From the NCBI GenBank assembly GCA_031292625.1, contig JARLGU010000053.1, forward strand, positions 1 to 64,000: 64,000 bases of DNA. The letters run 5' to 3'. The position numbers and the translations under genes were made by a program. The first letter of the stretch is position 1. Every line of letters begins with the position of its first letter. A model generated the notes under the pieces. It did no database searches. It saw only the letters and a list, made by a program, of their open reading frames with translations, and was not told the DNA's origin. This DNA is from Capsulimonadaceae bacterium. Its GTDB lineage: Bacteria > Armatimonadota > Armatimonadia > Armatimonadales > Capsulimonadaceae. Shown one piece after another: positions 1 through 64,000 of this stretch.

Positions 1-365
1 CGTAAATCACCGCCGTGAACGAGGCGCGGGCGAGACCGGTCCGTGACCGGCGGACGATGGCGGCAAAGGGCCGTACGCGGGTTGACGAGCCATCGTAAAT
101 TACCGCAGTGAACGAGGCGCGAGTGAGACCGGTCCGTGACCGGCGGACGATGGCGGCTAAAGGCCGTACGCGTGTTGACGAGGCAACGTAAATCACCGCC
201 GTGAACGAGGCGCGGGCGAGACCGGTCCGTGACCGGCGGACGATGGCGGCAAAGGACCGTACGCGTGTTGACGAGCCATCGTAAATCACCGCAGTGAACG
301 AGGCGCGGGCAAAAAAATGCCCCGGCGGCACGAGCCGTCCTGAATCTTTCTCGCAACGCTGAATA
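1..365 (+). repeat. 93-bp tandem array ending in dispersed repeat copy A
   Basis: Units begin with CGTAAAT at 1, 94, 187 and 280, giving an exact 93-bp period with few substitutions. Three full units are followed by a fourth that runs into a unique tail (about 309-360). The tail and half of each unit match the repeat copies near 13.4, 22.7 and 24.8 kb. Each unit carries a short hairpin (CCGGT, 5-nt loop, ACCGG) not found in the other copies. The array probably continues left of the window. The rest of 366-556 shows no gene. Confidence 0.9.
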
Positions 366-556
366 AAAGGCTCGCTTTCCTACTGCATTGCCGCGCGCAT
401 CCATTGCCAGCGTTCACGCGCAAAACTCCGCTGCGCCATCTTCGTGTTTAGCGGGAACAAGGCCACGAACCTGGGTGCGCGCACGCGCCGCTTGCGGCCT
501 CGGGGTACAATAGGCAGACTTCCGTTCGTGAAAAATCCCAACACCAGGAACCGCAT

Positions 557-2560
557 TTGGATAAGAACAAGCTTCTCATTGGCCTCATTGTCGTCGGCGT
601 GCTTGCCGCCCTTATTCCCGCCGTCAACCGGACCCGGCAGGAGGCGCGCAATCGACGCGTCGAGACCGCGGTCGACTATGCCGATGCATTCAACCTCGCC
701 ATCGCTTCCCGCGTCCCGTTCAGATCCGCGCTCGCGGCGCTCAAGGACGCAGGAATCACGTCGCTTGCGATCACCGAAGATCCCATCGACTCCCTTCGTA
801 CAATGGGAGCAATGACCGTCAATGGCGTCAGCCCTACCGAAACAGACTTGACGTTTTCGCCGCGCTTTCCCGGCCAGATGGAACGAGTGAAATCGTCGCT
901 TGCCAATAAGACCAGCATTCCGATTCGGGTCAAGGACGACACCATCATTGTGAATGCGCCCTATATCCAAATCTCGGCACTTGGAGCCGGTCTAGACCCC
1001 GTTCAAATTCAAAACACCATCGACGCCGGCATGACCATCTGCCCGCGCCTTTACAACCTTCCGGGCGCCTCATATAAGTCGATCGCCTGGATGCTGGCGC
1101 GCGTCAGATCTCAATGCCAGCGCACCCTTCCCTCCGGCAGCGTCAAGGATTATGCCAATGTCGTAATCTTCGCGGGACCGGACGTGCTCGGCAATCGCGA
1201 TCACATTGACGACACCGCACAGGCAATGGCCGACACGGGCCTTCGATATGGATCGATCGAGTTTGGCAAGCAGATTGGCGATGAGGATCTCTCTCGCTCC
1301 GCACTTGACCTTATGGTCCGAGTCCATTCCATCGCGAGCAACGAAATGCCGACGATGGATGAACCGACCGCCGCTGGTCGCTTTGTGCTTGGCGCACGCG
1401 AACGCAATATCCGGCTTCTTTATGTACGGCTATTTCAGAACGGCCTCGAACCCGATACATTCAAGCATTCGATTGACCCAAACGCGCTCTCGCAGCCACT
1501 TGAGGCCAACGTCCAGTTTATTCGCCAGGTGCGCCAAGGATTGAAGGAAGGCGGTCTCCGGATCGGACCTGCCCACGGGTTCAAGGAGGATCCCTTGCCG
1601 AGCCGGGGGATCCTGCGACGGCTTCTCTTGGCGCTTATTGGGATAGGCGCGGCGGCGGCCGGAGTGCTTCTGGTGCGCAAGTTCACCGGCATCGATGGAC
1701 GCTGGTTTTGGACTCTTTTCGCCTTCGCCATTCTGGTTGCCATCGCCTGCGCGATCCCACAGCATACGATGAAAGGCCGCCAGCTCATGGCGCTCGTCGC
1801 CGCCATCGCCCTTCCATCGCTTGGCCTGATGACGCTTCGCCTTCCCCGCCCCGGTCAGAGCGCGGCATCGACGTTCGCCGCGCTCGACCTTGCGTTCCGG
1901 CGTTATATCGTCGCCTCGCTCTGGACTGCTGCAGGCATCGTGCTCCTGATCGGCCTTCTCGCGGACAGATCGTTTATGCTGCACATCGATGAGTTTCTCG
2001 GGATCCGTCTGGCGATCATAATGCCGATGTTCTTGACGCTGTTCTATCACGGCCTCGGATTGGCGGATGTCGCCGACGATGCTCCGTGGTCTGAGCGGGC
2101 CGCCGTTGCAGCCCAACACTGGCAATCGTTTACGCTTAGCCCGCTTATGATGGGGCAAACCATTGGCGGCTTAATCGCGCTCGCCGTCGTCGCCGTCGTC
2201 GTCCTCCGATCCGGCAATGAGCCTGGCGTCGGCGTTAGCGGCACGGAGCTGTCGTTTAGAAGCCTGCTCAATAAGCTCCTTTTTGTCCGCCCGCGCACAA
2301 AAGAGTTCCTATTCGGGCATCCTCTTCTGATAGCCGGTCTCGCCTCGGCTTTTGCAGGCAACCGCAAATGGCTCACGCTCTATCTGGCTGCGGGCGCGAT
2401 TGGACAGGCGTCGATGCTCAACACGTTCTGCCACATCCATACGCCACTGCTCTTCTCGTTCGTGCGCGCCATCCTGGGCTGGATCATCGGGGCCGGCATC
2501 GGCTCCCTGTTGTTCGCGCTTCTGCACCGCTGGTTTGCTAACAAGACCCAGCCAGCCTAG
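557..2560 (+). CDS. DUF5693 family membrane protein
   Basis: A 667-residue membrane protein of the DUF5693 family; its biochemical function is unknown. One transmembrane segment lies near residues 6-24, followed by an extracytoplasmic region to about residue 355. A C-terminal half with many hydrophobic helices runs to about residue 660. The TTG start is chosen because AGGAA lies 6 nt upstream at 546-550 and no better start precedes the membrane anchor. The next gene is csaB. DUF5693 genes are often found next to csaB, so a role in making or exporting the pyruvylated wall polysaccharide is a reasonable inference, though nothing catalytic is visible. Confidence 0.85.
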   Translation: MDKNKLLIGLIVVGVLAALIPAVNRTRQEARNRRVETAVDYADAFNLAIASRVPFRSALAALKDAGITSLAITEDPIDSLRTMGAMTVNGVSPTETDLTFSPRFPGQMERVKSSLANKTSIPIRVKDDTIIVNAPYIQISALGAGLDPVQIQNTIDAGMTICPRLYNLPGASYKSIAWMLARVRSQCQRTLPSGSVKDYANVVIFAGPDVLGNRDHIDDTAQAMADTGLRYGSIEFGKQIGDEDLSRSALDLMVRVHSIASNEMPTMDEPTAAGRFVLGARERNIRLLYVRLFQNGLEPDTFKHSIDPNALSQPLEANVQFIRQVRQGLKEGGLRIGPAHGFKEDPLPSRGILRRLLLALIGIGAAAAGVLLVRKFTGIDGRWFWTLFAFAILVAIACAIPQHTMKGRQLMALVAAIALPSLGLMTLRLPRPGQSAASTFAALDLAFRRYIVASLWTAAGIVLLIGLLADRSFMLHIDEFLGIRLAIIMPMFLTLFYHGLGLADVADDAPWSERAAVAAQHWQSFTLSPLMMGQTIGGLIALAVVAVVVLRSGNEPGVGVSGTELSFRSLLNKLLFVRPRTKEFLFGHPLLIAGLASAFAGNRKWLTLYLAAGAIGQASMLNTFCHIHTPLLFSFVRAILGWIIGAGIGSLLFALLHRWFANKTQPA

Positions 2561-2665
2561 TTTCTTGCTAACCAGCAGGTCCAATCAAACGTCGCTTCCC
2601 GCCGCTTTTCCCGCGACGAAGCGACCAGCGGGGCCAACGGCTTTTCCGAAACAAGACGAGCGAAC

Positions 2666-3730
2666 ATGAAGCGTGTCCTTTTAAGCGGCTACTACGGATT
2701 CGACAACGCCGGCGATGAAGCGGTTCTCGCCGGTCTCGTCAAATCCGTCCGCGACATTGCCCCTCCGGATAGCCTCTCAATCGAGGCGCTCTCGATTAAC
2801 CCTATGGCAACCGCGCGCGACCACGCCATCCTCGCAGTCCATCGCATGCGCCTCGGCCCTGTCCTGCGCAGCATCGCGCGAACGGATTTACTGGCGTCCG
2901 GCGGCGGAAGCCTTCTGCAGGACGTAACCAGCCGGCACGGCATCTTCTACTACCTTGCAATCGTTCGTCTCGCGCAAATTATGGGCAAGCGCACCATGTT
3001 TGTCGCACAGGGCATCGGCCCGCTCAACGAGCCTCGCTCACGAAAGCTCACCGCTTCGGTCGCAAACCGGCTCGACGCGATCACGGTTCGCGACAACGGC
3101 TCCGCCCAGCTCTTGCGCGATATTGGCGTGACGCAACCGGTCGAGGTCACTGCGGACCCGGCCCTGCTGCTCACGCCCAAGGCACAGCCGGACCGTGACC
3201 AGCTCAGAGACGGCGTGGCAACGTCGCTCAGACCCTGGCGAAACTGCACCGGCCGCGTCGTGGATACGCTTGCCCAGTCGTGGAAGGACGTCCTGCAGCC
3301 GGAGCCGCTCGTTGTCATGGCGATGCAACCGGATGTCGACGGCGACGCCGGCGCGCGGCTCGCGGCAGCGCTCGGCGCTCCGTCGCCTGCGCCAAGCACG
3401 GGACTGTGGACACACGTCGAAACCGTGCGGCAGGTCAAAATGGTAATCGGAATGCGGTTGCACGCCCTTATTCTGGCCGCCGCCGCGCGTACTCCGATGC
3501 TCGCTCTCTCCTACGATCCAAAGATTGACGCCTTCATGACCGAGATCGGTCAGTCCGACGCCGTCTTTAACGTCGAGCATGACGATCCAGCCGAATTAAC
3601 GCCGCTGCTTGCCCGTATCTGGAGCGAACGAGCCTCGCGCGCGCACGCCCTCGAGGCCGTGCTCCCGGCCCTCGAAGCGCGAGCGAGTCGAAACGCCAAG
3701 ATCATGGTCGACCTGGCGTCCGGCCGGTAG
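2666..3730 (+). CDS. csaB: polysaccharide pyruvyl transferase CsaB
   Basis: A 354-residue member of the polysaccharide pyruvyl transferase family. CsaB transfers pyruvate from PEP to a secondary wall polysaccharide, creating the ligand for SLH-domain surface proteins. Family features seen are the N-terminal GYYGFDNAGDEA loop, the GGGSLLQD segment near residue 80 and AQGIGPL near residue 115. Near the C-terminus is a GMRLHALILAA stretch. Length is typical. It follows the DUF5693 gene by about 100 bp and is probably cotranscribed with it. Its presence suggests an S-layer-like surface anchored by SLH domains, although no SLH protein is in the window. Confidence 0.9.
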   Translation: MKRVLLSGYYGFDNAGDEAVLAGLVKSVRDIAPPDSLSIEALSINPMATARDHAILAVHRMRLGPVLRSIARTDLLASGGGSLLQDVTSRHGIFYYLAIVRLAQIMGKRTMFVAQGIGPLNEPRSRKLTASVANRLDAITVRDNGSAQLLRDIGVTQPVEVTADPALLLTPKAQPDRDQLRDGVATSLRPWRNCTGRVVDTLAQSWKDVLQPEPLVVMAMQPDVDGDAGARLAAALGAPSPAPSTGLWTHVETVRQVKMVIGMRLHALILAAAARTPMLALSYDPKIDAFMTEIGQSDAVFNVEHDDPAELTPLLARIWSERASRAHALEAVLPALEARASRNAKIMVDLASGR

Positions 3731-3929
3731 AGCTCGCCCGGCCGCCGGCGTTCCATCCACCCATTGGCCTATTCCGCGCAAAAATAAGGTTATCAGCTCA
3801 AATATGAACTATAGCGTGTTACGTCGGTCCCGCAGGAGTATAACTTCCCTGTACAAATACCTGTAAAGACGCGCCTCAACAAAGCCATAATAAATACCGG
3901 AGGCGGCATCGCGAAAGGAGCTCAATACC

Positions 3930-4241
3930 ATGGCAGCAGTGTCTGTCACTCCAACGCCAATGCCCGCAATCACTCGCAGGTCCGTGAATAGCGCGATTAT
4001 CGCGCCTTCGAGCGAGGACCAGATCGTAAAGCTCACAAAGCGTGAGATCGAGGTTCTGACGCTGGTTGTTCAGGGGAATGCAAGCAAAGAGGTCGCAGAT
4101 AGGCTCTTCGTAAGTAAGCGCACGGTGGACTTCCACCTTGCTAATATTTACGATAAGCTGCACGTATCGAACCGCGTTCAAGCGTTCCGTCGTGCGACGC
4201 GCCTCGGGCTTATTCCTTATGAGGCACAGTTCGTCGATTAA
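3930..4241 (+). CDS. small stand-alone LuxR/GerE-type HTH regulator
   Basis: A 103-residue protein made of a short disordered N-terminus and one LuxR-type helix-turn-helix at about residues 32-95. The region LTKREIEVLTLV, then SKRTVDFHLANIYDKL, is diagnostic. There is no receiver, PAS or autoinducer domain, so it resembles GerE-like single-domain regulators whose activity is set by expression level or a partner. AAAGGAG lies 9 nt before the ATG, a strong ribosome site. It is monocistronic, with an intrinsic terminator about 100 bp downstream. Targets cannot be deduced. Confidence 0.85.
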   Translation: MAAVSVTPTPMPAITRRSVNSAIIAPSSEDQIVKLTKREIEVLTLVVQGNASKEVADRLFVSKRTVDFHLANIYDKLHVSNRVQAFRRATRLGLIPYEAQFVD

Positions 4242-4340
4242 GACGATGCTTTGCCGATAGAACGACCGGTCACGCTCCCAGCCCATGGGGCGCCATGGAC
4301 ATTCTGGGCCGCAGTGAATCGGCAACGCTTAGGTGTTGTC

Positions 4341-4373
4341 CGGGGTGCAGGTTTCCTGCACCCCGTTTTCTTT
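4341..4373 (+). terminator. intrinsic terminator after the LuxR-type gene
   Basis: An 11-bp perfect stem (CGGGGTGCAGG / CCTGCACCCCG) with a 3-nt loop at 4341-4365 is followed by TTTTCTTT. It ends the plus-strand transcript. The convergent beta-mannosidase gene ends at 4382. Confidence 0.92.
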
Positions 4374-4381
4374 CGTGTCCC

Positions 4382-6703
4382 CTACCGCCCACCCGGCAGA
4401 GCCGCGTCCAACCAGCGGAGATACATCGCGGGTTCGAACGGAGGATCGCCCGCCAAATAGTGGCTTCGTCCAGAACCGAGCCCGCTTTCCCACTCGATCG
4501 CGTACATATCCTGCGTCGCAGCATCCCGCGCCAACTCGCTAAGCAGCGTGACGCTGTCCGCAGCCGCGATTGCATCGCCGGCAAACACAATCTTGCCGCT
4601 CGAAACAGACCGCAGGGAATACGTCAACGCAACGTCATCCCGCGTATCGTTGCACGCGACGACGTCGTGCACCTTGCTGCCCGGCTCTTGCTCGCGAACC
4701 ACCAGATGCAGCGGACGTTGGGCGCGGACGATCCAATCGAACGCCAGCTTCTTATCGTAGTAGTAGTCCACAACCGCATCCGAAAACTGCGGCCAGCCGT
4801 CCACAAGGTTCCACCAGATAATGCCCGTCTTCGCCCACTTCTTCGACCTGAACAGCTCGATGAAGAACTTCTTCGCCTCCGCCTGCACACACTGGCTCAG
4901 GCGGGCGAATTCTTCCAGCGATTCCGGTTTGCAACCAAACAGATCGCCGATTTGCGAGCGCATCAATTCGACACGGTAGTCGGAAACGTTGACCCCGGGA
5001 ATTGGCGACGTCGCGTGCAGCAGCCACTCGTCGTTGGGTATCGGCCAGAGCTTGTCCGGCGAAATGAACTTTTTGATCGACTCGACCGACGGACTTCCGT
5101 GATAGCCGATTTCACTGGCAAACCGGCCACGCGAGTCCTTATAAAACGCGGTTTTGTAATAACGCCGCGGCCCCCAGAGATGCTGCTCCGACAGGTTGCC
5201 CAATCCTTTGCCAACCGCCGACGGCCCGATATAGGGCGACGACGGCAGATAGGCGCGCGAGGGGTCCTCGTCGCGCAACACGCGGGGAAGCACCTCCCGC
5301 GTAAGCCGGTTTCCGTTGGGATTGATCGTCTTCTCCGAGCCGGTCCAGACGGTCGCTTCGTCGCATTCGTTGTCGCCGCACCAAAGCGCGAGGCTCGCAT
5401 AATTACGCAATCGCCGGACAATCGCACGCGCCTCAATTTCAATTTGCCGCGCGAATTCGTCATCCTGCGGATAAAGCGAACACGCCATCGCGAAATCCTG
5501 CCAAACGAGCACCCCGCGTTCGTCGCACATTTCAAAGAATCGGTCGCTCTCGTAAACGTTGCCGCCCCAACAGCGAACCATGTTGCATCCGGCCTCGTCC
5601 AGCAGAGCAATCGCTGCGTCAAGCCGCTCCGCATCCCGCGAATGGTAGGCGTCAAGCGGCACCCAGTTCGTGCCCAGGATGAACACCCGCTCGCCGTTTA
5701 CGAGAAATACGAACTCGCCATTGCCGGCTTCATCCATGAATTCGGTGCTGCGTAACTCGATCGTCCTGATCCCATGCCGGAATTCGCGACGATCAATCTC
5801 CTCGCCATCCCGTAAGAGGCGCATCGTAACAGCGTACAGGTTTGCCTCGCCACGACCGCGCGACCACCAAAGGCGAGGGTTGTCCACCCCAAAGCCTACT
5901 CGTCCGGACGAGCCCAGGACGAGGTCGCGCTTGCAGAATGTGGACGGCCCGCAGGTCCCCTCAACCTCGATCTCAAACCGTGCGCTCAAGGGATCGACGT
6001 TCTCGAGGCGGTACCAGAGGGCCTCGTCGGCCCAGTTCGCCGTCGCCGACCGCGTCGTAAGAAAGTATTGGTCTATCCGTTGAGCCGGCCGCCATTCCAC
6101 GCGTACGGGACGCCACAAGCCGGCGGACAGGGCTCGCGGCATAATATCCCAGCCGTACATATGCGGCGCCTTGCGCACACGCAGCGAGTCGTACCCGCTC
6201 GGCTGAGCGACATTGCCCGGTCCGCAGGAATGGTTTTGCGCTTCGATGAGGGATGGCCGAATGTGAACCATCAGCTCGTTCTTCTCTTGAAGGCGGCCGC
6301 CTAGATCGAACTCGTGCGGGATCAACATGTTGGCGGCGCTCCCAACAGGCTGACCGTTTAAAAAGACTTCTGCGTAGCAATCGACGCCTTCCAGGACGAG
6401 GACCGGCCGAGCGTCATTCTGCTTCGGGGCTCCATTGAAACGGCATGCATACCAGACGTGGCTTCGCTCAACAGACCTCAGTCCATCGATGTTCATGCCG
6501 AAAAACGGATCGCCCTCGACAAGGCCGGCGCGCAGCATGTCGAGCTCTATGTTGCCGGGCACGATCGCCTCATGAAGCGTAAGGCCTAAGCGAGCGAGAT
6601 CGCTTTCAGTCGTGCAGCGCCCGAGAGCGTCGGGGAGAGGATCGGAAGCGACGGCAAAGCGCCAGTCGCGATCAAGAGTGAGCTGCTTGGAGGGAAACGT
6701 CAT
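4382..6703 (-). CDS. beta-mannosidase-like glycoside hydrolase family 2
   Basis: A 773-residue GH2 enzyme, most similar in layout to beta-mannosidases, which release terminal beta-mannose from manno-oligosaccharides or glycans. It has an N-terminal sugar-binding jelly roll, an Ig-like domain and a TIM barrel. The acid/base Glu is probably in WCGDNEC near residue 445 (GNNE in classic enzymes). The nucleophile Glu is in SEIGYHG near residue 528. No signal peptide is seen, so it is probably cytoplasmic. The start at 6703 opens directly on the GH2 N-terminus with AGGAAGG upstream; the longer reading frame adds an unrelated 30 residues. Confidence 0.88.
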   Translation of the reverse strand: MTFPSKQLTLDRDWRFAVASDPLPDALGRCTTESDLARLGLTLHEAIVPGNIELDMLRAGLVEGDPFFGMNIDGLRSVERSHVWYACRFNGAPKQNDARPVLVLEGVDCYAEVFLNGQPVGSAANMLIPHEFDLGGRLQEKNELMVHIRPSLIEAQNHSCGPGNVAQPSGYDSLRVRKAPHMYGWDIMPRALSAGLWRPVRVEWRPAQRIDQYFLTTRSATANWADEALWYRLENVDPLSARFEIEVEGTCGPSTFCKRDLVLGSSGRVGFGVDNPRLWWSRGRGEANLYAVTMRLLRDGEEIDRREFRHGIRTIELRSTEFMDEAGNGEFVFLVNGERVFILGTNWVPLDAYHSRDAERLDAAIALLDEAGCNMVRCWGGNVYESDRFFEMCDERGVLVWQDFAMACSLYPQDDEFARQIEIEARAIVRRLRNYASLALWCGDNECDEATVWTGSEKTINPNGNRLTREVLPRVLRDEDPSRAYLPSSPYIGPSAVGKGLGNLSEQHLWGPRRYYKTAFYKDSRGRFASEIGYHGSPSVESIKKFISPDKLWPIPNDEWLLHATSPIPGVNVSDYRVELMRSQIGDLFGCKPESLEEFARLSQCVQAEAKKFFIELFRSKKWAKTGIIWWNLVDGWPQFSDAVVDYYYDKKLAFDWIVRAQRPLHLVVREQEPGSKVHDVVACNDTRDDVALTYSLRSVSSGKIVFAGDAIAAADSVTLLSELARDAATQDMYAIEWESGLGSGRSHYLAGDPPFEPAMYLRWLDAALPGGR

Positions 6704-7016
6704 TGATTTAATCAACCTTCCTGACGAATAGCGAGAAGACCTGTACAGAACGTCGCGAATAAACGCGAATGACCGAAACGATACCGCAACCACGGATTAT
6801 GCCGCAATGTCCGAGGCGGCAAGCGCATGCCTGTTCCCGCACCGCGCTCCCGCGATGTCGCGCTCAATCCACGTCGCCATGCGTCGCCGCAATCAACGTT
6901 CGCGCTATCGCCGCCGATCACCTGCGCCGATCGTAGATTGCGACGTTCTCACCGTGTACAATAAGCGTATCCGGCGATCAAATAATTCCGGACTCCAGGA
7001 GCCATCGACTACTCCC
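6704..7016. other. divergent intergenic region between the mannosidase gene and rdgB
   Basis: These 313 bp separate the divergent beta-mannosidase and rdgB starts and should contain both promoters. A TACAAT box lies at 6957-6962 on the plus strand but has no well-spaced -35. AGGAG at 6997-7001 is the nearest SD-like sequence to rdgB, though its 15-nt spacing is long. No ORF looks real. Confidence 0.4.
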
Positions 7017-7679
7017 ATGCAGCTTGTCATTGCCACAACCAACGCACACAAGGTCGGCGAAATCGCCGCAATCCTGACGCCGCTCCTTCCGGCTGGAGTC
7101 GCCATCCGCGGACTTGAGCCGGGACGCTGGCCGGAGCCCGACGAAAACGGCGCGACCTTTGGCGAGAATGCGCTGATCAAGGCGCGACACTACTCAGCGC
7201 TCACCGGATCGGCCGCTCTCGCCGACGATTCCGGAATATGCGTCGATGCGCTTGGCGGCGCACCGGGGATCTATTCAAGCCGCTATGCGCCGACGGATTC
7301 CGAACGCATCGCCAAACTGCTTGCCGATCTGCGCGCCGCCTCAGCCCTCGAACCGAGTCAGCGAAGGGCGCGATTCGTCTGCGCGGCTGTCATCGTATGG
7401 CCGGACGGCCGGACGCTCTCCGCGGAGGGCGTTTGCCAGGGGCTCATTGCGCCGTCTCCTCGCGGCGTGTCCGGATTTGGCTACGATCCCGTTTTTCAGC
7501 TTGCTGACCGGCCTCTGACAATCGCGGAACTCACTCCCGCGGAAAAGAACGAGATCAGTCACCGCTCCCGGGCGTTGCGCGATCTCGCGATAAAGCTCCG
7601 AATTGCCATTCAGTCGAGCCCTTCCGGCGAGCGCCCAGCGAACGTCGAGCAGCGCAAGAATTCCGCCGTTATCGGCTGA
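7017..7679 (+). CDS. rdgB: XTP/dITP pyrophosphatase (RdgB/HAM1)
   Basis: A 220-residue house-cleaning nucleotidase that hydrolyses dITP, XTP and dUTP-like non-canonical triphosphates to monophosphates, keeping them out of DNA. Family signatures are the start MQLVIATTNAHK, the active-site segment ADDSGICVDALGG near residue 68, the GFGYDPVF motif and the LTPAEKNEISHR C-terminal helix. Start 7017 is chosen because the conserved beta-strand begins there; the longer ORF adds 70 arginine-rich residues that look non-coding. The last 15-20 residues extend past the usual end. Confidence 0.93.
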   Translation: MQLVIATTNAHKVGEIAAILTPLLPAGVAIRGLEPGRWPEPDENGATFGENALIKARHYSALTGSAALADDSGICVDALGGAPGIYSSRYAPTDSERIAKLLADLRAASALEPSQRRARFVCAAVIVWPDGRTLSAEGVCQGLIAPSPRGVSGFGYDPVFQLADRPLTIAELTPAEKNEISHRSRALRDLAIKLRIAIQSSPSGERPANVEQRKNSAVIG

Positions 7680-7979
7680 AATCGGCCAGAGAGTGGAGTA
7701 TTATTCATGATTAAATCGGATGACTGAATTCCGCGCCTCAAATCGCCGCAACGCAACGGTATAATAGGGGCACGGCGTGCAATCTTACGGTTCGAGGGAA
7801 CATCTTGGTTTACGACGGCAAGCAGACGGGTAAATTCTGTAAGACCATGAGTAAGCTTGTCCGGTAAATTGTTTGTTTTCAACCGATGCATTTGGAACTG
7901 AAACGGCTTTAGAAGTCGTACTTACGATAGGATAGTTTCGACGCAACCCATCAAGCAGCCGTCGACAAGGATTGAATAA
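7680..7979 (+). other. intergenic region with a candidate -10 box
   Basis: A gene-free 300-bp stretch between rdgB and the DUF948-like gene. A perfect TATAAT lies at 7760-7765, but no convincing -35 hexamer is found at 16-18 bp. A transcript from here would give a leader of about 210 nt. No hairpin with a T-run was found. Confidence 0.35.
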
Positions 7980-8426
7980 ATGACGCTCAGCGCGGCGGCG
8001 ACGGTGTCGCTGTACATCGTTCTCGTTTTTGTCGTAATATTTGCCCTGCTGACCGTCGCCCTCTTGGCGATCATCGCCTTCAGCCTGCGAACGATTCAGG
8101 AAAAGCTCGGCGAAGGTCTGGTGCAAGTTAAACCGGTGCTCGACAAAACAACGGACACCTTGGACACGGTTCAGCGGGTAACCAACCGCATCGGCGAAAA
8201 GGCTGACACAATTCTAGAGCGCGGCGAAGAGCTCACAAACAATGTTTCGCGCAGGGTCGAAGAAACTGCGGCGGTCGTCGAGAAGACCGTTTCAACGCCT
8301 TTGATCAAGTTTTCGAGCGTTGTCGCCGGCGTCGCGGAAGGCATTTCGTCTTTGAACCGTCACTTTGGCGATCCGCACTCGAACGCTTCCACGGAAAAGG
8401 GGACTAACTCGAATGGCCGAAAATAA
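7980..8426 (+). CDS. DUF948-like membrane-anchored protein
   Basis: A 148-residue protein with one N-terminal transmembrane helix (about residues 9-34) and a helical, probably coiled-coil, cytoplasmic region of the DUF948 type. The tail, rich in Asn, Ser and Thr, looks disordered. It overlaps the next, YtxH-like, gene by 14 bp, so they are almost certainly cotranscribed. DUF948 and YtxH proteins are commonly paired and are linked to general stress in Firmicutes; the molecular role is unknown. The start matches the membrane helix, but no strong SD precedes it. Confidence 0.8.
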   Translation: MTLSAAATVSLYIVLVFVVIFALLTVALLAIIAFSLRTIQEKLGEGLVQVKPVLDKTTDTLDTVQRVTNRIGEKADTILERGEELTNNVSRRVEETAAVVEKTVSTPLIKFSSVVAGVAEGISSLNRHFGDPHSNASTEKGTNSNGRK

Positions 8427-8886
8427 TGACAACAGCGGCGGCGCATTTCTGGTTGGCGTGCTTGTAGGAGGGGCGGTCGGCGCTCTTGCAGCACTTCTGC
8501 TAGCGCCCCAAAAGGGTGATGAAACGCGGGCGTATATCGCGGAAAAATCCGTCGACTACGCGTCCGTCGTTAAGAACAAATCGACGGAAGTCGCTGATGC
8601 CGTATTGCAAAATGCAACGCAAATCAGCGAAAAGGCGCTCGATACGGTCGATCAGCTTAAATCCAAGACTACGGATGTGGCGTCGACGGTCGCCGATCGT
8701 GCGGGAGAAGCGGTCAGCAGCGTGAAGGAAACGACGGAAACTGTGCTCACAAAAGGCAAAGCTCTCGTCGAAGCCACCGCAGCTGCCGTACAAGACGCCA
8801 TCGCTGATGGCCGTGAAGCGGCCCAGAAGGTGGAAAACCGCCTTAGAGCGGAGGTCGCGGAATCCCCAAGCGAGCCGGGAGCGTAA
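8413..8886 (+). CDS. YtxH-like protein
   Basis: A 157-residue protein with a glycine-rich N-terminal membrane helix (about residues 10-34, ending in the LLLAPQKG motif typical of YtxH). A long amphipathic Ala/Val/Thr-rich helix follows that resembles apolipoprotein or LEA-type repeats. Start 8413 is used because the YtxH domain begins there; it overlaps the preceding DUF948-like gene by 14 bp. A KGG stress protein follows 50 bp downstream, so the three may form a stress-related cluster. Function is inferred from family association only. Confidence 0.82.
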   Translation: MAENNDNSGGAFLVGVLVGGAVGALAALLLAPQKGDETRAYIAEKSVDYASVVKNKSTEVADAVLQNATQISEKALDTVDQLKSKTTDVASTVADRAGEAVSSVKETTETVLTKGKALVEATAAAVQDAIADGREAAQKVENRLRAEVAESPSEPGA

Positions 8887-8938
8887 TATCCGTAAGGGTC
8901 TGCGCCGCTGGCTCTGTTCTTGATAGGAGGATTGTATA

Positions 8939-9301
8939 ATGGCAAAACCTGGACCTGAGCCAGGCTCCGAGGGTGCGAAGAGGATCGCGGAGGCTCATCG
9001 CGGCTCCCATGATCATGACCAGCAAGGTGGCTTTGCCGCCAAACCGTCCCTGGCTCGCGAAGCGGGCCGCAAGGGCGGAGAAACGGTAAAAAGCCGCTAC
9101 GGCCCCGTATTCTACCAGAGTATCGGCAAGAAGGGCGGAGAAACGGTCAAGCGCGAGCGCGGCCCAGAATTTTACGCCGAGATCGGCCGTAAAGGCGGAG
9201 AAATGCGCGGTATCCGCGCAGCCGAACGTCGCGGTGCGGAAGCCAGCAAAGAGCCGGCTGCGCCCCGCAAACGTGGACGGCCCGCCAAAAACCCAAAATA
9301 A
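8939..9301 (+). CDS. KGG-motif (YciG-like) stress protein with AT-hook-like tail
   Basis: A 120-residue hydrophilic basic protein with three copies of a KGG repeat (GRKGGETVK, GKKGGETVK, GRKGGEMRG) spaced exactly 20 residues (60 bp) apart. KGG motifs occur in small general-stress proteins such as YciG. The C-terminus has KRGRPAKNPK, an AT-hook-like minor-groove-binding motif, so DNA binding is possible. AGGAGG lies 8 nt before the ATG. A strong terminator follows directly. The internal DNA repeats at 9071, 9131 and 9191 could recombine and change repeat number. Confidence 0.82.
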   Translation: MAKPGPEPGSEGAKRIAEAHRGSHDHDQQGGFAAKPSLAREAGRKGGETVKSRYGPVFYQSIGKKGGETVKRERGPEFYAEIGRKGGEMRGIRAAERRGAEASKEPAAPRKRGRPAKNPK

Positions 9302-9316
9302 CCCGTCGCAAATCAG

Positions 9317-9353
9317 AGAGCCCTGACATCCGTGTCAGAGCTCTTTTTCTTTT
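9317..9353 (+). terminator. intrinsic terminator after the KGG gene
   Basis: AGAGC and CTGACA pair with TGTCAG and GCTCT around a TCCG loop, with one mismatch. TTTTTCTTTTC follows. Confidence 0.9.
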
Positions 9354-9645
9354 CCCGCGTCATCGCCCCCCTTAAGATCCGCATCATTCCAAAGACTCTC
9401 GCGAGGGCAATTGCCCGCCGCCAGCGCTCAACGATCTCGCAACCAAACAGCCCCGGGGGTAAATGCAGCCCACGCCCGTCGGCCGGGAATCCTCCCGCTT
9501 CGGAAACGGCCTTTCCTCGAACATTACCCTCGAAGCGGAATGGAAGCGCGGAACCGGATGCGGACGCGCGACGCGGTTTCTGAACGGATCATCCCCTGGT
9601 TGCGCTGGAGACCTTTGTCCATCGCAACCGCGGCGCGATTTCAAG

Positions 9646-9651
9646 TATAAT
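9646..9651 (+). promoter_or_regulatory. -10 box directly before kdsD (leaderless candidate)
   Basis: A perfect TATAAT ends 6 nt before the GTG start of kdsD at 9658. No SD lies between them, and transcription would begin at or next to the GTG. No -35 hexamer is found at normal spacing (TTGTCC at 9615 is too far). The 290 bp between the KGG terminator and this box hold no convincing gene. Confidence 0.5.
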
Positions 9652-9657
9652 AGCCAA

Positions 9658-10653
9658 GTGAAAGATACCAATCAATCCGTCAAAGAAGTGCGCCGCGTTC
9701 TCGAGGAAGAGGCCGACGCCATTCGCGCGACCGCGGCACGCCTGCACCCAGATGTCATCGAAGCGACCGTCGAACTGCTCCTCGCCTGTCCGGGACGCGT
9801 TGTTGTCACCGGGATGGGCAAGTCCGGCGCAGTGGGACGAAAGTTCGCGTCGACCTTGTCGAGCACCGGAACGCCCGCGCTGTTCCTGCATCCGGCCGAA
9901 GGCGTTCACGGCGACCTCGGAATGGTCACGGAGCACGATGTCGTCATCGCCTTCTCGTACAGCGGCGAAACCGATGAGCTGCTCGCCGTCCTGCCGGCAA
10001 TCGACCGCCTGGGCGTCCCGATAATCGCGGTCACGGGCCGCCCCGAATCGACGCTTGGCAAGGCAGGGCGAGTCGTGCTCGATGTCGCGGTCGACCACGA
10101 AGCCTGCCCGTTGCATCTTGCGCCGACCACATCCACCACCCTCATGCTCGCGGTCAGCGATGCCATCGCAATCGCGGTCATGGGAGCCAGACGATTCACC
10201 ACCGACCAGTATGCAGCCAGACACCCGGCGGGCTCGCTCGGACGGCGTCTTCTGCTTCGGGTCGTCGATGTCATGCGCACAGGCGACGCTGTTGCGATCG
10301 TCCCAATGGACACGCTCCTGCGGGACACGCTCTTTGCAATCACCCGGGCGCACGCGGGAGCCGCGATCGTCGTTGGAACCGACGGCAAGGTCGCGGGCCT
10401 GGTGACGGATGGCGATGTCCGGCGGCGGCTGCTCGAAGGCGTTGACTGCCTTGCCCAACCCGTTTCAGAGACAATGAACGTCCATCCAGGTCTCGTTCCC
10501 GACAACTTGCTGGCCGTCGAAGGGCTCGATCTCCTTGGCGAATTTCACCCGATCCCAGGTGCGAGAGCCGGCGAAGCGCCCGTCGTCGATGCCGATGGCC
10601 GGCCCGTGGGCATGCTAATGCTCAAGGATCTCGTGAAAGCGGGCATCGTATGA
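9658..10653 (+). CDS. kdsD: arabinose-5-phosphate isomerase (KdsD/KpsF)
   Basis: A 331-residue enzyme that isomerises ribulose 5-phosphate to arabinose 5-phosphate, the first step of Kdo synthesis for LPS. It has a SIS domain at residues 1-195 with GMGKSG, LFLHPAEGVHGDLGM and SYSGETDE, then the HPAGSLGRRLL linker. Two CBS domains fill the C-terminus. GTG at 9658 is chosen because upstream codons are unlike the family and a TATAAT sits directly before it. It overlaps kdsC by 4 bp (ATGA), giving a two-gene Kdo operon. Confidence 0.93.
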   Translation: MKDTNQSVKEVRRVLEEEADAIRATAARLHPDVIEATVELLLACPGRVVVTGMGKSGAVGRKFASTLSSTGTPALFLHPAEGVHGDLGMVTEHDVVIAFSYSGETDELLAVLPAIDRLGVPIIAVTGRPESTLGKAGRVVLDVAVDHEACPLHLAPTTSTTLMLAVSDAIAIAVMGARRFTTDQYAARHPAGSLGRRLLLRVVDVMRTGDAVAIVPMDTLLRDTLFAITRAHAGAAIVVGTDGKVAGLVTDGDVRRRLLEGVDCLAQPVSETMNVHPGLVPDNLLAVEGLDLLGEFHPIPGARAGEAPVVDADGRPVGMLMLKDLVKAGIV

Positions 10654-11171
10654 AGGATGTCCGCCTGCTGATCATGGATGTGGACGGAACCCTTACTGAC
10701 GGCGGGATATACATCGGTCCGGCCGGGGAAGAACACAAGCGCTTCCACATCGCCGATGGCCTTGGAATCCGCATGGCCCATACGGCGGGCCTCCGGACCG
10801 CCGTCATAACCGGAATCGTCTCGGAGCCCGTTCGCGTCCGTATGGAAAGCCTTGGGTCGTCCGATATCCTTCTCGGCATCGGCAACAAGAAAAATGCCGT
10901 CCAGTCGCTTAAAGAAAAATACGGGCTGCTCGACGAGCAAGTCGCATTCATTGGCGACGACTTAAACGATCTACCGGCATTCGAGGCAGTCGGGGTCCGC
11001 ATCGCGGTCGCCAACGCCGTGCCGCAACTCAAGCAGCGCGCCCACTACATTACGACCACGCCTGGAGGAGCCGGCGCGGTCCGCGAGGCAATCGAGGTCA
11101 TTCTCACGGCCCAGGACCGGCTCGCGCGCGCGGTCGATGGCTACGTGGAGGAAATTACCCGCGCCCGCTAG
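10650..11171 (+). CDS. kdsC: 3-deoxy-manno-octulosonate-8-phosphatase (KdsC)
   Basis: A 173-residue HAD phosphatase that converts Kdo-8-phosphate to Kdo. The nucleophile motif is DVDGTLTDG with Asp10 and Asp12; GIGNKK and the metal-binding GDDLND are also present. The length is that of cap-less tetrameric KdsC proteins. It is translationally coupled to kdsD by an ATGA overlap. Together the two genes are the main evidence in this window for LPS inner core. kdsA and kdsB must lie elsewhere. Confidence 0.93.
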   Translation: MKDVRLLIMDVDGTLTDGGIYIGPAGEEHKRFHIADGLGIRMAHTAGLRTAVITGIVSEPVRVRMESLGSSDILLGIGNKKNAVQSLKEKYGLLDEQVAFIGDDLNDLPAFEAVGVRIAVANAVPQLKQRAHYITTTPGGAGAVREAIEVILTAQDRLARAVDGYVEEITRAR

Positions 11172-11263
11172 GCGCTACGCGTACACGGGCAACGCCTGGT
11201 CACGATCGTATAACGCCGGACTGCGTCGCGCTTCGGCGCATCTTTTCCCTTCAGGTTACAAAT

Positions 11264-12508
11264 ATGAGCCGCCTCGAAGATCCCGCCTCAAAACACGAAC
11301 GCGAATTGATGACCTGCGTCCATTGCGGCCTCTGTCTGAACGCCTGCCCCACCTACTTGGTCACCGGCAGCGAGGCCGACAGTCCACGTGGCCGGATCGT
11401 CCTGATGGCGGCAATGCATCGCGGAGAGCTCGGCGACGGCGACATCGGCGCAAGGCTGCACCTCGATCGCTGCCTGGGATGCCGCGCTTGCGAAGTCGCC
11501 TGTCCTTCCGGAGTTCCCTACGGCAGCCTTGTCGAGGTTGCCCGCGCGTCGCTCAACAAGATGCGCCCAGTCGCCCAGAGAGCCGCACGTTTCGCTTTAC
11601 TCGAATCGCTGACGGACCCAGCCCGCATGCGTCTTAGTCTGACCGTTTCCCGCTTGGCTGGCGGAATGCCTTCGCCGTTTGCGCGGCTCCTCACCGGCGA
11701 ACCAGGCGTCGTCGCCAACGCGCCGTTGCCGGCTGAATCCAAAACTCCCGCCTTGCCCGCCGTCATCCCGGCCAGAGGGCCCCGGCGCGCACGCGTCGGA
11801 ATGCTTGTCGGCTGCGTCATGCGCGTGCTTTACGGCGACGTGAATGAAGACACCGCTGTAATCCTGGCTGCCAACGGATGCGAAGTCGTGGTGAATCAAC
11901 GTCAAGGCTGCTGCGGCGCGCTGCACCTGCACAACGGATTTGACGATAGAGGTCTCGTGCTCGCCCGGAAGATGATCGACGCGTTCACGCCGTTCGATGG
12001 CCTCGATGCCATCGTCGTCAACTCCGCGGGATGCGGATCGACGATGAAGGAATACGGACATCTCCTTGCGGAAGATGATGAGTACGCGGAACGGGCGCGC
12101 CGCTTTTCGGAAAAGGTGAAGGACGTCAGCGAGTACTTGGACGAACTAGGCTGGAATGCGCCAATGCGCGAGATCAAACAAACCGTAACCTACCACGACG
12201 CCTGCCATCTCGGTCATGCCCAGCGGATCACCGAAGCCCCGCGGCGGCTGATCCAAGCCATCCCCGGCCTAACCCTCGTCCCGCTGACCGAAACAGACGT
12301 TTGTTGCGGCAGCGCGGGAATCTACAACCTCACTGAACCCACGATGTCGCTTAAACTGAGAGACCGCAAGGTCGCGAATATTCTCGCGACCGGCGCGCGA
12401 ACGGTGGTCACATCCAACCCCGGATGCATGGCGTGGATTAACTCAGGCGTCGACAACATCGGCGTCATCCACCCAGCGACATTGTTGCGGCAAGCATTGC
12501 AGGACTGA
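11264..12508 (+). CDS. glcF: glycolate oxidase iron-sulfur subunit GlcF-like
   Basis: A 414-residue (Fe-S) protein of the GlcF/heterodisulfide-reductase-D type. Two [4Fe-4S] ferredoxin motifs lie at residues 18-28 and about 69-80. Two CCG domains follow (GCCGALHLHNG and DVCCGSAGIY). It would pass electrons from a FAD glycolate or lactate dehydrogenase subunit (GlcD/GlcE) to the quinone pool at the inner membrane. No glcD or glcE is adjacent, so the partner is unlinked and the exact substrate uncertain. It ends 9 bp from the convergent STAS gene. Confidence 0.85.
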   Translation: MSRLEDPASKHERELMTCVHCGLCLNACPTYLVTGSEADSPRGRIVLMAAMHRGELGDGDIGARLHLDRCLGCRACEVACPSGVPYGSLVEVARASLNKMRPVAQRAARFALLESLTDPARMRLSLTVSRLAGGMPSPFARLLTGEPGVVANAPLPAESKTPALPAVIPARGPRRARVGMLVGCVMRVLYGDVNEDTAVILAANGCEVVVNQRQGCCGALHLHNGFDDRGLVLARKMIDAFTPFDGLDAIVVNSAGCGSTMKEYGHLLAEDDEYAERARRFSEKVKDVSEYLDELGWNAPMREIKQTVTYHDACHLGHAQRITEAPRRLIQAIPGLTLVPLTETDVCCGSAGIYNLTEPTMSLKLRDRKVANILATGARTVVTSNPGCMAWINSGVDNIGVIHPATLLRQALQD

Positions 12509-12517
12509 TCCGGTGCG

Positions 12518-12904
12518 CTACGATGCAGCCTCGGCCTCGGACCCGGCGGCGCGAACACGGTCGCGAACGCCTTCGATTGCCTGAGGTTCGTCGTCGTACA
12601 GCATGAAGATCTTGACTAATCGCGTGATCTCAAATGCCCGGCGCACAAAGGGGGTCGTCGCGACGAGCGAGATGCCGCCGCCGTACTCGCGAACACGTCG
12701 AACGGCATCGACGAGTACGCCTAACGCGGCGCTGTCAAGATAGGGTACATCGCCCAGATCAATTACGACCTCAAAATTCTTCTGGTCGATAAGATCCCTC
12801 AGCGTTTCGCGAAATGCAGAACACGTGTGAAGGTCAATCTCCCCTTTTACGCGTACGATTGGGATATTGTCGACAGTCTTTTCAACAGCGATATCAAGTA
12901 CCAT
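12518..12904 (-). CDS. anti-sigma factor antagonist (STAS domain)
   Basis: A 128-residue single STAS domain protein of the SpoIIAA/RsbV type. In such partner-switching systems the dephosphorylated antagonist binds an RsbW-like kinase and frees a sigma factor. The phosphorylatable Ser is probably Ser58 in YLDSAALG. The start at 12904 has GGGGAG just upstream; the long upstream ORF extension is not conserved-looking. No anti-sigma kinase is adjacent, although the SpoIIE-type phosphatase at 31782-32954 is the kind of enzyme that could act on it. Confidence 0.88.
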   Translation of the reverse strand: MVLDIAVEKTVDNIPIVRVKGEIDLHTCSAFRETLRDLIDQKNFEVVIDLGDVPYLDSAALGVLVDAVRRVREYGGGISLVATTPFVRRAFEITRLVKIFMLYDDEPQAIEGVRDRVRAAGSEAEAAS

Positions 12905-13221
12905 ATAGCTCCCCTGCCCGCGCCCAGCGAGCTGGCATCGGCAATCCTTAAAGTACCCTTGTCGGTGTGTCGCCAAACAAGCATGGCCCTCCAGTCTTAA
13001 ACGGAGGTCAAGCATTTCAAGAGCGCACCGCCGAGTTTGAAGCGACAACTGCCTGTTAGTACGGCACCGTATTATACCAGCGGCAAGATCGTTGAAACAT
13101 GAAGGTTCGCGCCGCGATGCCGCAAACAACAGTGGGAAACAAGAAGAGCTTAGGGCCGGCAACTTCGCCCCAATTTTCTCAAAACGCGCTCAGCGGCTCA
13201 TCCTGAGGACGGAGTGATTAG

Positions 13222-13264
13222 GGAAAAACAGCTCGCGACATCCTTCCAAAAGGATACCGCGAGC
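13222..13264 (-). terminator. intrinsic terminator of the sigma-factor transcript
   Basis: GCTCGCG and ATCCTT pair with AAGGAT and CGCGAGC (13231-13264) with a symmetric 2x2 internal loop and a CCAA apex. Read on the minus strand the hairpin is followed by TGTTTTT. It lies 280 bp past the sigma-factor stop, so repeat copy B would sit in that mRNA's 3' UTR. Confidence 0.8.
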
Positions 13265-13281
13265 CGTTACGTTCTCAGAGC

Positions 13282-13507
13282 GTGTGTAAAAGATCGAAAG
13301 GCTTTGCTAAGACGGCTCCCCGGCCGCCGTGGCCGTTTTTGAAAAAGGGCCGTCACAGCCGGTTCACTGCTTCACTATGTGCGCTGGGATCGGACGATGG
13401 CGGTAAAAGGACGTACGCGTGTTGACGAAGCATCGTAAATCACCGGAGTGAACGAGGCGCGGGCTAAAAATTGCCCCGGCGGCACGAGCCGTCCTGATTC
13501 TTTCTCC
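13282..13507 (+). repeat. dispersed intergenic repeat, copy B (long form)
   Basis: About 225 bp. The left half carries a GC-rich hairpin (GACGGC...GCCGTC enclosing CGGCC-GCCGT-GGCCG) shared with copy C. The right half is the core shared with all four copies: GCGCTGGGATCGGACGATGG, then TACGCGTGTTGACGA, GCATCGTAAATCACC, GAACGAGGCGCGGGC and a GCACGAGCCGTCCTGA tail. Confidence 0.88.
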
Positions 13508-13544
13508 TGGACTTTGGCCAATTTATTACACACACTCTCCCAAC

Positions 13545-14228
13545 CTAAAGGAGTTCGCTCAAGTCCGCGTTGCCGATCGGGACGCCGCTCACTTTGCGCT
13601 TGATCCGCGCAAGCGCGTTGTCGACGCTCTTCGTCTTGCAGCGCAGCTCAGCGGCGATCTCACGATAGGATTTGCCCATCTGGTAGCCGGAAAGCACCTT
13701 CCACTCGAAATCGCTCAATACCGCCTGCAGCGTGTCGTGGAGGATCTTGGTGTCCTCGTGACGCAATACCATCTCCTCGGGATCTAGAGCGCCGCTGCCG
13801 GGCAAAATGTCGCTGAGGTTCCAATCCGACGTGGTATCGTCGGACGGCGACTCGAGCGACAACGATGTGTTCAACGGCATCTGTTTCTGGCGAGTGGCTG
13901 TCTTGATTGCGGTAATAATATGGCGGGTAATGCAAACCTTGGCGAAGGCGGGAAAACTGATCGCTCGATCGGACCGGAAATCTATGATAGCTTGCCAGAG
14001 GCCGATCATGCCAACCTGAAGCAAGTCCTCCTTTTCCGCGCCCACAAGGAAATAGGACTTGACCTTGGTGCGAACAAGGTTCCTGTATTTGTAGAGCAGA
14101 TATTCAGCGGCGGAATCTTCGCCGCGTTGAGCACGGCCTACCACCTCGTAATCTGACCACTCGGCATAACGAAGTTGAGATTGGCGCAGCCGTTCGGATA
14201 GCTCGCCGCTGAGCAGGCTAGTAATCAC
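13545..14228 (-). CDS. sigma-70 family RNA polymerase sigma factor, SigH-like
   Basis: A 227-residue sigma factor resembling sigma-H (Spo0H) of Firmicutes. Region 2 includes YLLYKYRNLVRTKVKSYF and EDLLQVGMIGLWQAI; region 4 holds the helix-turn-helix KSYREIAAELRCKTKSVDNALARIKRK. The GTG start has AGGAGG 7 nt upstream and overlaps the stop of the preceding DUF4342-like gene (GTGA). The window gives no sign of sporulation, so in this organism it probably serves another stationary-phase or developmental role; that is inference. A STAS antagonist lies downstream on the same strand. Confidence 0.88.
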   Translation of the reverse strand: MITSLLSGELSERLRQSQLRYAEWSDYEVVGRAQRGEDSAAEYLLYKYRNLVRTKVKSYFLVGAEKEDLLQVGMIGLWQAIIDFRSDRAISFPAFAKVCITRHIITAIKTATRQKQMPLNTSLSLESPSDDTTSDWNLSDILPGSGALDPEEMVLRHEDTKILHDTLQAVLSDFEWKVLSGYQMGKSYREIAAELRCKTKSVDNALARIKRKVSGVPIGNADLSELL

Positions 14229-14530
14229 GAGGCTCCTCCTGGAGCGGGCGCTGCCGACGACGGGTCTGGCAACGGCTCTTTGACGACTTCGATCTTGAGA
14301 TTCGTGATAATGATCGCGCCGATTACGACGGCGAGCGTCGCAAATGCGGTCACGGGTGTTATGGGAATTTCTTTAATAGTGCGATCCCCGACCTTCAGAC
14401 GCAACGCCTTAAGCCGCGAATCACCAAGTGTTTTCTGCACTTCAGCCAGCAACTCGGAACCGAGCGAAAAAAAATTCGCGGCTGGAGTCAGCGTTGCCGA
14501 AGGCCTGTCAGAACCTGTACTGTCAGACAT
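14225..14530 (-). CDS. DUF4342-like single-pass membrane protein
   Basis: A 101-residue protein. The conserved part, LKVGDRTIKEIPITPVTAF followed by a membrane helix (about residues 62-80), resembles the end of DUF4342 proteins, which bind no known ligand. The C-terminus is Pro/Ala-rich. It overlaps the sigma factor start by 4 bp, so translation of the two is coupled. A regulatory or anti-sigma link is only suggested by this arrangement. Confidence 0.7.
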   Translation of the reverse strand: MSDSTGSDRPSATLTPAANFFSLGSELLAEVQKTLGDSRLKALRLKVGDRTIKEIPITPVTAFATLAVVIGAIIITNLKIEVVKEPLPDPSSAAPAPGGAS

Positions 14531-14652
14531 CCGGAAGTATGCCTTTCATCTCTGACTACGAGGATTCTCACCGATCATACCAGATCGTCTCGAACACCGT
14601 CAAGCGGATATTTTCATTTTACGCGAATTAATTGCCAAGACGCCGCGCGAGC

Positions 14653-14766
14653 TCAATTTGAGCCTCCTTCGAGCTGATATATGGCCCGGTTACGCTCCTC
14701 GCAAGCCTGCTTGATCCGGCGCTCCCGCAGCGCGTCGAAAACGACGCCGTCACAATGCTCGTCCAT
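14653..14766 (-). CDS. possible 37-residue small ORF
   Basis: An ATG-started ORF on the minus strand encoding a charged peptide (MDEHCDGVVFDALRERRIKQ...), with AGGTTGG just upstream and GC-biased third positions like its neighbours. It sits upstream of the DUF4342-sigma pair on the same strand, within an otherwise gene-free 294 bp. No family is recognised; it could be chance. Confidence 0.3.
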   Translation of the reverse strand: MDEHCDGVVFDALRERRIKQACEERNRAIYQLEGGSN

Positions 14767-14824
14767 ACCCAACCTATCTCGCATCTAAACCCGGCAATCG
14801 CCGGGGTAAGCTAGACTCAACGCC

Positions 14825-16003
14825 ATGATTATCAAGACGCTGCTCGATACCGACCTCTACAAGCTCACCATGCAGCAGGCCGTCCTCCACCGGTTTCCGG
14901 AGGCGCTCGCCGAATATCGTTTCGCCTCGCGATCCCAAAACGTGGACATCCGTCCCTTTGTCGAGGAGATCCGTGACGAAATCGACGCGCTTTGCAGCTT
15001 GACGTTTACCCGCGACGAAATCGACTTCCTCGCCTCCCTGCCCTACTTCGCGCCAGGCTACCTGGCATCGCTTGCCGGTTTCCGGTTATCGCCCGACGCA
15101 GTGACGATCGAAGCCGACCCGGCTTTCCGCCTCACGGTGCGCGGCAATTGGCAACAAACGATACTGTTCGAGGTTCCCCTTCTCGCAATCATAAACGAAG
15201 TGTACTGCCGCAACACCTATCCGATGAGCAAGATGCGACGCCAGGAGGGGGAGCGGCGTCTTCTCGACAAATGTCACGTCATCCGCCAATCCGATATTCC
15301 GCTGCGCATTAGCGAATTTGGAACGCGACGCCGCTACAGCCGCGACTGGCAGTCCCATGTCGTCGAAACACTGGCGCGCGAAACCGGATCCTCTCTCGCC
15401 GGAACCAGCAACCTTGCAGATGCGCGACGCCTGAACCTGACTCCGGTAGGCACCATGGGGCACGAGTTCCTTCAGGCATTCCAGGTGCTTGCCCCGCTCG
15501 CACTGTCACAAAAAATCGCGCTCCAAACCTGGCAGGACGAGTTCCGCGGCGACCTCGGAATCGCGCTTTCCGACGTCATCGGCATCGATGCGTTCCTCGC
15601 GGACTTCGACGGCCATCTTGCCAAGGCATACGACGGCGCACGGCACGACTCGGGCGATCCCGTCGCTTGGGGAGAACGGCTGGTCGCTCACTACGAATCG
15701 CTCGGCATTGACCCAACCTCGAAGACGGCTGTTTTTACCGACTCGCTTACGATCGCCGATGCCCAGAGAATCGCGCGCCACTTTGCCGGACGAATCCGCG
15801 CAACTTTCGGCATCGGAACTCACCTCACCAATGATTTCGATTTCGATGCGCCCCAGATCGTCATCAAAATGGTCCGGTGCAACGACTGGCCCGTCGCCAA
15901 ACTCAGCGACTCGCCCGGCAAAACCCTCTGCGACGACGCCCTCTACCTCGCGCTCCTCCGAAAACTGTTCGCACGGAGCGCAGCGCGCCAACGCCCTGAT
16001 TGA
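14825..16003 (+). CDS. pncB: nicotinate phosphoribosyltransferase PncB
   Basis: A 392-residue enzyme that makes nicotinate mononucleotide from nicotinate and PRPP with ATP, the entry step of NAD salvage. Recognised by the start LLDTDLYKLTMQQAVL, the substrate segment EFGTRRRYS and GTMGHEFLQAFQ, whose His is the phosphorylated residue. ARHDSGDPVAWGE and FGIGTHLTND follow. No SD precedes the ATG; a TAGACT box at 14812-14817 ends 7 nt before it, so a leaderless message is possible. Confidence 0.95.
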   Translation: MIIKTLLDTDLYKLTMQQAVLHRFPEALAEYRFASRSQNVDIRPFVEEIRDEIDALCSLTFTRDEIDFLASLPYFAPGYLASLAGFRLSPDAVTIEADPAFRLTVRGNWQQTILFEVPLLAIINEVYCRNTYPMSKMRRQEGERRLLDKCHVIRQSDIPLRISEFGTRRRYSRDWQSHVVETLARETGSSLAGTSNLADARRLNLTPVGTMGHEFLQAFQVLAPLALSQKIALQTWQDEFRGDLGIALSDVIGIDAFLADFDGHLAKAYDGARHDSGDPVAWGERLVAHYESLGIDPTSKTAVFTDSLTIADAQRIARHFAGRIRATFGIGTHLTNDFDFDAPQIVIKMVRCNDWPVAKLSDSPGKTLCDDALYLALLRKLFARSAARQRPD

Positions 16004-16103
16004 CATCGACACAGTTATCCGCACCAAATCGTCGAGAACCGAATGGAGACAATGCGAGAGGAAAAAAGCCGCACCGGACGAACGCAGTTGTTGCGGCAAA
16101 CCG

Positions 16104-17198
16104 CTAAAACCGGACGAGCGCCTGGACTGTAAAAAGGTGACGGATCCGCGAGAAATGAGCGCCATCGCTGAGCGGAGTATCCAGACGCTCCTCATACAGA
16201 GTGCGCAACGACAGGTTGTTGCCGTAGTCGACATTAATCCCGCCCGCCGTATCCGCGCTCGTGCTGTCCTGTAAGCCGTAGGACCAAAACTTCCGGGCGA
16301 CCACTGCCGTGAGGCCCTGCGCAAATCGATACTCGCCTTCGGCGAAGTATCCGTAAACCGTATTGGCATCGTCAGCGCCAGTCATCACTTCACCACGAAG
16401 CGTGTAGCGCTGGTACGTCCACTGGCAATCCCCCATGATTCGCGTCTTGGTGACGTAACCGCTGCTTGCCGTTACGTATCCGGAGGGCGGAAGCGCGGGC
16501 GAAAAGCCCGTAACGGGATTGACCTGCGTATTGGGCAACTTGCCCGAGAGGAGCGAACCGCCGACGTTGAAAGCGCCCACATCGGTCGCGAAAAGATGCC
16601 CGAGCCGAAAAGCGACCACGCGATGATCCGGCGTATACCGGTCCGCCCCGGTTCCTGACGTAAGCGTGGCCTTGTAGTCGAGCAGCCCGTAGAACCGGCC
16701 GTCGACGCCGATCCCGGGGTCGAGGCGAACGCCAAGTCCTTGATCGTACAAGGTCTGCATGATCTGCAAGTGGGTGTCGTAAACAGGCGTAAGTCCGGCC
16801 GCAATCGGAAACTGGCCCACTTTCACGGAGACCACCGAGTCTGTATCGGTCATGATGGGAAGCCGGTAGCTGACATATGCCTCGCCAGCGCGCAATGCAG
16901 TCTTCGTCGAGCCAGCTTGATCCGGTGGCGTCTCTATCATCTCCTGAAGGAAAACGGTGCCCTGACGAACGTGGTGGAATGAAATGGAGTGCTGGACATC
17001 CGCTTCCAGCGTCTGCGTGTAGACCTGGTTATTGCGGCCAGTCGATGCTGTCCGGTACCGCTGGTCCAACGTGCCGTCAACAATGAGATCAGGATCGGTG
17101 AGCAGATGCTGACGTAAATCAAGCGGCTCGGCGTGCACAGGAACGACCCATAACGCAAGCAGAACGATTAGCAGCAGATCTATGTGGGTACGCGACAA
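16104..17198 (-). CDS. putative outer-membrane beta-barrel (porin-like) protein
   Basis: A 364-residue exported protein. A signal peptide (about residues 1-24, ending VHAEP) precedes alternating amphipathic beta-strands, and the chain ends in Phe, as in BamA-recognised barrels. Segments such as SVKVGQFPIAAGLTPVYD resemble phosphate-selective or general porins, but no family could be fixed. The TTG start at 17198 is the only one placing the signal peptide at the N-terminus, with GAGG 8 nt upstream. It is monocistronic and convergent with pncB. It supports an outer membrane. Confidence 0.72.
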   Translation of the reverse strand: MSRTHIDLLLIVLLALWVVPVHAEPLDLRQHLLTDPDLIVDGTLDQRYRTASTGRNNQVYTQTLEADVQHSISFHHVRQGTVFLQEMIETPPDQAGSTKTALRAGEAYVSYRLPIMTDTDSVVSVKVGQFPIAAGLTPVYDTHLQIMQTLYDQGLGVRLDPGIGVDGRFYGLLDYKATLTSGTGADRYTPDHRVVAFRLGHLFATDVGAFNVGGSLLSGKLPNTQVNPVTGFSPALPPSGYVTASSGYVTKTRIMGDCQWTYQRYTLRGEVMTGADDANTVYGYFAEGEYRFAQGLTAVVARKFWSYGLQDSTSADTAGGINVDYGNNLSLRTLYEERLDTPLSDGAHFSRIRHLFTVQALVRF

Positions 17199-17337
17199 GA
17201 GGCCAACCTCAATGGGATCCGACTATTCGCATTATACCAGACACTCGCAGTGCGCAACACGATAGCGCCGTACGAGGGACCGGGCTGTTTCATGCGGCTG
17301 ATTGTTGGAATCGTCCCGTCTCGAAACGGATCCGCCT

Positions 17338-18936
17338 TCAGCTCAAGAACAACATGCTCAGAAACGAAAGCAGATTCTGTAATCCGTGGGCCACCATGCC
17401 GGGGAGCAAGGATTTGCGCGTCTCGGCGAGCCAGGCGAACACGCTGCCCAAAAGCATCAGCGGGATGCTGCCGACGATGCTGACTGGGTGGACTAGGCCG
17501 AAGACGATGCCCGTCAAGACGATGGCGGGCCAGATGCCGATTTTGGCGCGCGCGGCCTGGTAAAAGAGGCCGCGGAACATTGTCTCCTCGAAGATCGGCG
17601 CGAGGACACAGATCGTGACGAACAGCGCGGCGCGCGCCATCAAGCCCGACGACTTAATCGTTAAATCGATCGCCGGATTGCTCGGATCCGGCGTGTTCGG
17701 GAACAAGTGCGACGCCAGGGCGGCGCCCAGATAGATCATCGGCAGCGCAATCCCCCAACCGGCCACTCCGGCAAGCACATTCTTGCCGGCGCCGCGAAAG
17801 TTCAGCCCGATTTCGCTCAGGATCGTCCAGCCCCGCAGACGCGCCTGCCAGAGTAGAATCGCCGCCGCGACGAGCGTCGTTGCCAGCTGGCTCGCGGACA
17901 CCATGTCGACCACGGCGTTCACCCTCGCCGTAGATGTCAGCGCCGCGAACGCCTGCGGAAACAAGAACTGCGTCGCGCCGTATTCGATGGCCCTGCTGAT
18001 GAGCGCGAAGAGAACCATGCAGACGACGAAAAGGTTGAACAGATCCCCAGCGCCTAAACGACGCTGTGCCGGTACGACGGGCTCCGGCAGTGGAACCGCA
18101 AGAGTGTTCAACAAGCCAAGGTTCGCGCCTTGCTCGCCGCTCTTGATAAGAAACGAACGCACGCCCAACGACACGAGCAGCGTCACGCCGGCCAGTCCGA
18201 CCAGCAGTACGACTACGTAGAGCCCGGTCAAGGGCACAATCGATCCGATTGCGCCCCGACATGCAAGGTCCTGCGCATCGCCGGCGCGGACGAAGTCACC
18301 TGAACGCAGCCAGACCTGATGCAGCGCGAGATAACGGTACCAGCCCAATGTCGGCTGCCGCTTGATCTCACTCGCCAGCGCGCTTGCATCGGACGGATGG
18401 GGCAAAATACGGTGGGTGTAGAGCGCGCGCCACAGATTGGCCTCGCGCGCCTGGTCCGGCGACGCCGCATCGAATGCGGCCAACGGCGGACCGACAGCCC
18501 GTCGATGGCGATCGGCGCTGACCGCCATGAGCGGCTGGCGGCCAAGCTCGGCGCGCAGAATCATCAGACGACGCGCAACGGAAAGATCGCTCGGGTAGTC
18601 TCTGAGCTGATCCTCGGCATCGTCTATGGCGTGCTCCAGCATTTTTTGGAACAGCTCGGGCTGCTTGATGCCCAGGCGCGCAGCGTAGTCGTTAGCGTAC
18701 GCGGTCTTCGCCTCGAAATCGATCTGCAGGATGTCTTTAACGTCAACTCGCCGTGCGGCCGCGGAACTGGTCGAGGAGAGACCGAGGCGGCGTGACAGCG
18801 CGCCATGCAGGCCGAGCTGAGGCGCGACCTGGCTCAGGATTACCAGCGCTAACAGGAGAAGCGACCAGGGCGACACCCGCTCATTGCGGAGCGGGATGGC
18901 CGGTCGCGCTTCCACAGACTGTTCGGAGTCCACCAT
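17338..18936 (-). CDS. CPBP-family intramembrane metalloprotease
   Basis: A 532-residue membrane protein whose C-terminal 220 residues are a CPBP (Abi) domain. It has the catalytic EETMFRG motif near residue 450, then GLVH and GMVAHGLQN, which together bind zinc. The N-terminal half is not part of the family: a membrane helix near residues 22-40, an extracytoplasmic helical region, and a second helix near 215. It starts 3 bp after the TPR lipoprotein gene's stop, so the two are cotranscribed. It may process membrane-inserted substrates; the partner could be the lipoprotein, but this is a guess. Confidence 0.85.
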   Translation of the reverse strand: MVDSEQSVEARPAIPLRNERVSPWSLLLLALVILSQVAPQLGLHGALSRRLGLSSTSSAAARRVDVKDILQIDFEAKTAYANDYAARLGIKQPELFQKMLEHAIDDAEDQLRDYPSDLSVARRLMILRAELGRQPLMAVSADRHRRAVGPPLAAFDAASPDQAREANLWRALYTHRILPHPSDASALASEIKRQPTLGWYRYLALHQVWLRSGDFVRAGDAQDLACRGAIGSIVPLTGLYVVVLLVGLAGVTLLVSLGVRSFLIKSGEQGANLGLLNTLAVPLPEPVVPAQRRLGAGDLFNLFVVCMVLFALISRAIEYGATQFLFPQAFAALTSTARVNAVVDMVSASQLATTLVAAAILLWQARLRGWTILSEIGLNFRGAGKNVLAGVAGWGIALPMIYLGAALASHLFPNTPDPSNPAIDLTIKSSGLMARAALFVTICVLAPIFEETMFRGLFYQAARAKIGIWPAIVLTGIVFGLVHPVSIVGSIPLMLLGSVFAWLAETRKSLLPGMVAHGLQNLLSFLSMLFLS

Positions 18937-18939
18937 GGA

Positions 18940-19671
18940 TTAGAGCGAAAGAACAGGATTGTCGCCCGGAACGGGTTGCGACGGTTTCGGCGCGGGCGCA
19001 TTGGCGGACGCGCTGCCGCCGTCAGTCTGGATTGCGCCGGATTTCGCTTGAACGAGCCGCTCGACGCGCAGCAGATTGACATCTACCGCTGTGCCGTTCG
19101 GCCACTTCGTTTTGATCGTACGCCAGGTCGCAAGGGCCTGGTCGAGCTGATGGTTTTTCTCGTAAGAATGTGCGAGCATTCGCCAATCATTGATGTCGGC
19201 GTCACTCTTGCGAACCTCTTGCTCGCCAACCTTGACTGCGGCGGCATAATTCTTTAACGTCCCAAAGTAGAAGGCGGCGAGGTTGTAGTACATGTAGCAA
19301 CTATCCTGGTTGCGCGCAACCCCCAGCTTGTAAAAGCTCTCCGCATCCTTGAGATCGCCGTCCGACTCCATCAACCATCCGCCGACCGAGTACGGCTCCA
19401 TGAATTGCGGATCCGCTTCGACGATGATTCTGTCCAAGGCAATGATGCGCGGGTAATCCCCTCGATGCCAATAGTAGTCCGCTTTGGCCCACAGATCATC
19501 CACCAGGGCGCTGACAATCCCATCGACCTGATCTTGACTGAATTCCTTCGCAACCGGAGCAACAGGCTTCGCCGGCTTTGGAGCGGCGTACGTCCGCGAA
19601 CACGCTCCTAGCATACAAACAAAAGCCAACACCGCAACGAATGCGCTCAGCGCGAGCAGCCTGATTGACAT
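18940..19671 (-). CDS. TPR-repeat lipoprotein
   Basis: A 243-residue protein with a lipoprotein signal peptide: hydrophobic stretch, then LGAC with the lipidated Cys near residue 23. A Pro/Ala/Lys linker leads to about three TPR-like helical repeats (KADYYWHRGDYPRIIALDRI, then the SYEKNHQLDQALATW region). The C-terminus is disordered. Start 19671 is chosen because the signal peptide begins there and GAGG lies 8 nt upstream. It is the first gene of a pair with the CPBP protease. Probably a periplasmic protein-interaction factor. Confidence 0.82.
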   Translation of the reverse strand: MSIRLLALSAFVAVLAFVCMLGACSRTYAAPKPAKPVAPVAKEFSQDQVDGIVSALVDDLWAKADYYWHRGDYPRIIALDRIIVEADPQFMEPYSVGGWLMESDGDLKDAESFYKLGVARNQDSCYMYYNLAAFYFGTLKNYAAAVKVGEQEVRKSDADINDWRMLAHSYEKNHQLDQALATWRTIKTKWPNGTAVDVNLLRVERLVQAKSGAIQTDGGSASANAPAPKPSQPVPGDNPVLSL

Positions 19672-19691
19672 ACGGGTTACCTCGTGTGAGT

Positions 19692-19700
19692 AGTATACCA
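19692..19700 (-). promoter_or_regulatory. extended -10 promoter for the TPR-CPBP pair
   Basis: Read on the minus strand the sequence is TGGTATACT, an extended -10 (TGn plus TATACT), about 20 bp before the ATG at 19671. No clear -35 is seen, as is usual for extended -10 promoters. Confidence 0.55.
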
Positions 19701-19846
19701 GAACGATCGAATGGAGGCGTTCGGAGCAGCCGATTCGTACAGGCGCGCATCGAGGCGGCGAAAAGTCGGAGTAGCGCGGTCCCATAACAAAGACCGTACG
19801 GAGCTTCTCAAGCGGTCAGACTCGGCGAACGCTACTCGCCATGCGA

Positions 19847-20314
19847 TCACGAGGGAGGAGGGATCTCGCGAAAGCGCTTGTAGACGGCAATCAGACGGGC
19901 CTTTTCGTCCTCATCGACCTCGCCGCGCTCCCATTCCAGCGAGACGCTGTTTGCGGCATCGCCCGGGATCGTCACCTTGACGCGTCCAGATTCGCCGGCG
20001 CAAACTTTGAGATTGCCGATAGGACGGGGACGCGTAAGGTTCGTGCGCATCTCGCCGCCAACGCGGCCCCTCGCCCATGCAAGGAAGGCGACCAGACCGC
20101 CAATGGCGAACAGCAACAGGGAACCAAGCAGGCCCGCCATTCGGGAGCGCTCTACAGCCTGCAGCTCGAGCCGCGCGATTTCCGCGATAAACTCATCGCT
20201 TGGCTCGATATGCAAAAATCCGTCATCCGTGATCACGACCGCGCCCTTTTCGGCCGGGTTGCGACTGCTCTGAAAGCGCATGCGCGCTAACTCGTTTATC
20301 ATGGTCAGGATCAT
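19847..20314 (-). CDS. hypothetical single-pass membrane protein
   Basis: A 155-residue protein with no recognised family. A short N-terminal domain (beta-rich, VVITDDGFLHIEPSDEF) is followed by one membrane helix (about residues 60-81). A C-terminal soluble domain of about 70 residues ends in a helix. It starts 18 bp after the stop of der and is probably cotranscribed. An internal ATG at 20302 with GGATGA upstream is an alternative start. Confidence 0.6.
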   Translation of the reverse strand: MILTMINELARMRFQSSRNPAEKGAVVITDDGFLHIEPSDEFIAEIARLELQAVERSRMAGLLGSLLLFAIGGLVAFLAWARGRVGGEMRTNLTRPRPIGNLKVCAGESGRVKVTIPGDAANSVSLEWERGEVDEDEKARLIAVYKRFREIPPPS

Positions 20315-20332
20315 CCAGGCGCCGGAGCGCCG

Positions 20333-21712
20333 TTACGTCGCGCTGACGCGCTTGTCGGCCCTCTTGATGTCGATCTTAATCGGCGTCCCTTCAAAGGCGT
20401 ACGTCTTCCGGATCTGGTTTTCGAGGTAGCGCCGGTACGAGAAGTGCACCAGCTCGGGATCGTTAACGAACAGGACGATATGCGGCGGCTTCACTTCCGT
20501 CATCGTCGCGTAGTAGACTTTAAGCGAACGGCCCTTCTCGGAATACGGATGAGCATCAATCGCGTCGCGCAACAGCCGGTTCAGTTCACCGGTCGCAATC
20601 CGCATCGAGTGAGCGTTCGCGGCATCGATCGCGGTCTCGACAACGGCTGAGACGCCCTTGCCGGTGAGCGCCGACGTAAACGCGACCGGCGCGTACGCCA
20701 TGAACGGCAGCGCGTCGCGCAGTTCTTCGGTGAACACCTGCATGGGGTTCTTTCCGGGCATTCCTTCGAGCACATCGTCGCGGCCAATATCCCATTTGTT
20801 CACGACGACCACGGCCGCGCGACCCGCGTCGTGCGCGTAACCGCCGACGCGCTTGTCGCCGTCCGTAATGCCGTCGACGCTGTCCACGACGAGGAGAACG
20901 ACATCCGCCCGCTCGATCGCCCTCAGCGCGCGCAGTACGGTGTAGTATTCGACGCTGCCCTGAATTTTGCCGGCGCGGCGAATGCCTGCAGTGTCAATCA
21001 GGACGATTTCGTGCTCGTTGAATGTAAAGACGGTGTCGATCGCATCACGGGTCGTTCCCGCAACGGGGCTGACGATCGCGCGCTCCTGCCCGATGATGGC
21101 GTTTAGCAACGATGACTTGCCGACATTGGGCCGGCCAATGATCGCGATCTTGATCCGGTCGTCGTCCTCCGGCTCGGATGGCGCGCGGGGCGGGAAATGA
21201 CCTACGATCGCATCCAGCGCATCGGCGACGCTGCGGCCGCCAAGCGCGGCAATTCCAAAGATCTCCTCAAAACCGAGCGCGTAAAAGTCCGCGACGTTTT
21301 TGTTTTCTTGATCCTGGTTATCGGTCTTGTTGACGCATACGACGACGGGCTTGGGAGAGCGCCGAAGCTCGTCGGCAAGCTCTTCGTCCGATGCCGTGAT
21401 GCCTTCGCGGCCGTCCACCACGAAGATGATGACATCCGCTTCCGACATCGCGATCTCGGCCTGTGCGCGAATCATCGCGCGCAGGGGATCGGTTTCGCCC
21501 ATCTGGATGCCGCCCGTATCGATCAGCGTGTACTCGCGACCGTTCCACTCGCCATCGGCATAGAGCCGGTCCCGCGTGATGCCAGGAGTATCCTCGACAA
21601 TCGCGATTCGCCGCCCGACCAGCCGGTTGAACAAGGTCGATTTACCGACGTTCGGCCGGCCGACAATGGCGACCAAAGGCTTGTTAAGTATGTTATTGTC
21701 GCCAGTTTCCAT
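20333..21712 (-). CDS. der: ribosome-assembly GTPase Der (EngA)
   Basis: A 459-residue protein with two tandem GTPase domains, each with a GRPNVGKS P-loop (residues 18-25 and about 195-202). Switch motifs (DTPGITRD, DTGG, DTAGIR) and NKxD motifs are present, followed by a C-terminal KH-like domain. Der matures the 50S ribosomal subunit and is essential in most bacteria. Length and motif order are typical. No strong SD precedes the ATG. It is followed by the small membrane protein gene. Confidence 0.96.
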   Translation of the reverse strand: METGDNNILNKPLVAIVGRPNVGKSTLFNRLVGRRIAIVEDTPGITRDRLYADGEWNGREYTLIDTGGIQMGETDPLRAMIRAQAEIAMSEADVIIFVVDGREGITASDEELADELRRSPKPVVVCVNKTDNQDQENKNVADFYALGFEEIFGIAALGGRSVADALDAIVGHFPPRAPSEPEDDDRIKIAIIGRPNVGKSSLLNAIIGQERAIVSPVAGTTRDAIDTVFTFNEHEIVLIDTAGIRRAGKIQGSVEYYTVLRALRAIERADVVLLVVDSVDGITDGDKRVGGYAHDAGRAAVVVVNKWDIGRDDVLEGMPGKNPMQVFTEELRDALPFMAYAPVAFTSALTGKGVSAVVETAIDAANAHSMRIATGELNRLLRDAIDAHPYSEKGRSLKVYYATMTEVKPPHIVLFVNDPELVHFSYRRYLENQIRKTYAFEGTPIKIDIKRADKRVSAT

Positions 21713-21956
21713 AGTTTTTTAGCTCGATTGAAATCATTACAGGCGGATAGGATACCCGTTTAGGAGGGGCATAAGTCAATGACGAGACGCTGCGGGAACG
21801 TCAACTCGGCATTGGAAACCGTCGACCTTGCGGCCTCGAAGCGGTCCATTCTCGCATTTGTAAACGAACACCTCTCAAGAACCTGCGCCTTTGTGCCGAT
21901 ATCTAACATGGCAAGTTGTTCTTGGCGCTTGTCAAATTCAATCAGAAAGGAAGCGT

Positions 21957-22505
21957 ATGAGTACACTATCAATTGGCCGATATACGATGTCGCCCGTAGC
22001 AGGGGCGGATTCGGTTAAGCCTAAAGACGGTGCGAGCACGGATGGCTTGGACGGCGCGGATTCTCCGGCCGAAAGCAAATCCTATACGGCGGTGACAATC
22101 GAGTTCTCACCCGCCGCACAGCTTTACGGCAAGCTGGACCATCTTTCGCAGACGGATCCCGCCAAATTCAAGAAAGTCATGGGAGAAATGGCGGACGGCC
22201 TCCGGGATGTCGCCGACCAGAGCTCCGGGGCGGACGGACGGGCAATCAACAACCTCGCCAATGAGTTTGGCGAAGCGGCGCGCACGGGCAAAGCAAGGCC
22301 CCTCGCGCCGAGTAGCCTTCCCGCCAGCTTTAATAGCCCCTACGGCTCCGGCAATGTCGATGACAGCTCCGACATTCTCGCGCAGGCCACGGGAACATCC
22401 TCGTCATATCGGAACGATGAATCGGATTCGACGAACCTTGCTCAACTCGGCGGGCTTTTCCACGACTTGATGGCAAAGATCAGCCCGAACCAGTCCGGCA
22501 AGTAA
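21957..22505 (+). CDS. hypothetical Ser/Asp-rich protein
   Basis: A 182-residue hydrophilic protein, unrecognised. The region at about residues 40-105 (TIEFSPAAQLYGKLDHLSQT, then a helix KFKKVMGEMADGLRDVA) looks folded and helical; both ends are low-complexity. AAAGGA lies 5 nt before ATG 21957, supporting this start over the longer frame. It has no signal peptide. A strong terminator follows, so it is monocistronic. Confidence 0.7.
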   Translation: MSTLSIGRYTMSPVAGADSVKPKDGASTDGLDGADSPAESKSYTAVTIEFSPAAQLYGKLDHLSQTDPAKFKKVMGEMADGLRDVADQSSGADGRAINNLANEFGEAARTGKARPLAPSSLPASFNSPYGSGNVDDSSDILAQATGTSSSYRNDESDSTNLAQLGGLFHDLMAKISPNQSGK

Positions 22506-22541
22506 GCAACTCTCTGGCAAGGCAGCGATACAGCCAGATCG

Positions 22542-22590
22542 CCTCTCGACCCAACGCTAGGCGACGGGTCGAGAGGCGGCTTTGTTTCTA
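22542..22590 (+). terminator. intrinsic terminator
   Basis: A perfect 12-bp stem (GCCTCTCGACCC / GGGTCGAGAGGC) with a 12-nt loop is followed by GGCTTTGTTTCT. It ends the 21957-22505 transcript; repeat copy C starts about 20 bp further on. Confidence 0.9.
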
Positions 22591-22596
22591 TGAAAG

Positions 22597-22829
22597 TGCG
22601 CAAAAAATCGAAACGCCGTGTAAGACGGCTCCCCGGCCGCCGTGGCCGTTTTTGATAAAGGGCCGTCACAGCGCTTTCACAGCTTAACGATGTGCGCTTG
22701 GATCGGACGCTGGCGGCAAAACGCCGTACGCGTGTTGACGAGGCATCGTAAATCACCGCCGTGAACGAGGCGCGAGCAAAAAGCACGAGCCGTCCTGAAT
22801 CTTTCTCGCGACGCCGATTAACTGCACAC
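22597..22829 (+). repeat. dispersed intergenic repeat, copy C (long form)
   Basis: It has the same left hairpin half as copy B and the same core as A, B and D. It lacks about 13 nt (the TTGCCCCGGCGG block) before the GCACGAGCCGTCCTGA tail. It fills the space between two convergent gene ends, so it is not a promoter here. Confidence 0.88.
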
Positions 22830-22832
22830 CAG

Positions 22833-24497
22833 CTATGCCCCTTTGGGCGGCAGCACAAAGAGCGTCACGCTTTGAGCGGGGACGGACCCTTTCAACGACT
22901 CGCCGCTCAGCTTCTCGTCCGGCAAGCGCGTAATCCGGTTTCCAGCGGTCAGTTGCCAGACTGACGCAACGCCTTTCGGAGCAGCATGGCGCAAGGCGAT
23001 CTCGATGGCGGCTGAACCCCGCAACGCCTTGTTGATCACCATGACTGTAATCGCACGGTCGGACTGGCGAACCGAGGCGAAAGCGGAGAGACGATCCGGA
23101 TCGGGCGCGCTCGCCGCCACGCCAATATTGCCGAACGATCCCCGATGACCATCGTAGTTGCGATACAGTCGAAAGACGTTGTAGACCGGCGTGTCTTCGT
23201 GCGGAGTCGTCCAGTAGTTGGCCATATCGAGTCCCTCGCGGCCAAAAATCCCCAACACGTCCGCTTCGGTCGTCGCTCCGTTGATATGCTTTTCCGCGCC
23301 CCAGTTGTATTCGGTAATGCCGATCTTCGTGCCTGGATAATAGCGCGCCGTCCATTCATGGAGGCGAGGAATGAGCCTGATCGTATCCTTTACCCAGGTC
23401 TCGTCCACGTACTTGGGGTCCCAGAGCGATCGCGTCGAACGGTTGCGCCGAAGCTGCATCTCCTCCGAAACGTCGTCGCCGTATTCGCCGCCCTGAGGGT
23501 AGTAATGCACGGTCAAGACATCGAGCAGGCGCTGCCCCGTTCGATCTTCGGTCTGGCGCAGCTGGTCGAGCAGCCACGGATAGTAGAGCCACCCGTGCCA
23601 GCGCCTGCGATCGGGATATTTGCCGAAGCGGTGGTTGCCGTTGTAGAGCAAATCGTAACCCGACTCGATTGCGCCAAGATAGGACCACTCCTCCGGACCG
23701 CAGACGAGCGCCTTCGGATCGCACGATTTCACAAGCGCACCGTACTCCTGAACGTCGCGGAGAACCTCGGCCATGGACGCGCCGTCGGGGTGAACGTCGC
23801 GATGCGTATCGTGCCAAAGGCCAGGCTCATTGTCCATCAGGAAGTAACGCACCCCTCCCGCCTTCGCCGATCCCCAGCGGCTGACGAGATGCTGAAGCCA
23901 CGGTCGTTCAAAGGCCGGGCTCGACGGCTGGTTCGCGTCGTTGGGATCGTTGCCGGTAACCCGGCTCCCGTCAGGGCGAATCCCGTTGCCGGCATCCGGC
24001 ATCCAGTTATCGGTATACTGCTGCGAACCGTATTTCGCAACCGAGTAGCTCGCGAGCTTGCTGCCGTCGGGCTGAACCTTGGCGACCCAGCCGAGCGCCG
24101 GCACGGTCAGTATCGGCTGCGCGCCGCCTGCCTTTGAGCCCTTGACGAACTCGTCTTCCGACGCCCCAGGAACTTTCGAGTCTTCCTGGATACTCTCGAA
24201 GTACCAATCCTTAGCCCGGTTGGAGCAATTCTGTAGCCAGTTGTAGCGCGTTCTCGCGTTGCCGCCGTCGCGGTTGCTCGGGACATGGAGAGCGGCAATC
24301 TGCTGGGTCGTGGCAAACGCGACGCCGTAGATCAGAGGGCTGATCCGATGACGGCCCCGCGTGACGTCGACGTGAATGGTCGTCACGCCGCTGGCCGCGG
24401 TCGCGCCGGATAACGCGACCGTTCTCGGGTGATGGCAGCCCGCCAGAACAACGCAGACGCTCGCACAGATCGCGATCGAGGCCATAGAGACTCGCAT
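22833..24497 (-). CDS. GH44-family endoglucanase-type lipoprotein
   Basis: A 554-residue glycoside hydrolase family 44 protein; the family contains endoglucanases and xyloglucanases. A signal peptide with lipobox VVLAGC gives an exported lipoprotein. The barrel carries the acid/base Glu224 in FLMDNEPGLWH and the nucleophile Glu396 in ITEYNWG. A C-terminal beta-sandwich (about residues 455-554) follows. The start at 24497 opens on the signal peptide; a second ATG at 24482 is possible. It points to plant-polysaccharide use, as does the beta-mannosidase. Repeat copies C and D flank the gene. Confidence 0.88.
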   Translation of the reverse strand: MRVSMASIAICASVCVVLAGCHHPRTVALSGATAASGVTTIHVDVTRGRHRISPLIYGVAFATTQQIAALHVPSNRDGGNARTRYNWLQNCSNRAKDWYFESIQEDSKVPGASEDEFVKGSKAGGAQPILTVPALGWVAKVQPDGSKLASYSVAKYGSQQYTDNWMPDAGNGIRPDGSRVTGNDPNDANQPSSPAFERPWLQHLVSRWGSAKAGGVRYFLMDNEPGLWHDTHRDVHPDGASMAEVLRDVQEYGALVKSCDPKALVCGPEEWSYLGAIESGYDLLYNGNHRFGKYPDRRRWHGWLYYPWLLDQLRQTEDRTGQRLLDVLTVHYYPQGGEYGDDVSEEMQLRRNRSTRSLWDPKYVDETWVKDTIRLIPRLHEWTARYYPGTKIGITEYNWGAEKHINGATTEADVLGIFGREGLDMANYWTTPHEDTPVYNVFRLYRNYDGHRGSFGNIGVAASAPDPDRLSAFASVRQSDRAITVMVINKALRGSAAIEIALRHAAPKGVASVWQLTAGNRITRLPDEKLSGESLKGSVPAQSVTLFVLPPKGA

Positions 24498-24639
24498 AGG
24501 GTTATTGTGAACGAATTCGCCGTAAAACTCGCCAACCGGCTGCCAATTCATGCGCGGTGTGTCTCAGCGAAACGACAATGGCTAGTCAGCGAGGAGTATT
24601 GCCAAGGCTGTACGCGTTTTAAGGAGGAAATAAATAAAT

Positions 24640-24846
24640 ATGGGAAGGTATTCCATTAGACTGTCAATAATACTTGCAAGAGTCGTGCCAAGCAAAGCGG
24701 CAACGTCGCGGCTGCAGGAAGCGGCCGTGCGACAACGAGCTCGAACGACCGCTCAGTTTATGGGATCAACGGCCAGAAATTGGCCCCGGCGCTGGGATCG
24801 GATGATAGCGGCAAAAGGCCTTACGCGTGTTGCCGAGGCATCGTAA
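24640..24846 (+). pseudogene. small ORF cut by repeat copy D
   Basis: A 68-codon ORF with a very strong SD (AAGGAGG, 24621-24627, 12 nt before ATG). Its last third (from about 24790) is read through repeat copy D, and the stop lies inside the repeat. The first 50 residues are basic and partly hydrophobic (IRLSIILARVV) without a recognised family. Most likely the front of a small gene whose 3' end was displaced when the repeat was inserted; a chance ORF is also possible. Confidence 0.4.
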
Positions 24847-24937
24847 ATCACCGCAGTAAACGAGGCGCGAGCAAAAACTTGCCCCGGCGGCGCGAGCCAT
24901 CCTGAATCTTTCTCGCAACGCCGATTCATTGCGCACC
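24790..24937 (+). repeat. dispersed intergenic repeat, copy D (short form)
   Basis: It contains only the core (GCTGGGATCGGATGATAG to the TCCTGAATCTTTCTCGCAAC tail); the left hairpin half of B and C is missing. The tail continues CGCCGATTCATTGCGCACC, matching CGCCGATTAACTGCACACC in copy C. Confidence 0.88.
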
Positions 24938-25009
24938 TTCTAATGCCATTCCGCGTCTTTTTGACCTGGCGTCGTCATTCATCCGGTTGATGCCGATAGA
25001 CTTTGTCAT

Positions 25010-25037
25010 TTGTCAAACAATAGGTCTTAAATAGGAT
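25010..25037 (+). promoter_or_regulatory. candidate promoter of the Rieske gene
   Basis: TTGTCA at 25010-25015 and TAGGAT at 25032-25037 are separated by 16 bp in an AT-rich stretch, about 60 bp before the start codon. A second TTGTCA lies at 25003-25008. Confidence 0.45.
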
Positions 25038-25097
25038 ATATTAAATATTAGAGTCCGGTTACGATATCGCTTAGCTTACCGAAGGAGAACGAGGATA

Positions 25098-25547
25098 ATG
25101 GGTAATTTTACGCGACGTGAATTCGTTTTGAGTGTAATCGCCGCTGGGGGCGCCCTTGCAATTGCTCCCAAGTTGGGGATGGCGGATGACGCGCCGGCGG
25201 CGCCGGCTGACGTCTACTGGGCGAACATGGGGCCAGTATCAGGCTTCAAGGACGCTTGGGCTCTTACTCCTTATCCGCCCGAGTTCGGCCACAAGAAAGC
25301 GTTCGTCCGCGTCGCCGATGGCAAAACGGTAAAAGCGCTCTCTCCCAAGTGCCCACATCAGCAATGTTCCGTGGCATATGTCGCCGACAAAAAGGAGTTC
25401 GATTGTCCGTGCCACGCGGGTAAGTTCGATGATAACGGCGCCGTGATCAGCGGCCCGCCAACGTCGCCGCTTCCAACGCTTCAGTCGAAAATAGAGGACG
25501 GAAACGTATTCGTTCAATCACTTACGCCGCCAAAGAAGGCAGCGTAA
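25098..25547 (+). CDS. Tat-exported Rieske [2Fe-2S] protein
   Basis: A 149-residue Rieske protein. The N-terminus has the twin-arginine motif TRREFVLS and a hydrophobic stretch, so the folded protein is exported and may stay anchored. Cluster ligands are Cys85 and His87 in CPHQQC and Cys103 and His106 in CPCHAG. It resembles QcrA-type Rieske subunits but has no cytochrome b gene beside it. Its neighbour is a haem c/DUF2231 protein, so the pair may form a small periplasmic electron-transfer unit. AAGGAG is upstream. Confidence 0.9.
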   Translation: MGNFTRREFVLSVIAAGGALAIAPKLGMADDAPAAPADVYWANMGPVSGFKDAWALTPYPPEFGHKKAFVRVADGKTVKALSPKCPHQQCSVAYVADKKEFDCPCHAGKFDDNGAVISGPPTSPLPTLQSKIEDGNVFVQSLTPPKKAA

Positions 25548-25578
25548 CGACGGCTCTTTTCATCACATCCCCACGAAG

Positions 25579-25603
25579 GCGGCGGTCCATTCAAGACCGC
25601 CGC
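25579..25603 (+). promoter_or_regulatory. hairpin covering the ribosome-binding region of the next gene
   Basis: A 9-bp perfect stem (GCGGCGGTC / GACCGCCGC, 7-nt loop) ends 3 nt before ATG 25607. It has no T-run. It would block ribosome access to that ATG. A TTG at 25619 with GAGG 6 nt upstream could start beyond the hairpin. Confidence 0.5.
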
Positions 25604-25606
25604 TCT

Positions 25607-26746
25607 ATGAGGTTCATTTTGAATACTCGCATATTCGCCCTACCGGCGCTTCTCGTGGCGATCCTGCTATCGGCCACGGCAGTCCAAGCACGACCTGGCT
25701 TCCTTCCTACCCTGCTTACCACGTATCCAAGCCACGCAACCGCGCTGCGCGAGAATGGCTGTCTCAACTGCCATACCTCGAAAGGAAGTTCGGCGCGGAA
25801 TGCGTACGGACTCGCGATCGAGAAAGCATTCAAAGCATCCGGCGATGACGACCTCAGCGCCGACGTGATTAAGCAAGTCGAAGCGGAGAGCGCGACGACA
25901 GGCGGACCGACCTTTCTCTCGCTGATTAACGCGGATAAGAACCCCGGCTCGACGTCCACGGCGGCAGCCTCGCCGGCGGCAAAGCCGACGAGCGCGACCT
26001 CCGCAAGCGCGGCAAAGTCATCGACATCCGCGGCGAGCGTTCACAAGACCGCAACGCCGAAGTCCGCAGCGGCAACGGTGTCCGCGACTTCGGCTACGAA
26101 GCCCAAGGCGACCAATGCCGCAAAACCCCAAGCCGCCCCTGTAGCGAAACCGGGTCCAACCGCCGCGAAGGTCGCAACAGTCGCGGCAACCGCGCCCACG
26201 GCGGCAACCGCTCCGCCTGTGCCAACGGCTGCCCCAATCCCGGCTCCGCCCGCATCGCCAGCCGCCGCGCCCGCTCCCGAGCCGGCCGCTCCGGAGCAGG
26301 CATCGGGCGACAGTTCCGCAACCTTGAAGCCGCCATTCGGGATCCCGGACTATGCCTTTCACCCGGCGATCGTCCACTTCCCAATCGCTCTATTTATTGG
26401 CGGTCTCGTGCTGGACCTGCTTGGGTTCATCCGCAAGGACAAGAACCTGCTGTTCGCAGGTTGGTTCAACCTGGCTCTTGCGGCGACATCGGCTCTCGCG
26501 GCTGTCGCTACGGGTCTGGCGGCTTTGATCTTCATGAGCCTGCCGCTGAAGGGGCTCATACTGGAGCATATGCTGCTGGCGCTCGTGAGCACCGTTCTTA
26601 TGTGGGCCATGTTCGGCTTGCGCGCATACCGGCATGAGAACATGATAACGCCCGCCCGTATCGTCTACATGATCCTCGCCCTGATCACGTTCGCCTTGAT
26701 TGGCTACGTCGGTCACCTCGGCGGCGAATTCGTATACGGTCATTGA
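25607..26746 (+). CDS. monohaem cytochrome c fused to a DUF2231 membrane domain
   Basis: A 379-residue protein with a signal peptide or anchor at residues 1-28 and a haem c site CLNCH (Cys52, Cys55, His56). A linker of about 130 residues almost only of Ala, Pro, Thr, Ser and Lys follows. From about residue 248 there is a four-helix DUF2231 domain with conserved HPAIVHFPIAL. DUF2231 domains are membrane proteins with conserved His and are suspected haem carriers. The linker would let the haem c domain swing in the periplasm. It follows the Rieske gene by 60 bp. Confidence 0.85.
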   Translation: MRFILNTRIFALPALLVAILLSATAVQARPGFLPTLLTTYPSHATALRENGCLNCHTSKGSSARNAYGLAIEKAFKASGDDDLSADVIKQVEAESATTGGPTFLSLINADKNPGSTSTAAASPAAKPTSATSASAAKSSTSAASVHKTATPKSAAATVSATSATKPKATNAAKPQAAPVAKPGPTAAKVATVAATAPTAATAPPVPTAAPIPAPPASPAAAPAPEPAAPEQASGDSSATLKPPFGIPDYAFHPAIVHFPIALFIGGLVLDLLGFIRKDKNLLFAGWFNLALAATSALAAVATGLAALIFMSLPLKGLILEHMLLALVSTVLMWAMFGLRAYRHENMITPARIVYMILALITFALIGYVGHLGGEFVYGH

Positions 26747-26754
26747 CAGATGAA

Positions 26755-26790
26755 GCCGGCATTGACAACGCGTCAATGCCGGCTCAATTT
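26755..26790 (+). terminator. intrinsic terminator after the Rieske/cytochrome genes
   Basis: A 12-bp perfect stem (GCCGGCATTGAC / GTCAATGCCGGC) with an AACGC loop is followed by TCAATTTTG. It sits between convergent genes. Confidence 0.85.
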
Positions 26791-26818
26791 TGATCTCCGC
26801 CCTTCGCAGCGCCGCGGC

Positions 26819-27310
26819 TTACCGGTAGTTGGTAAACTGCACTGGCACATCCAGTTCGGCGGCCTTGACGGCATTCTGCACCTGCTGCAGATCGTCCTTG
26901 GACTTGGATGTCACGCGAACCTGCTGGTCCTGGATCTGCGTCGTGACCTTGTAGGCGTTGTCTTTGATCAGTTTGGTGATCTTCTTCGCGACCTCAACGG
27001 GAAGGCCCGTCTTCAGGGTAATTTCCTGACGCACGGTTCCCTTGGTCGCGGGCTCGACCTTGCCGTATTCCAGAAACTTGAGGTCGATTCCGCGCTTAAC
27101 GAGCTTGGACTGCAACACGTCGACCAACGCGGTCATGCGATACTCGTCGTCGGATTTCAGCGAGAACTTGCTTTCGTCGAACGTCACCTCGCTGATGCTG
27201 TCCTTGAAATCGTACCGGGTGGACACCTCACGCTCAGTCTGCTGTACAGCATTCTTGACCTCTTGCAGGTCGGGTTTGGAAACGATGTCAAACGAATACT
27301 CGGCGGCCAT
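26819..27310 (-). CDS. yajQ: YajQ-family nucleotide-binding protein
   Basis: A 163-residue YajQ protein with the two-domain ferredoxin-like fold. Signatures include the start EYSFDIVSKPDLQEV, STRYDFKDS near residue 30, and KITKLIKDNAYKVTTQIQDQQVRVTSK near the end. YajQ proteins bind nucleic acid, and some bind cyclic di-GMP as transcription cofactors. GAGGAATT lies a few nt before the ATG. It is monocistronic and has the usual length. Confidence 0.95.
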   Translation of the reverse strand: MAAEYSFDIVSKPDLQEVKNAVQQTEREVSTRYDFKDSISEVTFDESKFSLKSDDEYRMTALVDVLQSKLVKRGIDLKFLEYGKVEPATKGTVRQEITLKTGLPVEVAKKITKLIKDNAYKVTTQIQDQQVRVTSKSKDDLQQVQNAVKAAELDVPVQFTNYR

Positions 27311-27518
27311 GATAATTCCTCTTGCGCCACATACGCGCGGCGAATGGATTATACCTTCCTCTCCACGCTGCTGCCCGGATCGCGCGAAAGTCGCGACGCC
27401 TCCTGGTCGCGTCTAAAGGCAGCGAGCGCAGAAAAGAGATTCCAACAATTGGCATCGGTTTCGATCGTGCCATAATGATTTTCGGCATCAAGGCCGTTGA
27501 CACACCGTGAGATACGGG

Positions 27519-28265
27519 TCACCGATTCAAATCCTCTACCGCAACATCCCCCTCGACGATCTGCGCAAAGTTCTCGAACAGCCGCCGAACAGGTTTGCGT
27601 GTAAAATCCGCCACATCTTTGTTGCCGTCCTGAATAATCCAAGCCTGGTCGGTTAAAATCGACACCGCAACCTGCGCTCCGTCCTCAAGCGCGTCGATCA
27701 GGATTTGGTTGATGCGCAAATTTGTCTGTTGCGTATCGCCCGGATTTCGGTAGTTCGCAAAACGACGACGCAAGTCAAACGTCTCTCCAATATATCTAGC
27801 CTCAGTGCCGTCCTTCCTCCTAATTCGCATCCGATAGAGTCCGGGGCATTCGGGCGGCGTTGGAAATAGAAGGCGCTTAGCGGAATCCAGAATAATCGCA
27901 CCGGCATGAGTCCAAACCAGTTGTAGCTCGGCCCGAAAATCGCCCGAAACATCCCAGTCGCAGGTCGGATGATCTTCTGTCGGTCTACTGGAACGGGGGC
28001 GCGGATTTGCGGTGCTACGGTCGCGATCACGGGAAAACGTAATGCGCTCGGCGCCTAAATCAAGATCCTGAGTGAACCATCCCGCATCCCGCCAAGAATG
28101 CACTTGGGTGCCGGACTCCTGATTTGCCCACCATGCCGGATACTTACGGGCGCTATCGGGCAACGCAAAGCCTAGGATTCGCTCGATGTCTGCAAAGGAT
28201 GGTCGCCAGGCTTCCATAGGGAGGGCAGCAAGGTGATCGGTTAGAGGCGCGTATTTGTTGGACAT
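27519..28265 (-). CDS. DUF7662 domain fused to a GIY-YIG nuclease-like domain
   Basis: A 248-residue protein. The N-terminal 75 residues (APLTDHLAALP, then SFADIERILGFALP, with YPAWWANQ and HSWRDAGW) match DUF7662. The C-terminal region has GLYRMRIRRK, YIGETFDLRRRFANYR and LRINQILIDAL, a GIY-YIG-like nuclease fold with the first motif altered to GLY...YIG. It may be an endonuclease of a defence or mobile-DNA system. Start 28265 opens on DUF7662. It is divergent from the 28500 gene, at the left edge of an accessory island. Confidence 0.7.
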   Translation of the reverse strand: MSNKYAPLTDHLAALPMEAWRPSFADIERILGFALPDSARKYPAWWANQESGTQVHSWRDAGWFTQDLDLGAERITFSRDRDRSTANPRPRSSRPTEDHPTCDWDVSGDFRAELQLVWTHAGAIILDSAKRLLFPTPPECPGLYRMRIRRKDGTEARYIGETFDLRRRFANYRNPGDTQQTNLRINQILIDALEDGAQVAVSILTDQAWIIQDGNKDVADFTRKPVRRLFENFAQIVEGDVAVEDLNR

Positions 28266-28499
28266 AGGGTACTTCTGTGAAAAAAGGGGCATCTTCGTCA
28301 ACATTGAGTGTACCTCCTGCCGGGCAAGCATCGGATTACACTATCGGTAGCTGCGCAGCCTCTAATCCTGGAAGGCCCGGAATGCCCGGGTGCATGGATG
28401 AGGCGGGGGCTACGCTGCCGGTCAATAACAAGCACCGAGTATATTAGCAGTTGGGTCTTTCGAGCAATTATAGTGCAATTAGCTGCTGGGCGAAATCTT

Positions 28500-29012
28500 A
28501 TGACAGACTTCGATTTTACATACATGTTAACGGGACCTGGCTGGGCACGAGCCACAGTGGAGGATCGCCAGAACGCCCCTGCGATGGAAGTTTCCTACCT
28601 CTCCAACGCACTGGGCGATTTAGTGAATGCGATTATTTCGCTGTTTTCCGAAACAAGCGGCGACCCGATCATATGTGAATGGCATGACGAGCCAGGAGAG
28701 AACATTTGGACTTTTCGGCGCAACGATGCCTACGTACGTATCCACATCCTCCAGTCCGGCGTTTACCCTCGGGGCTTACCAATCGAAGACTTTGACGACG
28801 ACAATTGCGATAAATTACTATTCGATGACGATTGTTCGCTCTTGCATCTCGCGACTCAAGTCGAGGATCAAATGCGGCACGTACTACAAGAGTACGGAGA
28901 GGCAGGTTACAAAGAAAAATGGATGGAGGATGACTTTCCGATGAAAGAGCTTACGCATTTGACTGATCTGATACGAGGCTATAGGCGGGAGCATCCTGCC
29001 GAGCGCGAGTAG
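28500..29012 (+). CDS. hypothetical acidic protein
   Basis: A 170-residue acidic protein with a long region of predicted alternating strands and helices and acidic runs (DFDDDNCDK). It lacks a signal peptide or membrane segment. No family is recognised; size, acidity and location in an island recall immunity proteins, but that is only resemblance. Start 28500 (MTDFDFTYML) is preferred to an upstream frame with non-coding composition; no SD is evident. GC is lower than in neighbouring core genes. Confidence 0.6.
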   Translation: MTDFDFTYMLTGPGWARATVEDRQNAPAMEVSYLSNALGDLVNAIISLFSETSGDPIICEWHDEPGENIWTFRRNDAYVRIHILQSGVYPRGLPIEDFDDDNCDKLLFDDDCSLLHLATQVEDQMRHVLQEYGEAGYKEKWMEDDFPMKELTHLTDLIRGYRREHPAERE

Positions 29013-29120
29013 GTGATACGACTGCGGCAGTAGCCGTTGGCATGTAATTCCCTGCAGGCTCGCCCTAAGGAGCAAGAAGCCACGACGATGCCCCGAAACC
29101 TACCAATCCACAATTTCGCA

Positions 29121-29282
29121 TAATCTACTGTAGAGCTCGACGCCAAGAAGATCGCCCAGGCGACGGCGCTGTATCGGGACCGCAGCATCCCAGTGACGCA
29201 AATCTGCGAGACGTTGAAGATCAGCCGCCGGTCTCACTACAACTCGAAGCAACGATGCAACCGGCGCTTTCGACGTGATTAG
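29121..29282 (+). pseudogene. relic of a serine recombinase (resolvase) C-terminus
   Basis: The reading frame from about 29130 encodes the helix-turn-helix end of a Tn3-type resolvase: KKIAQATALYRDRSIPVTQI, then CETLKISRRSHYN. It is open only from a TAA at 29121 to a TAG at 29280-29282; the catalytic domain is absent. 29013-29120 holds nothing else recognisable. Confidence 0.65.
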
Positions 29283-29289
29283 CGCCAAT

Positions 29290-30378
29290 CTAATCATGAG
29301 CACCATGCTGGACAAGAAGGTCCGCCATTTCCTTGTGTTTCGTGAGCGTGGCGATGCGCAATGGTGTCCGACCAAACTTGTCTTTCGCATTAATATCGAC
29401 ATTTTTCAACAGCAACAGCTTCGCTACGTCCTTGTTACCAAACATTGCGGCGACGGCTAATGGTGTATACTTGTTGATATTAATGCCGTTGACGTCTGCA
29501 CCGTGTTCTACCAACAGTTCCGCAACGGTTCCGTTACCCTTTTCTGCAGTGTAGTGCAAAGGAGTAGCGTCGCCGTTGTCCTTAGCGTTTACGTCAGCGT
29601 TTTTGTTTATCAGAGCTTGGCATGTTTCAAGGTGACCATGCAGCGCTGATAAATGCAGAGGGGTCGCACCATCATTGTCTTTAGAGATCACACTGGCATT
29701 ATGGGACAGAAGCAACTTGGCTACGTCCAGGTTTCCTTCTATTGCGGCGTAATGCAGCGGTTCACGGCCTTTCTTTGATATCGCGTCTACATTCGCATGG
29801 CTTGCAATTAGAAGAGCCGCCGCCCCTTCGTTTCCCTTCATCGCCGCCAAATGCAAAGGAGTGCATCCTATATTATCTTTTGCATCGACAGCAGCGTTAT
29901 CGCTAAGAAGTAGAGCGACAAGATCCGTACGCCCCATGTCAGATGCACTATGCAGCGGATACCAGCCGTGCTTGTCCCTGGAATTTATGTTGGCCTTGTT
30001 GTTAAGTAGGAGCCGCGCAACGCTCGCATTGCCGTAAAATGCCGCAATCTGTAGTGGAGTAGCACCGGTACTGTCCCTGGCGTCGATATCTGCGTTCTTG
30101 GCTATCAGCAGATGCGCCACGTCCAGAAGACCGTATTCTGCTGCATAATGCAATGGCGTCCAGTCTCGGTGTCTCCTATCTGTGCTTACCGCCAAAGCAG
30201 GATCGTGATTAATCAGCGATGCGGCCTTGACCGAGTCTCCATGCTTCTCTGCAACAACGAGGGCAGCCCCTTGTTGCATAGCAGTGCGTCCCCAAAGCAG
30301 CATGAGCACGAAAATTGTGGTCAGGACATAAAATACTCTTGTTAGGAAGCTCCTAGCTTTGATGCGTATGTCGGTCAT
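29290..30378 (-). CDS. membrane-anchored ankyrin-repeat protein
   Basis: A 362-residue protein with an N-terminal membrane helix (about residues 14-30) and some eight or nine ankyrin repeats from residue 70 to the end (typical units TPLHYAAEYGLLDVAHLL, TPLHLAAMKGNEGAAALL). Ankyrin arrays bind protein partners. It probably hangs in the periplasm or the cytoplasmic side of the membrane. GGAG lies 5 nt before the ATG. GC content is clearly lower than in core genes, and resolvase relics lie on both sides, so recent acquisition is likely. Confidence 0.88.
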   Translation of the reverse strand: MTDIRIKARSFLTRVFYVLTTIFVLMLLWGRTAMQQGAALVVAEKHGDSVKAASLINHDPALAVSTDRRHRDWTPLHYAAEYGLLDVAHLLIAKNADIDARDSTGATPLQIAAFYGNASVARLLLNNKANINSRDKHGWYPLHSASDMGRTDLVALLLSDNAAVDAKDNIGCTPLHLAAMKGNEGAAALLIASHANVDAISKKGREPLHYAAIEGNLDVAKLLLSHNASVISKDNDGATPLHLSALHGHLETCQALINKNADVNAKDNGDATPLHYTAEKGNGTVAELLVEHGADVNGININKYTPLAVAAMFGNKDVAKLLLLKNVDINAKDKFGRTPLRIATLTKHKEMADLLVQHGAHD

Positions 30379-30580
30379 CGGTACTCCAGTCCAGTCGAAC
30401 TAACTCTTCGCTGTCATATTTCGATTCTGGACGCAATACTCCTCCATTAAGATGCATTTAGTCATTTTTATGATTAGCTTAAAATTGCCAATACCGATTG
30501 TGCCATGAGATACACTTCAAGTTAAAGGTTGTTCGGCTTCGAATAATCGGTAGGTAATACATCAAGAGCCTAACTTGGCG
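30379..30580. other. AT-rich gene-free region
   Basis: Upstream of the ankyrin gene and noticeably AT-richer than the rest of the window. It probably contains the ankyrin promoter. No gene or structured element was recognised. Confidence 0.5.
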
Positions 30581-30658
30581 GTGACGCACATCTGCTACAC
30601 TTTGAAGATCAGCCGCGGCACGTATTATAACTACGTGAGCGAGACGGCAGGGGCGTGA
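30581..30658 (+). pseudogene. second resolvase C-terminal relic
   Basis: Encodes VTHICYTLKISRGTYYNYVS then a stop (TGA 30656-30658), the same helix-turn-helix as the relic at 29121-29282 and in the same orientation. The two stretches share GTGACGCA and TTGAAGATCAGCCGC at the DNA level, so they are direct repeats bracketing the ankyrin gene. Confidence 0.65.
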
Positions 30659-30727
30659 GAATAGTAGGCTCATGTCAACTAAGCGCCCCGACCCCTAAGG
30701 TGCTATAATTCGTCTGGAGGATCCGCT

Positions 30728-31186
30728 ATGGCAGACCGTACAAATTGGCTACTCGTTTCCGCTCCCGAAAACTTCGAGACATCGCGCGCACGCGGGTTTG
30801 ACATCGCCGGCATGAAGTCCCGCCATCGCAAGAAGGCGGACCGGGTCAAGGCAGGCGACCGCGTGATCTACTACCTTGTCGGAGTCAAAGCCATTGGCGG
30901 GATCAGCGAGGCGACGGGGCCATATTACGAATCCGGCGAGCACATCTGGACGAGCAGCAAAGAAGGCGAGGAATACCCGTTCCGCTTCCCGGTCAAGCCG
31001 CTATTCATTCGCGACAAGGACGATTACGTGCCAATGGCGGATCTCGTCCCTCTTCTCGAATACCCGAAGCGCTGGCCGCCGGAACATTGGACGCTTGCGT
31101 TCCAGGGCAACGTCCACGTCCTCGGCGACGCGGATTATCAGATCATCGAAGATGCGGTGCGGGGCAGGAAGCAGCAGCCGATTTAA
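30728..31186 (+). CDS. EVE domain protein
   Basis: A 152-residue EVE-domain (PUA-superfamily) protein. EVE domains bind modified bases in DNA or RNA and are frequent in restriction and other defence loci. Family features are the N-terminal NWLLVSAPENFE, the GDRVIYYLVGVKAIGGISEATGP core and the EEYPFRFPV strand. GGAGG lies 7 nt before the ATG, and a TATAAT lies about 20 bp further upstream (near 30704). It stands alone on its strand within the accessory island. Confidence 0.9.
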   Translation: MADRTNWLLVSAPENFETSRARGFDIAGMKSRHRKKADRVKAGDRVIYYLVGVKAIGGISEATGPYYESGEHIWTSSKEGEEYPFRFPVKPLFIRDKDDYVPMADLVPLLEYPKRWPPEHWTLAFQGNVHVLGDADYQIIEDAVRGRKQQPI

Positions 31187-31516
31187 CGAAGCCGATTTCA
31201 CGGACTGCTATACTGCCGGCAAAATCCTGGGCATCACCATGGCTGATAACGACAAACGCAGCGATATGGGCGATGGATCCGCAATGGGCAGCAAGTCGCT
31301 ACTGGAGCCCAATGCGCCGCCCAGTGAATGGCGGTGTGCTTGCGGTCAAGTCAACGATTATGCTGCAGATCCGTCGGCGCAGCCGTTTTTGGGGCCAGCG
31401 TCACGCTGGTTCAAGCCGAACAGGCTGCATCTGCGGCGAGCAGTCTTACCGTTTTTCTTGAATCTTATCGAAAACGCCCTAACAGTTGCCCTTCAATTGG
31501 GGAGCATGTATATTAA
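31187..31516 (+). other. 330-bp region without a secure gene
   Basis: The best ORF starts at 31239 (MADNDKRSDMGDG...) and has a possible zinc-ligand pair CACG. However, it lacks an SD and its end overlaps the better-supported ORF at 31517 in another frame. I regard it as doubtful. Confidence 0.35.
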
Positions 31517-31741
31517 ATGGGATGGTGGGGCCTCCGCCACAAGAAATGGCTTGCATCGTCTTTACGAGCGTTTGCCTTGTCCGTCACGGCGTTGGAGCTT
31601 TTTGCCTTCAGTTTGGATCATTTGCCGCGAGTCGTTTGGATGCAAGCCTGGGCGTTGCTGCTCATGTTGAAAGTCTTCGTTTTTGGCATTTTCCTGTCGG
31701 TCGCAATGTACCCGATGGGCGAATGGGGCCGCCCGACTTAA
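31517..31741 (+). CDS. small hydrophobic protein
   Basis: A 74-residue protein with two predicted membrane helices (about residues 14-30 and 40-65) and a WWGLRHKK start. GGGGAG lies 12 nt before the ATG. No family is recognised. It ends 40 bp from the convergent SpoIIE-type phosphatase gene. Confidence 0.45.
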   Translation: MGWWGLRHKKWLASSLRAFALSVTALELFAFSLDHLPRVVWMQAWALLLMLKVFVFGIFLSVAMYPMGEWGRPT

Positions 31742-31781
31742 TTTGCTCAATTCCGGCCACCCCTTTGTCAACATGGCACAT

Positions 31782-32954
31782 TCACATATAGCGAATGTGC
31801 ACCTCTTTGAGGTGCTTGTCTTCGAGCAGGCGGGCGATCTTCTTGATGACGTTGCGTCTGATGTCCAGCTCGACGGGCAAGAGCGGGTTCTGGTGCGCCG
31901 CGTTGATGCTCGTCCCAACCACGAAATCGATAATGTCGCTTTGCAGCAACATAGCCAGCAGGCGCGTCGCCCCGTTGAACCGCGTACCGCGCTCCCCAGC
32001 CTCGAGCATCTGCGCCGTTTTCCCAAGGGTCAGACAACCTTCCGTCACAAGGTCGACGCCTGGCATCTCCGATGTCGTCGGAATCTCGTCGTCGATGATG
32101 CTCAGATCCATCGTGACCGGCAGACCAAGCTCACGCGCGACGATGTTCGCGGTCGTGCCGCCGCAGATAACCGTTTTGCCGTCACGCGATTTGGCCAGCT
32201 GAGCGTACTGCGCATCGCCCTCTTTATCGTACGGCGGCCCCGACAGAACTAGAAGCCGCCTGGGCTTTCGAATGTAAATCGCCGCGCACGTGATATCATC
32301 GCCCGCCTTCGCGCCATCGATTTTAAGCGCCTGCTTCGCGACAAGCTCGCACAACGTGCTCGCCGAAATCTCCGGGATCTTACGGATGCACTCAAGCGCA
32401 TAAGCGCGGACATTCTCGGGCTCCCAGCTCAGTGGATACTGTTCCGTACCCATTCCAGCCTGACTGACGCCGTCCGAGAATATGAGGATCCGGTCGCCCA
32501 GCGCGGCGTCGAACTCCGAATAGGCCAGGGATCGCCCACCCCAACGCTCCTGACGAACCTCGACCTGCTCCACGGAAACGGGCTTGCCGTCGCGTATCAG
32601 CACGAACGCCGGATTGCCATGCTCGATAATCCGGGTGACGCCGCCAAGGTTCGTGTCCACGATTGTAAACGTCGAGTAGCTGATCTTGCGACGGGGACAC
32701 AGAGGCAGCGCGTCCATGACGATCTCCGCCGCGCGCCGTGTGGCGATGTTGCTTGCGACAAACTCAAGCGCCATCTGGGCGGTGAGCGACGCCAACGTAC
32801 AGGCCTCGACGCCAGAACCGAGCCCATCCGCAAGCACGCAGATCGCGCGGCGCCCGCTGTTCGAGCGGCGGGAGACGAAGACATCGCCCGCGACATGCTG
32901 GTTCGCTTTCCGATACTGGCAGTGCTCCAGTTCGATGTAAGCCTGGGCGCTCAC
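31782..32954 (-). CDS. SpoIIE/PP2C-type serine phosphatase with C-terminal extension
   Basis: A 390-residue protein. Residues 1-230 form a SpoIIE-type PP2C phosphatase; metal ligands are expected at the Asp of VLADGLGSG (about 43), in IFSDGVSQ and in GDDIT. Residues 235-390 are an extra domain (LLVLSGPPYDKEGDAQYAQL, ICGGTTANIVARELG) often found with this phosphatase in hydrogenase-linked loci. GTG overlaps the stop of the HydS-like gene (GTGA), so the two are coupled. It probably passes a redox signal by dephosphorylating a protein such as a STAS antagonist; the target is inferred. Confidence 0.85.
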   Translation of the reverse strand: MSAQAYIELEHCQYRKANQHVAGDVFVSRRSNSGRRAICVLADGLGSGVEACTLASLTAQMALEFVASNIATRRAAEIVMDALPLCPRRKISYSTFTIVDTNLGGVTRIIEHGNPAFVLIRDGKPVSVEQVEVRQERWGGRSLAYSEFDAALGDRILIFSDGVSQAGMGTEQYPLSWEPENVRAYALECIRKIPEISASTLCELVAKQALKIDGAKAGDDITCAAIYIRKPRRLLVLSGPPYDKEGDAQYAQLAKSRDGKTVICGGTTANIVARELGLPVTMDLSIIDDEIPTTSEMPGVDLVTEGCLTLGKTAQMLEAGERGTRFNGATRLLAMLLQSDIIDFVVGTSINAAHQNPLLPVELDIRRNVIKKIARLLEDKHLKEVHIRYM

Positions 32955-34699
32955 GACCCGTCGTCCTTAGTGCGTTCGTAGTGAGTCGGCGAAAAACCAT
33001 CAATGATCGAGTCCAGGATAATCTCGGACTCCGCGGAGCTCTTTCCGAGCCGGAACGCAATGTCCTGGACGTTGTGCAGCATGTTTTGTATCACGAGCTG
33101 CGCCTTCTCGACAATCTGCTCGCGCCGCAGTTCCGTGTTGGTGACATCGATCATGATGGCGCCCACGACGCGATGCGGTTCGAGCGTGAATATGGTGACG
33201 CTTAATACGGTCTCGTCGATGCGAATATACTTGCGGATGATGTCCTCGCCCGTCCGCAAGACCTGCTCGAAAAGATCGATGAACGGTACAACGGCCGAGA
33301 CGCGGACACCCGCCAGATCCGGCGCCGCTTCGGCAAGCTGGACAATGTCCTCGCCGCCGAGCCGCACGAACTCGCCGTTGCACTCGATGATGTCGAGAGC
33401 CTCGCCGACGAGAACCGTCGCATACGGCACCGTGCGCAGGATTGCGTTCGCCTTCTTGTGAGCGAGGTCGCGCATATAGGACACGCACATGCTGATCTCA
33501 GCCTTGCCGCTCAAGATCGCCGCCGCAAGTTCCCGGCACGAATGGTAACCGCATCCGCCGCAGTTGAGTTCGTCGCTCTCGGAATGCTTGCCGACCGATC
33601 GAAGCGTCGCCGCGATGGCATCGTCATCGAACGATGGCGTCTCAACCGCCGCGATAGAGGGGCTATCGGCAACCTCAATTTCAGGCGAACGCGGGTACTC
33701 GGCATCGGCAAAATGCGCAAAATCCAGGACGCTGAGACGCGACAGGACCGCTGAACGCGCGCTGGCCTTCGGGCCGTTGACGCAGCCGCCCTCGCAAGCG
33801 AGCAGTTCGAGAAAGACGCTCCGGTCGAGATCGCGAAGATCCGAGCCGCGCAGGGCCTTGTCGATTTCAACGATGCCCGACAGGCTCATAAAGCGGACGT
33901 CCTGGGAGCGGCTGTGGACCCTGGTCGCGTCGAGCATGCCGCCTTCGATAGGGTAGAGCGCGCCCTCCGCCGCCTGGCACGGTTCGAAAACGTCGTTGCT
34001 GGAGCCCACGCACTCGCGCGGGTCTATCCCGATGTCCGCGAACAATCCGCGAAGGTCCTCGAAAGTCAACGCGGCGGAGAGCAGCTCCGGATGCGCCTCG
34101 GCTTCGAGCTTTTTGGCGATGCAGGGTCCGAAAAACACGATCTTCGCGTCCTGCCCATAGTGCTTCTTGAGCAGGCGGCAGTGCGAGAGCAACGGCGAGA
34201 GGACTTGCGTGATCTGATGGGCATGCTCAGGCAGGTATTTCCCGATCAGTTCCACCGCAACCGGACAGGCCGATGAAAGGAATAAACGCCCTCGCACTGA
34301 CGCGTCGACATCCATTGCGACCCGAGCCGAGACTTCCTGCGCGCCTAACGCCGTTTCGCTGACCGCGTGGAAGCCCAGCTCCTTGATCGCGTGAATGAGC
34401 GAACCGACGAGGACGCCGGCAAACTCGCTGGCGAAAGATGGGGCGAGCGAAACGATTACGGGGGCGCGCTGCGCCAGAAGGTTGCGCAGGATGCTAACAT
34501 CGTCGCGCACGCGCTTTGCACCGGATGGACACACGCTCGCGCAATGACCGCAAACGATGCAAAGATCCGGGACAATGCTCGCCTGGTTGTTGCTGACCCG
34601 GATAGCCTTAACGGGGCACTCGCGGATGCATTTGTAGCAGTCCTGACACTGTGCCGGTTCCGAGTAAATTGGTTTGCGCGCGTCTATCTTGACGACCAC
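32951..34699 (-). CDS. HydS-like sensory [FeFe]-hydrogenase with PAS domain
   Basis: A 582-residue protein. Two [4Fe-4S] motifs lie at residues 18-28 and 47-57, and an [FeFe]-hydrogenase H-domain at about 80-320. Its four H-cluster cysteines are kept: Cys145 in SSACPV, Cys193 in GPCIAKK, and Cys302 and Cys306 in ACEGGC. The proton-relay cysteine before Cys145 is Ala144, as in group C sensory enzymes. An FeS domain (Cys380, 383, 388, 405) and a PAS domain (about 418-540) follow. A neighbouring phosphatase fits a sensory role. GTG 34699 is the first usable start; it lies inside the normal gene spacing with the [2Fe-2S] gene. Confidence 0.82.
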   Translation of the reverse strand: MVVKIDARKPIYSEPAQCQDCYKCIRECPVKAIRVSNNQASIVPDLCIVCGHCASVCPSGAKRVRDDVSILRNLLAQRAPVIVSLAPSFASEFAGVLVGSLIHAIKELGFHAVSETALGAQEVSARVAMDVDASVRGRLFLSSACPVAVELIGKYLPEHAHQITQVLSPLLSHCRLLKKHYGQDAKIVFFGPCIAKKLEAEAHPELLSAALTFEDLRGLFADIGIDPRECVGSSNDVFEPCQAAEGALYPIEGGMLDATRVHSRSQDVRFMSLSGIVEIDKALRGSDLRDLDRSVFLELLACEGGCVNGPKASARSAVLSRLSVLDFAHFADAEYPRSPEIEVADSPSIAAVETPSFDDDAIAATLRSVGKHSESDELNCGGCGYHSCRELAAAILSGKAEISMCVSYMRDLAHKKANAILRTVPYATVLVGEALDIIECNGEFVRLGGEDIVQLAEAAPDLAGVRVSAVVPFIDLFEQVLRTGEDIIRKYIRIDETVLSVTIFTLEPHRVVGAIMIDVTNTELRREQIVEKAQLVIQNMLHNVQDIAFRLGKSSAESEIILDSIIDGFSPTHYERTKDDGS

Positions 34700-34704
34700 T
34701 TTCG

Positions 34705-34953
34705 TTACTTGCGTAATTCCTTGTCCAAAATCGAAGGAATTTCGGCGGGGGACGCTTCCCGAATCAGCGTGCCGCCCACTGAGATCGTGGGGCCTTCCAT
34801 GCATCGCTCCTCGCACCGGCTCCCAACAAGTCTGACCTGAAACGTGTCGCCGTGCTCGCCGATGTACTTCTTGATCGCGGCAAGGTTCGCGCTGTTGCCT
34901 CGGGAAAAGCACGAACTGCCCATGCAAACGACAATCTCAACCGGTTCAGTCAC
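34705..34953 (-). CDS. thioredoxin-like [2Fe-2S] ferredoxin
   Basis: A protein of about 82 residues of the NuoE/thioredoxin-like ferredoxin family. The [2Fe-2S] ligands are the Cys pairs in VCMGSSC and SRCEERCMEGP. It would feed or take electrons from the adjoining HydS-like protein, with which it forms a three-gene operon ending in the phosphatase. GTG 34953 is preferred because AGGGTGG precedes it by 8 nt; GTG 34965 is the alternative and adds four residues. Confidence 0.85.
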   Translation of the reverse strand: MTEPVEIVVCMGSSCFSRGNSANLAAIKKYIGEHGDTFQVRLVGSRCEERCMEGPTISVGGTLIREASPAEIPSILDKELRK

Positions 34954-35113
34954 GAATCTGCCCACCCTGCGCGCCCATTATGGCGGCTCGCACACACCTT
35001 TATGGTAACCATGCGTTACGGCCAAAGTCAAGGAATGAGCCCGAGATCGGCCGATTGAAGGACTATACGCCACGTTTGCGCCGCTGAGGCAAATAAAGTT
35101 ACAGGGCGGATAT

Positions 35114-35152
35114 ATTCGAGCTTTCGAATGTTCTTATTTTTCATGCTATAAT
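35114..35152 (+). promoter_or_regulatory. arsR-hyf promoter with overlapping palindromic operator
   Basis: TGCTATAAT at 35144-35152 is a perfect extended -10. An inverted repeat ATTCGA-GCTT-TCGAAT at 35114-35129 covers the -35 position, where an ArsR-family repressor would block RNA polymerase. The gene for such a repressor is the first in the operon, so autoregulation is likely. Confidence 0.65.
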
Positions 35153-35195
35153 ATCGCTTGGCGGGCGGATCGATCATCGCTCGCAAGGACATTTC

Positions 35196-35552
35196 GTGCA
35201 AGACCTCTTACGGAAACTTAAAGCGGAGATTTTCCAGGCGCTCGCGCACCCCACGCGGATCGCGATCGTGGAAACTTTGCGCGACGGCGAATTGCCGGCA
35301 AGCCGGATCATTGAGCGGCTGAAGCTCGAACAGGCCAACGCCTCGCAACATCTGGCGGTCCTTCGCTCGAAGCACATCGTCGTCAGCCGCAAGGAAGGGA
35401 CGCAGGTCTACTACAGCTTGCGCGACGCCCGGATCATCGACGTGCTCGATATAATGCGCGCCTACTTCGAGGCGCATTTGGCGGACGCGATGTCAATGCT
35501 TCAGGAGGCTACCCTCGCCGCCGAGGAGCAAGCAATGGGAGCGAAGAAGTGA
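35196..35552 (+). CDS. ArsR-family transcriptional regulator
   Basis: A 118-residue winged-helix regulator with the typical ALAHPTRIAIVETLRDGEL helix and the recognition helix in ASQHLAVLRSKHIV. It contains no cysteine, so classical thiol-based metal sensing by ArsR is excluded; the signal is unknown. GTG start with AAGGAC upstream. It overlaps hyfB by GTGA. The palindrome over its own promoter suggests that it controls the whole hyf operon and perhaps the divergent HydS operon. Confidence 0.88.
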   Translation: MQDLLRKLKAEIFQALAHPTRIAIVETLRDGELPASRIIERLKLEQANASQHLAVLRSKHIVVSRKEGTQVYYSLRDARIIDVLDIMRAYFEAHLADAMSMLQEATLAAEEQAMGAKK

Positions 35553-37549
35553 CAATCGCTCGTGGCCTTTTCGAGAACGCCCTTCTATACTCGCTCGCGA
35601 TCTGCTGGTTGGCGTTTCCTCTCTCCGTGCTCATGAGGGGACCGAAAGCCAACGACCGCGTCCTGGGAGGATTGATCGGCGCAGGCAGCGTCATCCTGCT
35701 AGCGCTTGGAATGACCGCGCTGGCAAGCACTCCGGCAACCATCGCGCTCCCTTTTCCATTTTCGCTGGGGGACGTCCCGATCGCTTTCACGCTCGACTCT
35801 CTGTCCGGATTTTTTCTCTGCGTAATTGCCATTATCGCAGGCCTGATTTCTCCGTATCTTCGCGGCTATTGCGCGCACCTGGCTGACCGAGCCGACATGC
35901 GGATCTTCTGGACCGCCTTGCCCGCGCTCATTCTCAGCATGGCGCTGGTGGTTCTGTCGGCCAATGCACTGACGTTCCTCGTGGCCTGGGAAGTGATGTC
36001 GCTAACGTCGGCGATCCTGATCGCAACCGACCACGAGCCTAAGGCGACGCGCGGCGCGACGCTGATCTACCTCGGCGCAACGCGAATCGCAACCGCCTTC
36101 CTCGTGGGAGGCTTCCTCTGGGCGCACGCGCTCACCGGAACATGGACGTTCGCTGACTGGCACATCTCGGGCATCGCGGCCCTGGGGCCCGGCCTGCTCG
36201 TTCTCGTCGGGCTCGGGATCAAGGCGGGAAGCTGGCCGTTTCACTTATGGCTGCCAATCGCCCATCCGGCAGCTCCTGCTCCCGTGTCGGCGTTGATGAG
36301 CGGCGTCATGGTCAAGGTCGCGATCGCGGCGATGGTGCGGTTGTTCGTGATCGGTCCCGCGTTCGACCACCCGGAACTGGGCATCGTAATCCTCGCGGCG
36401 GGCGCGGTCTCGTCGGTGTGGGGGGTTCTGTTCGCGCTGATCCAGCACGATCTCAAGCGGCTTCTCGCCTATCATACGGTAGAGAACGTCGGCCTGATCC
36501 TGATGGGCATCGGCACGTGTTTGGTCGCCCGCCACGCCGGACTTTCGATCGTCGCGCAGGTTGCGCTGGCGGCGGGACTGTTCCACGTGCTCAATCACGC
36601 CGTCTTCAAATCGCTGTTGTTTCTAGGCGCGGGCGCGGTGGATGCCGGGGCTGGCACACGCAACCTCGACCTGCTCGGCGGTCTAGGCAAACGGATGAAG
36701 TGGACATACGCCTGCTTCGCAATCGGAGCCGCCGCGATCTGCGCACTGCCGCCGCTGAACGGCTTTGCGAGCGAGTGGCTGCTGTATCAGAGCTTCTTGG
36801 GCGGAGCGGTCGGCGCGCATTCACCGATCCAGCGATTTTCGTTCTTGCTTCTGATCGGCGTGCTTGCACTCGTCGGCGCACTGGCGATGGCCTGCTTCGT
36901 CAAGGCTATCGGCGTAACGTTTCTGGGGCGTCCGCGAAGCAAAGCCGCCGAGAGCGCTCGCGAGGCGGACTTTGGCATGCTCGCGGGACAAGGCGCCCTC
37001 GCCGCCCTCTGCGTATTCCTTGGCCTCGCGCCGCCCGCGGTTCTCGCTGTGCTTGACCCGGTAACGCGCGCCGCGATCCCAGGCGCTCCTCCGCTAACCG
37101 CGGCGTGGACGCTCCCAACCGGCGCAATGCTGGCGGCGCTGGCCGTCACCGCATTCGCGGGAGCGGCGTGGACATCGCGCGCCCGGCGGCAAAGGCCGGA
37201 CCGGACGTATATCACGTGGGAATGCGGCTTCGGCGCACTGAGCCCGCGTCAGCAGGTCAGCGCCACGAGTTTTGTACAGCCGATCTCAAGAATCTTCAGC
37301 GTCGTCTTCCAGTATGCCGAAAACCTGCGGATAGAAGGCGAAAGCCGGCGCCTCTTTCCGGACCGCGTAACCGCGACGTCGACAACCGAAGCGGTGCTCG
37401 AGACGCGGCTCTACGGCCCGCTCACCATGCTGTTCAAATGGCTCGGCGATCAGGTGATCAAGCTGCAGGAGGGCAATATTCACGCCTACTTGCTGACGAT
37501 GCTACTAACGCTGCTCATACTCCTGGCGATCGGAGGGTCCATCCGTTGA
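35549..37549 (+). CDS. hyfB: HyfB-like antiporter subunit of an Ehr/group-4-type complex
   Basis: A 666-residue, multi-helix membrane protein of the NuoL/MrpA/HyfB proton-antiporter family. Typical segments are FLVAWEVMSLTSAILIATDHEP, GIKAGSWPFHLWLPIAHPAAPAPVSALMSG and AYHTVENVGLILMGIG with the usual buried Lys and His residues. It would be one of two proton- or sodium-translocating subunits. GTG start overlaps arsR. The C-terminal 80 residues reach the cytoplasm, and the stop overlaps hyfC. Confidence 0.92.
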   Translation: MTIARGLFENALLYSLAICWLAFPLSVLMRGPKANDRVLGGLIGAGSVILLALGMTALASTPATIALPFPFSLGDVPIAFTLDSLSGFFLCVIAIIAGLISPYLRGYCAHLADRADMRIFWTALPALILSMALVVLSANALTFLVAWEVMSLTSAILIATDHEPKATRGATLIYLGATRIATAFLVGGFLWAHALTGTWTFADWHISGIAALGPGLLVLVGLGIKAGSWPFHLWLPIAHPAAPAPVSALMSGVMVKVAIAAMVRLFVIGPAFDHPELGIVILAAGAVSSVWGVLFALIQHDLKRLLAYHTVENVGLILMGIGTCLVARHAGLSIVAQVALAAGLFHVLNHAVFKSLLFLGAGAVDAGAGTRNLDLLGGLGKRMKWTYACFAIGAAAICALPPLNGFASEWLLYQSFLGGAVGAHSPIQRFSFLLLIGVLALVGALAMACFVKAIGVTFLGRPRSKAAESAREADFGMLAGQGALAALCVFLGLAPPAVLAVLDPVTRAAIPGAPPLTAAWTLPTGAMLAALAVTAFAGAAWTSRARRQRPDRTYITWECGFGALSPRQQVSATSFVQPISRIFSVVFQYAENLRIEGESRRLFPDRVTATSTTEAVLETRLYGPLTMLFKWLGDQVIKLQEGNIHAYLLTMLLTLLILLAIGGSIR

Positions 37550-38457
37550 TCGCAGTTTTCTGGCTATTCGTTTACCTGATTCATATAGCCGTGTTGCCGC
37601 TGCTGTTCATCGGATTGGTCCGCTGGCTAAAGGCGCGCTTGCAGGGACGGCAGGGACCGTCGCTCTACCAGCCGTTTTGGGATTTCGCCAAAATGCTCGG
37701 CAAGGGCGAAACAATCAGCGAAACCGCAACCGGCGCATTCCGCATCGCGCCGCTCGCCAGCCTTGCGTCGGTCGCGACAGTGTCCCTGATGATCCCGTGG
37801 GCAGGCGTCCCGTCCCCCATCGCGGGCGATCTGGTTCTCGCCGTGTATCTGCTGGCGGCCGGCAAGTTCTGCACGAGCCTGGCGGCGCTGGACACGGGAT
37901 CGTCATTCGGCGCAATCGGCGCGAGCCGCGAAGCCGCGATCTCGATCCAGGCTGAACCGGCGTTGCTGCTCGGCCTCGGAGCGCTCGCCGTGCACGCGCA
38001 CGACAGCCGCTTTGCTGCGTTCTTGACGCCCAGCGGCGGCGAGCATATCGTCATCCTGGCCGTGCTCGCGGGCGCCGCCGCCTGGATGTGCGCAATGGCC
38101 GAGTTGTCTCGCATGCCGATCGACGATCCGACCACGCATCTCGAGCTGACAATGGTTCACGAAGCGATGATCCTGGAAAACTCGGGGCGCAATCTGGCGC
38201 TGATCGAGTACACAGTCGCGCTGAAGACGACGCTGCTGCTCGGGCTCGTGGTCCAAATCGTTCTGCTCGCCGTTCCGCTGCGCTCGATAGCCGTTCATTA
38301 CATTGTGAGCATCTTGCTGCTTGCGGCAACGGCGGCGGGGCTGGCGATTTCCGAGACCGTGATGGTCAAACTGAGCTGGCGTCGCGTCCCGAACATGCTC
38401 TCGTATGCAATTGGGGCATCGGCGCTCGCGTGTTTGTTGGTGGCGATGAGAGGCTAG
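37546..38457 (+). CDS. hyfC: HyfC-like (NuoH-type) membrane subunit
   Basis: A 303-residue membrane subunit of the NuoH/HyfC/EchB family, which connects the soluble arm to the antiporter subunits. Diagnostic motifs are GSSFGAIGASREAAIS near residue 120 and MPIDDPTTHLELTMVHEAM near 195. The TTG start has GGAGGG 8 nt upstream and overlaps the hyfB stop (TTGA), which is why it is preferred over far upstream starts. A 345-bp insertion separates it from hyfE, the only gap in an otherwise overlapping operon. Confidence 0.92.
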   Translation: MIAVFWLFVYLIHIAVLPLLFIGLVRWLKARLQGRQGPSLYQPFWDFAKMLGKGETISETATGAFRIAPLASLASVATVSLMIPWAGVPSPIAGDLVLAVYLLAAGKFCTSLAALDTGSSFGAIGASREAAISIQAEPALLLGLGALAVHAHDSRFAAFLTPSGGEHIVILAVLAGAAAWMCAMAELSRMPIDDPTTHLELTMVHEAMILENSGRNLALIEYTVALKTTLLLGLVVQIVLLAVPLRSIAVHYIVSILLLAATAAGLAISETVMVKLSWRRVPNMLSYAIGASALACLLVAMRG

Positions 38458-38802
38458 CGCTAAGTTAAATTGGACTTGACAATATGGCTGTGTGAACCCT
38501 CACCCCAGCCCTCTCCCGCAAAGCCGGGCGAGGGAGCCGGAATTCCCTCGCACATTCCGATTGGAGAGGGTGAGGGTCTTTGCAACAGAATACTAGCGCT
38601 TAGTGCGAACCTAGGAAAATATAGCTCATTTTGAGCGCGGTTCGCTAGTGGAGAACCCCTCTTCTTTCTCCTCCCGTTTCGGGAGGAAGGGGCCTGCCGT
38701 CCTCGGCGGGAAGGTGGGTTCCGCGCGAAGCGCGCCGAGGCGAAGCCGCGTTGGTTCGCCGAAGACAAGGTAGGTTCTTGCCTGCCGAAAGCATCGTAAA
38801 TT
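38458..38802 (+). repeat. palindromic elements inside the hyf operon
   Basis: Two imperfect palindromes break the operon. The first (38497-38577) has outer arms ACCCTCACC/GGTGAGGGT and CTCTCC/GGAGAG and an inner GCGAGGG/CCCTCGC hairpin. The second (about 38650-38760) has CCTCCCG/CGGGAGG and GC-rich flanks. Both resemble the REP-like elements scattered in many genomes. A 13-nt stretch (AAGCATCGTAAAT, about 38790) matches repeat copy B. No ORF is convincing. TTGACA at 38476-38481 lacks a matching -10. Confidence 0.65.
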
Positions 38803-39438
38803 ATGGGTGAGTTGCATTTGTTCGAATCAGGCGCGGCGGTTACGGTTATCCTGGGATTGTGGATCATCGGCATTACGCGCGTGCAGACGACGCTGGCGCT
38901 TTACGGCGCGCAGTCGGCGGCCCTGGGACTGATGACGGTGCACCTGGGCGTCTTGCGGGCGGAGCCGCTCCTGGTGATTGTCGGCGTTGCGGTCGTTGCG
39001 GTGAAGGGCCTGTTTGCGCCCGTATACTTATTGATCGCCGCTAAAAGCCTGGGATGCCGGCGAGACGACGGCGTATCGATTTCGCCGCCAATCCAATTTT
39101 TCGGAGCGCTGACCGGCCTCGCGCTGATTCTGCTGCTCCATCCCCTGCGCGCCGCCCTGCCGGAAAGCGCGCTTCCTTCGGTCGGATTGCTCCTGCTAGG
39201 CATGATGGTGATGATCACGCGGCGGCTTGCGCTTAGCCAAATCGTCGGGTTCCTGATGCTCGAAAACGGAATCTTTCTGTACACGATCGGTCAGCCGCAC
39301 ACGATGCCGATGGTCGTCGAAATCGGCGTGCTGATGGATGTCCTCGCTGGCGTCATGCTCGCTGGTCTGCTGGCATTCAAGATCAACAAGACGTTCGAGC
39401 ACATCGATGTGACGGAACTCAAGGAGCTGCGCGGATGA
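38803..39438 (+). CDS. hyfE: HyfE-like (NuoK-type) membrane subunit
   Basis: A 211-residue membrane protein of the HyfE family, with about six helices and a NuoK-like second half (LLGMMVMITRRLALSQIVGFLMLENGIF). HyfE-type subunits lie between HyfC and the antiporter-like subunits and complete the ion path. No clear SD precedes the ATG. Its stop overlaps hyfF by 4 bp. Confidence 0.9.
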   Translation: MGELHLFESGAAVTVILGLWIIGITRVQTTLALYGAQSAALGLMTVHLGVLRAEPLLVIVGVAVVAVKGLFAPVYLLIAAKSLGCRRDDGVSISPPIQFFGALTGLALILLLHPLRAALPESALPSVGLLLLGMMVMITRRLALSQIVGFLMLENGIFLYTIGQPHTMPMVVEIGVLMDVLAGVMLAGLLAFKINKTFEHIDVTELKELRG

Positions 39439-40889
39439 CGCCTGTTCTGAGCCTGCTTCCCGGTCCCTTGATCATCGCCGCGCTCGCGCTCCTCGCCGTG
39501 CGCGGACGCATCCTATCGCGTCTGGCGGCGCTGGTAATGGCCGGGCAATGCGTTGCGGCCGCCATTGAATGGTTCCCAAGGCTCGGCAATCCGATGGACG
39601 CGCCGATCGAGCGCGGCTTCGGAACAGATTCTCACGGCGCGCTGTTCGTGTTGCTGACCACTCTCGTCGTCACCGCCGCATTCGTCCACGCGGTTTCGTT
39701 CTTCGACCGCGAGGCTCAGTCCGAGCACCCGCCGGTATCGCGCCAGATCGGGCAGTTTTACTTTTTCGCCCCGCTCTTCCTGATTGCCATGTATGCGGTC
39801 GTCCTGGCCGACAACCTGGGCTATATGTGGATCGGGATGGAGGCGACGACTCTGCTTTCCGCGCCGCTGGTGTACTTCCACCGCTCCGCGCGCTCGCTGG
39901 AAGCGACGTGGAAGTACGTGATCATCTGCAGCGTCGGGATCGCGTTCGGCTTCTTCGGCACGGCGGTGCTCTTTGCCGCCTCGCAACAGTCTGGCGCACT
40001 TGCGCAGGGAAGCCTTTCGCTCTCCGCGCTCACGGCGCACGCCAGCCAACTTCCGCCCGGCATGGTGCGCCTCGCTTTCGTATTCCTGCTGCTCGGTTAC
40101 GGCACAAAGGCAGGGCTATTTCCGCTGCACAACTGGCTGCCGGACGCACATAGCGAAGCGCCGGCGCCGGCATCGGCGATCCTATCCGGATCGCTGCTCA
40201 ACTGTGCCCTGGTCGCTTTGTGGCGGATAAGCGACCTTGCGCGCGCCGCGGGGCAGGATCTTGTCGTGCGCGAGACCCTGCTTCCGATGGCTGTCGCCAC
40301 GGTGATCGCGGCGGCATTGTTCCTGCTGCGCCAGAAGGACGTCAAGCGGATGCTCGCCTATTCCAGCATGGAAAACGTCGGGATCATGGCGACCGCGATC
40401 GGCCTGGGTACGTGGAACGGCTTTGCACTGCAAGCGATCAATCACAGCCTCTGCAAGGTTGCCGTCTTTCTCTTGGCCGGCAACCTCTTACAGCAATTCG
40501 GCACTAAGAATATTCATGAGCTGCGCGGTCTGCTCCGCGCACAGCCGGGCCGAACGATGCTCCTGCTGCTCGCGATTACCGCCGTCGCCGGAACGCCGCC
40601 GTTCGGCAGCTTCCTGGCGGAATGGCGTATCCTGAGCGTCGCCGCCGACGGCGGGTTGTTCTGGGTCGTCGCCGCGCTGGCAGCGTCGCTGGCGCTCGCA
40701 TTCATTGCGCTGGCGATGCAGTCGCTGGAGATGGCGCTGGGAGCGCCTCCGGAGGCCGCGGAGACATGTACGCGAACGAAGTTCGCGCTTTCCCTTGTGC
40801 TCGTCCCGGCCGTGCTATTGCTGGGTTCGCTGATTCTAGGCACGATGCTGCCCGCCAGTCTGCTCGCGCTCGTGGGAGGCCTGCGATGA
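39435..40889 (+). CDS. hyfF: HyfF-like antiporter subunit
   Basis: A 484-residue membrane protein of the NuoN/NuoM/HyfF antiporter family. Visible features are the LGYMWIGMEATTLLSAPLVYFH helix, GTKAGLFPLHNWLPDAHSEAPAPASAILSG, and KRMLAYSSMENVGIMATAIG. It is the second ion-translocating subunit and has the usual length. ATG overlaps hyfE and its stop overlaps hyfG, so all four are translated in series. Confidence 0.92.
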   Translation: MTPVLSLLPGPLIIAALALLAVRGRILSRLAALVMAGQCVAAAIEWFPRLGNPMDAPIERGFGTDSHGALFVLLTTLVVTAAFVHAVSFFDREAQSEHPPVSRQIGQFYFFAPLFLIAMYAVVLADNLGYMWIGMEATTLLSAPLVYFHRSARSLEATWKYVIICSVGIAFGFFGTAVLFAASQQSGALAQGSLSLSALTAHASQLPPGMVRLAFVFLLLGYGTKAGLFPLHNWLPDAHSEAPAPASAILSGSLLNCALVALWRISDLARAAGQDLVVRETLLPMAVATVIAAALFLLRQKDVKRMLAYSSMENVGIMATAIGLGTWNGFALQAINHSLCKVAVFLLAGNLLQQFGTKNIHELRGLLRAQPGRTMLLLLAITAVAGTPPFGSFLAEWRILSVAADGGLFWVVAALAASLALAFIALAMQSLEMALGAPPEAAETCTRTKFALSLVLVPAVLLLGSLILGTMLPASLLALVGGLR

Positions 40890-42412
40890 GCGACGAATCA
40901 ATGCCTGCGATCGAACGCAAGACGTACCCCATCGACCATCTAGCGAACAAGCTCGCGACCGGCATCGGCGCGGGACGGCGATTAGGCCTGATGACGGCGC
41001 GAAAATCCGGCGATGGCGACCCTCTCGTCCTGGTTGCGCTGCTCATCGATCTGGTCACCGGCGGCCTGCGGCTCATCGAAGCGCCGATGCGCCCGGGAGA
41101 CAACACGTACTCGTCGGTGACGGCGCGCGTCCCGCAGGCGCACTGGTTTGAGCGCTCAATTCGCGACTTCTTTGGGCTAACGCCGGCCGGACATCCCCGC
41201 CTGAAAAGCGTCTTGCTGCATGAGGCATGGCCCCAGGGCTTTTATCCCCTTGCGGCGACAAGCCCGCAGGCCCCCTTGCGCGATACTCAGGCGCGCGCGT
41301 ACGACTTTCTGCAGGTCAAGGGCGAAGGGGTCTACGAGATCCCGGTCGGCCCGATCCACGCCGGTATCATCGAACCCGGTCATTTTCGATTTAGCTGCCT
41401 GGGCGAGACCATTCAGAACTTGGAAATCCGCCTCGGCTACCAACACCGGGGAATCGAGGAGCGCCTCCAACGGACTCCGTGGCGCAGGATTCCGCCGTTC
41501 GCCGAAGCGATCAGCGGCGATACGACCGTCGGCAACGCTTTAGCGCACGCCCTGGCGATCGAACAACTCACCGGCGTCGCAGTCCCGCCCGCCGCAGCGG
41601 CATTGCGCGCGGCGGCGTTGGAAATTGAACGGATCGCTTCTCACATTGGCGACCTCGGCGGATTGGCGGGCGATATCGGCTTTCTGGGCCCTGCCGCCCT
41701 CTTCGCCCGCCAGCGAGGCCGAGCGCTTGGGCTCGGTGAACGGCTGACCGGATCGCGCTTCCAATCCGCGTTCATTCGCCCCGGCGGCGTCACGAGACCG
41801 CTTTCCGAAGAGATGCGCCGCTCCATTCTAGCGGACGTCATCGCGTTCGCGGCGGACTTCGACGAAGCGCGGCGGTTGTTGACGGACGAGCCAGGCGCTG
41901 TCGAGCGAATGGAGAACGTCGGGGTTGTTCGACCCTCGCTTGCGCGCGATTTCGGCCTCGTCGGTCCTGCGGGCCGCGCCTCGGGCCAGGGATACGACGT
42001 TCGCGCTGCCTTACGGCAACCTCCCTACGACGTGCTCGACTGGACGCCGGCGGGTTCCGAAACCGGGGATGTCCTTGCCCGCGCCATGATCCGCATCCAG
42101 GAGGTCGCCACGAGTTTCGACCTTCTTCACCAACTTTTGAGCACGCCGCTCGTCGATTTCGAAATTATGACGACGCTTCCGGACACCTTGCCCGCCAATG
42201 CGGTTGGCGCCGGTGTTGTGGAGGCGTGGCGAGGCGAACTGATCCACCTGGCAATTACGGACGCAAACGGCGGACTGCTGCGCTATGCGGTCAAGGATCC
42301 AAGCTTTAACAACTGGACGGGGCTCGCGATCGCCGCGCGCCTGGAGCTCGTCGCCGACTTCCCGCTGTGCAATAAGAGTTTCGGCCTCTCTTACAGCGGC
42401 AACGATTTGTAA
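40886..42412 (+). CDS. hyfG: HyfG-like large subunit lacking NiFe ligands
   Basis: A 508-residue fusion of a NuoC-like domain (residues 1-135) and a NuoD/HyfG-like domain. The diagnostic EGVYEIPVGPIHAGIIEPGH is present near residue 150. The N-terminal NiFe motif (RxCGxC) is replaced by AISGDTTVG near residue 208. The C-terminal DPCxxC is replaced by SFGLSYSGNDL at the very end. Only two cysteines remain, neither in a ligand position, so no NiFe centre can form. It belongs to the Ehr-like proteins related to complex I rather than hydrogenases. ATG 40886 overlaps hyfF. Confidence 0.9.
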   Translation: MSDESMPAIERKTYPIDHLANKLATGIGAGRRLGLMTARKSGDGDPLVLVALLIDLVTGGLRLIEAPMRPGDNTYSSVTARVPQAHWFERSIRDFFGLTPAGHPRLKSVLLHEAWPQGFYPLAATSPQAPLRDTQARAYDFLQVKGEGVYEIPVGPIHAGIIEPGHFRFSCLGETIQNLEIRLGYQHRGIEERLQRTPWRRIPPFAEAISGDTTVGNALAHALAIEQLTGVAVPPAAAALRAAALEIERIASHIGDLGGLAGDIGFLGPAALFARQRGRALGLGERLTGSRFQSAFIRPGGVTRPLSEEMRRSILADVIAFAADFDEARRLLTDEPGAVERMENVGVVRPSLARDFGLVGPAGRASGQGYDVRAALRQPPYDVLDWTPAGSETGDVLARAMIRIQEVATSFDLLHQLLSTPLVDFEIMTTLPDTLPANAVGAGVVEAWRGELIHLAITDANGGLLRYAVKDPSFNNWTGLAIAARLELVADFPLCNKSFGLSYSGNDL

Positions 42413-42453
42413 GACGAAATCGCGACGGTCTCATTCCGTTGGAACAGAACGAA

Positions 42454-43209
42454 ATGATACGAACACTTATCCAACTAGCGAAGGGCGGTCTTGCGACCCC
42501 GGCGGAGCTGTTTCCAGACCTGCCGGAGTACAGTCGCGGGCTGCCGATGGTTACCGATGCGCGTTGCAGCGGCTGCGGGGACTGTGCCGAGGCTTGTCCG
42601 ACATCGGCGATCCGGATCGGGGCGGCCGGAGAAGTTGCGCTCGATCGCGGACGCTGTATCGCCTGTGACGCGTGTACAGGGACATGCTCCACCGGCACGC
42701 TCGCGGCCGACCGGCGAACGAGGGTCGCGGCGCTACGGCGGGAAGATCTCGTTCTCACCAACGCGCCTAAACGCATCGCGGACACGCCGCCTCCTGCTCC
42801 TGGGCCGCTGCGGCGCTCTCTGCATATTCGGGAAGTTTCCACCGGCGACAACGCGACCGACCTCGAGATCGGCGCTTCGACAAACCCGATCTTCGACGGC
42901 GGCCGGTTCGGCATCCACGTCGTGGCATCGCCTCGGCACGCCGACGCGCTCGCGGTCTCAGGACCGGTCGCGCGAGCGATGCGAGAGCCTCTGTTGCGCT
43001 GTTACGACGCAATGGCGGACCCGCGGATCGTAATCGCGGTCGGCGCGGCGGCGATCTCCGGCGTCCCGTGGGAGGGAGGCTACGCTGACGCAAACGGCGT
43101 CGAAGCCGTCCTGCCCGCCAACGCCTTTATCCCCGGCAGCCCGCCCCACCCGTGGTACATACTGCACGGATTGCTGCTCGCAATGGGACATCCGGCGGCG
43201 CGCGGCTAA
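42454..43209 (+). CDS. hyfI: HyfI/NuoB-like subunit with ferredoxin domain, N2 ligands lost
   Basis: A 251-residue fusion of a HyfH-like ferredoxin domain and a NuoB/HyfI-like domain. Cys38, 41, 44, 48 and Cys68, 71, 74, 78 form two [4Fe-4S] motifs. In the NuoB part the four cysteines of the proximal (N2) cluster are all gone: CNGC is DNAT (residues 132-135), VGACAIS is VGAAAIS (Ala199), and IPGCPPRP is IPGSPPHP (Ser229). The fold is otherwise well kept (HADALAVSGPVARAMREPLL). The start is ATG 42454; TTG 42439 is possible. Its stop overlaps the convergent YfhO gene. Confidence 0.9.
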   Translation: MIRTLIQLAKGGLATPAELFPDLPEYSRGLPMVTDARCSGCGDCAEACPTSAIRIGAAGEVALDRGRCIACDACTGTCSTGTLAADRRTRVAALRREDLVLTNAPKRIADTPPPAPGPLRRSLHIREVSTGDNATDLEIGASTNPIFDGGRFGIHVVASPRHADALAVSGPVARAMREPLLRCYDAMADPRIVIAVGAAAISGVPWEGGYADANGVEAVLPANAFIPGSPPHPWYILHGLLLAMGHPAARG

Positions 43210-45905
43210 AACCCGTCCGAGTTTCGGCGCTCGCGATTGAGCCGCCGGAAGCGTCGTCGATCGTTCCCCGCACTCGCCGGCTGGTGCTCCCGCGAAGAAG
43301 CTTGCGGCTCCGCGGGATCGACCTCAACGAGGTCCCCGGGATGCCACTCGACGAAGCCTTCTTCATCGCGGCTGGCGGTTATCGTCTGATGTGCGCTGTC
43401 CGCCCCGGCTGCCACTGGAACGCGTTCGGGCAGCGGCTCAGGCAATTTCTCGTCCGGCGCTCCATCGGCGGTTCCTACATCCGGAAACAGCCAGCCGCCC
43501 TCGCCCTGCTGCCGCCTAATACGAGGCTCCCCCGTCCGCGAAGCGGAAGAAGCAATCCATGCGCCAAGCGTCATTGTGAGAAGCGCCACTCCCGCAAGCA
43601 TCAGGTAAATGCCGAGCAAAATGACCACTGGCCTGTAGGTGAGAACGACGCTGGAACGGATCCGCGTCGCCGGGATCCGCAGCTTGCGGAAACCGTCAAA
43701 GGTATCCACAATTTGCACGGGCTTGCCCCGCATCTTAGCATGCCAACCGGGGAAAAAGCTGTCGGAAATCATCAGCGTGCGCGCTTTATTGCTAGGCGGG
43801 ATCGATACAACCAGCAAGTTTGGACGTTCCCGCGCGATTGCCGGCTCCGCGCTCTGCGGATACGCGACCAATCGCTCAGTGCGCGCGTTCACAAAGCGCA
43901 CACGCGGCTCAAAACGCAGGTTCTTATAATAGTAAATGCTATCGTAGTTGTCCCTGGTTTGGAAGGCTTTCAAGCGAAGCAGCTCAGGTTGCTGCGGCAG
44001 CGGATGGGGTCGGAACGCGATCACTTGCTCGACCGCCATCCTCCCGGCATCATCGGCCAGGAACGGAGTCGAGTGTCGTACGGAGTAGGCCCGTCTTTGA
44101 GCCATCGCGGGCGCAAGCGGCTCATAAGCCCCCGCCTCCATCAATCCGGTCCCCATGAGCAAATTGGGAACGCTCGTATCGGCCCAGCGGACCAAATAGC
44201 TCTTTTCGTTTTGCCGGTAGTTACGATACGACGTAAAGAAATTCCACGGGCCTTCCGAATCCACCATCAGAATGCGGCCCTTGCGCCCTTCGAGGATCGG
44301 ATCGTTATGCAGCGATCTTACGAGTACCGACTTCCGAAGCGATGAATTGATCTCGTCAATCGATTTGAGGGGATAGATTCCCCGATCGAAAGCCCCAAGG
44401 TCAACCACGGTCACCACAATGCACGCGAATGCGAAGCATAACGCGAGCGTCTGGCGCTTCTTGGGCCTGAAGAGGATGCGATCCAAAACCATCGCCGAAA
44501 GCACGGCGGCGCCGAGGGCGGCGCCTGTTAGGAAGCGCGCCGGATCGTGGAACGCCCGGACGCCCGGAAGCACGTAGAACGCGCCGTGATAGAGCCACGC
44601 CGCCTTGCCGAACGCAAGCCAGACGCTGACGACGGACACAGCGCCCCAGAAAAATGCGTAACGCGCGATCCTTGACCGATTCGTCAGCACAAGAGGAGCG
44701 ACGCCCCCGGCAACGATCAGCCCCGCCCCGATCCCGCGTATCAAGGCGACGGCGCTGTGCAACGAACGCATTGATACGCCGCCGTAAAAGACGTTCCGCG
44801 CAAACCATGCCGTTGGAACGAACGTCACCAATGCGCAGACAGCCGCCGCCGCAATTACGATCGGCCAAAATCTGAACGGACGCCCGCGGCGCGCCAGGAT
44901 GAATGGCGCGAATAGCACGAGCAGACTCGGCACGATGCCGATATAGCACGCGGTTTCCCAGTAATTATGGTACGTCACAACCGCGCCGTCCGGCGAGAAG
45001 TTTCCGAAGATGGGATGGCCGAACCGGTTCGGCCAGAAGAAGCCGGTCCATTGGTCCAGGTGCAAGAAAAATCGATTGGCGATTTTGAGGCCGAGCACAT
45101 GCCGTCCAGCCGAATGCCACAATGCAACGGTCGGCAGCCATTCCGATGCCGACAGAGCCGCCGCGACGCCTCCTGCGGCCAGAAACAGGCCGAGCCTACC
45201 CGCTAACGCTCGCGCGGATTTGCGCCACCACTTGCCCGACGCCAGCGCGACGACGCCGCAAAGATAAATCGTCATCATCGAAATCTGCGCGTGCGCCGAC
45301 AGCATTTGGAGACCGAGCGCCAATCCTAGCCACGCGGCCTGACGAAGAGAAGGCGTGCGAACGAGGCGCTCGGCTTGAAGCAAGCACAATGGCAGGAACG
45401 AAAGCGCCGCCAGCATGTTCGGGAATTGCGCCTTGGAGACGACAAACCCGCCAAGCATGTAGACCAGCGCCCCAAGAACGCCGGAAACCCAACCGAGCCG
45501 CAATTTGCTTCGCGTAAGATACCGGTAGCAAAATAGGCCAGCGAGGAAGATGCTGATGACATTCATGACCATCAAGAAGCGATGGGGTTCAAGGAATGGC
45601 AGCAACGCGCTGACGGGCGAAAAAGGCCAGGCCTGCGGATTTCCAACAAATGGCGTTCCACATAGGAGTTCGGGGTTCCAAAAAGGAATATCCCCATGGA
45701 GAAGGTTGGCGCGGAGAAAAACCGTAAGCGGGGCGAAGTAGAGTCCGATGTCGCCCCAATAGAATGCCCGGCCGGTAAAGAGCCACGGCCAAAACACTGC
45801 GACGGTGACGCCCGCCAGCAAGAGAGCGGCGCAACCATCATCGCCGACACGAATTCTGCTGGAAAATGGATTGCGCATACGTTTGGAAACGAGATAGTCT
45901 ATCAT
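43206..45905 (-). CDS. YfhO-family membrane protein
   Basis: An approximately 899-residue membrane protein of the YfhO family (GT-C-like fold), which in Firmicutes helps glycosylate lipoteichoic acid. There are about 12 helices and the early segment WNPELLCGTPFVGNPQAWPF typical of YfhO. A C-terminal periplasmic part follows (FFPGWHAKMRGKP is a family signature). The tail after about residue 815 is charged and disordered. The longer frame adds residues with no homology-like character; ATG 45905 or ATG 45878 are likely starts. It is divergent from the phosphorylase gene and convergent with hyfI. Confidence 0.87.
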   Translation of the reverse strand: MIDYLVSKRMRNPFSSRIRVGDDGCAALLLAGVTVAVFWPWLFTGRAFYWGDIGLYFAPLTVFLRANLLHGDIPFWNPELLCGTPFVGNPQAWPFSPVSALLPFLEPHRFLMVMNVISIFLAGLFCYRYLTRSKLRLGWVSGVLGALVYMLGGFVVSKAQFPNMLAALSFLPLCLLQAERLVRTPSLRQAAWLGLALGLQMLSAHAQISMMTIYLCGVVALASGKWWRKSARALAGRLGLFLAAGGVAAALSASEWLPTVALWHSAGRHVLGLKIANRFFLHLDQWTGFFWPNRFGHPIFGNFSPDGAVVTYHNYWETACYIGIVPSLLVLFAPFILARRGRPFRFWPIVIAAAAVCALVTFVPTAWFARNVFYGGVSMRSLHSAVALIRGIGAGLIVAGGVAPLVLTNRSRIARYAFFWGAVSVVSVWLAFGKAAWLYHGAFYVLPGVRAFHDPARFLTGAALGAAVLSAMVLDRILFRPKKRQTLALCFAFACIVVTVVDLGAFDRGIYPLKSIDEINSSLRKSVLVRSLHNDPILEGRKGRILMVDSEGPWNFFTSYRNYRQNEKSYLVRWADTSVPNLLMGTGLMEAGAYEPLAPAMAQRRAYSVRHSTPFLADDAGRMAVEQVIAFRPHPLPQQPELLRLKAFQTRDNYDSIYYYKNLRFEPRVRFVNARTERLVAYPQSAEPAIARERPNLLVVSIPPSNKARTLMISDSFFPGWHAKMRGKPVQIVDTFDGFRKLRIPATRIRSSVVLTYRPVVILLGIYLMLAGVALLTMTLGAWIASSASRTGEPRIRRQQGEGGWLFPDVGTADGAPDEKLPEPLPERVPVAAGADSAHQTITASRDEEGFVEWHPGDLVEVDPAEPQASSREHQPASAGNDRRRFRRLNRERRNSDGF

Positions 45906-45918
45906 ATGGAGGCGGCAT

Positions 45919-46713
45919 TTGTCAAACGAACAGACCGGTGAAATCAAGAAACGCGCGGCGCTAATTGGCGGAAGCGGCTTCAGCGGAGCCCTTGAGGTCG
46001 AGATGCGGCAGCCCGCGAAAGAACGGATCGTCACGACCGCTTACGGCGAAGTGACCGTTCAATTGTACACCATGGGCGACAACGAGGAGCTTGTATTTAT
46101 CCCGCGTCATGGCAAGGGACACTCAGTCGCGCCTCACAGAATCAACCACCCGGCGAACCTCAGCGCCCTGGCGGCGCTCGGCGTCAGCGGCATCGTCGCC
46201 ACGTCCGCGGTCGGCTCGGTGAAGCGCGAAATCTCTCCCGGGACGATGATCGTCCTTGACGACTTTATCGATTTGCGGGGCGGTGTCACGACCCTCTTTG
46301 AGGCGCCTCGACGCGTCCGGCACGCGGATTTTTCGGAACCGTTCAGCGAGCAACTCCGCTTGTTTATCCTCGAAGAAGCCGCAATACTCGGCACGGAACG
46401 AACGAGCGCGCCGCTCGTGTATCCGGCGGGCGTCTATCTCTGCGTCAACGGTCCTCGCTACGAAACGCCAGCCGAGATTCGCGCCTTCGCGACGCTTGGC
46501 GCTGACGTCGTGGGTATGACCGTGGCCCCTGAGGCAATCCTAGCGCGCGAACTCGACTTGCCCTACGCAAACGCGGCAATCGTCACCAACCTTGGCACGG
46601 GATTGGCGCAGGCAGCCCTGAGCCACTCCGAAGTCGAGTCCCAGATGGCGGTTAGTCGTCCGTTCCTGCTGGAAGTATTGCTCCGAACAATCCGCCGGAT
46701 GCTTGCGGCGTAA
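45919..46713 (+). CDS. MTAP/PNP-family purine nucleoside phosphorylase
   Basis: A 264-residue nucleoside phosphorylase of the MTAP/PNP family, cleaving a purine nucleoside or 5'-methylthioadenosine with phosphate. Seen are GGSGFSG at the N-terminus, the phosphate-site RHGKGHS near residue 63, NLSALAALGVSGIVATSAVGS near 85 and NGPRYETPAEIRAFATLGADVVGMT near 180. Distinguishing methylthioadenosine from inosine/guanosine use needs structure-level comparison. The TTG start is supported by GGAGG 6 nt upstream. The promoter must lie within the YfhO 5' region. Confidence 0.9.
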   Translation: MSNEQTGEIKKRAALIGGSGFSGALEVEMRQPAKERIVTTAYGEVTVQLYTMGDNEELVFIPRHGKGHSVAPHRINHPANLSALAALGVSGIVATSAVGSVKREISPGTMIVLDDFIDLRGGVTTLFEAPRRVRHADFSEPFSEQLRLFILEEAAILGTERTSAPLVYPAGVYLCVNGPRYETPAEIRAFATLGADVVGMTVAPEAILARELDLPYANAAIVTNLGTGLAQAALSHSEVESQMAVSRPFLLEVLLRTIRRMLAA

Positions 46714-47039
46714 TGCGTAGCGCAGGCGACCGGCAATGGGGACCAGAAACCGCGCATGGCAACGGAGACACGCTCGTTTGGGCTTCTTTGTGTCTCTTAC
46801 GCAACCGATTGCATCGTTTCTTTTAGGCTTGCTCTAATGAGCCGAGGGGCGAAACGCCTATAATTGCCTAAAGCGCGGCCGCCAAGGATCTGACTCCGTG
46901 CGCACGGTTGCGGCTCCGGGCAGCTTGCAAATCGACGTGAGATACGTTACAATGGGTTCAGCATCCGCGCGATTGCGACGATTTGCGCAGGAACAATCCT
47001 TTTGCCCTTCCCATGCATCGCGTCGCCGGGTTTAACATT
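46714..47039 (+). promoter_or_regulatory. 326-bp intergenic region with the promoter of the next gene
   Basis: TTGCAA (46925-46930) and TACAAT (46948-46953) are separated by an ideal 17 bp, about 80 bp upstream of the lipoprotein start. An isolated TATAAT at 46859-46864 has no paired -35. No gene is seen. Confidence 0.6.
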
Positions 47040-47495
47040 ATGGATAAAATGCGGACATTCTTCCGGCTGGCATCTATACTGCTGGCAACGGCAACGCTGG
47101 CTGTCGTGGCCGGATGCGGCGGCGGCGGCAGCGGCAGCCCGGGAAACGGCTCCGGCGCCGCGACGAATTCCACGACCACTAGCACGACAACATCGAATGT
47201 AAAATACACGGTCACCGGCACGGTCTCCAACATGACGACCGGTTCCACGTACACCGCGAGCTATGTCGGCAACTCAACGGTGACGGCATCCGTTAACTCT
47301 TCGACGGGAAGCTTCACATTAACGGTGCCGGCAAGCGCCGTCCCGTCAGGAAGCTCCGCGACTATAACGGTCGAAAACGAGAGTGGAACGATCGTCGCGG
47401 CAGCCGTGGTATCAAGTTCATCGCTGAGCAGCAGCACGCCGCTGAGTATCGGCACGATTTCGATAACCAGTCCGCCATCGCCGCCGTCAATATAA
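47040..47495 (+). CDS. small Ser/Thr-rich lipoprotein
   Basis: A 151-residue lipoprotein. The signal peptide ends in a VVAGC lipobox, followed directly by a glycine run (GGGGSG) that keeps the domain away from the membrane. The rest is Ser/Thr/Val-rich with a beta-sandwich pattern (VKYTVTGTVSNMTTGSTYTA). It resembles the lipoprotein at 61789-62637 in having Cys then GGGG. Start 47040 is chosen over ATG at 47013 because of the lipobox spacing. A preceding promoter is clear; a hairpin follows. Confidence 0.78.
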   Translation: MDKMRTFFRLASILLATATLAVVAGCGGGGSGSPGNGSGAATNSTTTSTTTSNVKYTVTGTVSNMTTGSTYTASYVGNSTVTASVNSSTGSFTLTVPASAVPSGSSATITVENESGTIVAAAVVSSSSLSSSTPLSIGTISITSPPSPPSI

Positions 47496-47516
47496 GGATC
47501 CGATTAAGCGCGACGC

Positions 47517-47537
47517 CCCCTGCGGTCCCCGCAGGGG
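47517..47537 (+). terminator. possible terminator or attenuator hairpin
   Basis: A 9-bp perfect stem (CCCCTGCGG / CCGCAGGGG) with a 3-nt loop lies between the lipoprotein stop and the next ATG. There is only a weak T stretch after it, so partial read-through into the LptC-LptA gene is expected. Confidence 0.5.
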
Positions 47538-47553
47538 AGCAATCGTTTCAGCC

Positions 47554-49533
47554 ATGCCCATACGCGAAGCCGTTTCCATCGCACTCAGCGGAGTTCTTGT
47601 CATTCTCATCGTGGTGACGGGATGGTCCCTCAACGCTTTTCGGAGATACCAACCGTACAGCGGATTCCTGGACGTCAATCCGAACCCCGACCGTCATTAC
47701 CTGGTTCTCCTTAGCAATGTCGATATCCGGGGACGATCTTCAGGGCAGAAGCTTTGGGGCGTCCACGCGCAAAACATGACGCTCTCGCTCGATCGGTCGA
47801 AAGTGACCGCGACCGGCGTGACCAATGGCGTCATGCTGGAACAATCGAAGCCAAAACTCAATTTTGTTGCCGACCGCGCGATCTACTCCACCAGCGTCAT
47901 TACGCCCACGGATGGGAACATCGACGTCGCCGGACGAATCCACATTACGTCTACCGGCCCAATATCTCCAATCGACGCGCGTGTCGTAATCGACGCCAGC
48001 CGCGCGACGTGGATTGGATCGGACGCAACGCTTCAGTGCCCTGAGCCGCTCAAAGCCCGATTCGTACGCGCCGACTGGAAACAACCGGTCTACGTCAACG
48101 CCCAGGCGCTCGACTGGAACAGCCGCACCCGCATCCTGCATTTCCGGCAAAACGTCACAATGAATTGTCCCGTGCCCAACAGCCCGGCGCTGGACCGAAT
48201 GACCGTCACCTCCGCGAATGTCGTCTGGCAACGGCAGCAGTCCCTGGTGCAGTGCAATTCTCCCGCGCACGTGATCTACCCGCTTGCCCACTCTCGTAGA
48301 CCAATCGTGATAGACGCGCTGACTGCCAGCTACGATCAGCGTTCGGGCATCGTCGATTGTCCCCGGCAGGCGCTGGCGAACTTGCAATTGCCCGACAGCA
48401 ACACGAACGTCGTCATAAGCGCGGCCAAAGCCGTCTGGACCCCCCGGACGGGCACTCTTGTGACACCGGCGGGAGCGCACGCGGATATTTCGTCGCTCGG
48501 AGTGCTTGACTGCCAAACCGGCTCAATCAACACTCGCTCGCACGCAATGGACTTCTCGCGAATCCACCTCGTTGCCGACAGCTCGGATATTGCGCCGCCA
48601 GCGGCCCAAACGCCTCCGCCGCCAGACGGCGGCAACCAGACCGCCCCCCCCGCGCCGGAAAGCAAGCAGGGCGAACCGCAGAAGAACGCGCAGCCTGGAA
48701 CGCCTTCCGCTCCGGCTGCGGACCAGGACCGCGTCTACGTCGATGCGCCGCAGGGAGGTCACTGGGACGAACAAACATCGACGTTAACGTTGCGGGGTCC
48801 CGTCAAGTTCACTCAGGGCGACGCCGTCATGAGCACGATCGGCGCGATTTACAACCGCAAGGCCAATACAGCCGAGGCTCTTTCGCCGGTTACCCTGACC
48901 GATCCGGAAAACACGCTCACCGGCAAGCGCTGCACGATCAACTTCAAAACAAAAACGACCGTCGTCACGGGCGACGTCCGCATCAAGCAAGTACCAAAGG
49001 ATCAGCCCGCCAAGTCCGCGGGAAGCGAAGATGAGTCTATCGACGACGCATCCAAGCAGCCAACCGACATGACTTGCGATAAGATCGTGTACCATTACCA
49101 CGACAAGCAGGCGGAGGCGACCGGCCACCTGGTCATCATTCAAAAGCACCGGACCGTCACCGCCGACTCCGGCACATACGATGCCCACACGAAGATCGCG
49201 CACCTGGAAGGCAACGTGATCGGCAAAACGGACGACGACCGCGTGCTCAAAGCCCCGCGCGCGACGATCTCGATCAAAAAGGGCGACCAGTGGATCGAGT
49301 TCCCAGGCCAGGTGAACTTTGAGTTCACTCCAAGCGACGAGGACAATCCGCGCGTCAAGGACGAGAAGTCCAAGTCGAAAAGTAAAGGCGAGAAACCCAA
49401 CGCGAATGGTGATCAGCCCAAAGCGAACACCGCGCCAGCGCCCCCGCCTACCGCGCAACCCGCCCCGCCGCCGAGCCAACCTCCGGCGACGCCATCCACG
49501 CCGTCCGCCGATAATCCGACGCTGAACATTTAG
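47554..49533 (+). CDS. LptC-LptA-type LPS transport fusion protein
   Basis: A 659-residue protein with one N-terminal membrane helix (about residues 8-28) and a LptC-like beta-jellyroll part (about 45-370). A Pro/Gln-rich linker (about 350-400) leads to an OstA/LptA-like domain (about 400-590, VYVDAPQGGHWDEQTSTLTL, GDVRIKQVP, ATGHLVIIQKHRTV). The disordered C-terminus is Pro/Lys-rich. It would bridge LPS from the inner membrane to the outer-membrane assembly site. No separate lptA is nearby, so one fused chain may serve both roles. It fits the Kdo genes seen earlier. Confidence 0.8.
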   Translation: MPIREAVSIALSGVLVILIVVTGWSLNAFRRYQPYSGFLDVNPNPDRHYLVLLSNVDIRGRSSGQKLWGVHAQNMTLSLDRSKVTATGVTNGVMLEQSKPKLNFVADRAIYSTSVITPTDGNIDVAGRIHITSTGPISPIDARVVIDASRATWIGSDATLQCPEPLKARFVRADWKQPVYVNAQALDWNSRTRILHFRQNVTMNCPVPNSPALDRMTVTSANVVWQRQQSLVQCNSPAHVIYPLAHSRRPIVIDALTASYDQRSGIVDCPRQALANLQLPDSNTNVVISAAKAVWTPRTGTLVTPAGAHADISSLGVLDCQTGSINTRSHAMDFSRIHLVADSSDIAPPAAQTPPPPDGGNQTAPPAPESKQGEPQKNAQPGTPSAPAADQDRVYVDAPQGGHWDEQTSTLTLRGPVKFTQGDAVMSTIGAIYNRKANTAEALSPVTLTDPENTLTGKRCTINFKTKTTVVTGDVRIKQVPKDQPAKSAGSEDESIDDASKQPTDMTCDKIVYHYHDKQAEATGHLVIIQKHRTVTADSGTYDAHTKIAHLEGNVIGKTDDDRVLKAPRATISIKKGDQWIEFPGQVNFEFTPSDEDNPRVKDEKSKSKSKGEKPNANGDQPKANTAPAPPPTAQPAPPPSQPPATPSTPSADNPTLNI

Positions 49534-49663
49534 CGAGACGAGCCCCAGAGGGCATCGAGAAATTCTCCGTTCAGGCACGCGACTGCCACTCGTTACCCAC
49601 CCAAAGAGGAAAACGAGTTAAGCGCCGCGAATTAGAGGAATATCGCTTTGGAGGGAGATCACG

Positions 49664-50029
49664 ATGACGTACGCACCACCGGCTTCAGATGGCAAGATTC
49701 GTTTCGAATGGATTTCCGAGGCATGGGAGCTCTTCCAGCAGACGCTCATGCCGCAAATGTGGCGCGCTACGGGCCTCTGGTTCGTGCTCGCCCTGATTTC
49801 GGCCGTTGGAGCCCTCTGTTGCTTCGTCGGGCTACTTGTGGCATTACCGGTTGTTTCGCTAACGGTCGGTCTTCTGGCGCGGAACGTGTTTGGCGTTCCG
49901 GCAGCGCCGACTCAGCCGCGGTATGAAGGAGCGCCCGGCGCTTGGCCCGCCGCGCCCGAGCCTCCTCCCGCCGCGCCGCCCGCCGACAAGCCAGCGGAAC
50001 CCGGACAGACCGACGAGAAGGCAGACTAG
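49664..50029 (+). CDS. small membrane protein with Pro/Ala-rich tail
   Basis: A 121-residue protein with two predicted helices (about residues 36-75) after an amphipathic start (RFEWISEAWELFQQTL) and a disordered Pro/Ala tail. GGAGGGAG precedes the ATG. The start motif is shared with the next gene (VGWVGEAWNIFRLS), so the two are paralogous fragments of one family, the second being larger. They abut (stop 50029, ATG 50030) and are cotranscribed. Function is unknown. Confidence 0.72.
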   Translation: MTYAPPASDGKIRFEWISEAWELFQQTLMPQMWRATGLWFVLALISAVGALCCFVGLLVALPVVSLTVGLLARNVFGVPAAPTQPRYEGAPGAWPAAPEPPPAAPPADKPAEPGQTDEKAD

Positions 50030-50956
50030 ATGCAGGACCAAAAATCCCTGCGTATTCCCAGGGGCTACGGCGTCGGGTGGGTTGGTGAAGCGTGGAATAT
50101 CTTCCGCCTGTCGCCGTGGCTCTGGATCTTCGCGGGGATCGGCACGTACGTCGTGCAGCTTATCGTCAGCGAGGTCGCGCAGCTCGCGTACGATGGTCCG
50201 GTCGAAGTCCTAAAAGACATTGCGGGCGGCCATATGCCGTCGTCGATGCCGACGTTCGCGTGGTGGCAATATCTGCTCATGGCGGGCGGGTCTCTGGCGA
50301 GTCTCGTTGTTCACGCCTACCTGCTCGCGGGCCAGATGCGCATGGGCCTGCTCGCAATGCGCCGGCAACCTGTGCGCGTAGAAGACGCGTTCTCGGCATG
50401 GTCGCGAGCCCTGCCGATGTTCTGTTACGGCCTCCTCCTGTCCGCACTCATGCTTGTCTGTTTCATCCCCATTGGAATTGGAATCTACAACGCACGCGCC
50501 ATGACCGACCCGACCGCCATCTACGAAGCAATCGGGATCGGCGGATTCATGCTCCTCGTCTGGCTGTTCCTTTACACGCTCGCGTTGCCGGGACAAGTGC
50601 TGGTCGCGGATGGCGTCGGCGTCTGGACGGCCTTTAAGAAATCATTCAGGGCATCCATCGCCCACTTCAGCGCACTAATCGGTGCGTTCACGGTCACGAC
50701 GCTCCTCTGGATTGGCGCGATCTGCACCGCCTTCCTCGGCTGGTTCGTCCTCTATCCGATGTGGTGGATCCTGCTTGCCCTCATGGCCCGCGACATCGCC
50801 GGCCTGACCGCGAACATCGACGAGCCCCCGACGCTCGACCTTTCGTCGTATAGCCACGAACAAGCGCCTGGAATCTGGCCCCCGCCGCCCGCGGAAGCTC
50901 CGGGCGAGCTTACCGACGACGGAGCGAGCGACAGCGACGACCCGACGCAGCAATAG
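50030..50956 (+). CDS. multi-pass membrane protein of unknown function
   Basis: A 308-residue protein with an amphipathic N-terminal segment, about five or six membrane helices (about residues 30-265) and a Pro/Asp-rich tail. The layout resembles DUF4013/BPSS1780-like membrane proteins, but I cannot fix the family. It is translated directly after the shorter paralogue. Confidence 0.72.
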   Translation: MQDQKSLRIPRGYGVGWVGEAWNIFRLSPWLWIFAGIGTYVVQLIVSEVAQLAYDGPVEVLKDIAGGHMPSSMPTFAWWQYLLMAGGSLASLVVHAYLLAGQMRMGLLAMRRQPVRVEDAFSAWSRALPMFCYGLLLSALMLVCFIPIGIGIYNARAMTDPTAIYEAIGIGGFMLLVWLFLYTLALPGQVLVADGVGVWTAFKKSFRASIAHFSALIGAFTVTTLLWIGAICTAFLGWFVLYPMWWILLALMARDIAGLTANIDEPPTLDLSSYSHEQAPGIWPPPPAEAPGELTDDGASDSDDPTQQ

Positions 50957-50999
50957 CCTGGACGCAGGACTTGCCTAATCCCTTCGATAATTATCTCTC

Positions 51000-51719
51000 G
51001 TGAACTTATCGTCACTCGCCCATTTGGCTCCGCTCACACTGTCCTCGGCCTGCTATGCCGCAGGCTATGCGACAGGCGTCGTCGCGTTTGCGTGGATGGC
51101 GAAGAGGCGGCGATTGGCGACATCCGGGATGCTCTCGGTGATGGCGGCCGGACTGATCGGCGGACTCGTCTGCGCCAATATCGCACAGTTCGTATTCGCG
51201 CACTCGGAGGGCAAGTCAGTCCTCGGCGGCATCGCGGGCGGCTACCTGACGGTGATATTCTACAAGCGGCATCTCGGGATCCGGCGCGGAACCGGCGACC
51301 TGTTCGCGGTGGCTCTTTCGGCCGGCGAAGCAGTGGGACGATTCGGCTGCTACTTCGGCGGCTGCTGTTACGGAAAGGCGTGCGGCGTCCCATGGGCGAT
51401 CTGGCAGCACGGCGCGTGGCGGCATCCGGCGCAGCTCTACATGGCGGCGGCGAGCGCGGTGATCCTGGCGATCCTTCTGCGATATGATCGCAAGCGCCCT
51501 CCGGAGAATGCGCTCTTCTTCCTGCAAGGCGTCCTCTACTGCGCCTCCCGGTTCACGATCGAGTTCTTCCGCGAGACAAACGTCACCGCGCTCGGGCTCT
51601 CGACGGCGCAATGGGCCTGCATCGCGGGCGAGCTCTTCTTCGGCGTCATGCTGGTCAAACTGCTCACGACGACGAGGCGCGAGCGCGTCGCCATACTAAC
51701 GACGGAGCAAGCGGCATGA
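51000..51719 (+). CDS. Lgt-family (prolipoprotein diacylglyceryl transferase-like) paralogue
   Basis: A 239-residue membrane protein of the Lgt fold: GKSVLGGIAGGYLTVI, AVGRFGCYFGGCCYGKAC and HPAQLYMAAAS align with Lgt. The catalytic-site HGG (His103 in E. coli) is LGGIAGG here, and GNFxNGE is GCYFGGC, so it may not be the housekeeping lipoprotein lipidation enzyme. Such paralogues are known near lipid-modifying genes. The GTG start has no SD; a GATAAT box ends 9 nt upstream. It overlaps the zinc-ribbon gene by 4 bp. Confidence 0.78.
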   Translation: MNLSSLAHLAPLTLSSACYAAGYATGVVAFAWMAKRRRLATSGMLSVMAAGLIGGLVCANIAQFVFAHSEGKSVLGGIAGGYLTVIFYKRHLGIRRGTGDLFAVALSAGEAVGRFGCYFGGCCYGKACGVPWAIWQHGAWRHPAQLYMAAASAVILAILLRYDRKRPPENALFFLQGVLYCASRFTIEFFRETNVTALGLSTAQWACIAGELFFGVMLVKLLTTTRRERVAILTTEQAA

Positions 51720-52084
51720 AACGAACTTGCGGCAATTGCGGCGCGGAGGTCAGCGGAACTGAGCAAGTCTGCGCGAACTGCGGCAAGACTGTCGAGGGAG
51801 TTTGGCCGCCGGACTTCGTTGTTGAATTAAGGCCGCCAACGCGATTATTCTCAGGGCGTGCGTGGTCGGATAGAGTCCTTGGCGCGATGATTTCCGTACT
51901 GCTATTTTTCGCGCTCCCATTGCTCGGGATCGCCGTGATCTACCTCGCCGGCAAGCAACTTGACGATCGTTGGCCGTATATTGCAAAGGGACTTTGGGGA
52001 GCGTTCCAAGTGCTGATCGCGCTTACTGCTCTGGGGATTTTGGGGGCATTCGCAGTGTGCTTTGGCCCCAGGGGAGTGTATTAG
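51716..52084 (+). CDS. zinc-ribbon membrane protein, first of a tandem pair
   Basis: A 122-residue protein with an N-terminal double-CxxC zinc ribbon (CGNCG, CANCG, residues 5-23), then two membrane helices. It resembles the 52118-52543 protein (CTNCG, CSNCG plus GVWPP / GSWPP), so the two arose by duplication. ATG overlaps the Lgt-like gene. Zinc ribbons of this kind are found in many small membrane proteins of unknown role. Confidence 0.8.
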   Translation: MKRTCGNCGAEVSGTEQVCANCGKTVEGVWPPDFVVELRPPTRLFSGRAWSDRVLGAMISVLLFFALPLLGIAVIYLAGKQLDDRWPYIAKGLWGAFQVLIALTALGILGAFAVCFGPRGVY

Positions 52085-52117
52085 AGAACGCGCAACGCAC
52101 TTGCGGGGATACACGTC

Positions 52118-52543
52118 ATGAAAAGAATCTGCACCAACTGCGGGCGACGAATGACGGACGGCGAGCGGATCTGCTCCAACTGCGGCGAACCGTATCTCGG
52201 CTCGTGGCCGCCGCCGCCGGACATCGATTGGGACGAACCCGAGGAGCCGGGCAAGTTGCTGACGAAGTATCCTGCGACCGATATTGCGCTGGGCGTTGCG
52301 GCATCCTTATTTCTGTCGTGCGGCTGGCCCGCGATAATGGCGCTTTTCCACACTCCGTTCTCATTCCCGGCGTATCTCATCGGCCTGGTCGCCGTCAATG
52401 GCATCGCCAAAAGAACCGGAAAGTCATGGCCCTCATTGTCGGCAGGGATCAAGCTGGGCATGAGTTCATCTGGCGCTGTCGTCGTCCTGGCGGTGCTTGG
52501 CGCCTTTTCGATGTGCTTCGCGGGCGCTCTCGCCATTACGTAG
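52118..52543 (+). CDS. zinc-ribbon membrane protein, second of a tandem pair
   Basis: A 141-residue paralogue of the preceding protein: zinc ribbon with two CxxC motifs (residues 5-23), a Pro/Asp/Glu-rich linker (about 27-47) and three predicted helices (about 55-72, 80-95, 115-138). It is followed by the radical SAM gene 17 bp on, so all four genes 51000-54021 look like one operon. Confidence 0.8.
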   Translation: MKRICTNCGRRMTDGERICSNCGEPYLGSWPPPPDIDWDEPEEPGKLLTKYPATDIALGVAASLFLSCGWPAIMALFHTPFSFPAYLIGLVAVNGIAKRTGKSWPSLSAGIKLGMSSSGAVVVLAVLGAFSMCFAGALAIT

Positions 52544-52560
52544 ATCCTCAGCGAGATAAC

Positions 52561-54021
52561 ATGACAAACTCGAACGATCCGTATTCGCCCTCCACGTGGT
52601 CGGAGGACACGATGGGGCTCTGCCCGTCGTGCCTGCGCCAGGTTCCCGCGCGCATCTTCGCCGACGCTGGGCAGATTCGGATTGCACGATCCTGCCCGGT
52701 GCACGGCGACGCCGGGGCGTTGATCGCGAGCGATGCCGCCGAATACCTGCGTCTGCGCCAGTATGTCCCTGACCGCAGCGGCGCGAAGTGCTGCTGCGGC
52801 CCGGGCGATTCTTGCGGCGGAGGACCTCCGGTCTGCGCGTTGCTGGTCGAGATTACACAGGCGTGCAATCTTCGCTGCCCGACGTGCTTCGCCGACGCTC
52901 ACGGGCACGAGTACATGAGCGTCGACGAGGTCGGGCGACGCCTGCATGCCTTCTTCGCGAAACAGCCCACGCTGGACGTTTTGATGCTCAGCGGCGGCGA
53001 GCCCACGATCCATCCGCAGTTCGCGGAAATCCTCGCGCTCGCGCTGGCATATCCGGTTCAGCGCATCCTCATCAACACGAACGGCCTGCGCCTCGTTCAA
53101 AGCGACACTTTGCTCAGCACGCTTGCCGCGCACAAGCAACGGGTCGAGTTGTCCCTGTCGTTCTCCAGCTTTCGCGCGGATGTCCACGAACGGTTCTACG
53201 GACGCGATCTGCGCGCCGGGAAGGAATTAGCCGTACAGCGCGCTCGCGAGACGGGTTTATTCGTCACGCTTGTTCCGGTGATCGAACGGGGAGTAAACGA
53301 CGACGAAATCGGCGACCTGTACCGGTTCGCTCTCTCTCAGGAGAACGTCAATGGCCTTACATTCCAGCCCGTAATGACGGCAGGACGCTACGAGCACGAC
53401 TACGATCCGAACAGCCGGATGACGCTGACGGATATCGTTACCGCATTGGAGGATCAATCTAACGGCGCGCTGGTGCGCAGCGACTTCGTGGGGCTGCCCT
53501 GCTCGCATCCGGACTGCTGCGCGTTGACATATGGCTTTCTGGACGCGGCGCGGACGAGTATCGCGCCCCTGCCGCGCTACCTGGATGTTGCGCGGTACAT
53601 GGAGCTTTTTAGCGACCGTATGAGCTTCGCGGGACTGATCGGCGGAGCGTTGCGGCGGATCTGGTCGGACATGACGCATCTGCGAGCCGCGCAAACCCTG
53701 CGCGATCTCGGCTCGCTCTATGACGTCGCCGGCATTCGAGATGTGCTGCCGTTGATCGGCCGGCCGCGCGAGTTCGGCGCACGGGTCCTGCGTATCGTAA
53801 TCAAGCCGTTCATGGACGCCTACACGTATGACCGCAGGCGAATCGAACAGTGCTGTACGAAGATCGTCGATGAGGACGGTCGCGCCATCTCGCTGTGCGA
53901 ATACAACGTCTTCCGGCGTGGAGGCGCGGCGGCCTTGCCAAAACGCGGAACGATCCCGCTCACTGTCGTTTCGTCTGAGGGAGATGTCGTAAAAGGTCTT
54001 GATGGGCGTGGAGCAAAATGA
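52561..54021 (+). CDS. COG1964/Tes-like radical SAM enzyme
   Basis: A 486-residue radical SAM protein. The [4Fe-4S]-SAM motif is CNLRCPTC (Cys102, 106, 109), followed by MLSGGEPTIHPQF. Extra cysteine clusters lie at the N-terminus (CPSCLRQVPA, then RSCPVHGD, then KCCCGPGDSCGGG) and the C-terminus (QCCTKIVDEDGRAISLCEYN). This layout matches COG1964 (MJ0619-type) proteins, the family of tetraether lipid synthase, which joins lipid tails through a C-C bond. Presence next to an Lgt paralogue is consistent with membrane-lipid chemistry; the substrate is inferred. ATG 52561 is at the conserved start. Confidence 0.8.
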   Translation: MTNSNDPYSPSTWSEDTMGLCPSCLRQVPARIFADAGQIRIARSCPVHGDAGALIASDAAEYLRLRQYVPDRSGAKCCCGPGDSCGGGPPVCALLVEITQACNLRCPTCFADAHGHEYMSVDEVGRRLHAFFAKQPTLDVLMLSGGEPTIHPQFAEILALALAYPVQRILINTNGLRLVQSDTLLSTLAAHKQRVELSLSFSSFRADVHERFYGRDLRAGKELAVQRARETGLFVTLVPVIERGVNDDEIGDLYRFALSQENVNGLTFQPVMTAGRYEHDYDPNSRMTLTDIVTALEDQSNGALVRSDFVGLPCSHPDCCALTYGFLDAARTSIAPLPRYLDVARYMELFSDRMSFAGLIGGALRRIWSDMTHLRAAQTLRDLGSLYDVAGIRDVLPLIGRPREFGARVLRIVIKPFMDAYTYDRRRIEQCCTKIVDEDGRAISLCEYNVFRRGGAAALPKRGTIPLTVVSSEGDVVKGLDGRGAK

Positions 54022-54040
54022 CCCGCGCGTTTTGCGCGGG
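54022..54040 (+). terminator. hairpin after the radical SAM gene
   Basis: CCCGCGC-GTTTT-GCGCGGG follows the stop codon directly. The T-run is in the loop, not after the stem, so it may be an mRNA 3' end stabiliser rather than a strict terminator. Confidence 0.4.
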
Positions 54041-54132
54041 AGACGAGGAAGAAAATTCGGCGAGCCCTCGCCTTAGCCCGTCCGAAGAGGGCGAGCGAAC
54101 CGGAAGCCATTCACCTGACGCCGCTGAAGCGC

Positions 54133-55026
54133 TTACCGCCGCGGCGCGGTCGTGTCCTGCTCGACATCCATCGCGGCGTACTCGATAACCATCGAGAGAA
54201 CCTGTTCGATCGCTTCATCATCCAGGCCAAGCGATGCGACGACGCCGTCTTCGAGTTTGTATCGCAATCCGTCGCCGCCCAAGCCGATCCCGAGCATCAT
54301 ACAGAGCACGTCCGCCAAATGGACGATGCGCGTTAAGGGCGGCGAGTCGGGCTGCGCGGATGGATTGTGATGGTAGCGGATCGTGGTAACGAGCTGGGGA
54401 GGCAGGTTCCAGCGTTCGCACATTCGCGCGCCGATCTCCGCGTGATCGAATCCCAGAACCATGCGCTCCGCGTCGTAGTAGGCGACGCCCTGCTCCTCGG
54501 AACGCCTCGTAATCTCGACAAACTCGTCGGACAACCGATGGCTGATAATCACCTTGCCAATATCGTGCAGAAGGCCCGCGACAAAGGCTTCCTCCGCGAC
54601 GGAGTACTTGGCTCGCCGGGCAAGTTGCTGAGCGGCAAAGCCGACGCAGCTTGAATGCTTCCAAAGATCGCCGCGCCGGATCGAATAGCCGTGCACTTCG
54701 CGATCGAGCAGATCCTGGCAGGAGACAGACATCGCCATGTCACGAATCGCGCGCATTCCGAGCAGCACGATGGCGTCGGTAAGCGTCGAGATCCGCCTGG
54801 GAGCGCCGTAGAACGCGCTATTGGCCATCTTCAGGACACGCGCGGTAAGAACCTGGTCGCCTGAAATTGTCTTGGCGACCTGCGCTGCGCTGGCGCTGTT
54901 CTGATTTACCAGTTTGGTCACCGCCATCGCGATCCGCGCCTGCGAAGGCAGATCCGCCGCGTTCTCAACCAGCCATTCGATCCTCTGTTCGGGATCGGTT
55001 AAACTCTTAAATGCTACTGGGGTCAT
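54133..55026 (-). CDS. HDOD-domain signalling protein
   Basis: A 297-residue protein dominated by an HDOD domain (residues 20-220). Visible motifs are SASAAQVAKTISGDQVLTARVLKMANSAFYG and, in the HD-like part, AGLLHDIGKVIIS near residue 140 and GFDHAEIGARMCERW near 190. HDOD proteins are non-enzymatic scaffolds in two-component or c-di-GMP signalling. It overlaps cheD by 4 bp (ATGA). No other chemotaxis gene is in the window. Confidence 0.88.
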   Translation of the reverse strand: MTPVAFKSLTDPEQRIEWLVENAADLPSQARIAMAVTKLVNQNSASAAQVAKTISGDQVLTARVLKMANSAFYGAPRRISTLTDAIVLLGMRAIRDMAMSVSCQDLLDREVHGYSIRRGDLWKHSSCVGFAAQQLARRAKYSVAEEAFVAGLLHDIGKVIISHRLSDEFVEITRRSEEQGVAYYDAERMVLGFDHAEIGARMCERWNLPPQLVTTIRYHHNPSAQPDSPPLTRIVHLADVLCMMLGIGLGGDGLRYKLEDGVVASLGLDDEAIEQVLSMVIEYAAMDVEQDTTAPRR

Positions 55027-55607
55027 GCCTTACAACCCGCTTTCCCGAGGCTCGTCAACAACCACTCTTCCGAGCCAATCGGACGAATGGAGACAGTGCC
55101 ATCGCACGCCTTAAGCGTTACCGTGCGTCCGTGACTACCACCTACATCCGTAGCGACCACGGGCACCTCCGCCTCGTCGAGCGCATCGGACACCGCGATG
55201 ACATTCCGTGCTCCGATTTCGAGCCGCGATGGGCTGCCGCTGCTGCCCAACGTGCTGAAAATGTGCGCGCCGCCAACAATGGCCGCGACCAGATTCTCGC
55301 GTTTTCCGCCGCCCCGGCAGATATCTTCAATCAGTTTGGGAACGGCTTCATCCGCGAATTTTCCGACGAATGCCGACTTGCGCGGAAGCGAACCGGCTCT
55401 GGGAACCGCGTTCGCCGACGGCTGGCAAGCGGGCAGGACAATGTGTGCAAGTCCCGCAATCCGGAAAACCGGATCGTAGATGCATAGCCCAATGCACGCC
55501 CCCAGTCCGTACGCGACAAGACGATCCGTCAGGCGCGTCGAGACCTTAATTTCCGCCATTTCAACGCTAATAGCGTCCTGAGCTGTCTGGTTCATCATTA
55601 CGGGCAT
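55023..55607 (-). CDS. cheD: chemoreceptor glutamine deamidase CheD
   Basis: A 194-residue CheD protein that deamidates glutamine residues of chemoreceptors. The catalytic Cys is in GLGACIGLCIYDP and the His in AGLAHIVLP; other conserved parts are KFADEAVPKLIEDI, VGGAHIFSTLG and DVGGSHGRTVTLK. The start at 55607 has AAGGTG 9 nt upstream; ATG codons at 55598 and 55595 are alternatives. It forms an operon with an HDOD protein, which is an unusual setting. Confidence 0.92.
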   Translation of the reverse strand: MPVMMNQTAQDAISVEMAEIKVSTRLTDRLVAYGLGACIGLCIYDPVFRIAGLAHIVLPACQPSANAVPRAGSLPRKSAFVGKFADEAVPKLIEDICRGGGKRENLVAAIVGGAHIFSTLGSSGSPSRLEIGARNVIAVSDALDEAEVPVVATDVGGSHGRTVTLKACDGTVSIRPIGSEEWLLTSLGKAGCKA

Positions 55608-55802
55608 AAGATACACACCTTCGCGTATTATCGGCTCTTCGAGGCTCGTTCTTAAGGCAACGCCAAAGCGAACAGCCACTCAGAAAACAGACGCACGTAT
55701 GCGAAAGTTCCAGAATGTTGCCGAAATGCGCAGTAATCTAGAGGATCAGTACAATTACCTGGCTCCGCGCAACGCGAACGCCCCCCCGTCCCGCGCGGCA
55801 AT

Positions 55803-58304
55803 TTACCGTCCCACCCGCGCGGTCGCCATGTTCGATGACGGGCAACAATGCGCTGCGAGAGCGGCAAGCAAAATCAAGAAGCTGAAAAGCGTAACGTACA
55901 ATCCGAACTGCACCGGCGCGGGCAGGTAGCGCAGGGTCACATGGCGCCCGGCATCAGTCGCCGCCACGAGACCGTCCGCAAGATATGTTCGCGCGGGTCG
56001 TCCATCCACGATCGCGCGCCAGCCCGGCTCGTAAATCGTATCGGTCACTAACAGCAGCCCGCTCGGATCGCCCGATAAATGTTCGTCAAACGTTCCCCCG
56101 CGACTCGTGACGGCTATTCGCGGCGCGGGCGACGGGATCCGGCGCAGGACGATGTCCGGGGCTCGGTCAAGGACGCATCCGTCCGGAAGAGCTGCCATGC
56201 CACGGGGATTCAGCAGGTCGGCAAGAGCCTCGTCGCCTGAACGGATGTTGACCTGTTCCGCCAGCCAAGCCGGGGCTCGGGCATTCTTGTTGACGTAAAC
56301 GTTCACATCGCCTGAATACGCCAACGTAAAATTGGGCGTAGCGTCAAGCCTAAATTGCGACGGCGGCGATGCCGGAGCGATGACGTACCGGAGATCGATG
56401 AGATCCAGCGCGGCGCACCCAGGAGCTGTAACCAGGCCCAAGCCCGCAGGATACTCTTCCCCGGTTTGCGCCTTGTTGACCCCGCGCATAAACAGGTCGT
56501 ATCGGGCCAGCACGAGCGGGTCGTTGCCCGAGATGTCCGGCCAACCGAGCGCCATCGCGGAGTTGGGCATGAGCCGGCTCTGATAGTCGCCGCGAACGTT
56601 CGCCAGGCAGAGCACGCGATCGCCCGGAGCGAGATGGTCGCTGATGTACTGCGTCTCAGGCGTGGCGGGAAAGAGCAGTCTCGCAGGCGCGCCGGCGTTG
56701 AAACCGCATGCAAAGAGCAACATGTCGGCCGCGACCAACGCGGGAAGCAGCACGCGCGCCTTCGCCGGTCCAAATGCCGCAAACAAGGCGGCGACAGCAG
56801 CGAACGCCAACGGTACGAGCAGCGCCCGGGCGACGTGCCCGTTGTTCATCCAATCGTGCGTAAGCAAATACCCGGCATCGCCAACGGAAGTGTGCAGCGT
56901 CGTTGCCAACCGGAAGCCGATCAGCGTAACAACGGCGACCACGCCAAATGCCTTGAGCGCAAGCGATCGCCGCAAGCCGCGATCGAAGTCGCCCATGTGC
57001 TCGATGCCCGATGCGCAAAGTGCCGCGACGCAAAAATCCACGAGCACGAGAATCCTTGCAGCGCCATGGAACGATTTGAAGAGCGGAACATAATTGTAGA
57101 ACAGCTCAAACAGCGGCGATCCACAACCCATCAGGAGAGCAAAAACCGCAAGGCCTAACCACAACCGCGAAAGATAACCCCGGTTGCGAAATCCGATGAA
57201 GCCGAATGCCGCAAACACAAGGGCCGATGCGCCGCAGTAGCAGGTGAGTTCGTACAGGTTCACATCCCCAACAAACGGCGCGTGATCGAAGGGGATCGCA
57301 CCGCCCAAATCGTAGCGCAAGGGGCCGAAAAGGGACGTCAAGGCATCGTCCCTCTGTCCGCCAAGAAGAGCCGGCGCAACGAGAAGCACGAGTTGCTTAA
57401 GCGGCATTGCCGTCTTAACCATGGCGTCGTAAGACACATTGGCGCGCAGCGATCGCAACAGCATGTCAGCGGTCGTTGCCACCTGGACGAACCCGAGACC
57501 TGCGCCGAGCGCGAACGGCGCGATCACCGCCGCAATGCGTCGCCATCCCTGCCCCGCGGGACGATAAAGGGCGTAGCAAAATACGGTCAGCCACACGTAG
57601 AAGCCGAATTGAAGGTGTCCGGCAAGCAGCGTGAGCGCGAGGGCGACCGCGACGCCGCCAAGATCGCGCAAGCTTCGGCTCGATCGATAGGCCTCCCAGA
57701 AATAGAGCGCGAGCGGCAGCCAGCAAAGGGTATCGTCAACCACCTGCCACATCTGCCACGAGACCATTACCCCGCATAGCATCCATACCGTCGCCCCAGA
57801 CAACGATCCTAGATCGCCTCGTCCGAGCCGCATGCTCCAGGCCCAAAAGAACAATCCGGTGAGGAACGTATGTAGCGCGGCCAGCCAACCGAATGCGGGC
57901 GCAAGCGGGAGGATGGCGAACAACCAGTTTGGCGGGTAAAAGATCGCCGACTGATCGTCGGCGGCAAACGGCGTCCCGCTGAGCGAAAGCGGATTCCAAA
58001 GCGGCAGCGTCCCCTCGCGCAAGGAATCGCGCAAGAACTTGCGGGAAGGATAGAACTGGAACAGCGGATCGGTTACCGGTCGCGCGACCTGAGTAAATCC
58101 AGGATCGAGCTGGGCGACGTGTTGCTTATACGGCGCGCGCAGAAGGAGAAGGTCGGCAGGCAGAAACGTATTCGACGGCGCGAGGGCCGGGCCGTACGAT
58201 ATCAGCGTTACCGCCAGAAGATACGCTACGGCCAGAATAGTGCGCAACCGCGTCGGGCGGGCAATGGGCACGTCGTGTTCGTTGCAGGGGGCTTCAAACT
58301 TCAT
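55803..58304 (-). CDS. second YfhO-family membrane protein
   Basis: An approximately 833-residue multi-pass membrane protein with the YfhO layout. FYPSRKFLRDSLREGTLPLWNPLSLSGTPFAAD (read in parts) marks the early loop. About 12-14 helices and a periplasmic segment with TIYEPGWRAIVDGRPA near the end follow. It is distantly related to the protein at 43206-45905. Start 58304 (ATG) is preferred; GTG 58310 is possible. It stands alone, divergent from chrA. A glycan-transfer role is assumed from the family only. Confidence 0.87.
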   Translation of the reverse strand: MKFEAPCNEHDVPIARPTRLRTILAVAYLLAVTLISYGPALAPSNTFLPADLLLLRAPYKQHVAQLDPGFTQVARPVTDPLFQFYPSRKFLRDSLREGTLPLWNPLSLSGTPFAADDQSAIFYPPNWLFAILPLAPAFGWLAALHTFLTGLFFWAWSMRLGRGDLGSLSGATVWMLCGVMVSWQMWQVVDDTLCWLPLALYFWEAYRSSRSLRDLGGVAVALALTLLAGHLQFGFYVWLTVFCYALYRPAGQGWRRIAAVIAPFALGAGLGFVQVATTADMLLRSLRANVSYDAMVKTAMPLKQLVLLVAPALLGGQRDDALTSLFGPLRYDLGGAIPFDHAPFVGDVNLYELTCYCGASALVFAAFGFIGFRNRGYLSRLWLGLAVFALLMGCGSPLFELFYNYVPLFKSFHGAARILVLVDFCVAALCASGIEHMGDFDRGLRRSLALKAFGVVAVVTLIGFRLATTLHTSVGDAGYLLTHDWMNNGHVARALLVPLAFAAVAALFAAFGPAKARVLLPALVAADMLLFACGFNAGAPARLLFPATPETQYISDHLAPGDRVLCLANVRGDYQSRLMPNSAMALGWPDISGNDPLVLARYDLFMRGVNKAQTGEEYPAGLGLVTAPGCAALDLIDLRYVIAPASPPSQFRLDATPNFTLAYSGDVNVYVNKNARAPAWLAEQVNIRSGDEALADLLNPRGMAALPDGCVLDRAPDIVLRRIPSPAPRIAVTSRGGTFDEHLSGDPSGLLLVTDTIYEPGWRAIVDGRPARTYLADGLVAATDAGRHVTLRYLPAPVQFGLYVTLFSFLILLAALAAHCCPSSNMATARVGR

Positions 58305-58507
58305 CGGCACTCAGGTTCAGGATACCACGCAGTCAAGGGAAATCAGACAAGCGGACCGAAGACCAGGCGCGTCTGTTAACGGATACCGCCGAAGCGTGTT
58401 ATCAATCAGCGGTCAGTCTCTCGTCGCGGCAAACGAGAAATGGCCAAACGGCAAAGAGCGTCCCCAAATGTCCCGCGACGCGCCCCTGCGGTACAATCCA
58501 CACACGT

Positions 58508-59698
58508 ATGAACCATACCCCGACGCCGCTGATGGAATTGGCGCGCTTCTTCCTCCGCCTGGGCTTTACGGCCTTTGGCGGCCCCGCCGCACACCTGGCG
58601 ATCATGCGAGACGAAGTCGTAACGCGGCGCGGATGGTTGACGGAAACGGAGTTTCTCGACCTTATTAGCGCGGCAAACCTCATCCCCGGTCCGAGCTCGA
58701 CGGAAGTCGCGATTCATATCGGATACCGGCGTTGCGGATGGGCCGGTCTTGCCGTCGCAGGGCTCTGTTTCATTCTTCCCGCAGCACTCATCGTCGCCGC
58801 GATTGCGGCAGCATACTCACGCTATGGCAGCATCCTCGCGTCGTCGGGTCTCTTACGCGGCGTCAAGCCCGCCGTCATCGCCGTAGTGCTCCAGGCGATC
58901 GTTGGCCTCGCGCGACCGGCGATTAAGACGCGGGCGCTCTTGCTCCTCGCCGTCGCGGCTGGCGCGTTCGCGTTCATGGGCTTCGCCGTGCTTCCCTTGC
59001 TCATCGGAGCGGGCGTGCTAGCGGCTGCATCCGGATGGGCGCGCGCCCGCCGCACCCAGGGAACCTCCCTATCGCCGCAGCCGCTGATCGCAATCATCGC
59101 CGGATCCGCCGCGCTGATTCTCCTGCCATCGCTGCTCACCTGGTTCTTTCCCGCGCCGCATGGACGAATAGCCTTTGGGCTTTTGCCGCTTTTCTTGTTC
59201 TTCCTGAAGATCGGCTCAGTGGTATACGGCAGCGGTTATGTCCTGCTTGCGTTTCTTCGCGATGGCCTCGTGACGGGCTGGCACTGGCTGAGCGAGGGAC
59301 AACTGATCGACGCGATCGCGGTGGGACAGATTACGCCGGGGCCGGTGTTCACGACGGCGACGTTTATCGGCTACCTGCTGGGAGGAGTCGCCGGGGCTTT
59401 AGCGGCAACGGTCGCGATCTTCCTGCCGTCGTTCGTCTTTGTCGCCGCGACAGCCCCGGTGGCAGCCCGCATGCGCAACCTGCCGCTGGCGTCATCGTTT
59501 CTTGACGGCGTTAACGCTGGAGCGATCGCGTTGATGGTCGTCGTCACAGTTCAGCTCGCTCGCGCCGCGCTCGTGGATGTCCCGACGGCCTCGATCGCCC
59601 TGGTCAGCGCCTTCCTGCTGGTCCGCGTGCGCGTTCCATCCATGTACGTGATCGCCGGCTCTGCATTGGCCGGGATCGTGATCGCGCACGTGAGGTAG
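58508..59698 (+). CDS. chrA: chromate transporter ChrA (two-domain)
   Basis: A 396-residue membrane protein with two CHR domains. The first has FLRLGFTAFGGPAAHLAIM and NLIPGPSSTEVAIHIGY; the second has FLKIGSVVYGSGYVLLAFLRDGLV and AVGQITPGPVFTTATFIGY. ChrA exports chromate from the cytoplasm. It has the full length of fused chromate transporters. TACAAT at 58492-58497 ends 10 nt before the ATG and no SD is present, so the message may have almost no leader. Confidence 0.92.
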   Translation: MNHTPTPLMELARFFLRLGFTAFGGPAAHLAIMRDEVVTRRGWLTETEFLDLISAANLIPGPSSTEVAIHIGYRRCGWAGLAVAGLCFILPAALIVAAIAAAYSRYGSILASSGLLRGVKPAVIAVVLQAIVGLARPAIKTRALLLLAVAAGAFAFMGFAVLPLLIGAGVLAAASGWARARRTQGTSLSPQPLIAIIAGSAALILLPSLLTWFFPAPHGRIAFGLLPLFLFFLKIGSVVYGSGYVLLAFLRDGLVTGWHWLSEGQLIDAIAVGQITPGPVFTTATFIGYLLGGVAGALAATVAIFLPSFVFVAATAPVAARMRNLPLASSFLDGVNAGAIALMVVVTVQLARAALVDVPTASIALVSAFLLVRVRVPSMYVIAGSALAGIVIAHVR

Positions 59699-59844
59699 AA
59701 GGAAAAGAGCGCTCGCCGCGCGGGCCGCCTCAATCCGGCGGGGTTCCAGCGCTCCGCTAGACCGTGCAGAGGGACGGCGAGAAGCCTAGCGCATTCCACA
59801 ACGCGTAAGCAGGCGAACAAAACCCGCCGTTGCCCCCATCGAGC

Positions 59845-61485
59845 TTATGCAAACGCCGCGCTGACGATTTCCTGTGCTTCGGCCTGGATACGCTTCAGGT
59901 GATCCACGCCAAGGAAGCTCTCCGCATAGATCTTATAGATTGGCTCCGTGCCCGACGGCCGCGCGGCGAACCAGCCGTTTTCGGTAACCACCTTGAGTCC
60001 GCCGATAGGCGCGCCGTTGCCGGGGGCGTTCGTGAGCTTTGCGGTGATCGTCTCGCCCGCCAGCGTCGCGGCGGTCACCTTGTCCGGCGTCAGGTTTGCA
60101 AGAATCTTGCCCTGCTCGATCGTCGCGGGGGCATCCACTCGCTCGTAGACGGGGCTGCCGAATCTCGCCTCAAGCGCCGTGTAATGCTCGCCAGGATCCT
60201 TGCCCGTGACGGCGGTGATTTCCGCCGCGAGAAGGTCGAGGATTATGCCGTCCTTGTCGGTCGTCCACACGGTACCATCGGTGCGGAGGAACGATGCTCC
60301 CGCGCTTTCTTCGCCGCCGAAGCCATAGGAACCGTCAACGAGGCCATCGACGAACCACTTGAAGCCCACCGGAACCTCGGCGAGCCGACGGCCGAGATCG
60401 CCGGCGACGCGGTCGATCATCGAGCTGGATACGAGGGTCTTGCCGACAGCGGCGTCCGGACGCCAACCGGCACGGCTCTTGAAGAGGTAATTGATGGCAA
60501 CCGCCAGGTAGTGGTTCGGGTTGAGCAAACCCGTGCTCGGAGCAACAATGCCGTGGCGATCCGTATCGGGGTCGTTGCCGAACGCGATATCGAACTTATC
60601 CTTGAGGCCGATCAGACTCGCCATGGCGTAAGGCGACGAGCAGTCCATGCGGATCTTGCCGTCCTTATCCACCGTCATGAACGCGAACGTCGGATCGACC
60701 CGCTTGTTGACGACCTCGATATTCAGCCCATACCGCTTAATAATCGGCTCCCAGAAGCCGACCCCAGCGCCGCCCATCGGATCCGCGCCGATCCTCAGGC
60801 CGGAACGCGCGATCGCCGCCATGTCGATGACGTTGCCAAGATCCGCCACATAAGGCGTCACGTAATCGTAAAGGTGAACGTTGGACGCCTTCAGCGCTCG
60901 CGGAAATGCGATCCGCTTGACGGAACCAGCCCCCGATGCCAGGATCTCGTTGGCGCGGTCCTGGATCTTCTTCGTGGTTCCCGTATCGGCCGGTCCCCCG
61001 CTCGGCGGGTTGTACTTGAAACCGCCGTCGGCCGGAGGATTGTGCGATGGGGTGATCACGATCCCGTCGGCGAGCCCGGATTTGCGTCCCCGATTGTAGG
61101 TTAGGATCGCGTGGGAGATAACCGGCGTCGGCGTATACCCGAGGCCATCCTGAATGAAGACGTCCACTCCAGACGCCGCGAGGACCTCCACAGCGGTGCA
61201 GAGAGCCGGATACGACAGGGCGTGCGTATCCTGACCGAGATACAACGGGCCCGTAATCCCCTCGGCCGCACGCGCTTCAACGATCGCTTGCGTGATCGCC
61301 ACAATATGCTGCTCGTTGAAAGAGCCCTTCAGCGATGAGCCACGGTGCCCGGATGTCCCAAACGCGACCGCCTGAGCGGGATCTGCAACGTCCGGCGTCC
61401 GCGTGTAGTAAGCGGAAACCAGTTCGGGAATGTTGGCGAGAAGCTCGATGGGAGCCGGTTTGCCGGCGCGCGGATCGATGGCCAT
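59845..61485 (-). CDS. pgm: phosphoglucomutase (alpha-D-glucose-specific)
   Basis: A 546-residue phosphohexomutase interconverting glucose 1-phosphate and glucose 6-phosphate. The catalytic phosphoserine is in [17 protein letters not shown]; the metal-binding loop is [11 protein letters not shown], the sugar-binding GGEESAG and the phosphate-binding [10 protein letters not shown]. Length matches E. coli-type Pgm. Start 61485 has AAGGAG upstream; the longer ORF adds 52 atypical residues. It is monocistronic and can supply sugar nucleotides for envelope glycans. Confidence 0.95.
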
Positions 61486-61734
61486 AGTTGCTCCTTGCAA
61501 AATACGGATTTGGGTTATGTTACCCCACTCGCCGCGTACGCGAAGCAGGCTTCGTCCGGCACCCTGGATCATTTGGAAGATGTTGTCAAACGACTTTGTC
61601 GCAAGGAACATCTCGAGATTGGGACAGTTCCCTGGTTCCACCTCGTCACGAAACTAACGCGTTAACCTATTAAACAACGACCCAATATTCTTAGAACTCA
61701 GCATAACTCATCGAGGCTAAACCGCAAACATTAA

Positions 61735-61771
61735 AACAGCGCCGCTCCCCTGGTCCAATCAAGGGAGCGGC
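61735..61771 (-). terminator. intrinsic terminator of the lipoprotein gene
   Basis: On the minus strand GCCGCTCCC pairs with GGGAGCGGC around a short loop and is followed by GCTGTTTTAATG. It ends the 61789-62637 transcript. Confidence 0.75.
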
Positions 61772-61788
61772 GGCTGGTCTGGCTTATC

Positions 61789-62637
61789 CTAATGTTTCTT
61801 AATGAACGCGCCACGAGGGAGCGAGCGATTTGCTGACTCGATCGCGACTCCGTGAGCGGACTTGCTGCTACGCGTGAAGTATGGGCGTGCGTTCGCCGTC
61901 TCCGAGAAGATCGGATCAAGCGGCAGCGTCTCGTTAAGCGTGTACGACGAAGCGCCGGACGGATCGAGCTCCGCCGATAAGGCGTCCCAAACGTCCATTG
62001 TGCTCTGCGAGGGATAACTATTGATGTATACGTTATCGTATCCCGTTATCACTGGAATCGTGGTTGAGCCCTCGTCCAACGTGACGGGAATATACAACGT
62101 ATAGTTGCCGTTGTCGTTGGTGTACGCAGACCAGTACAATCCGGTGTTCACCGAAGTGTCGGCCGTTACGAACCGGACCTCATAATTTTGCGCGGCGCTT
62201 CCGTTGTTCTGCAGAACCGTGCCGATGACCGTATCGAACGGAGGCAGTGAAACGTTCACGGTCACGTAATCCTGGTTAACCGAAAGCGATGCATCATACC
62301 AAACGTTGCCAGAAGGATCGGCGACGGAAAGCTTGTCGTGATTCGTGAGCACGCTCGTTGGCAGCGATATCGAATATTGACCTGCAGAGTTCGTAGCTGT
62401 TTCGTACCGCGATGTTTGCGCCACATCGAACCCAACCGACCAGTTCGACACCGGGGATCCGCTGCTCGTAACGATAGTCCCGGCAACGGTTACGTACGAT
62501 GCGCCCGAACCTCCTGAGTTACCGTTATCTCCTCCACCGCCGCATCCCGCTACAAAAATGACGGCCACGGCGCTCAAAACCGCGATGACCTTGTCGCCAT
62601 GGATCCGCGACCAAAAGTTGTTTTGAATTGTTGACAT
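61789..62637 (-). CDS. lipoprotein with carboxypeptidase-regulatory-like beta-domains
   Basis: A 282-residue lipoprotein: hydrophobic segment, lipobox VAGC, then GGGGDNGNSGGSG linker. Two beta-sandwich units follow that resemble carboxypeptidase regulatory-like domains (VAGTIVTSSGSPVSNW, SAGQYSISLP, and VIGTVLQNNGSAAQNYEV, NDNGNYTLYIP). A Ser/Thr-rich tail ends in a basic KKH. AGGTAAAAC precedes the ATG. It may be a surface carbohydrate- or protein-binding lipoprotein; function is unknown. Confidence 0.75.
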   Translation of the reverse strand: MSTIQNNFWSRIHGDKVIAVLSAVAVIFVAGCGGGGDNGNSGGSGASYVTVAGTIVTSSGSPVSNWSVGFDVAQTSRYETATNSAGQYSISLPTSVLTNHDKLSVADPSGNVWYDASLSVNQDYVTVNVSLPPFDTVIGTVLQNNGSAAQNYEVRFVTADTSVNTGLYWSAYTNDNGNYTLYIPVTLDEGSTTIPVITGYDNVYINSYPSQSTMDVWDALSAELDPSGASSYTLNETLPLDPIFSETANARPYFTRSSKSAHGVAIESANRSLPRGAFIKKH

Positions 62638-62935
62638 GTTTTACCTGCCTGCTGAGAGCGCTCCCATTTAAACCGCCGGCACGCGAAAACGAATACCGGC
62701 ATCGATCGACATCGTTGGATCCTCGCTGGAAGATGTTCTTCTCGTTACGGCTCGTTGCCGCGAGATCGCACGCCTCTTGTGAGGGCCTCTTCGCCGCAAT
62801 GCCAACGCCTGTAACGTAACGCGCCGTCCGAACGTGTCATCCGCGCCCATTATGACACGAAAGATGATATTTTTTTATAATACATGGCAATTAATCGCGT
62901 TGCCGGCGAGCTTGCTCGCGGCGAATCGAAGGAAG
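62638..62935. other. gene-free region between the lipoprotein gene and the DUF5131 gene
   Basis: About 300 bp. It holds the likely upstream region of the lipoprotein gene. Nothing else is recognised: no convincing ORF, and no T-run hairpin for the DUF5131 gene. Confidence 0.4.
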
Positions 62936-63673
62936 TCAAGGAGCGTCGAACAGCGCAAGCTGCCGATCTTGTGGGACGCGCGCGCGGGATGGCTCTCGAT
63001 GCTGCCTGCGATCGAAGCTGCCGCCCTTGAAGGAGCAGCGGACACCTGCCTCGTCGCATTGGCGGCGAATGCTGTCTGCCCATTCCTGTTTCATTGGGCG
63101 AGCATACGGACCGGACTCCGCGCCGCCAAAGATCCAGTCGATGCCGAGGAGCGGGAGGTCATCGATGGGACCAATGAGCGGTTCGACACTTAGGAAACGC
63201 TCATGCGCCGGCACAGCCGTTAGGATTGCGACGCGCCCGACCACGCGCGAATCTTCGACGGTGGTCCCTAACGCGACGTTGGGGTAGCCGTTGCCCCAAT
63301 CAGCGGGCAAACTGTCCGCGATCCGCTGCGGCCGCTTCGTCAGCAACATCCAATCCAAATAAGGCGTCACCCGGATAAGACGCCAAAGGCGCTCCAGCTG
63401 GCCTTCCGGCGCTTCCAGATCGAAGACGTCCGCCATCGACGCGCAAAAGACCTGGTGGCGGATGCCCAGCAACCTGGCGTCACTGTTCCAACGCAACGGC
63501 TTTCGCCAGTTGTCGTCGCTCATCAACCGCCGGGGAGCTTTCGGCCCCCAGAGATCCTGACCGTAGCGGATCGCAAGGGCCTCCGCGTAGCAGTGTTTGC
63601 ATCCCGCCGAAACCTTCGTGCATCCCCACCACGGGTTGAACGTATGAAATGTTCCGTCAACAATCTTGCCCAT
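62936..63673 (-). CDS. DUF5131 (phage Gp37/Gp68-like) protein
   Basis: A 245-residue DUF5131 protein. The first 30 residues hold WWGCTKVSAGCKHCYAE with Cys18, 25 and 28, resembling a radical SAM cluster site; FCASMADVFD, LTKRPQRI and FGGAESGP are family features. The family is common in phages and mobile elements and its reaction is unknown. The C-terminus after residue 205 (CSFKGGSFDRRQH) departs from the usual FFFKQWG motif and looks shortened. No other phage gene is nearby. No SD is seen. Confidence 0.82.
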   Translation of the reverse strand: MGKIVDGTFHTFNPWWGCTKVSAGCKHCYAEALAIRYGQDLWGPKAPRRLMSDDNWRKPLRWNSDARLLGIRHQVFCASMADVFDLEAPEGQLERLWRLIRVTPYLDWMLLTKRPQRIADSLPADWGNGYPNVALGTTVEDSRVVGRVAILTAVPAHERFLSVEPLIGPIDDLPLLGIDWIFGGAESGPYARPMKQEWADSIRRQCDEAGVRCSFKGGSFDRRQHREPSRARVPQDRQLALFDAP

Positions 63674-63794
63674 TTCGTTACAGGCTTATTCTATCACCAG
63701 AACATTTGTTTGTAAAGCAAGGAAGTGAAAATGCTGTTCGCGAAGAGGCTGAACCTTGCCCTCGCGAAAACCGCCGTCTCCGGCGCAAGAAAAA

Positions 63795-63843
63795 CGGCCC
63801 GCCGGTTCGGCAAGCTCACCGCCCTGAGAGCGCCGAAGGGCCG
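63795..63843 (-). terminator. intrinsic terminator of the partial gene
   Basis: On the minus strand, CGGCCC/GGGCCG and TTCGGC/GCCGAA pair to form a long hairpin followed by TTTTTC. It lies just past the stop of the 63858-64000 gene. Confidence 0.65.
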
Positions 63844-63857
63844 GCAGCGGAGGGCTC

Positions 63858-64000
63858 CTAGTTCCTGGTGCGCTCCGGGAGCATCGGCGGGATCGGCCAG
63901 AGCTGACTGGGCTTTCCGTACAGTGCGTACTCGGCGCGGGAACGCAGCGTCGGATGGTCCTCAAGCAACGCAATCCACGCGGGCGGGTCTGGTAGCGAAA
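63858..64000 (-). CDS. partial gene, C-terminus only (M48-peptidase-like?)
   Basis: The last 46 codons of a gene that continues past the right edge; the stop is at 63858-63860. The visible end (PPAWIALLEDHPTLRSRAEYAL, then LYGKPSQLW) recalls the region just before the C-terminus of M48/HtpX-type metallopeptidases, where HPT is followed by a basic helix. This is resemblance only. Confidence 0.45.
   Translation of the reverse strand, partial: SLPDPPAWIALLEDHPTLRSRAEYALYGKPSQLWPIPPMLPERTRN

Follow-up and report, generated by a model that had tools for sequence, protein, structure and literature searches.

An Ehr-type membrane complex of Armatimonadota without NiFe or N2 ligands may move ions without electron delivery to its membrane-proximal pocket

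The window, meaning the whole 64,000-nucleotide stretch of DNA analyzed here, derives from an Armatimonadota genome of 5.8 Mb that is 96% complete. Between 35196 and 43209 its forward strand carries an operon with the gene order arsR-hyfB-hyfC-hyfE-hyfF-hyfG-hyfI (Table 1), in which all six homologues of group 4-type membrane complexes (HyfB, C, E, F, G and I) are present. The arsR gene, which overlaps hyfB and heads the operon, is an addition to the initial annotation of this DNA. HyfB also matches a hydrogenase-4 subunit B model with a score under that model's curated cut-off, the closest solved chain to HyfC is FHL HycD (7z0s_D), and the top fold match of HyfG is E. coli HycE (7z0s_E, TM 0.79). 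The only sizeable interruption, between hyfC and hyfE, is filled with dispersed repeats. A separate nuo locus is found in the same genome.

Table 1. Genes and ligand-site features of the arsR-hyf operon (HyfI residues are numbered from the ATG at 42454)
Feature	Position	Strand	Matches and remarks
arsR, ArsR/SmtB-type regulator without cysteines	35196..35552	+	Pfam HTH_20/HTH_5, NCBIfam HTH_metalloreg
hyfB, NuoL/MrpA-like antiporter subunit, 666 aa	35549..37549	+	Proton_antipo_M
hyfC, NuoH-like subunit, 303 aa	37546..38457	+	NADHdh
Intra-operon non-coding gap with dispersed genomic repeats	38458..38802	.	~50 partial copies elsewhere in genome
hyfE, NuoK/MrpC-like subunit, 211 aa	38803..39438	+	hydrogenase-4 membrane subunit model, below cut-off
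hyfF, NuoN/MrpD-like antiporter subunit, 484 aa	39435..40889	+	Proton_antipo_M, hydrogenase-4 subunit F models
hyfG, NuoC/D-like large subunit without NiFe ligands, 508 aa	40886..42412	+	Complex1_49kDa/30kDa
HyfG residues 208-216, AISGDTTVG instead of RxCGxC	41507..41533	+	
HyfG C-terminus, NKSFGLSYSGNDL instead of DPCxxC	42371..42409	+	
hyfI, N-terminal two-cluster ferredoxin domain and NuoB/HycG domain, 251 aa	42454..43209	+	Oxidored_q6 + Fer4
HyfI ferredoxin cysteines C38, 41, 44, 48, 68, 71, 74, 78	42565..42687	+	
HyfI D132-N-A-T135 instead of N2-site CxxC	42847..42858	+	D132 codon at 42847, T135 codon at 42856
HyfI A199 instead of third N2 cysteine	43048..43050	+	
HyfI S229 instead of fourth N2 cysteine	43138..43140	+	PGCPP -> PGSPP

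The initial annotation held that this complex has lost both its NiFe ligands and all four cysteines of the N2 cluster, and both claims are borne out. HyfG has only two cysteines in total, C171 and C495, and alignment with relatives and with the solved HycE and MbhL reveals none of the NiFe-binding cysteines of the RxCGxC and DPCxxC motifs. In a profile alignment with the solved E. coli HycG/HycE and Pyrococcus MbhJ/MbhL subunits, the losses in HyfG and HyfI fall on the ligand positions. The eight cysteines of the HyfI ferredoxin domain are all intact and do not vary in any of the 11 Armatimonadota rows. Outside this domain HyfI has a single cysteine, C183 (43000), and because this residue is not conserved the four N2 ligands have not been relocated within the protein, leaving only the two ferredoxin-type clusters that the initial annotation had anticipated. 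Three sources of substitute ligands were accordingly rejected: shifted cysteines inside HyfI, by the alignment and the cysteine count; C183, by its lack of conservation; and HyfG C171, by its occurrence where N2 is intact. In an alignment that included NuoD/NuoB-type rows (L047, L049), the window's complex has neither the quinone-site tyrosine nor the N2 ligands of complex I. Confidence is middling in the two AlphaFold monomers (pLDDT 73 and 75) and weak at HyfG 125-189 and 485-508 and at HyfI 134-152, and the HyfI segment following the ligand loop is among the least certain parts of the monomer model. At the level of sequence, the alignments establish that the pocket above the membrane cannot hold a redox centre of known type (NiFe or an N2-type cluster) bound in the usual manner. 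We agree with the earlier proposal that energy coupling must differ, given that NiFe and N2 are both gone.

The assignment as an Ehr-type complex also holds. Ehr complexes, for example those of Nitrospira, Riflemargulisbacteria and CPR bacteria, have the same six core subunits, likewise lack the NiFe cysteines, and share the signatures VGPxHAGxIEPGHF and NKSFxLSYxGxD with the window's complex, whose HyfG groups with Ehr proteins and apart from NiFe hydrogenases. The complex does not have the four NiFe cysteines, nor the genome the Hyp maturation, that distinguish group 4 NiFe hydrogenases, and HypD was not found in the genome. Excerpts of two reports state that the function of Ehr complexes is unknown (PMC12342949; PMC6349859). 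Excerpts of these and of a third report describe the loss of NiFe and make no mention of N2 loss (PMC6349859; PMC7304191; PMC12342949), and a search of open-access papers yielded no published description of N2 loss or of N2-less complexes. Retention of the N2 ligands is typical of Ehr complexes and lies outside the published Ehr definition as these excerpts give it. Whereas a typical Ehr complex keeps all four N2 cysteines, the window's complex keeps none. Among 80 named Ehr loci that span many phyla, readable HyfI sequences retain the pattern CxxC + C + C with few exceptions. Judging by the relatives recovered, nearly all of which, L045 included, keep four cysteines, N2 loss is not general to Ehr complexes.

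The six-gene operon is found in the same order in 10 other Armatimonadota genomes, with HyfG proteins that are 44-59% identical. Eight of these 10 related loci are N2-less too, and arsR leads the operon in seven. Since the N2 loss recurs in independent genomes, a sequencing or frame error, which the initial annotation had named as a possible objection, was ruled out; the co-loss of N2 and NiFe ligands for which it had suggested examining related genomes is indeed recurrent. For three congeners and for CPR pairs, dN/dS lies at roughly 0.06-0.16, and comparisons with saturated dS give a bound near 0.1. In the related loci, ArsR is the only conserved partner gene beside the operon, and no redox partner gene is conserved next to it. 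The three congeners have other neighbor genes in common.

Several lines of descent appear to have lost N2. In the window's own clade, the Obscuribacter-like genomes (L054, L055) keep four N2 cysteines, two Armatimonadota genomes (L040, L041) keep three (CNAT, GTC, PGC), demonstrating that three-cysteine intermediates of the N2 site exist, and the remaining rows keep at most one, L036 retaining the second. In a tree of this 14-row clade, built from a concatenation of six subunits after exclusion of the ligand columns, the N2-less rows fall in two places, and forcing them into one clade is rejected (AU p 2.2e-5). A search of other phyla added N2-less HyfI proteins from three Chloroflexota and approximately 10 CPR genomes. 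If only losses are allowed, a joint tree requires six of them (two each in the Armatimonadota clade, Chloroflexota and CPR). The tree was inferred quickly under LG+G4, some of its rows are long (L170, L172) and the groups for the test were chosen after the data had been seen, so that ‘six’ should be taken as several separate losses, probably six. A single N2-less clade is again rejected on the joint tree (AU p = 7e-62), and the AU tests rule out one ancestral loss.

At the first N2 position, cysteine has given way to aspartate in five of the six losses, a two-base change whose crude probability of arising by chance is ~2e-7 from the background Asp frequency, or 4e-4 with a generous p = 0.15. 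In CPR rows this position is occupied by Thr, Ser or Asp, and the third and fourth mostly carry carboxylates. The remaining ligand positions in N2-less rows are freely variable (T/S/A at the second, A/S/Q at the third and S/H/G/N/D at the fourth), and so give no sign of a new, conserved metal site.

The CPR versions, whose lack of NiFe cysteines had been reported before (PMC7304191, in excerpt), go further. In the CPR main group (L105, L173-L180) the operon has the order hyfI-B-C-E-F-G and the core subunits are kept, and HyfI has no ferredoxin domain. No protein with a CxxCxxCxxxC motif is encoded inside the CPR main-group loci retrieved. The genome-wide Fe-S survey, which covered the Fer4_7 (dicluster ferredoxin) family in draft genomes, gave no match in seven of nine main-group genomes, versus matches in 14 of 14 controls. 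In L105 the operon lies close to ATP synthase genes, as identified by eye from the sequence. A separate loss is represented by another CPR genome (G764, L172), which still has part of the ferredoxin domain. The approximately six losses, the three-cysteine intermediates, the convergent change from Cys to Asp and the main group without a ferredoxin domain all extend beyond what the initial annotation had covered.

The predicted ion path has been left intact. The antiporter-channel Lys/Glu residues align to those of solved antiporter-like subunits, as in complex I. HyfB residues E148, K225, K256, H350 and K354 are conserved in the family, and E148, K225, H350 and K354 are identical across N2-less, CPR and N2-keeping rows. 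Across the same rows HyfF E136, K225 and K341 are invariant, and most acidic residues of HyfC, along with its TMH5-6 loop, are unchanged. HyfG H158, E163 and the EPGHFR segment are nearly invariant; in our reading they correspond to the beta1-beta2 coupling loop of FHL (PMC9474812).

E. coli FHL (7z0s) and Pyrococcus Mbh (6cfw) are the nearest solved structures for HyfG, HyfI, HyfC and HyfB and share the coupling loops, but they possess the NiFe site, the proximal cluster and the RxCGxC/DPCxxC motifs that are all missing here. Pyrococcus Mbx/MBS (6u8y) is, like the window's complex, a NiFe-free group 4 relative with antiporter subunits. MBS retains a proximal cluster at its substrate site, whereas in the window's complex none can form in the known way. 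Respiratory complex I has a homologous core of NuoB/CD/H/K/L/N-like subunits, and HyfG H158 presumably corresponds to the Nqo4 H38 position, where the histidine is kept. Unlike complex I, the window's complex has neither N2 nor a tyrosine at the Nqo4 Y87 position, and its operon contains no NuoE/F/G genes. Mrp Na+/H+ antiporters, which transport ions without redox chemistry, also have antiporter-like subunits with conserved Lys/Glu residues. However, the operon does not match the MrpA-G subunit set, lacking MrpB/E/F/G and encoding a NuoB/NuoD cap and a NuoH-like subunit. The arsR-headed arrangement resembles the regulator-bearing locus Rv0081-Rv0088 of M. tuberculosis, whose Rv0081 we take to be an ArsR-type regulator. 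This locus comprises the regulator and a predicted formate hydrogenlyase complex, according to a reference cited in an excerpt of PMC6177252.

The reading we favor, which we consider about evenly balanced against everything else, is that this Ehr-type (group 4 hydrogenase-related) ArsR-HyfBCEFGI complex is an ion mover no longer powered by electrons reaching a membrane-proximal centre. It most likely still translocates H+ or Na+, because its channel residues and coupling loops are under strong constraint. With less certainty, this movement would not be driven by electron delivery to the membrane-proximal pocket; the CPR cases make such working plausible for the core machine. In its working it would then come closer to an Mrp antiporter topped by a complex I-like cap, carrying out gated or secondary ion transport. 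With the ferredoxin domain of the window's HyfI retained, the redox state could gate transport or electrons could exit to a partner, and the two HyfI clusters probably serve for gating, for docking or as such an exit. More speculatively, reduced ferredoxin or a different partner might act through them to open, close or bias transport, and the aspartate at the former N2 position might replace a negative or protonatable charge once given by the cluster. Operon conservation, low dN/dS, repeated N2 loss, unchanged channel residues, the convergence on Asp, the CPR core without a ferredoxin domain and the missing HypD all speak for the favored reading, as does a report in which antiporter modules dissected out of complex I were turned into minimal units that conduct protons (PMC11496545, in excerpt). 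Of the two possibilities raised by the initial annotation, the recurrent loss, the three-cysteine intermediates, the convergence on Asp and the CPR main group favor a conformational or non-redox ion pump, with an interaction module as a lesser possibility.

The invariance of the ferredoxin cysteines in Armatimonadota counts against the favored reading, as it is expected if electrons still flow, and another cofactor may be used or a partner may be encoded elsewhere. The main rival, unlikely but deserving serious attention, is a pump that is still redox-driven, with electrons passing from ferredoxin through the two HyfI clusters and leaving the second for a soluble or small-molecule acceptor, and with coupling that is conformational instead of pocket-based. 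N2-less Chloroflexota also mostly keep the ferredoxin cysteines, although two have lost a first-cluster cysteine, and the presence of HydG and four FeFe-hydrogenase-domain proteins in the genome makes low-potential, ferredoxin-linked electron chemistry likely. Yet such a pump would have no conserved partner gene alongside its operon, and the CPR main group retains the machine without any recognizable cluster.

The other alternatives are all less likely. Asp, Ser and His are able to ligate clusters or metals, and with HyfG C171, which is conserved across the Armatimonadota clade and in most relatives, they might still hold an Fe-S cluster or other metal near the N2 position. We find this improbable given the free variation at ligand positions two to four and the facts that C171 is equally present beside an intact N2 and that most CPR rows have V in its place. 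An interaction or regulatory module serving the adjacent FeFe-hydrogenase/NuoE/SpoIIE cluster (31782-34965) is suggested by the divergent position of these genes in the window, by the hydrogenase domain of the FeFe protein and by the HydG gene of the genome. This is very improbable, since at E 1e-5 the related loci have no FeFe-hydrogenase or SpoIIE neighbor, save for one short ferredoxin-motif match. That the complex is a decaying, non-functional relic, as its missing catalytic residues and the repeats inside its operon could imply, is hardly credible alongside purifying selection, an intact set of six genes and proton-path residues that are invariant across distant genomes.

Extended to all the losses, the favored reading of a complex that moves ions without electron delivery gives a broader and more tentative proposal, to which we attach somewhat less than even confidence: a complex I-type class that arose about six times and moves ions without redox chemistry in the pocket, with a carboxylate taking over the charge role and, in the CPR main group, without any redox cofactor. 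It has long been asked how complex I links electron transfer to the pumping of protons. Natural relatives that repeatedly shed the electron-delivery site, with proton path and coupling loops preserved, allow a direct test of the parts for which redox chemistry is required, and the CPR versions would be the barest case, a complex I core that is apparently cofactor-free in genomes that mostly have no dicluster ferredoxin match. N2 loss alongside intact pumping parts suggests that the machine can move ions without its usual driving chemistry. If this is true, the coupling apparatus of complex I would be usable without electron transfer.

Among the Ehr loci of Chloroflexota, N2 ligands have been lost independently in L168, L169 and L170, unlike L171, which retains all four N2 cysteines. 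The first ferredoxin cluster is also short of a cysteine in L168 and L169. In the main CPR group (L105 and L173-L180), where the gene order is hyfI-B-C-E-F-G, the operons lack both the N2 and the NiFe ligand sets and carry no ferredoxin domain, and a Fer4_7 search of the genomes with these operons gave zero matches in seven of nine. ATP synthase genes lie near L105. A single Obscuribacterales genome, G295, holds two divergent Ehr operons, L140 and L055, both of which keep all four N2 cysteines; hyfB of L140 is on the opposite strand.

Within the hyf operon of the window, the gap between hyfC and hyfE contains dispersed repeats, of which about 50 partial copies occur in the genome. Two HydG-family genes in that genome score above the model cut-off (921 versus a much lower 504 bits), and a third, weaker match to that model adjoins the lower-scoring one. 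Divergent from the hyf operon is a minus-strand gene set (31782-34965) that resembles a sensory FeFe hydrogenase cluster.

Coordinates of the features discussed
Feature	Sequence	Position	Strand
SpoIIE phosphatase	window	31782-32954	-
FeFe-hydrogenase-domain protein with FeS domain	window	32951-34768	-
NuoE-like 2Fe-2S protein	window	34705-34965	-
Dispersed repeats, hyfC-hyfE	window	38458-38802	
CPR hyf operon	L105	4179-11419	
HydG-family gene	G000:C27	29934-32421	
HydG-family gene	G000:C59	7800-9212
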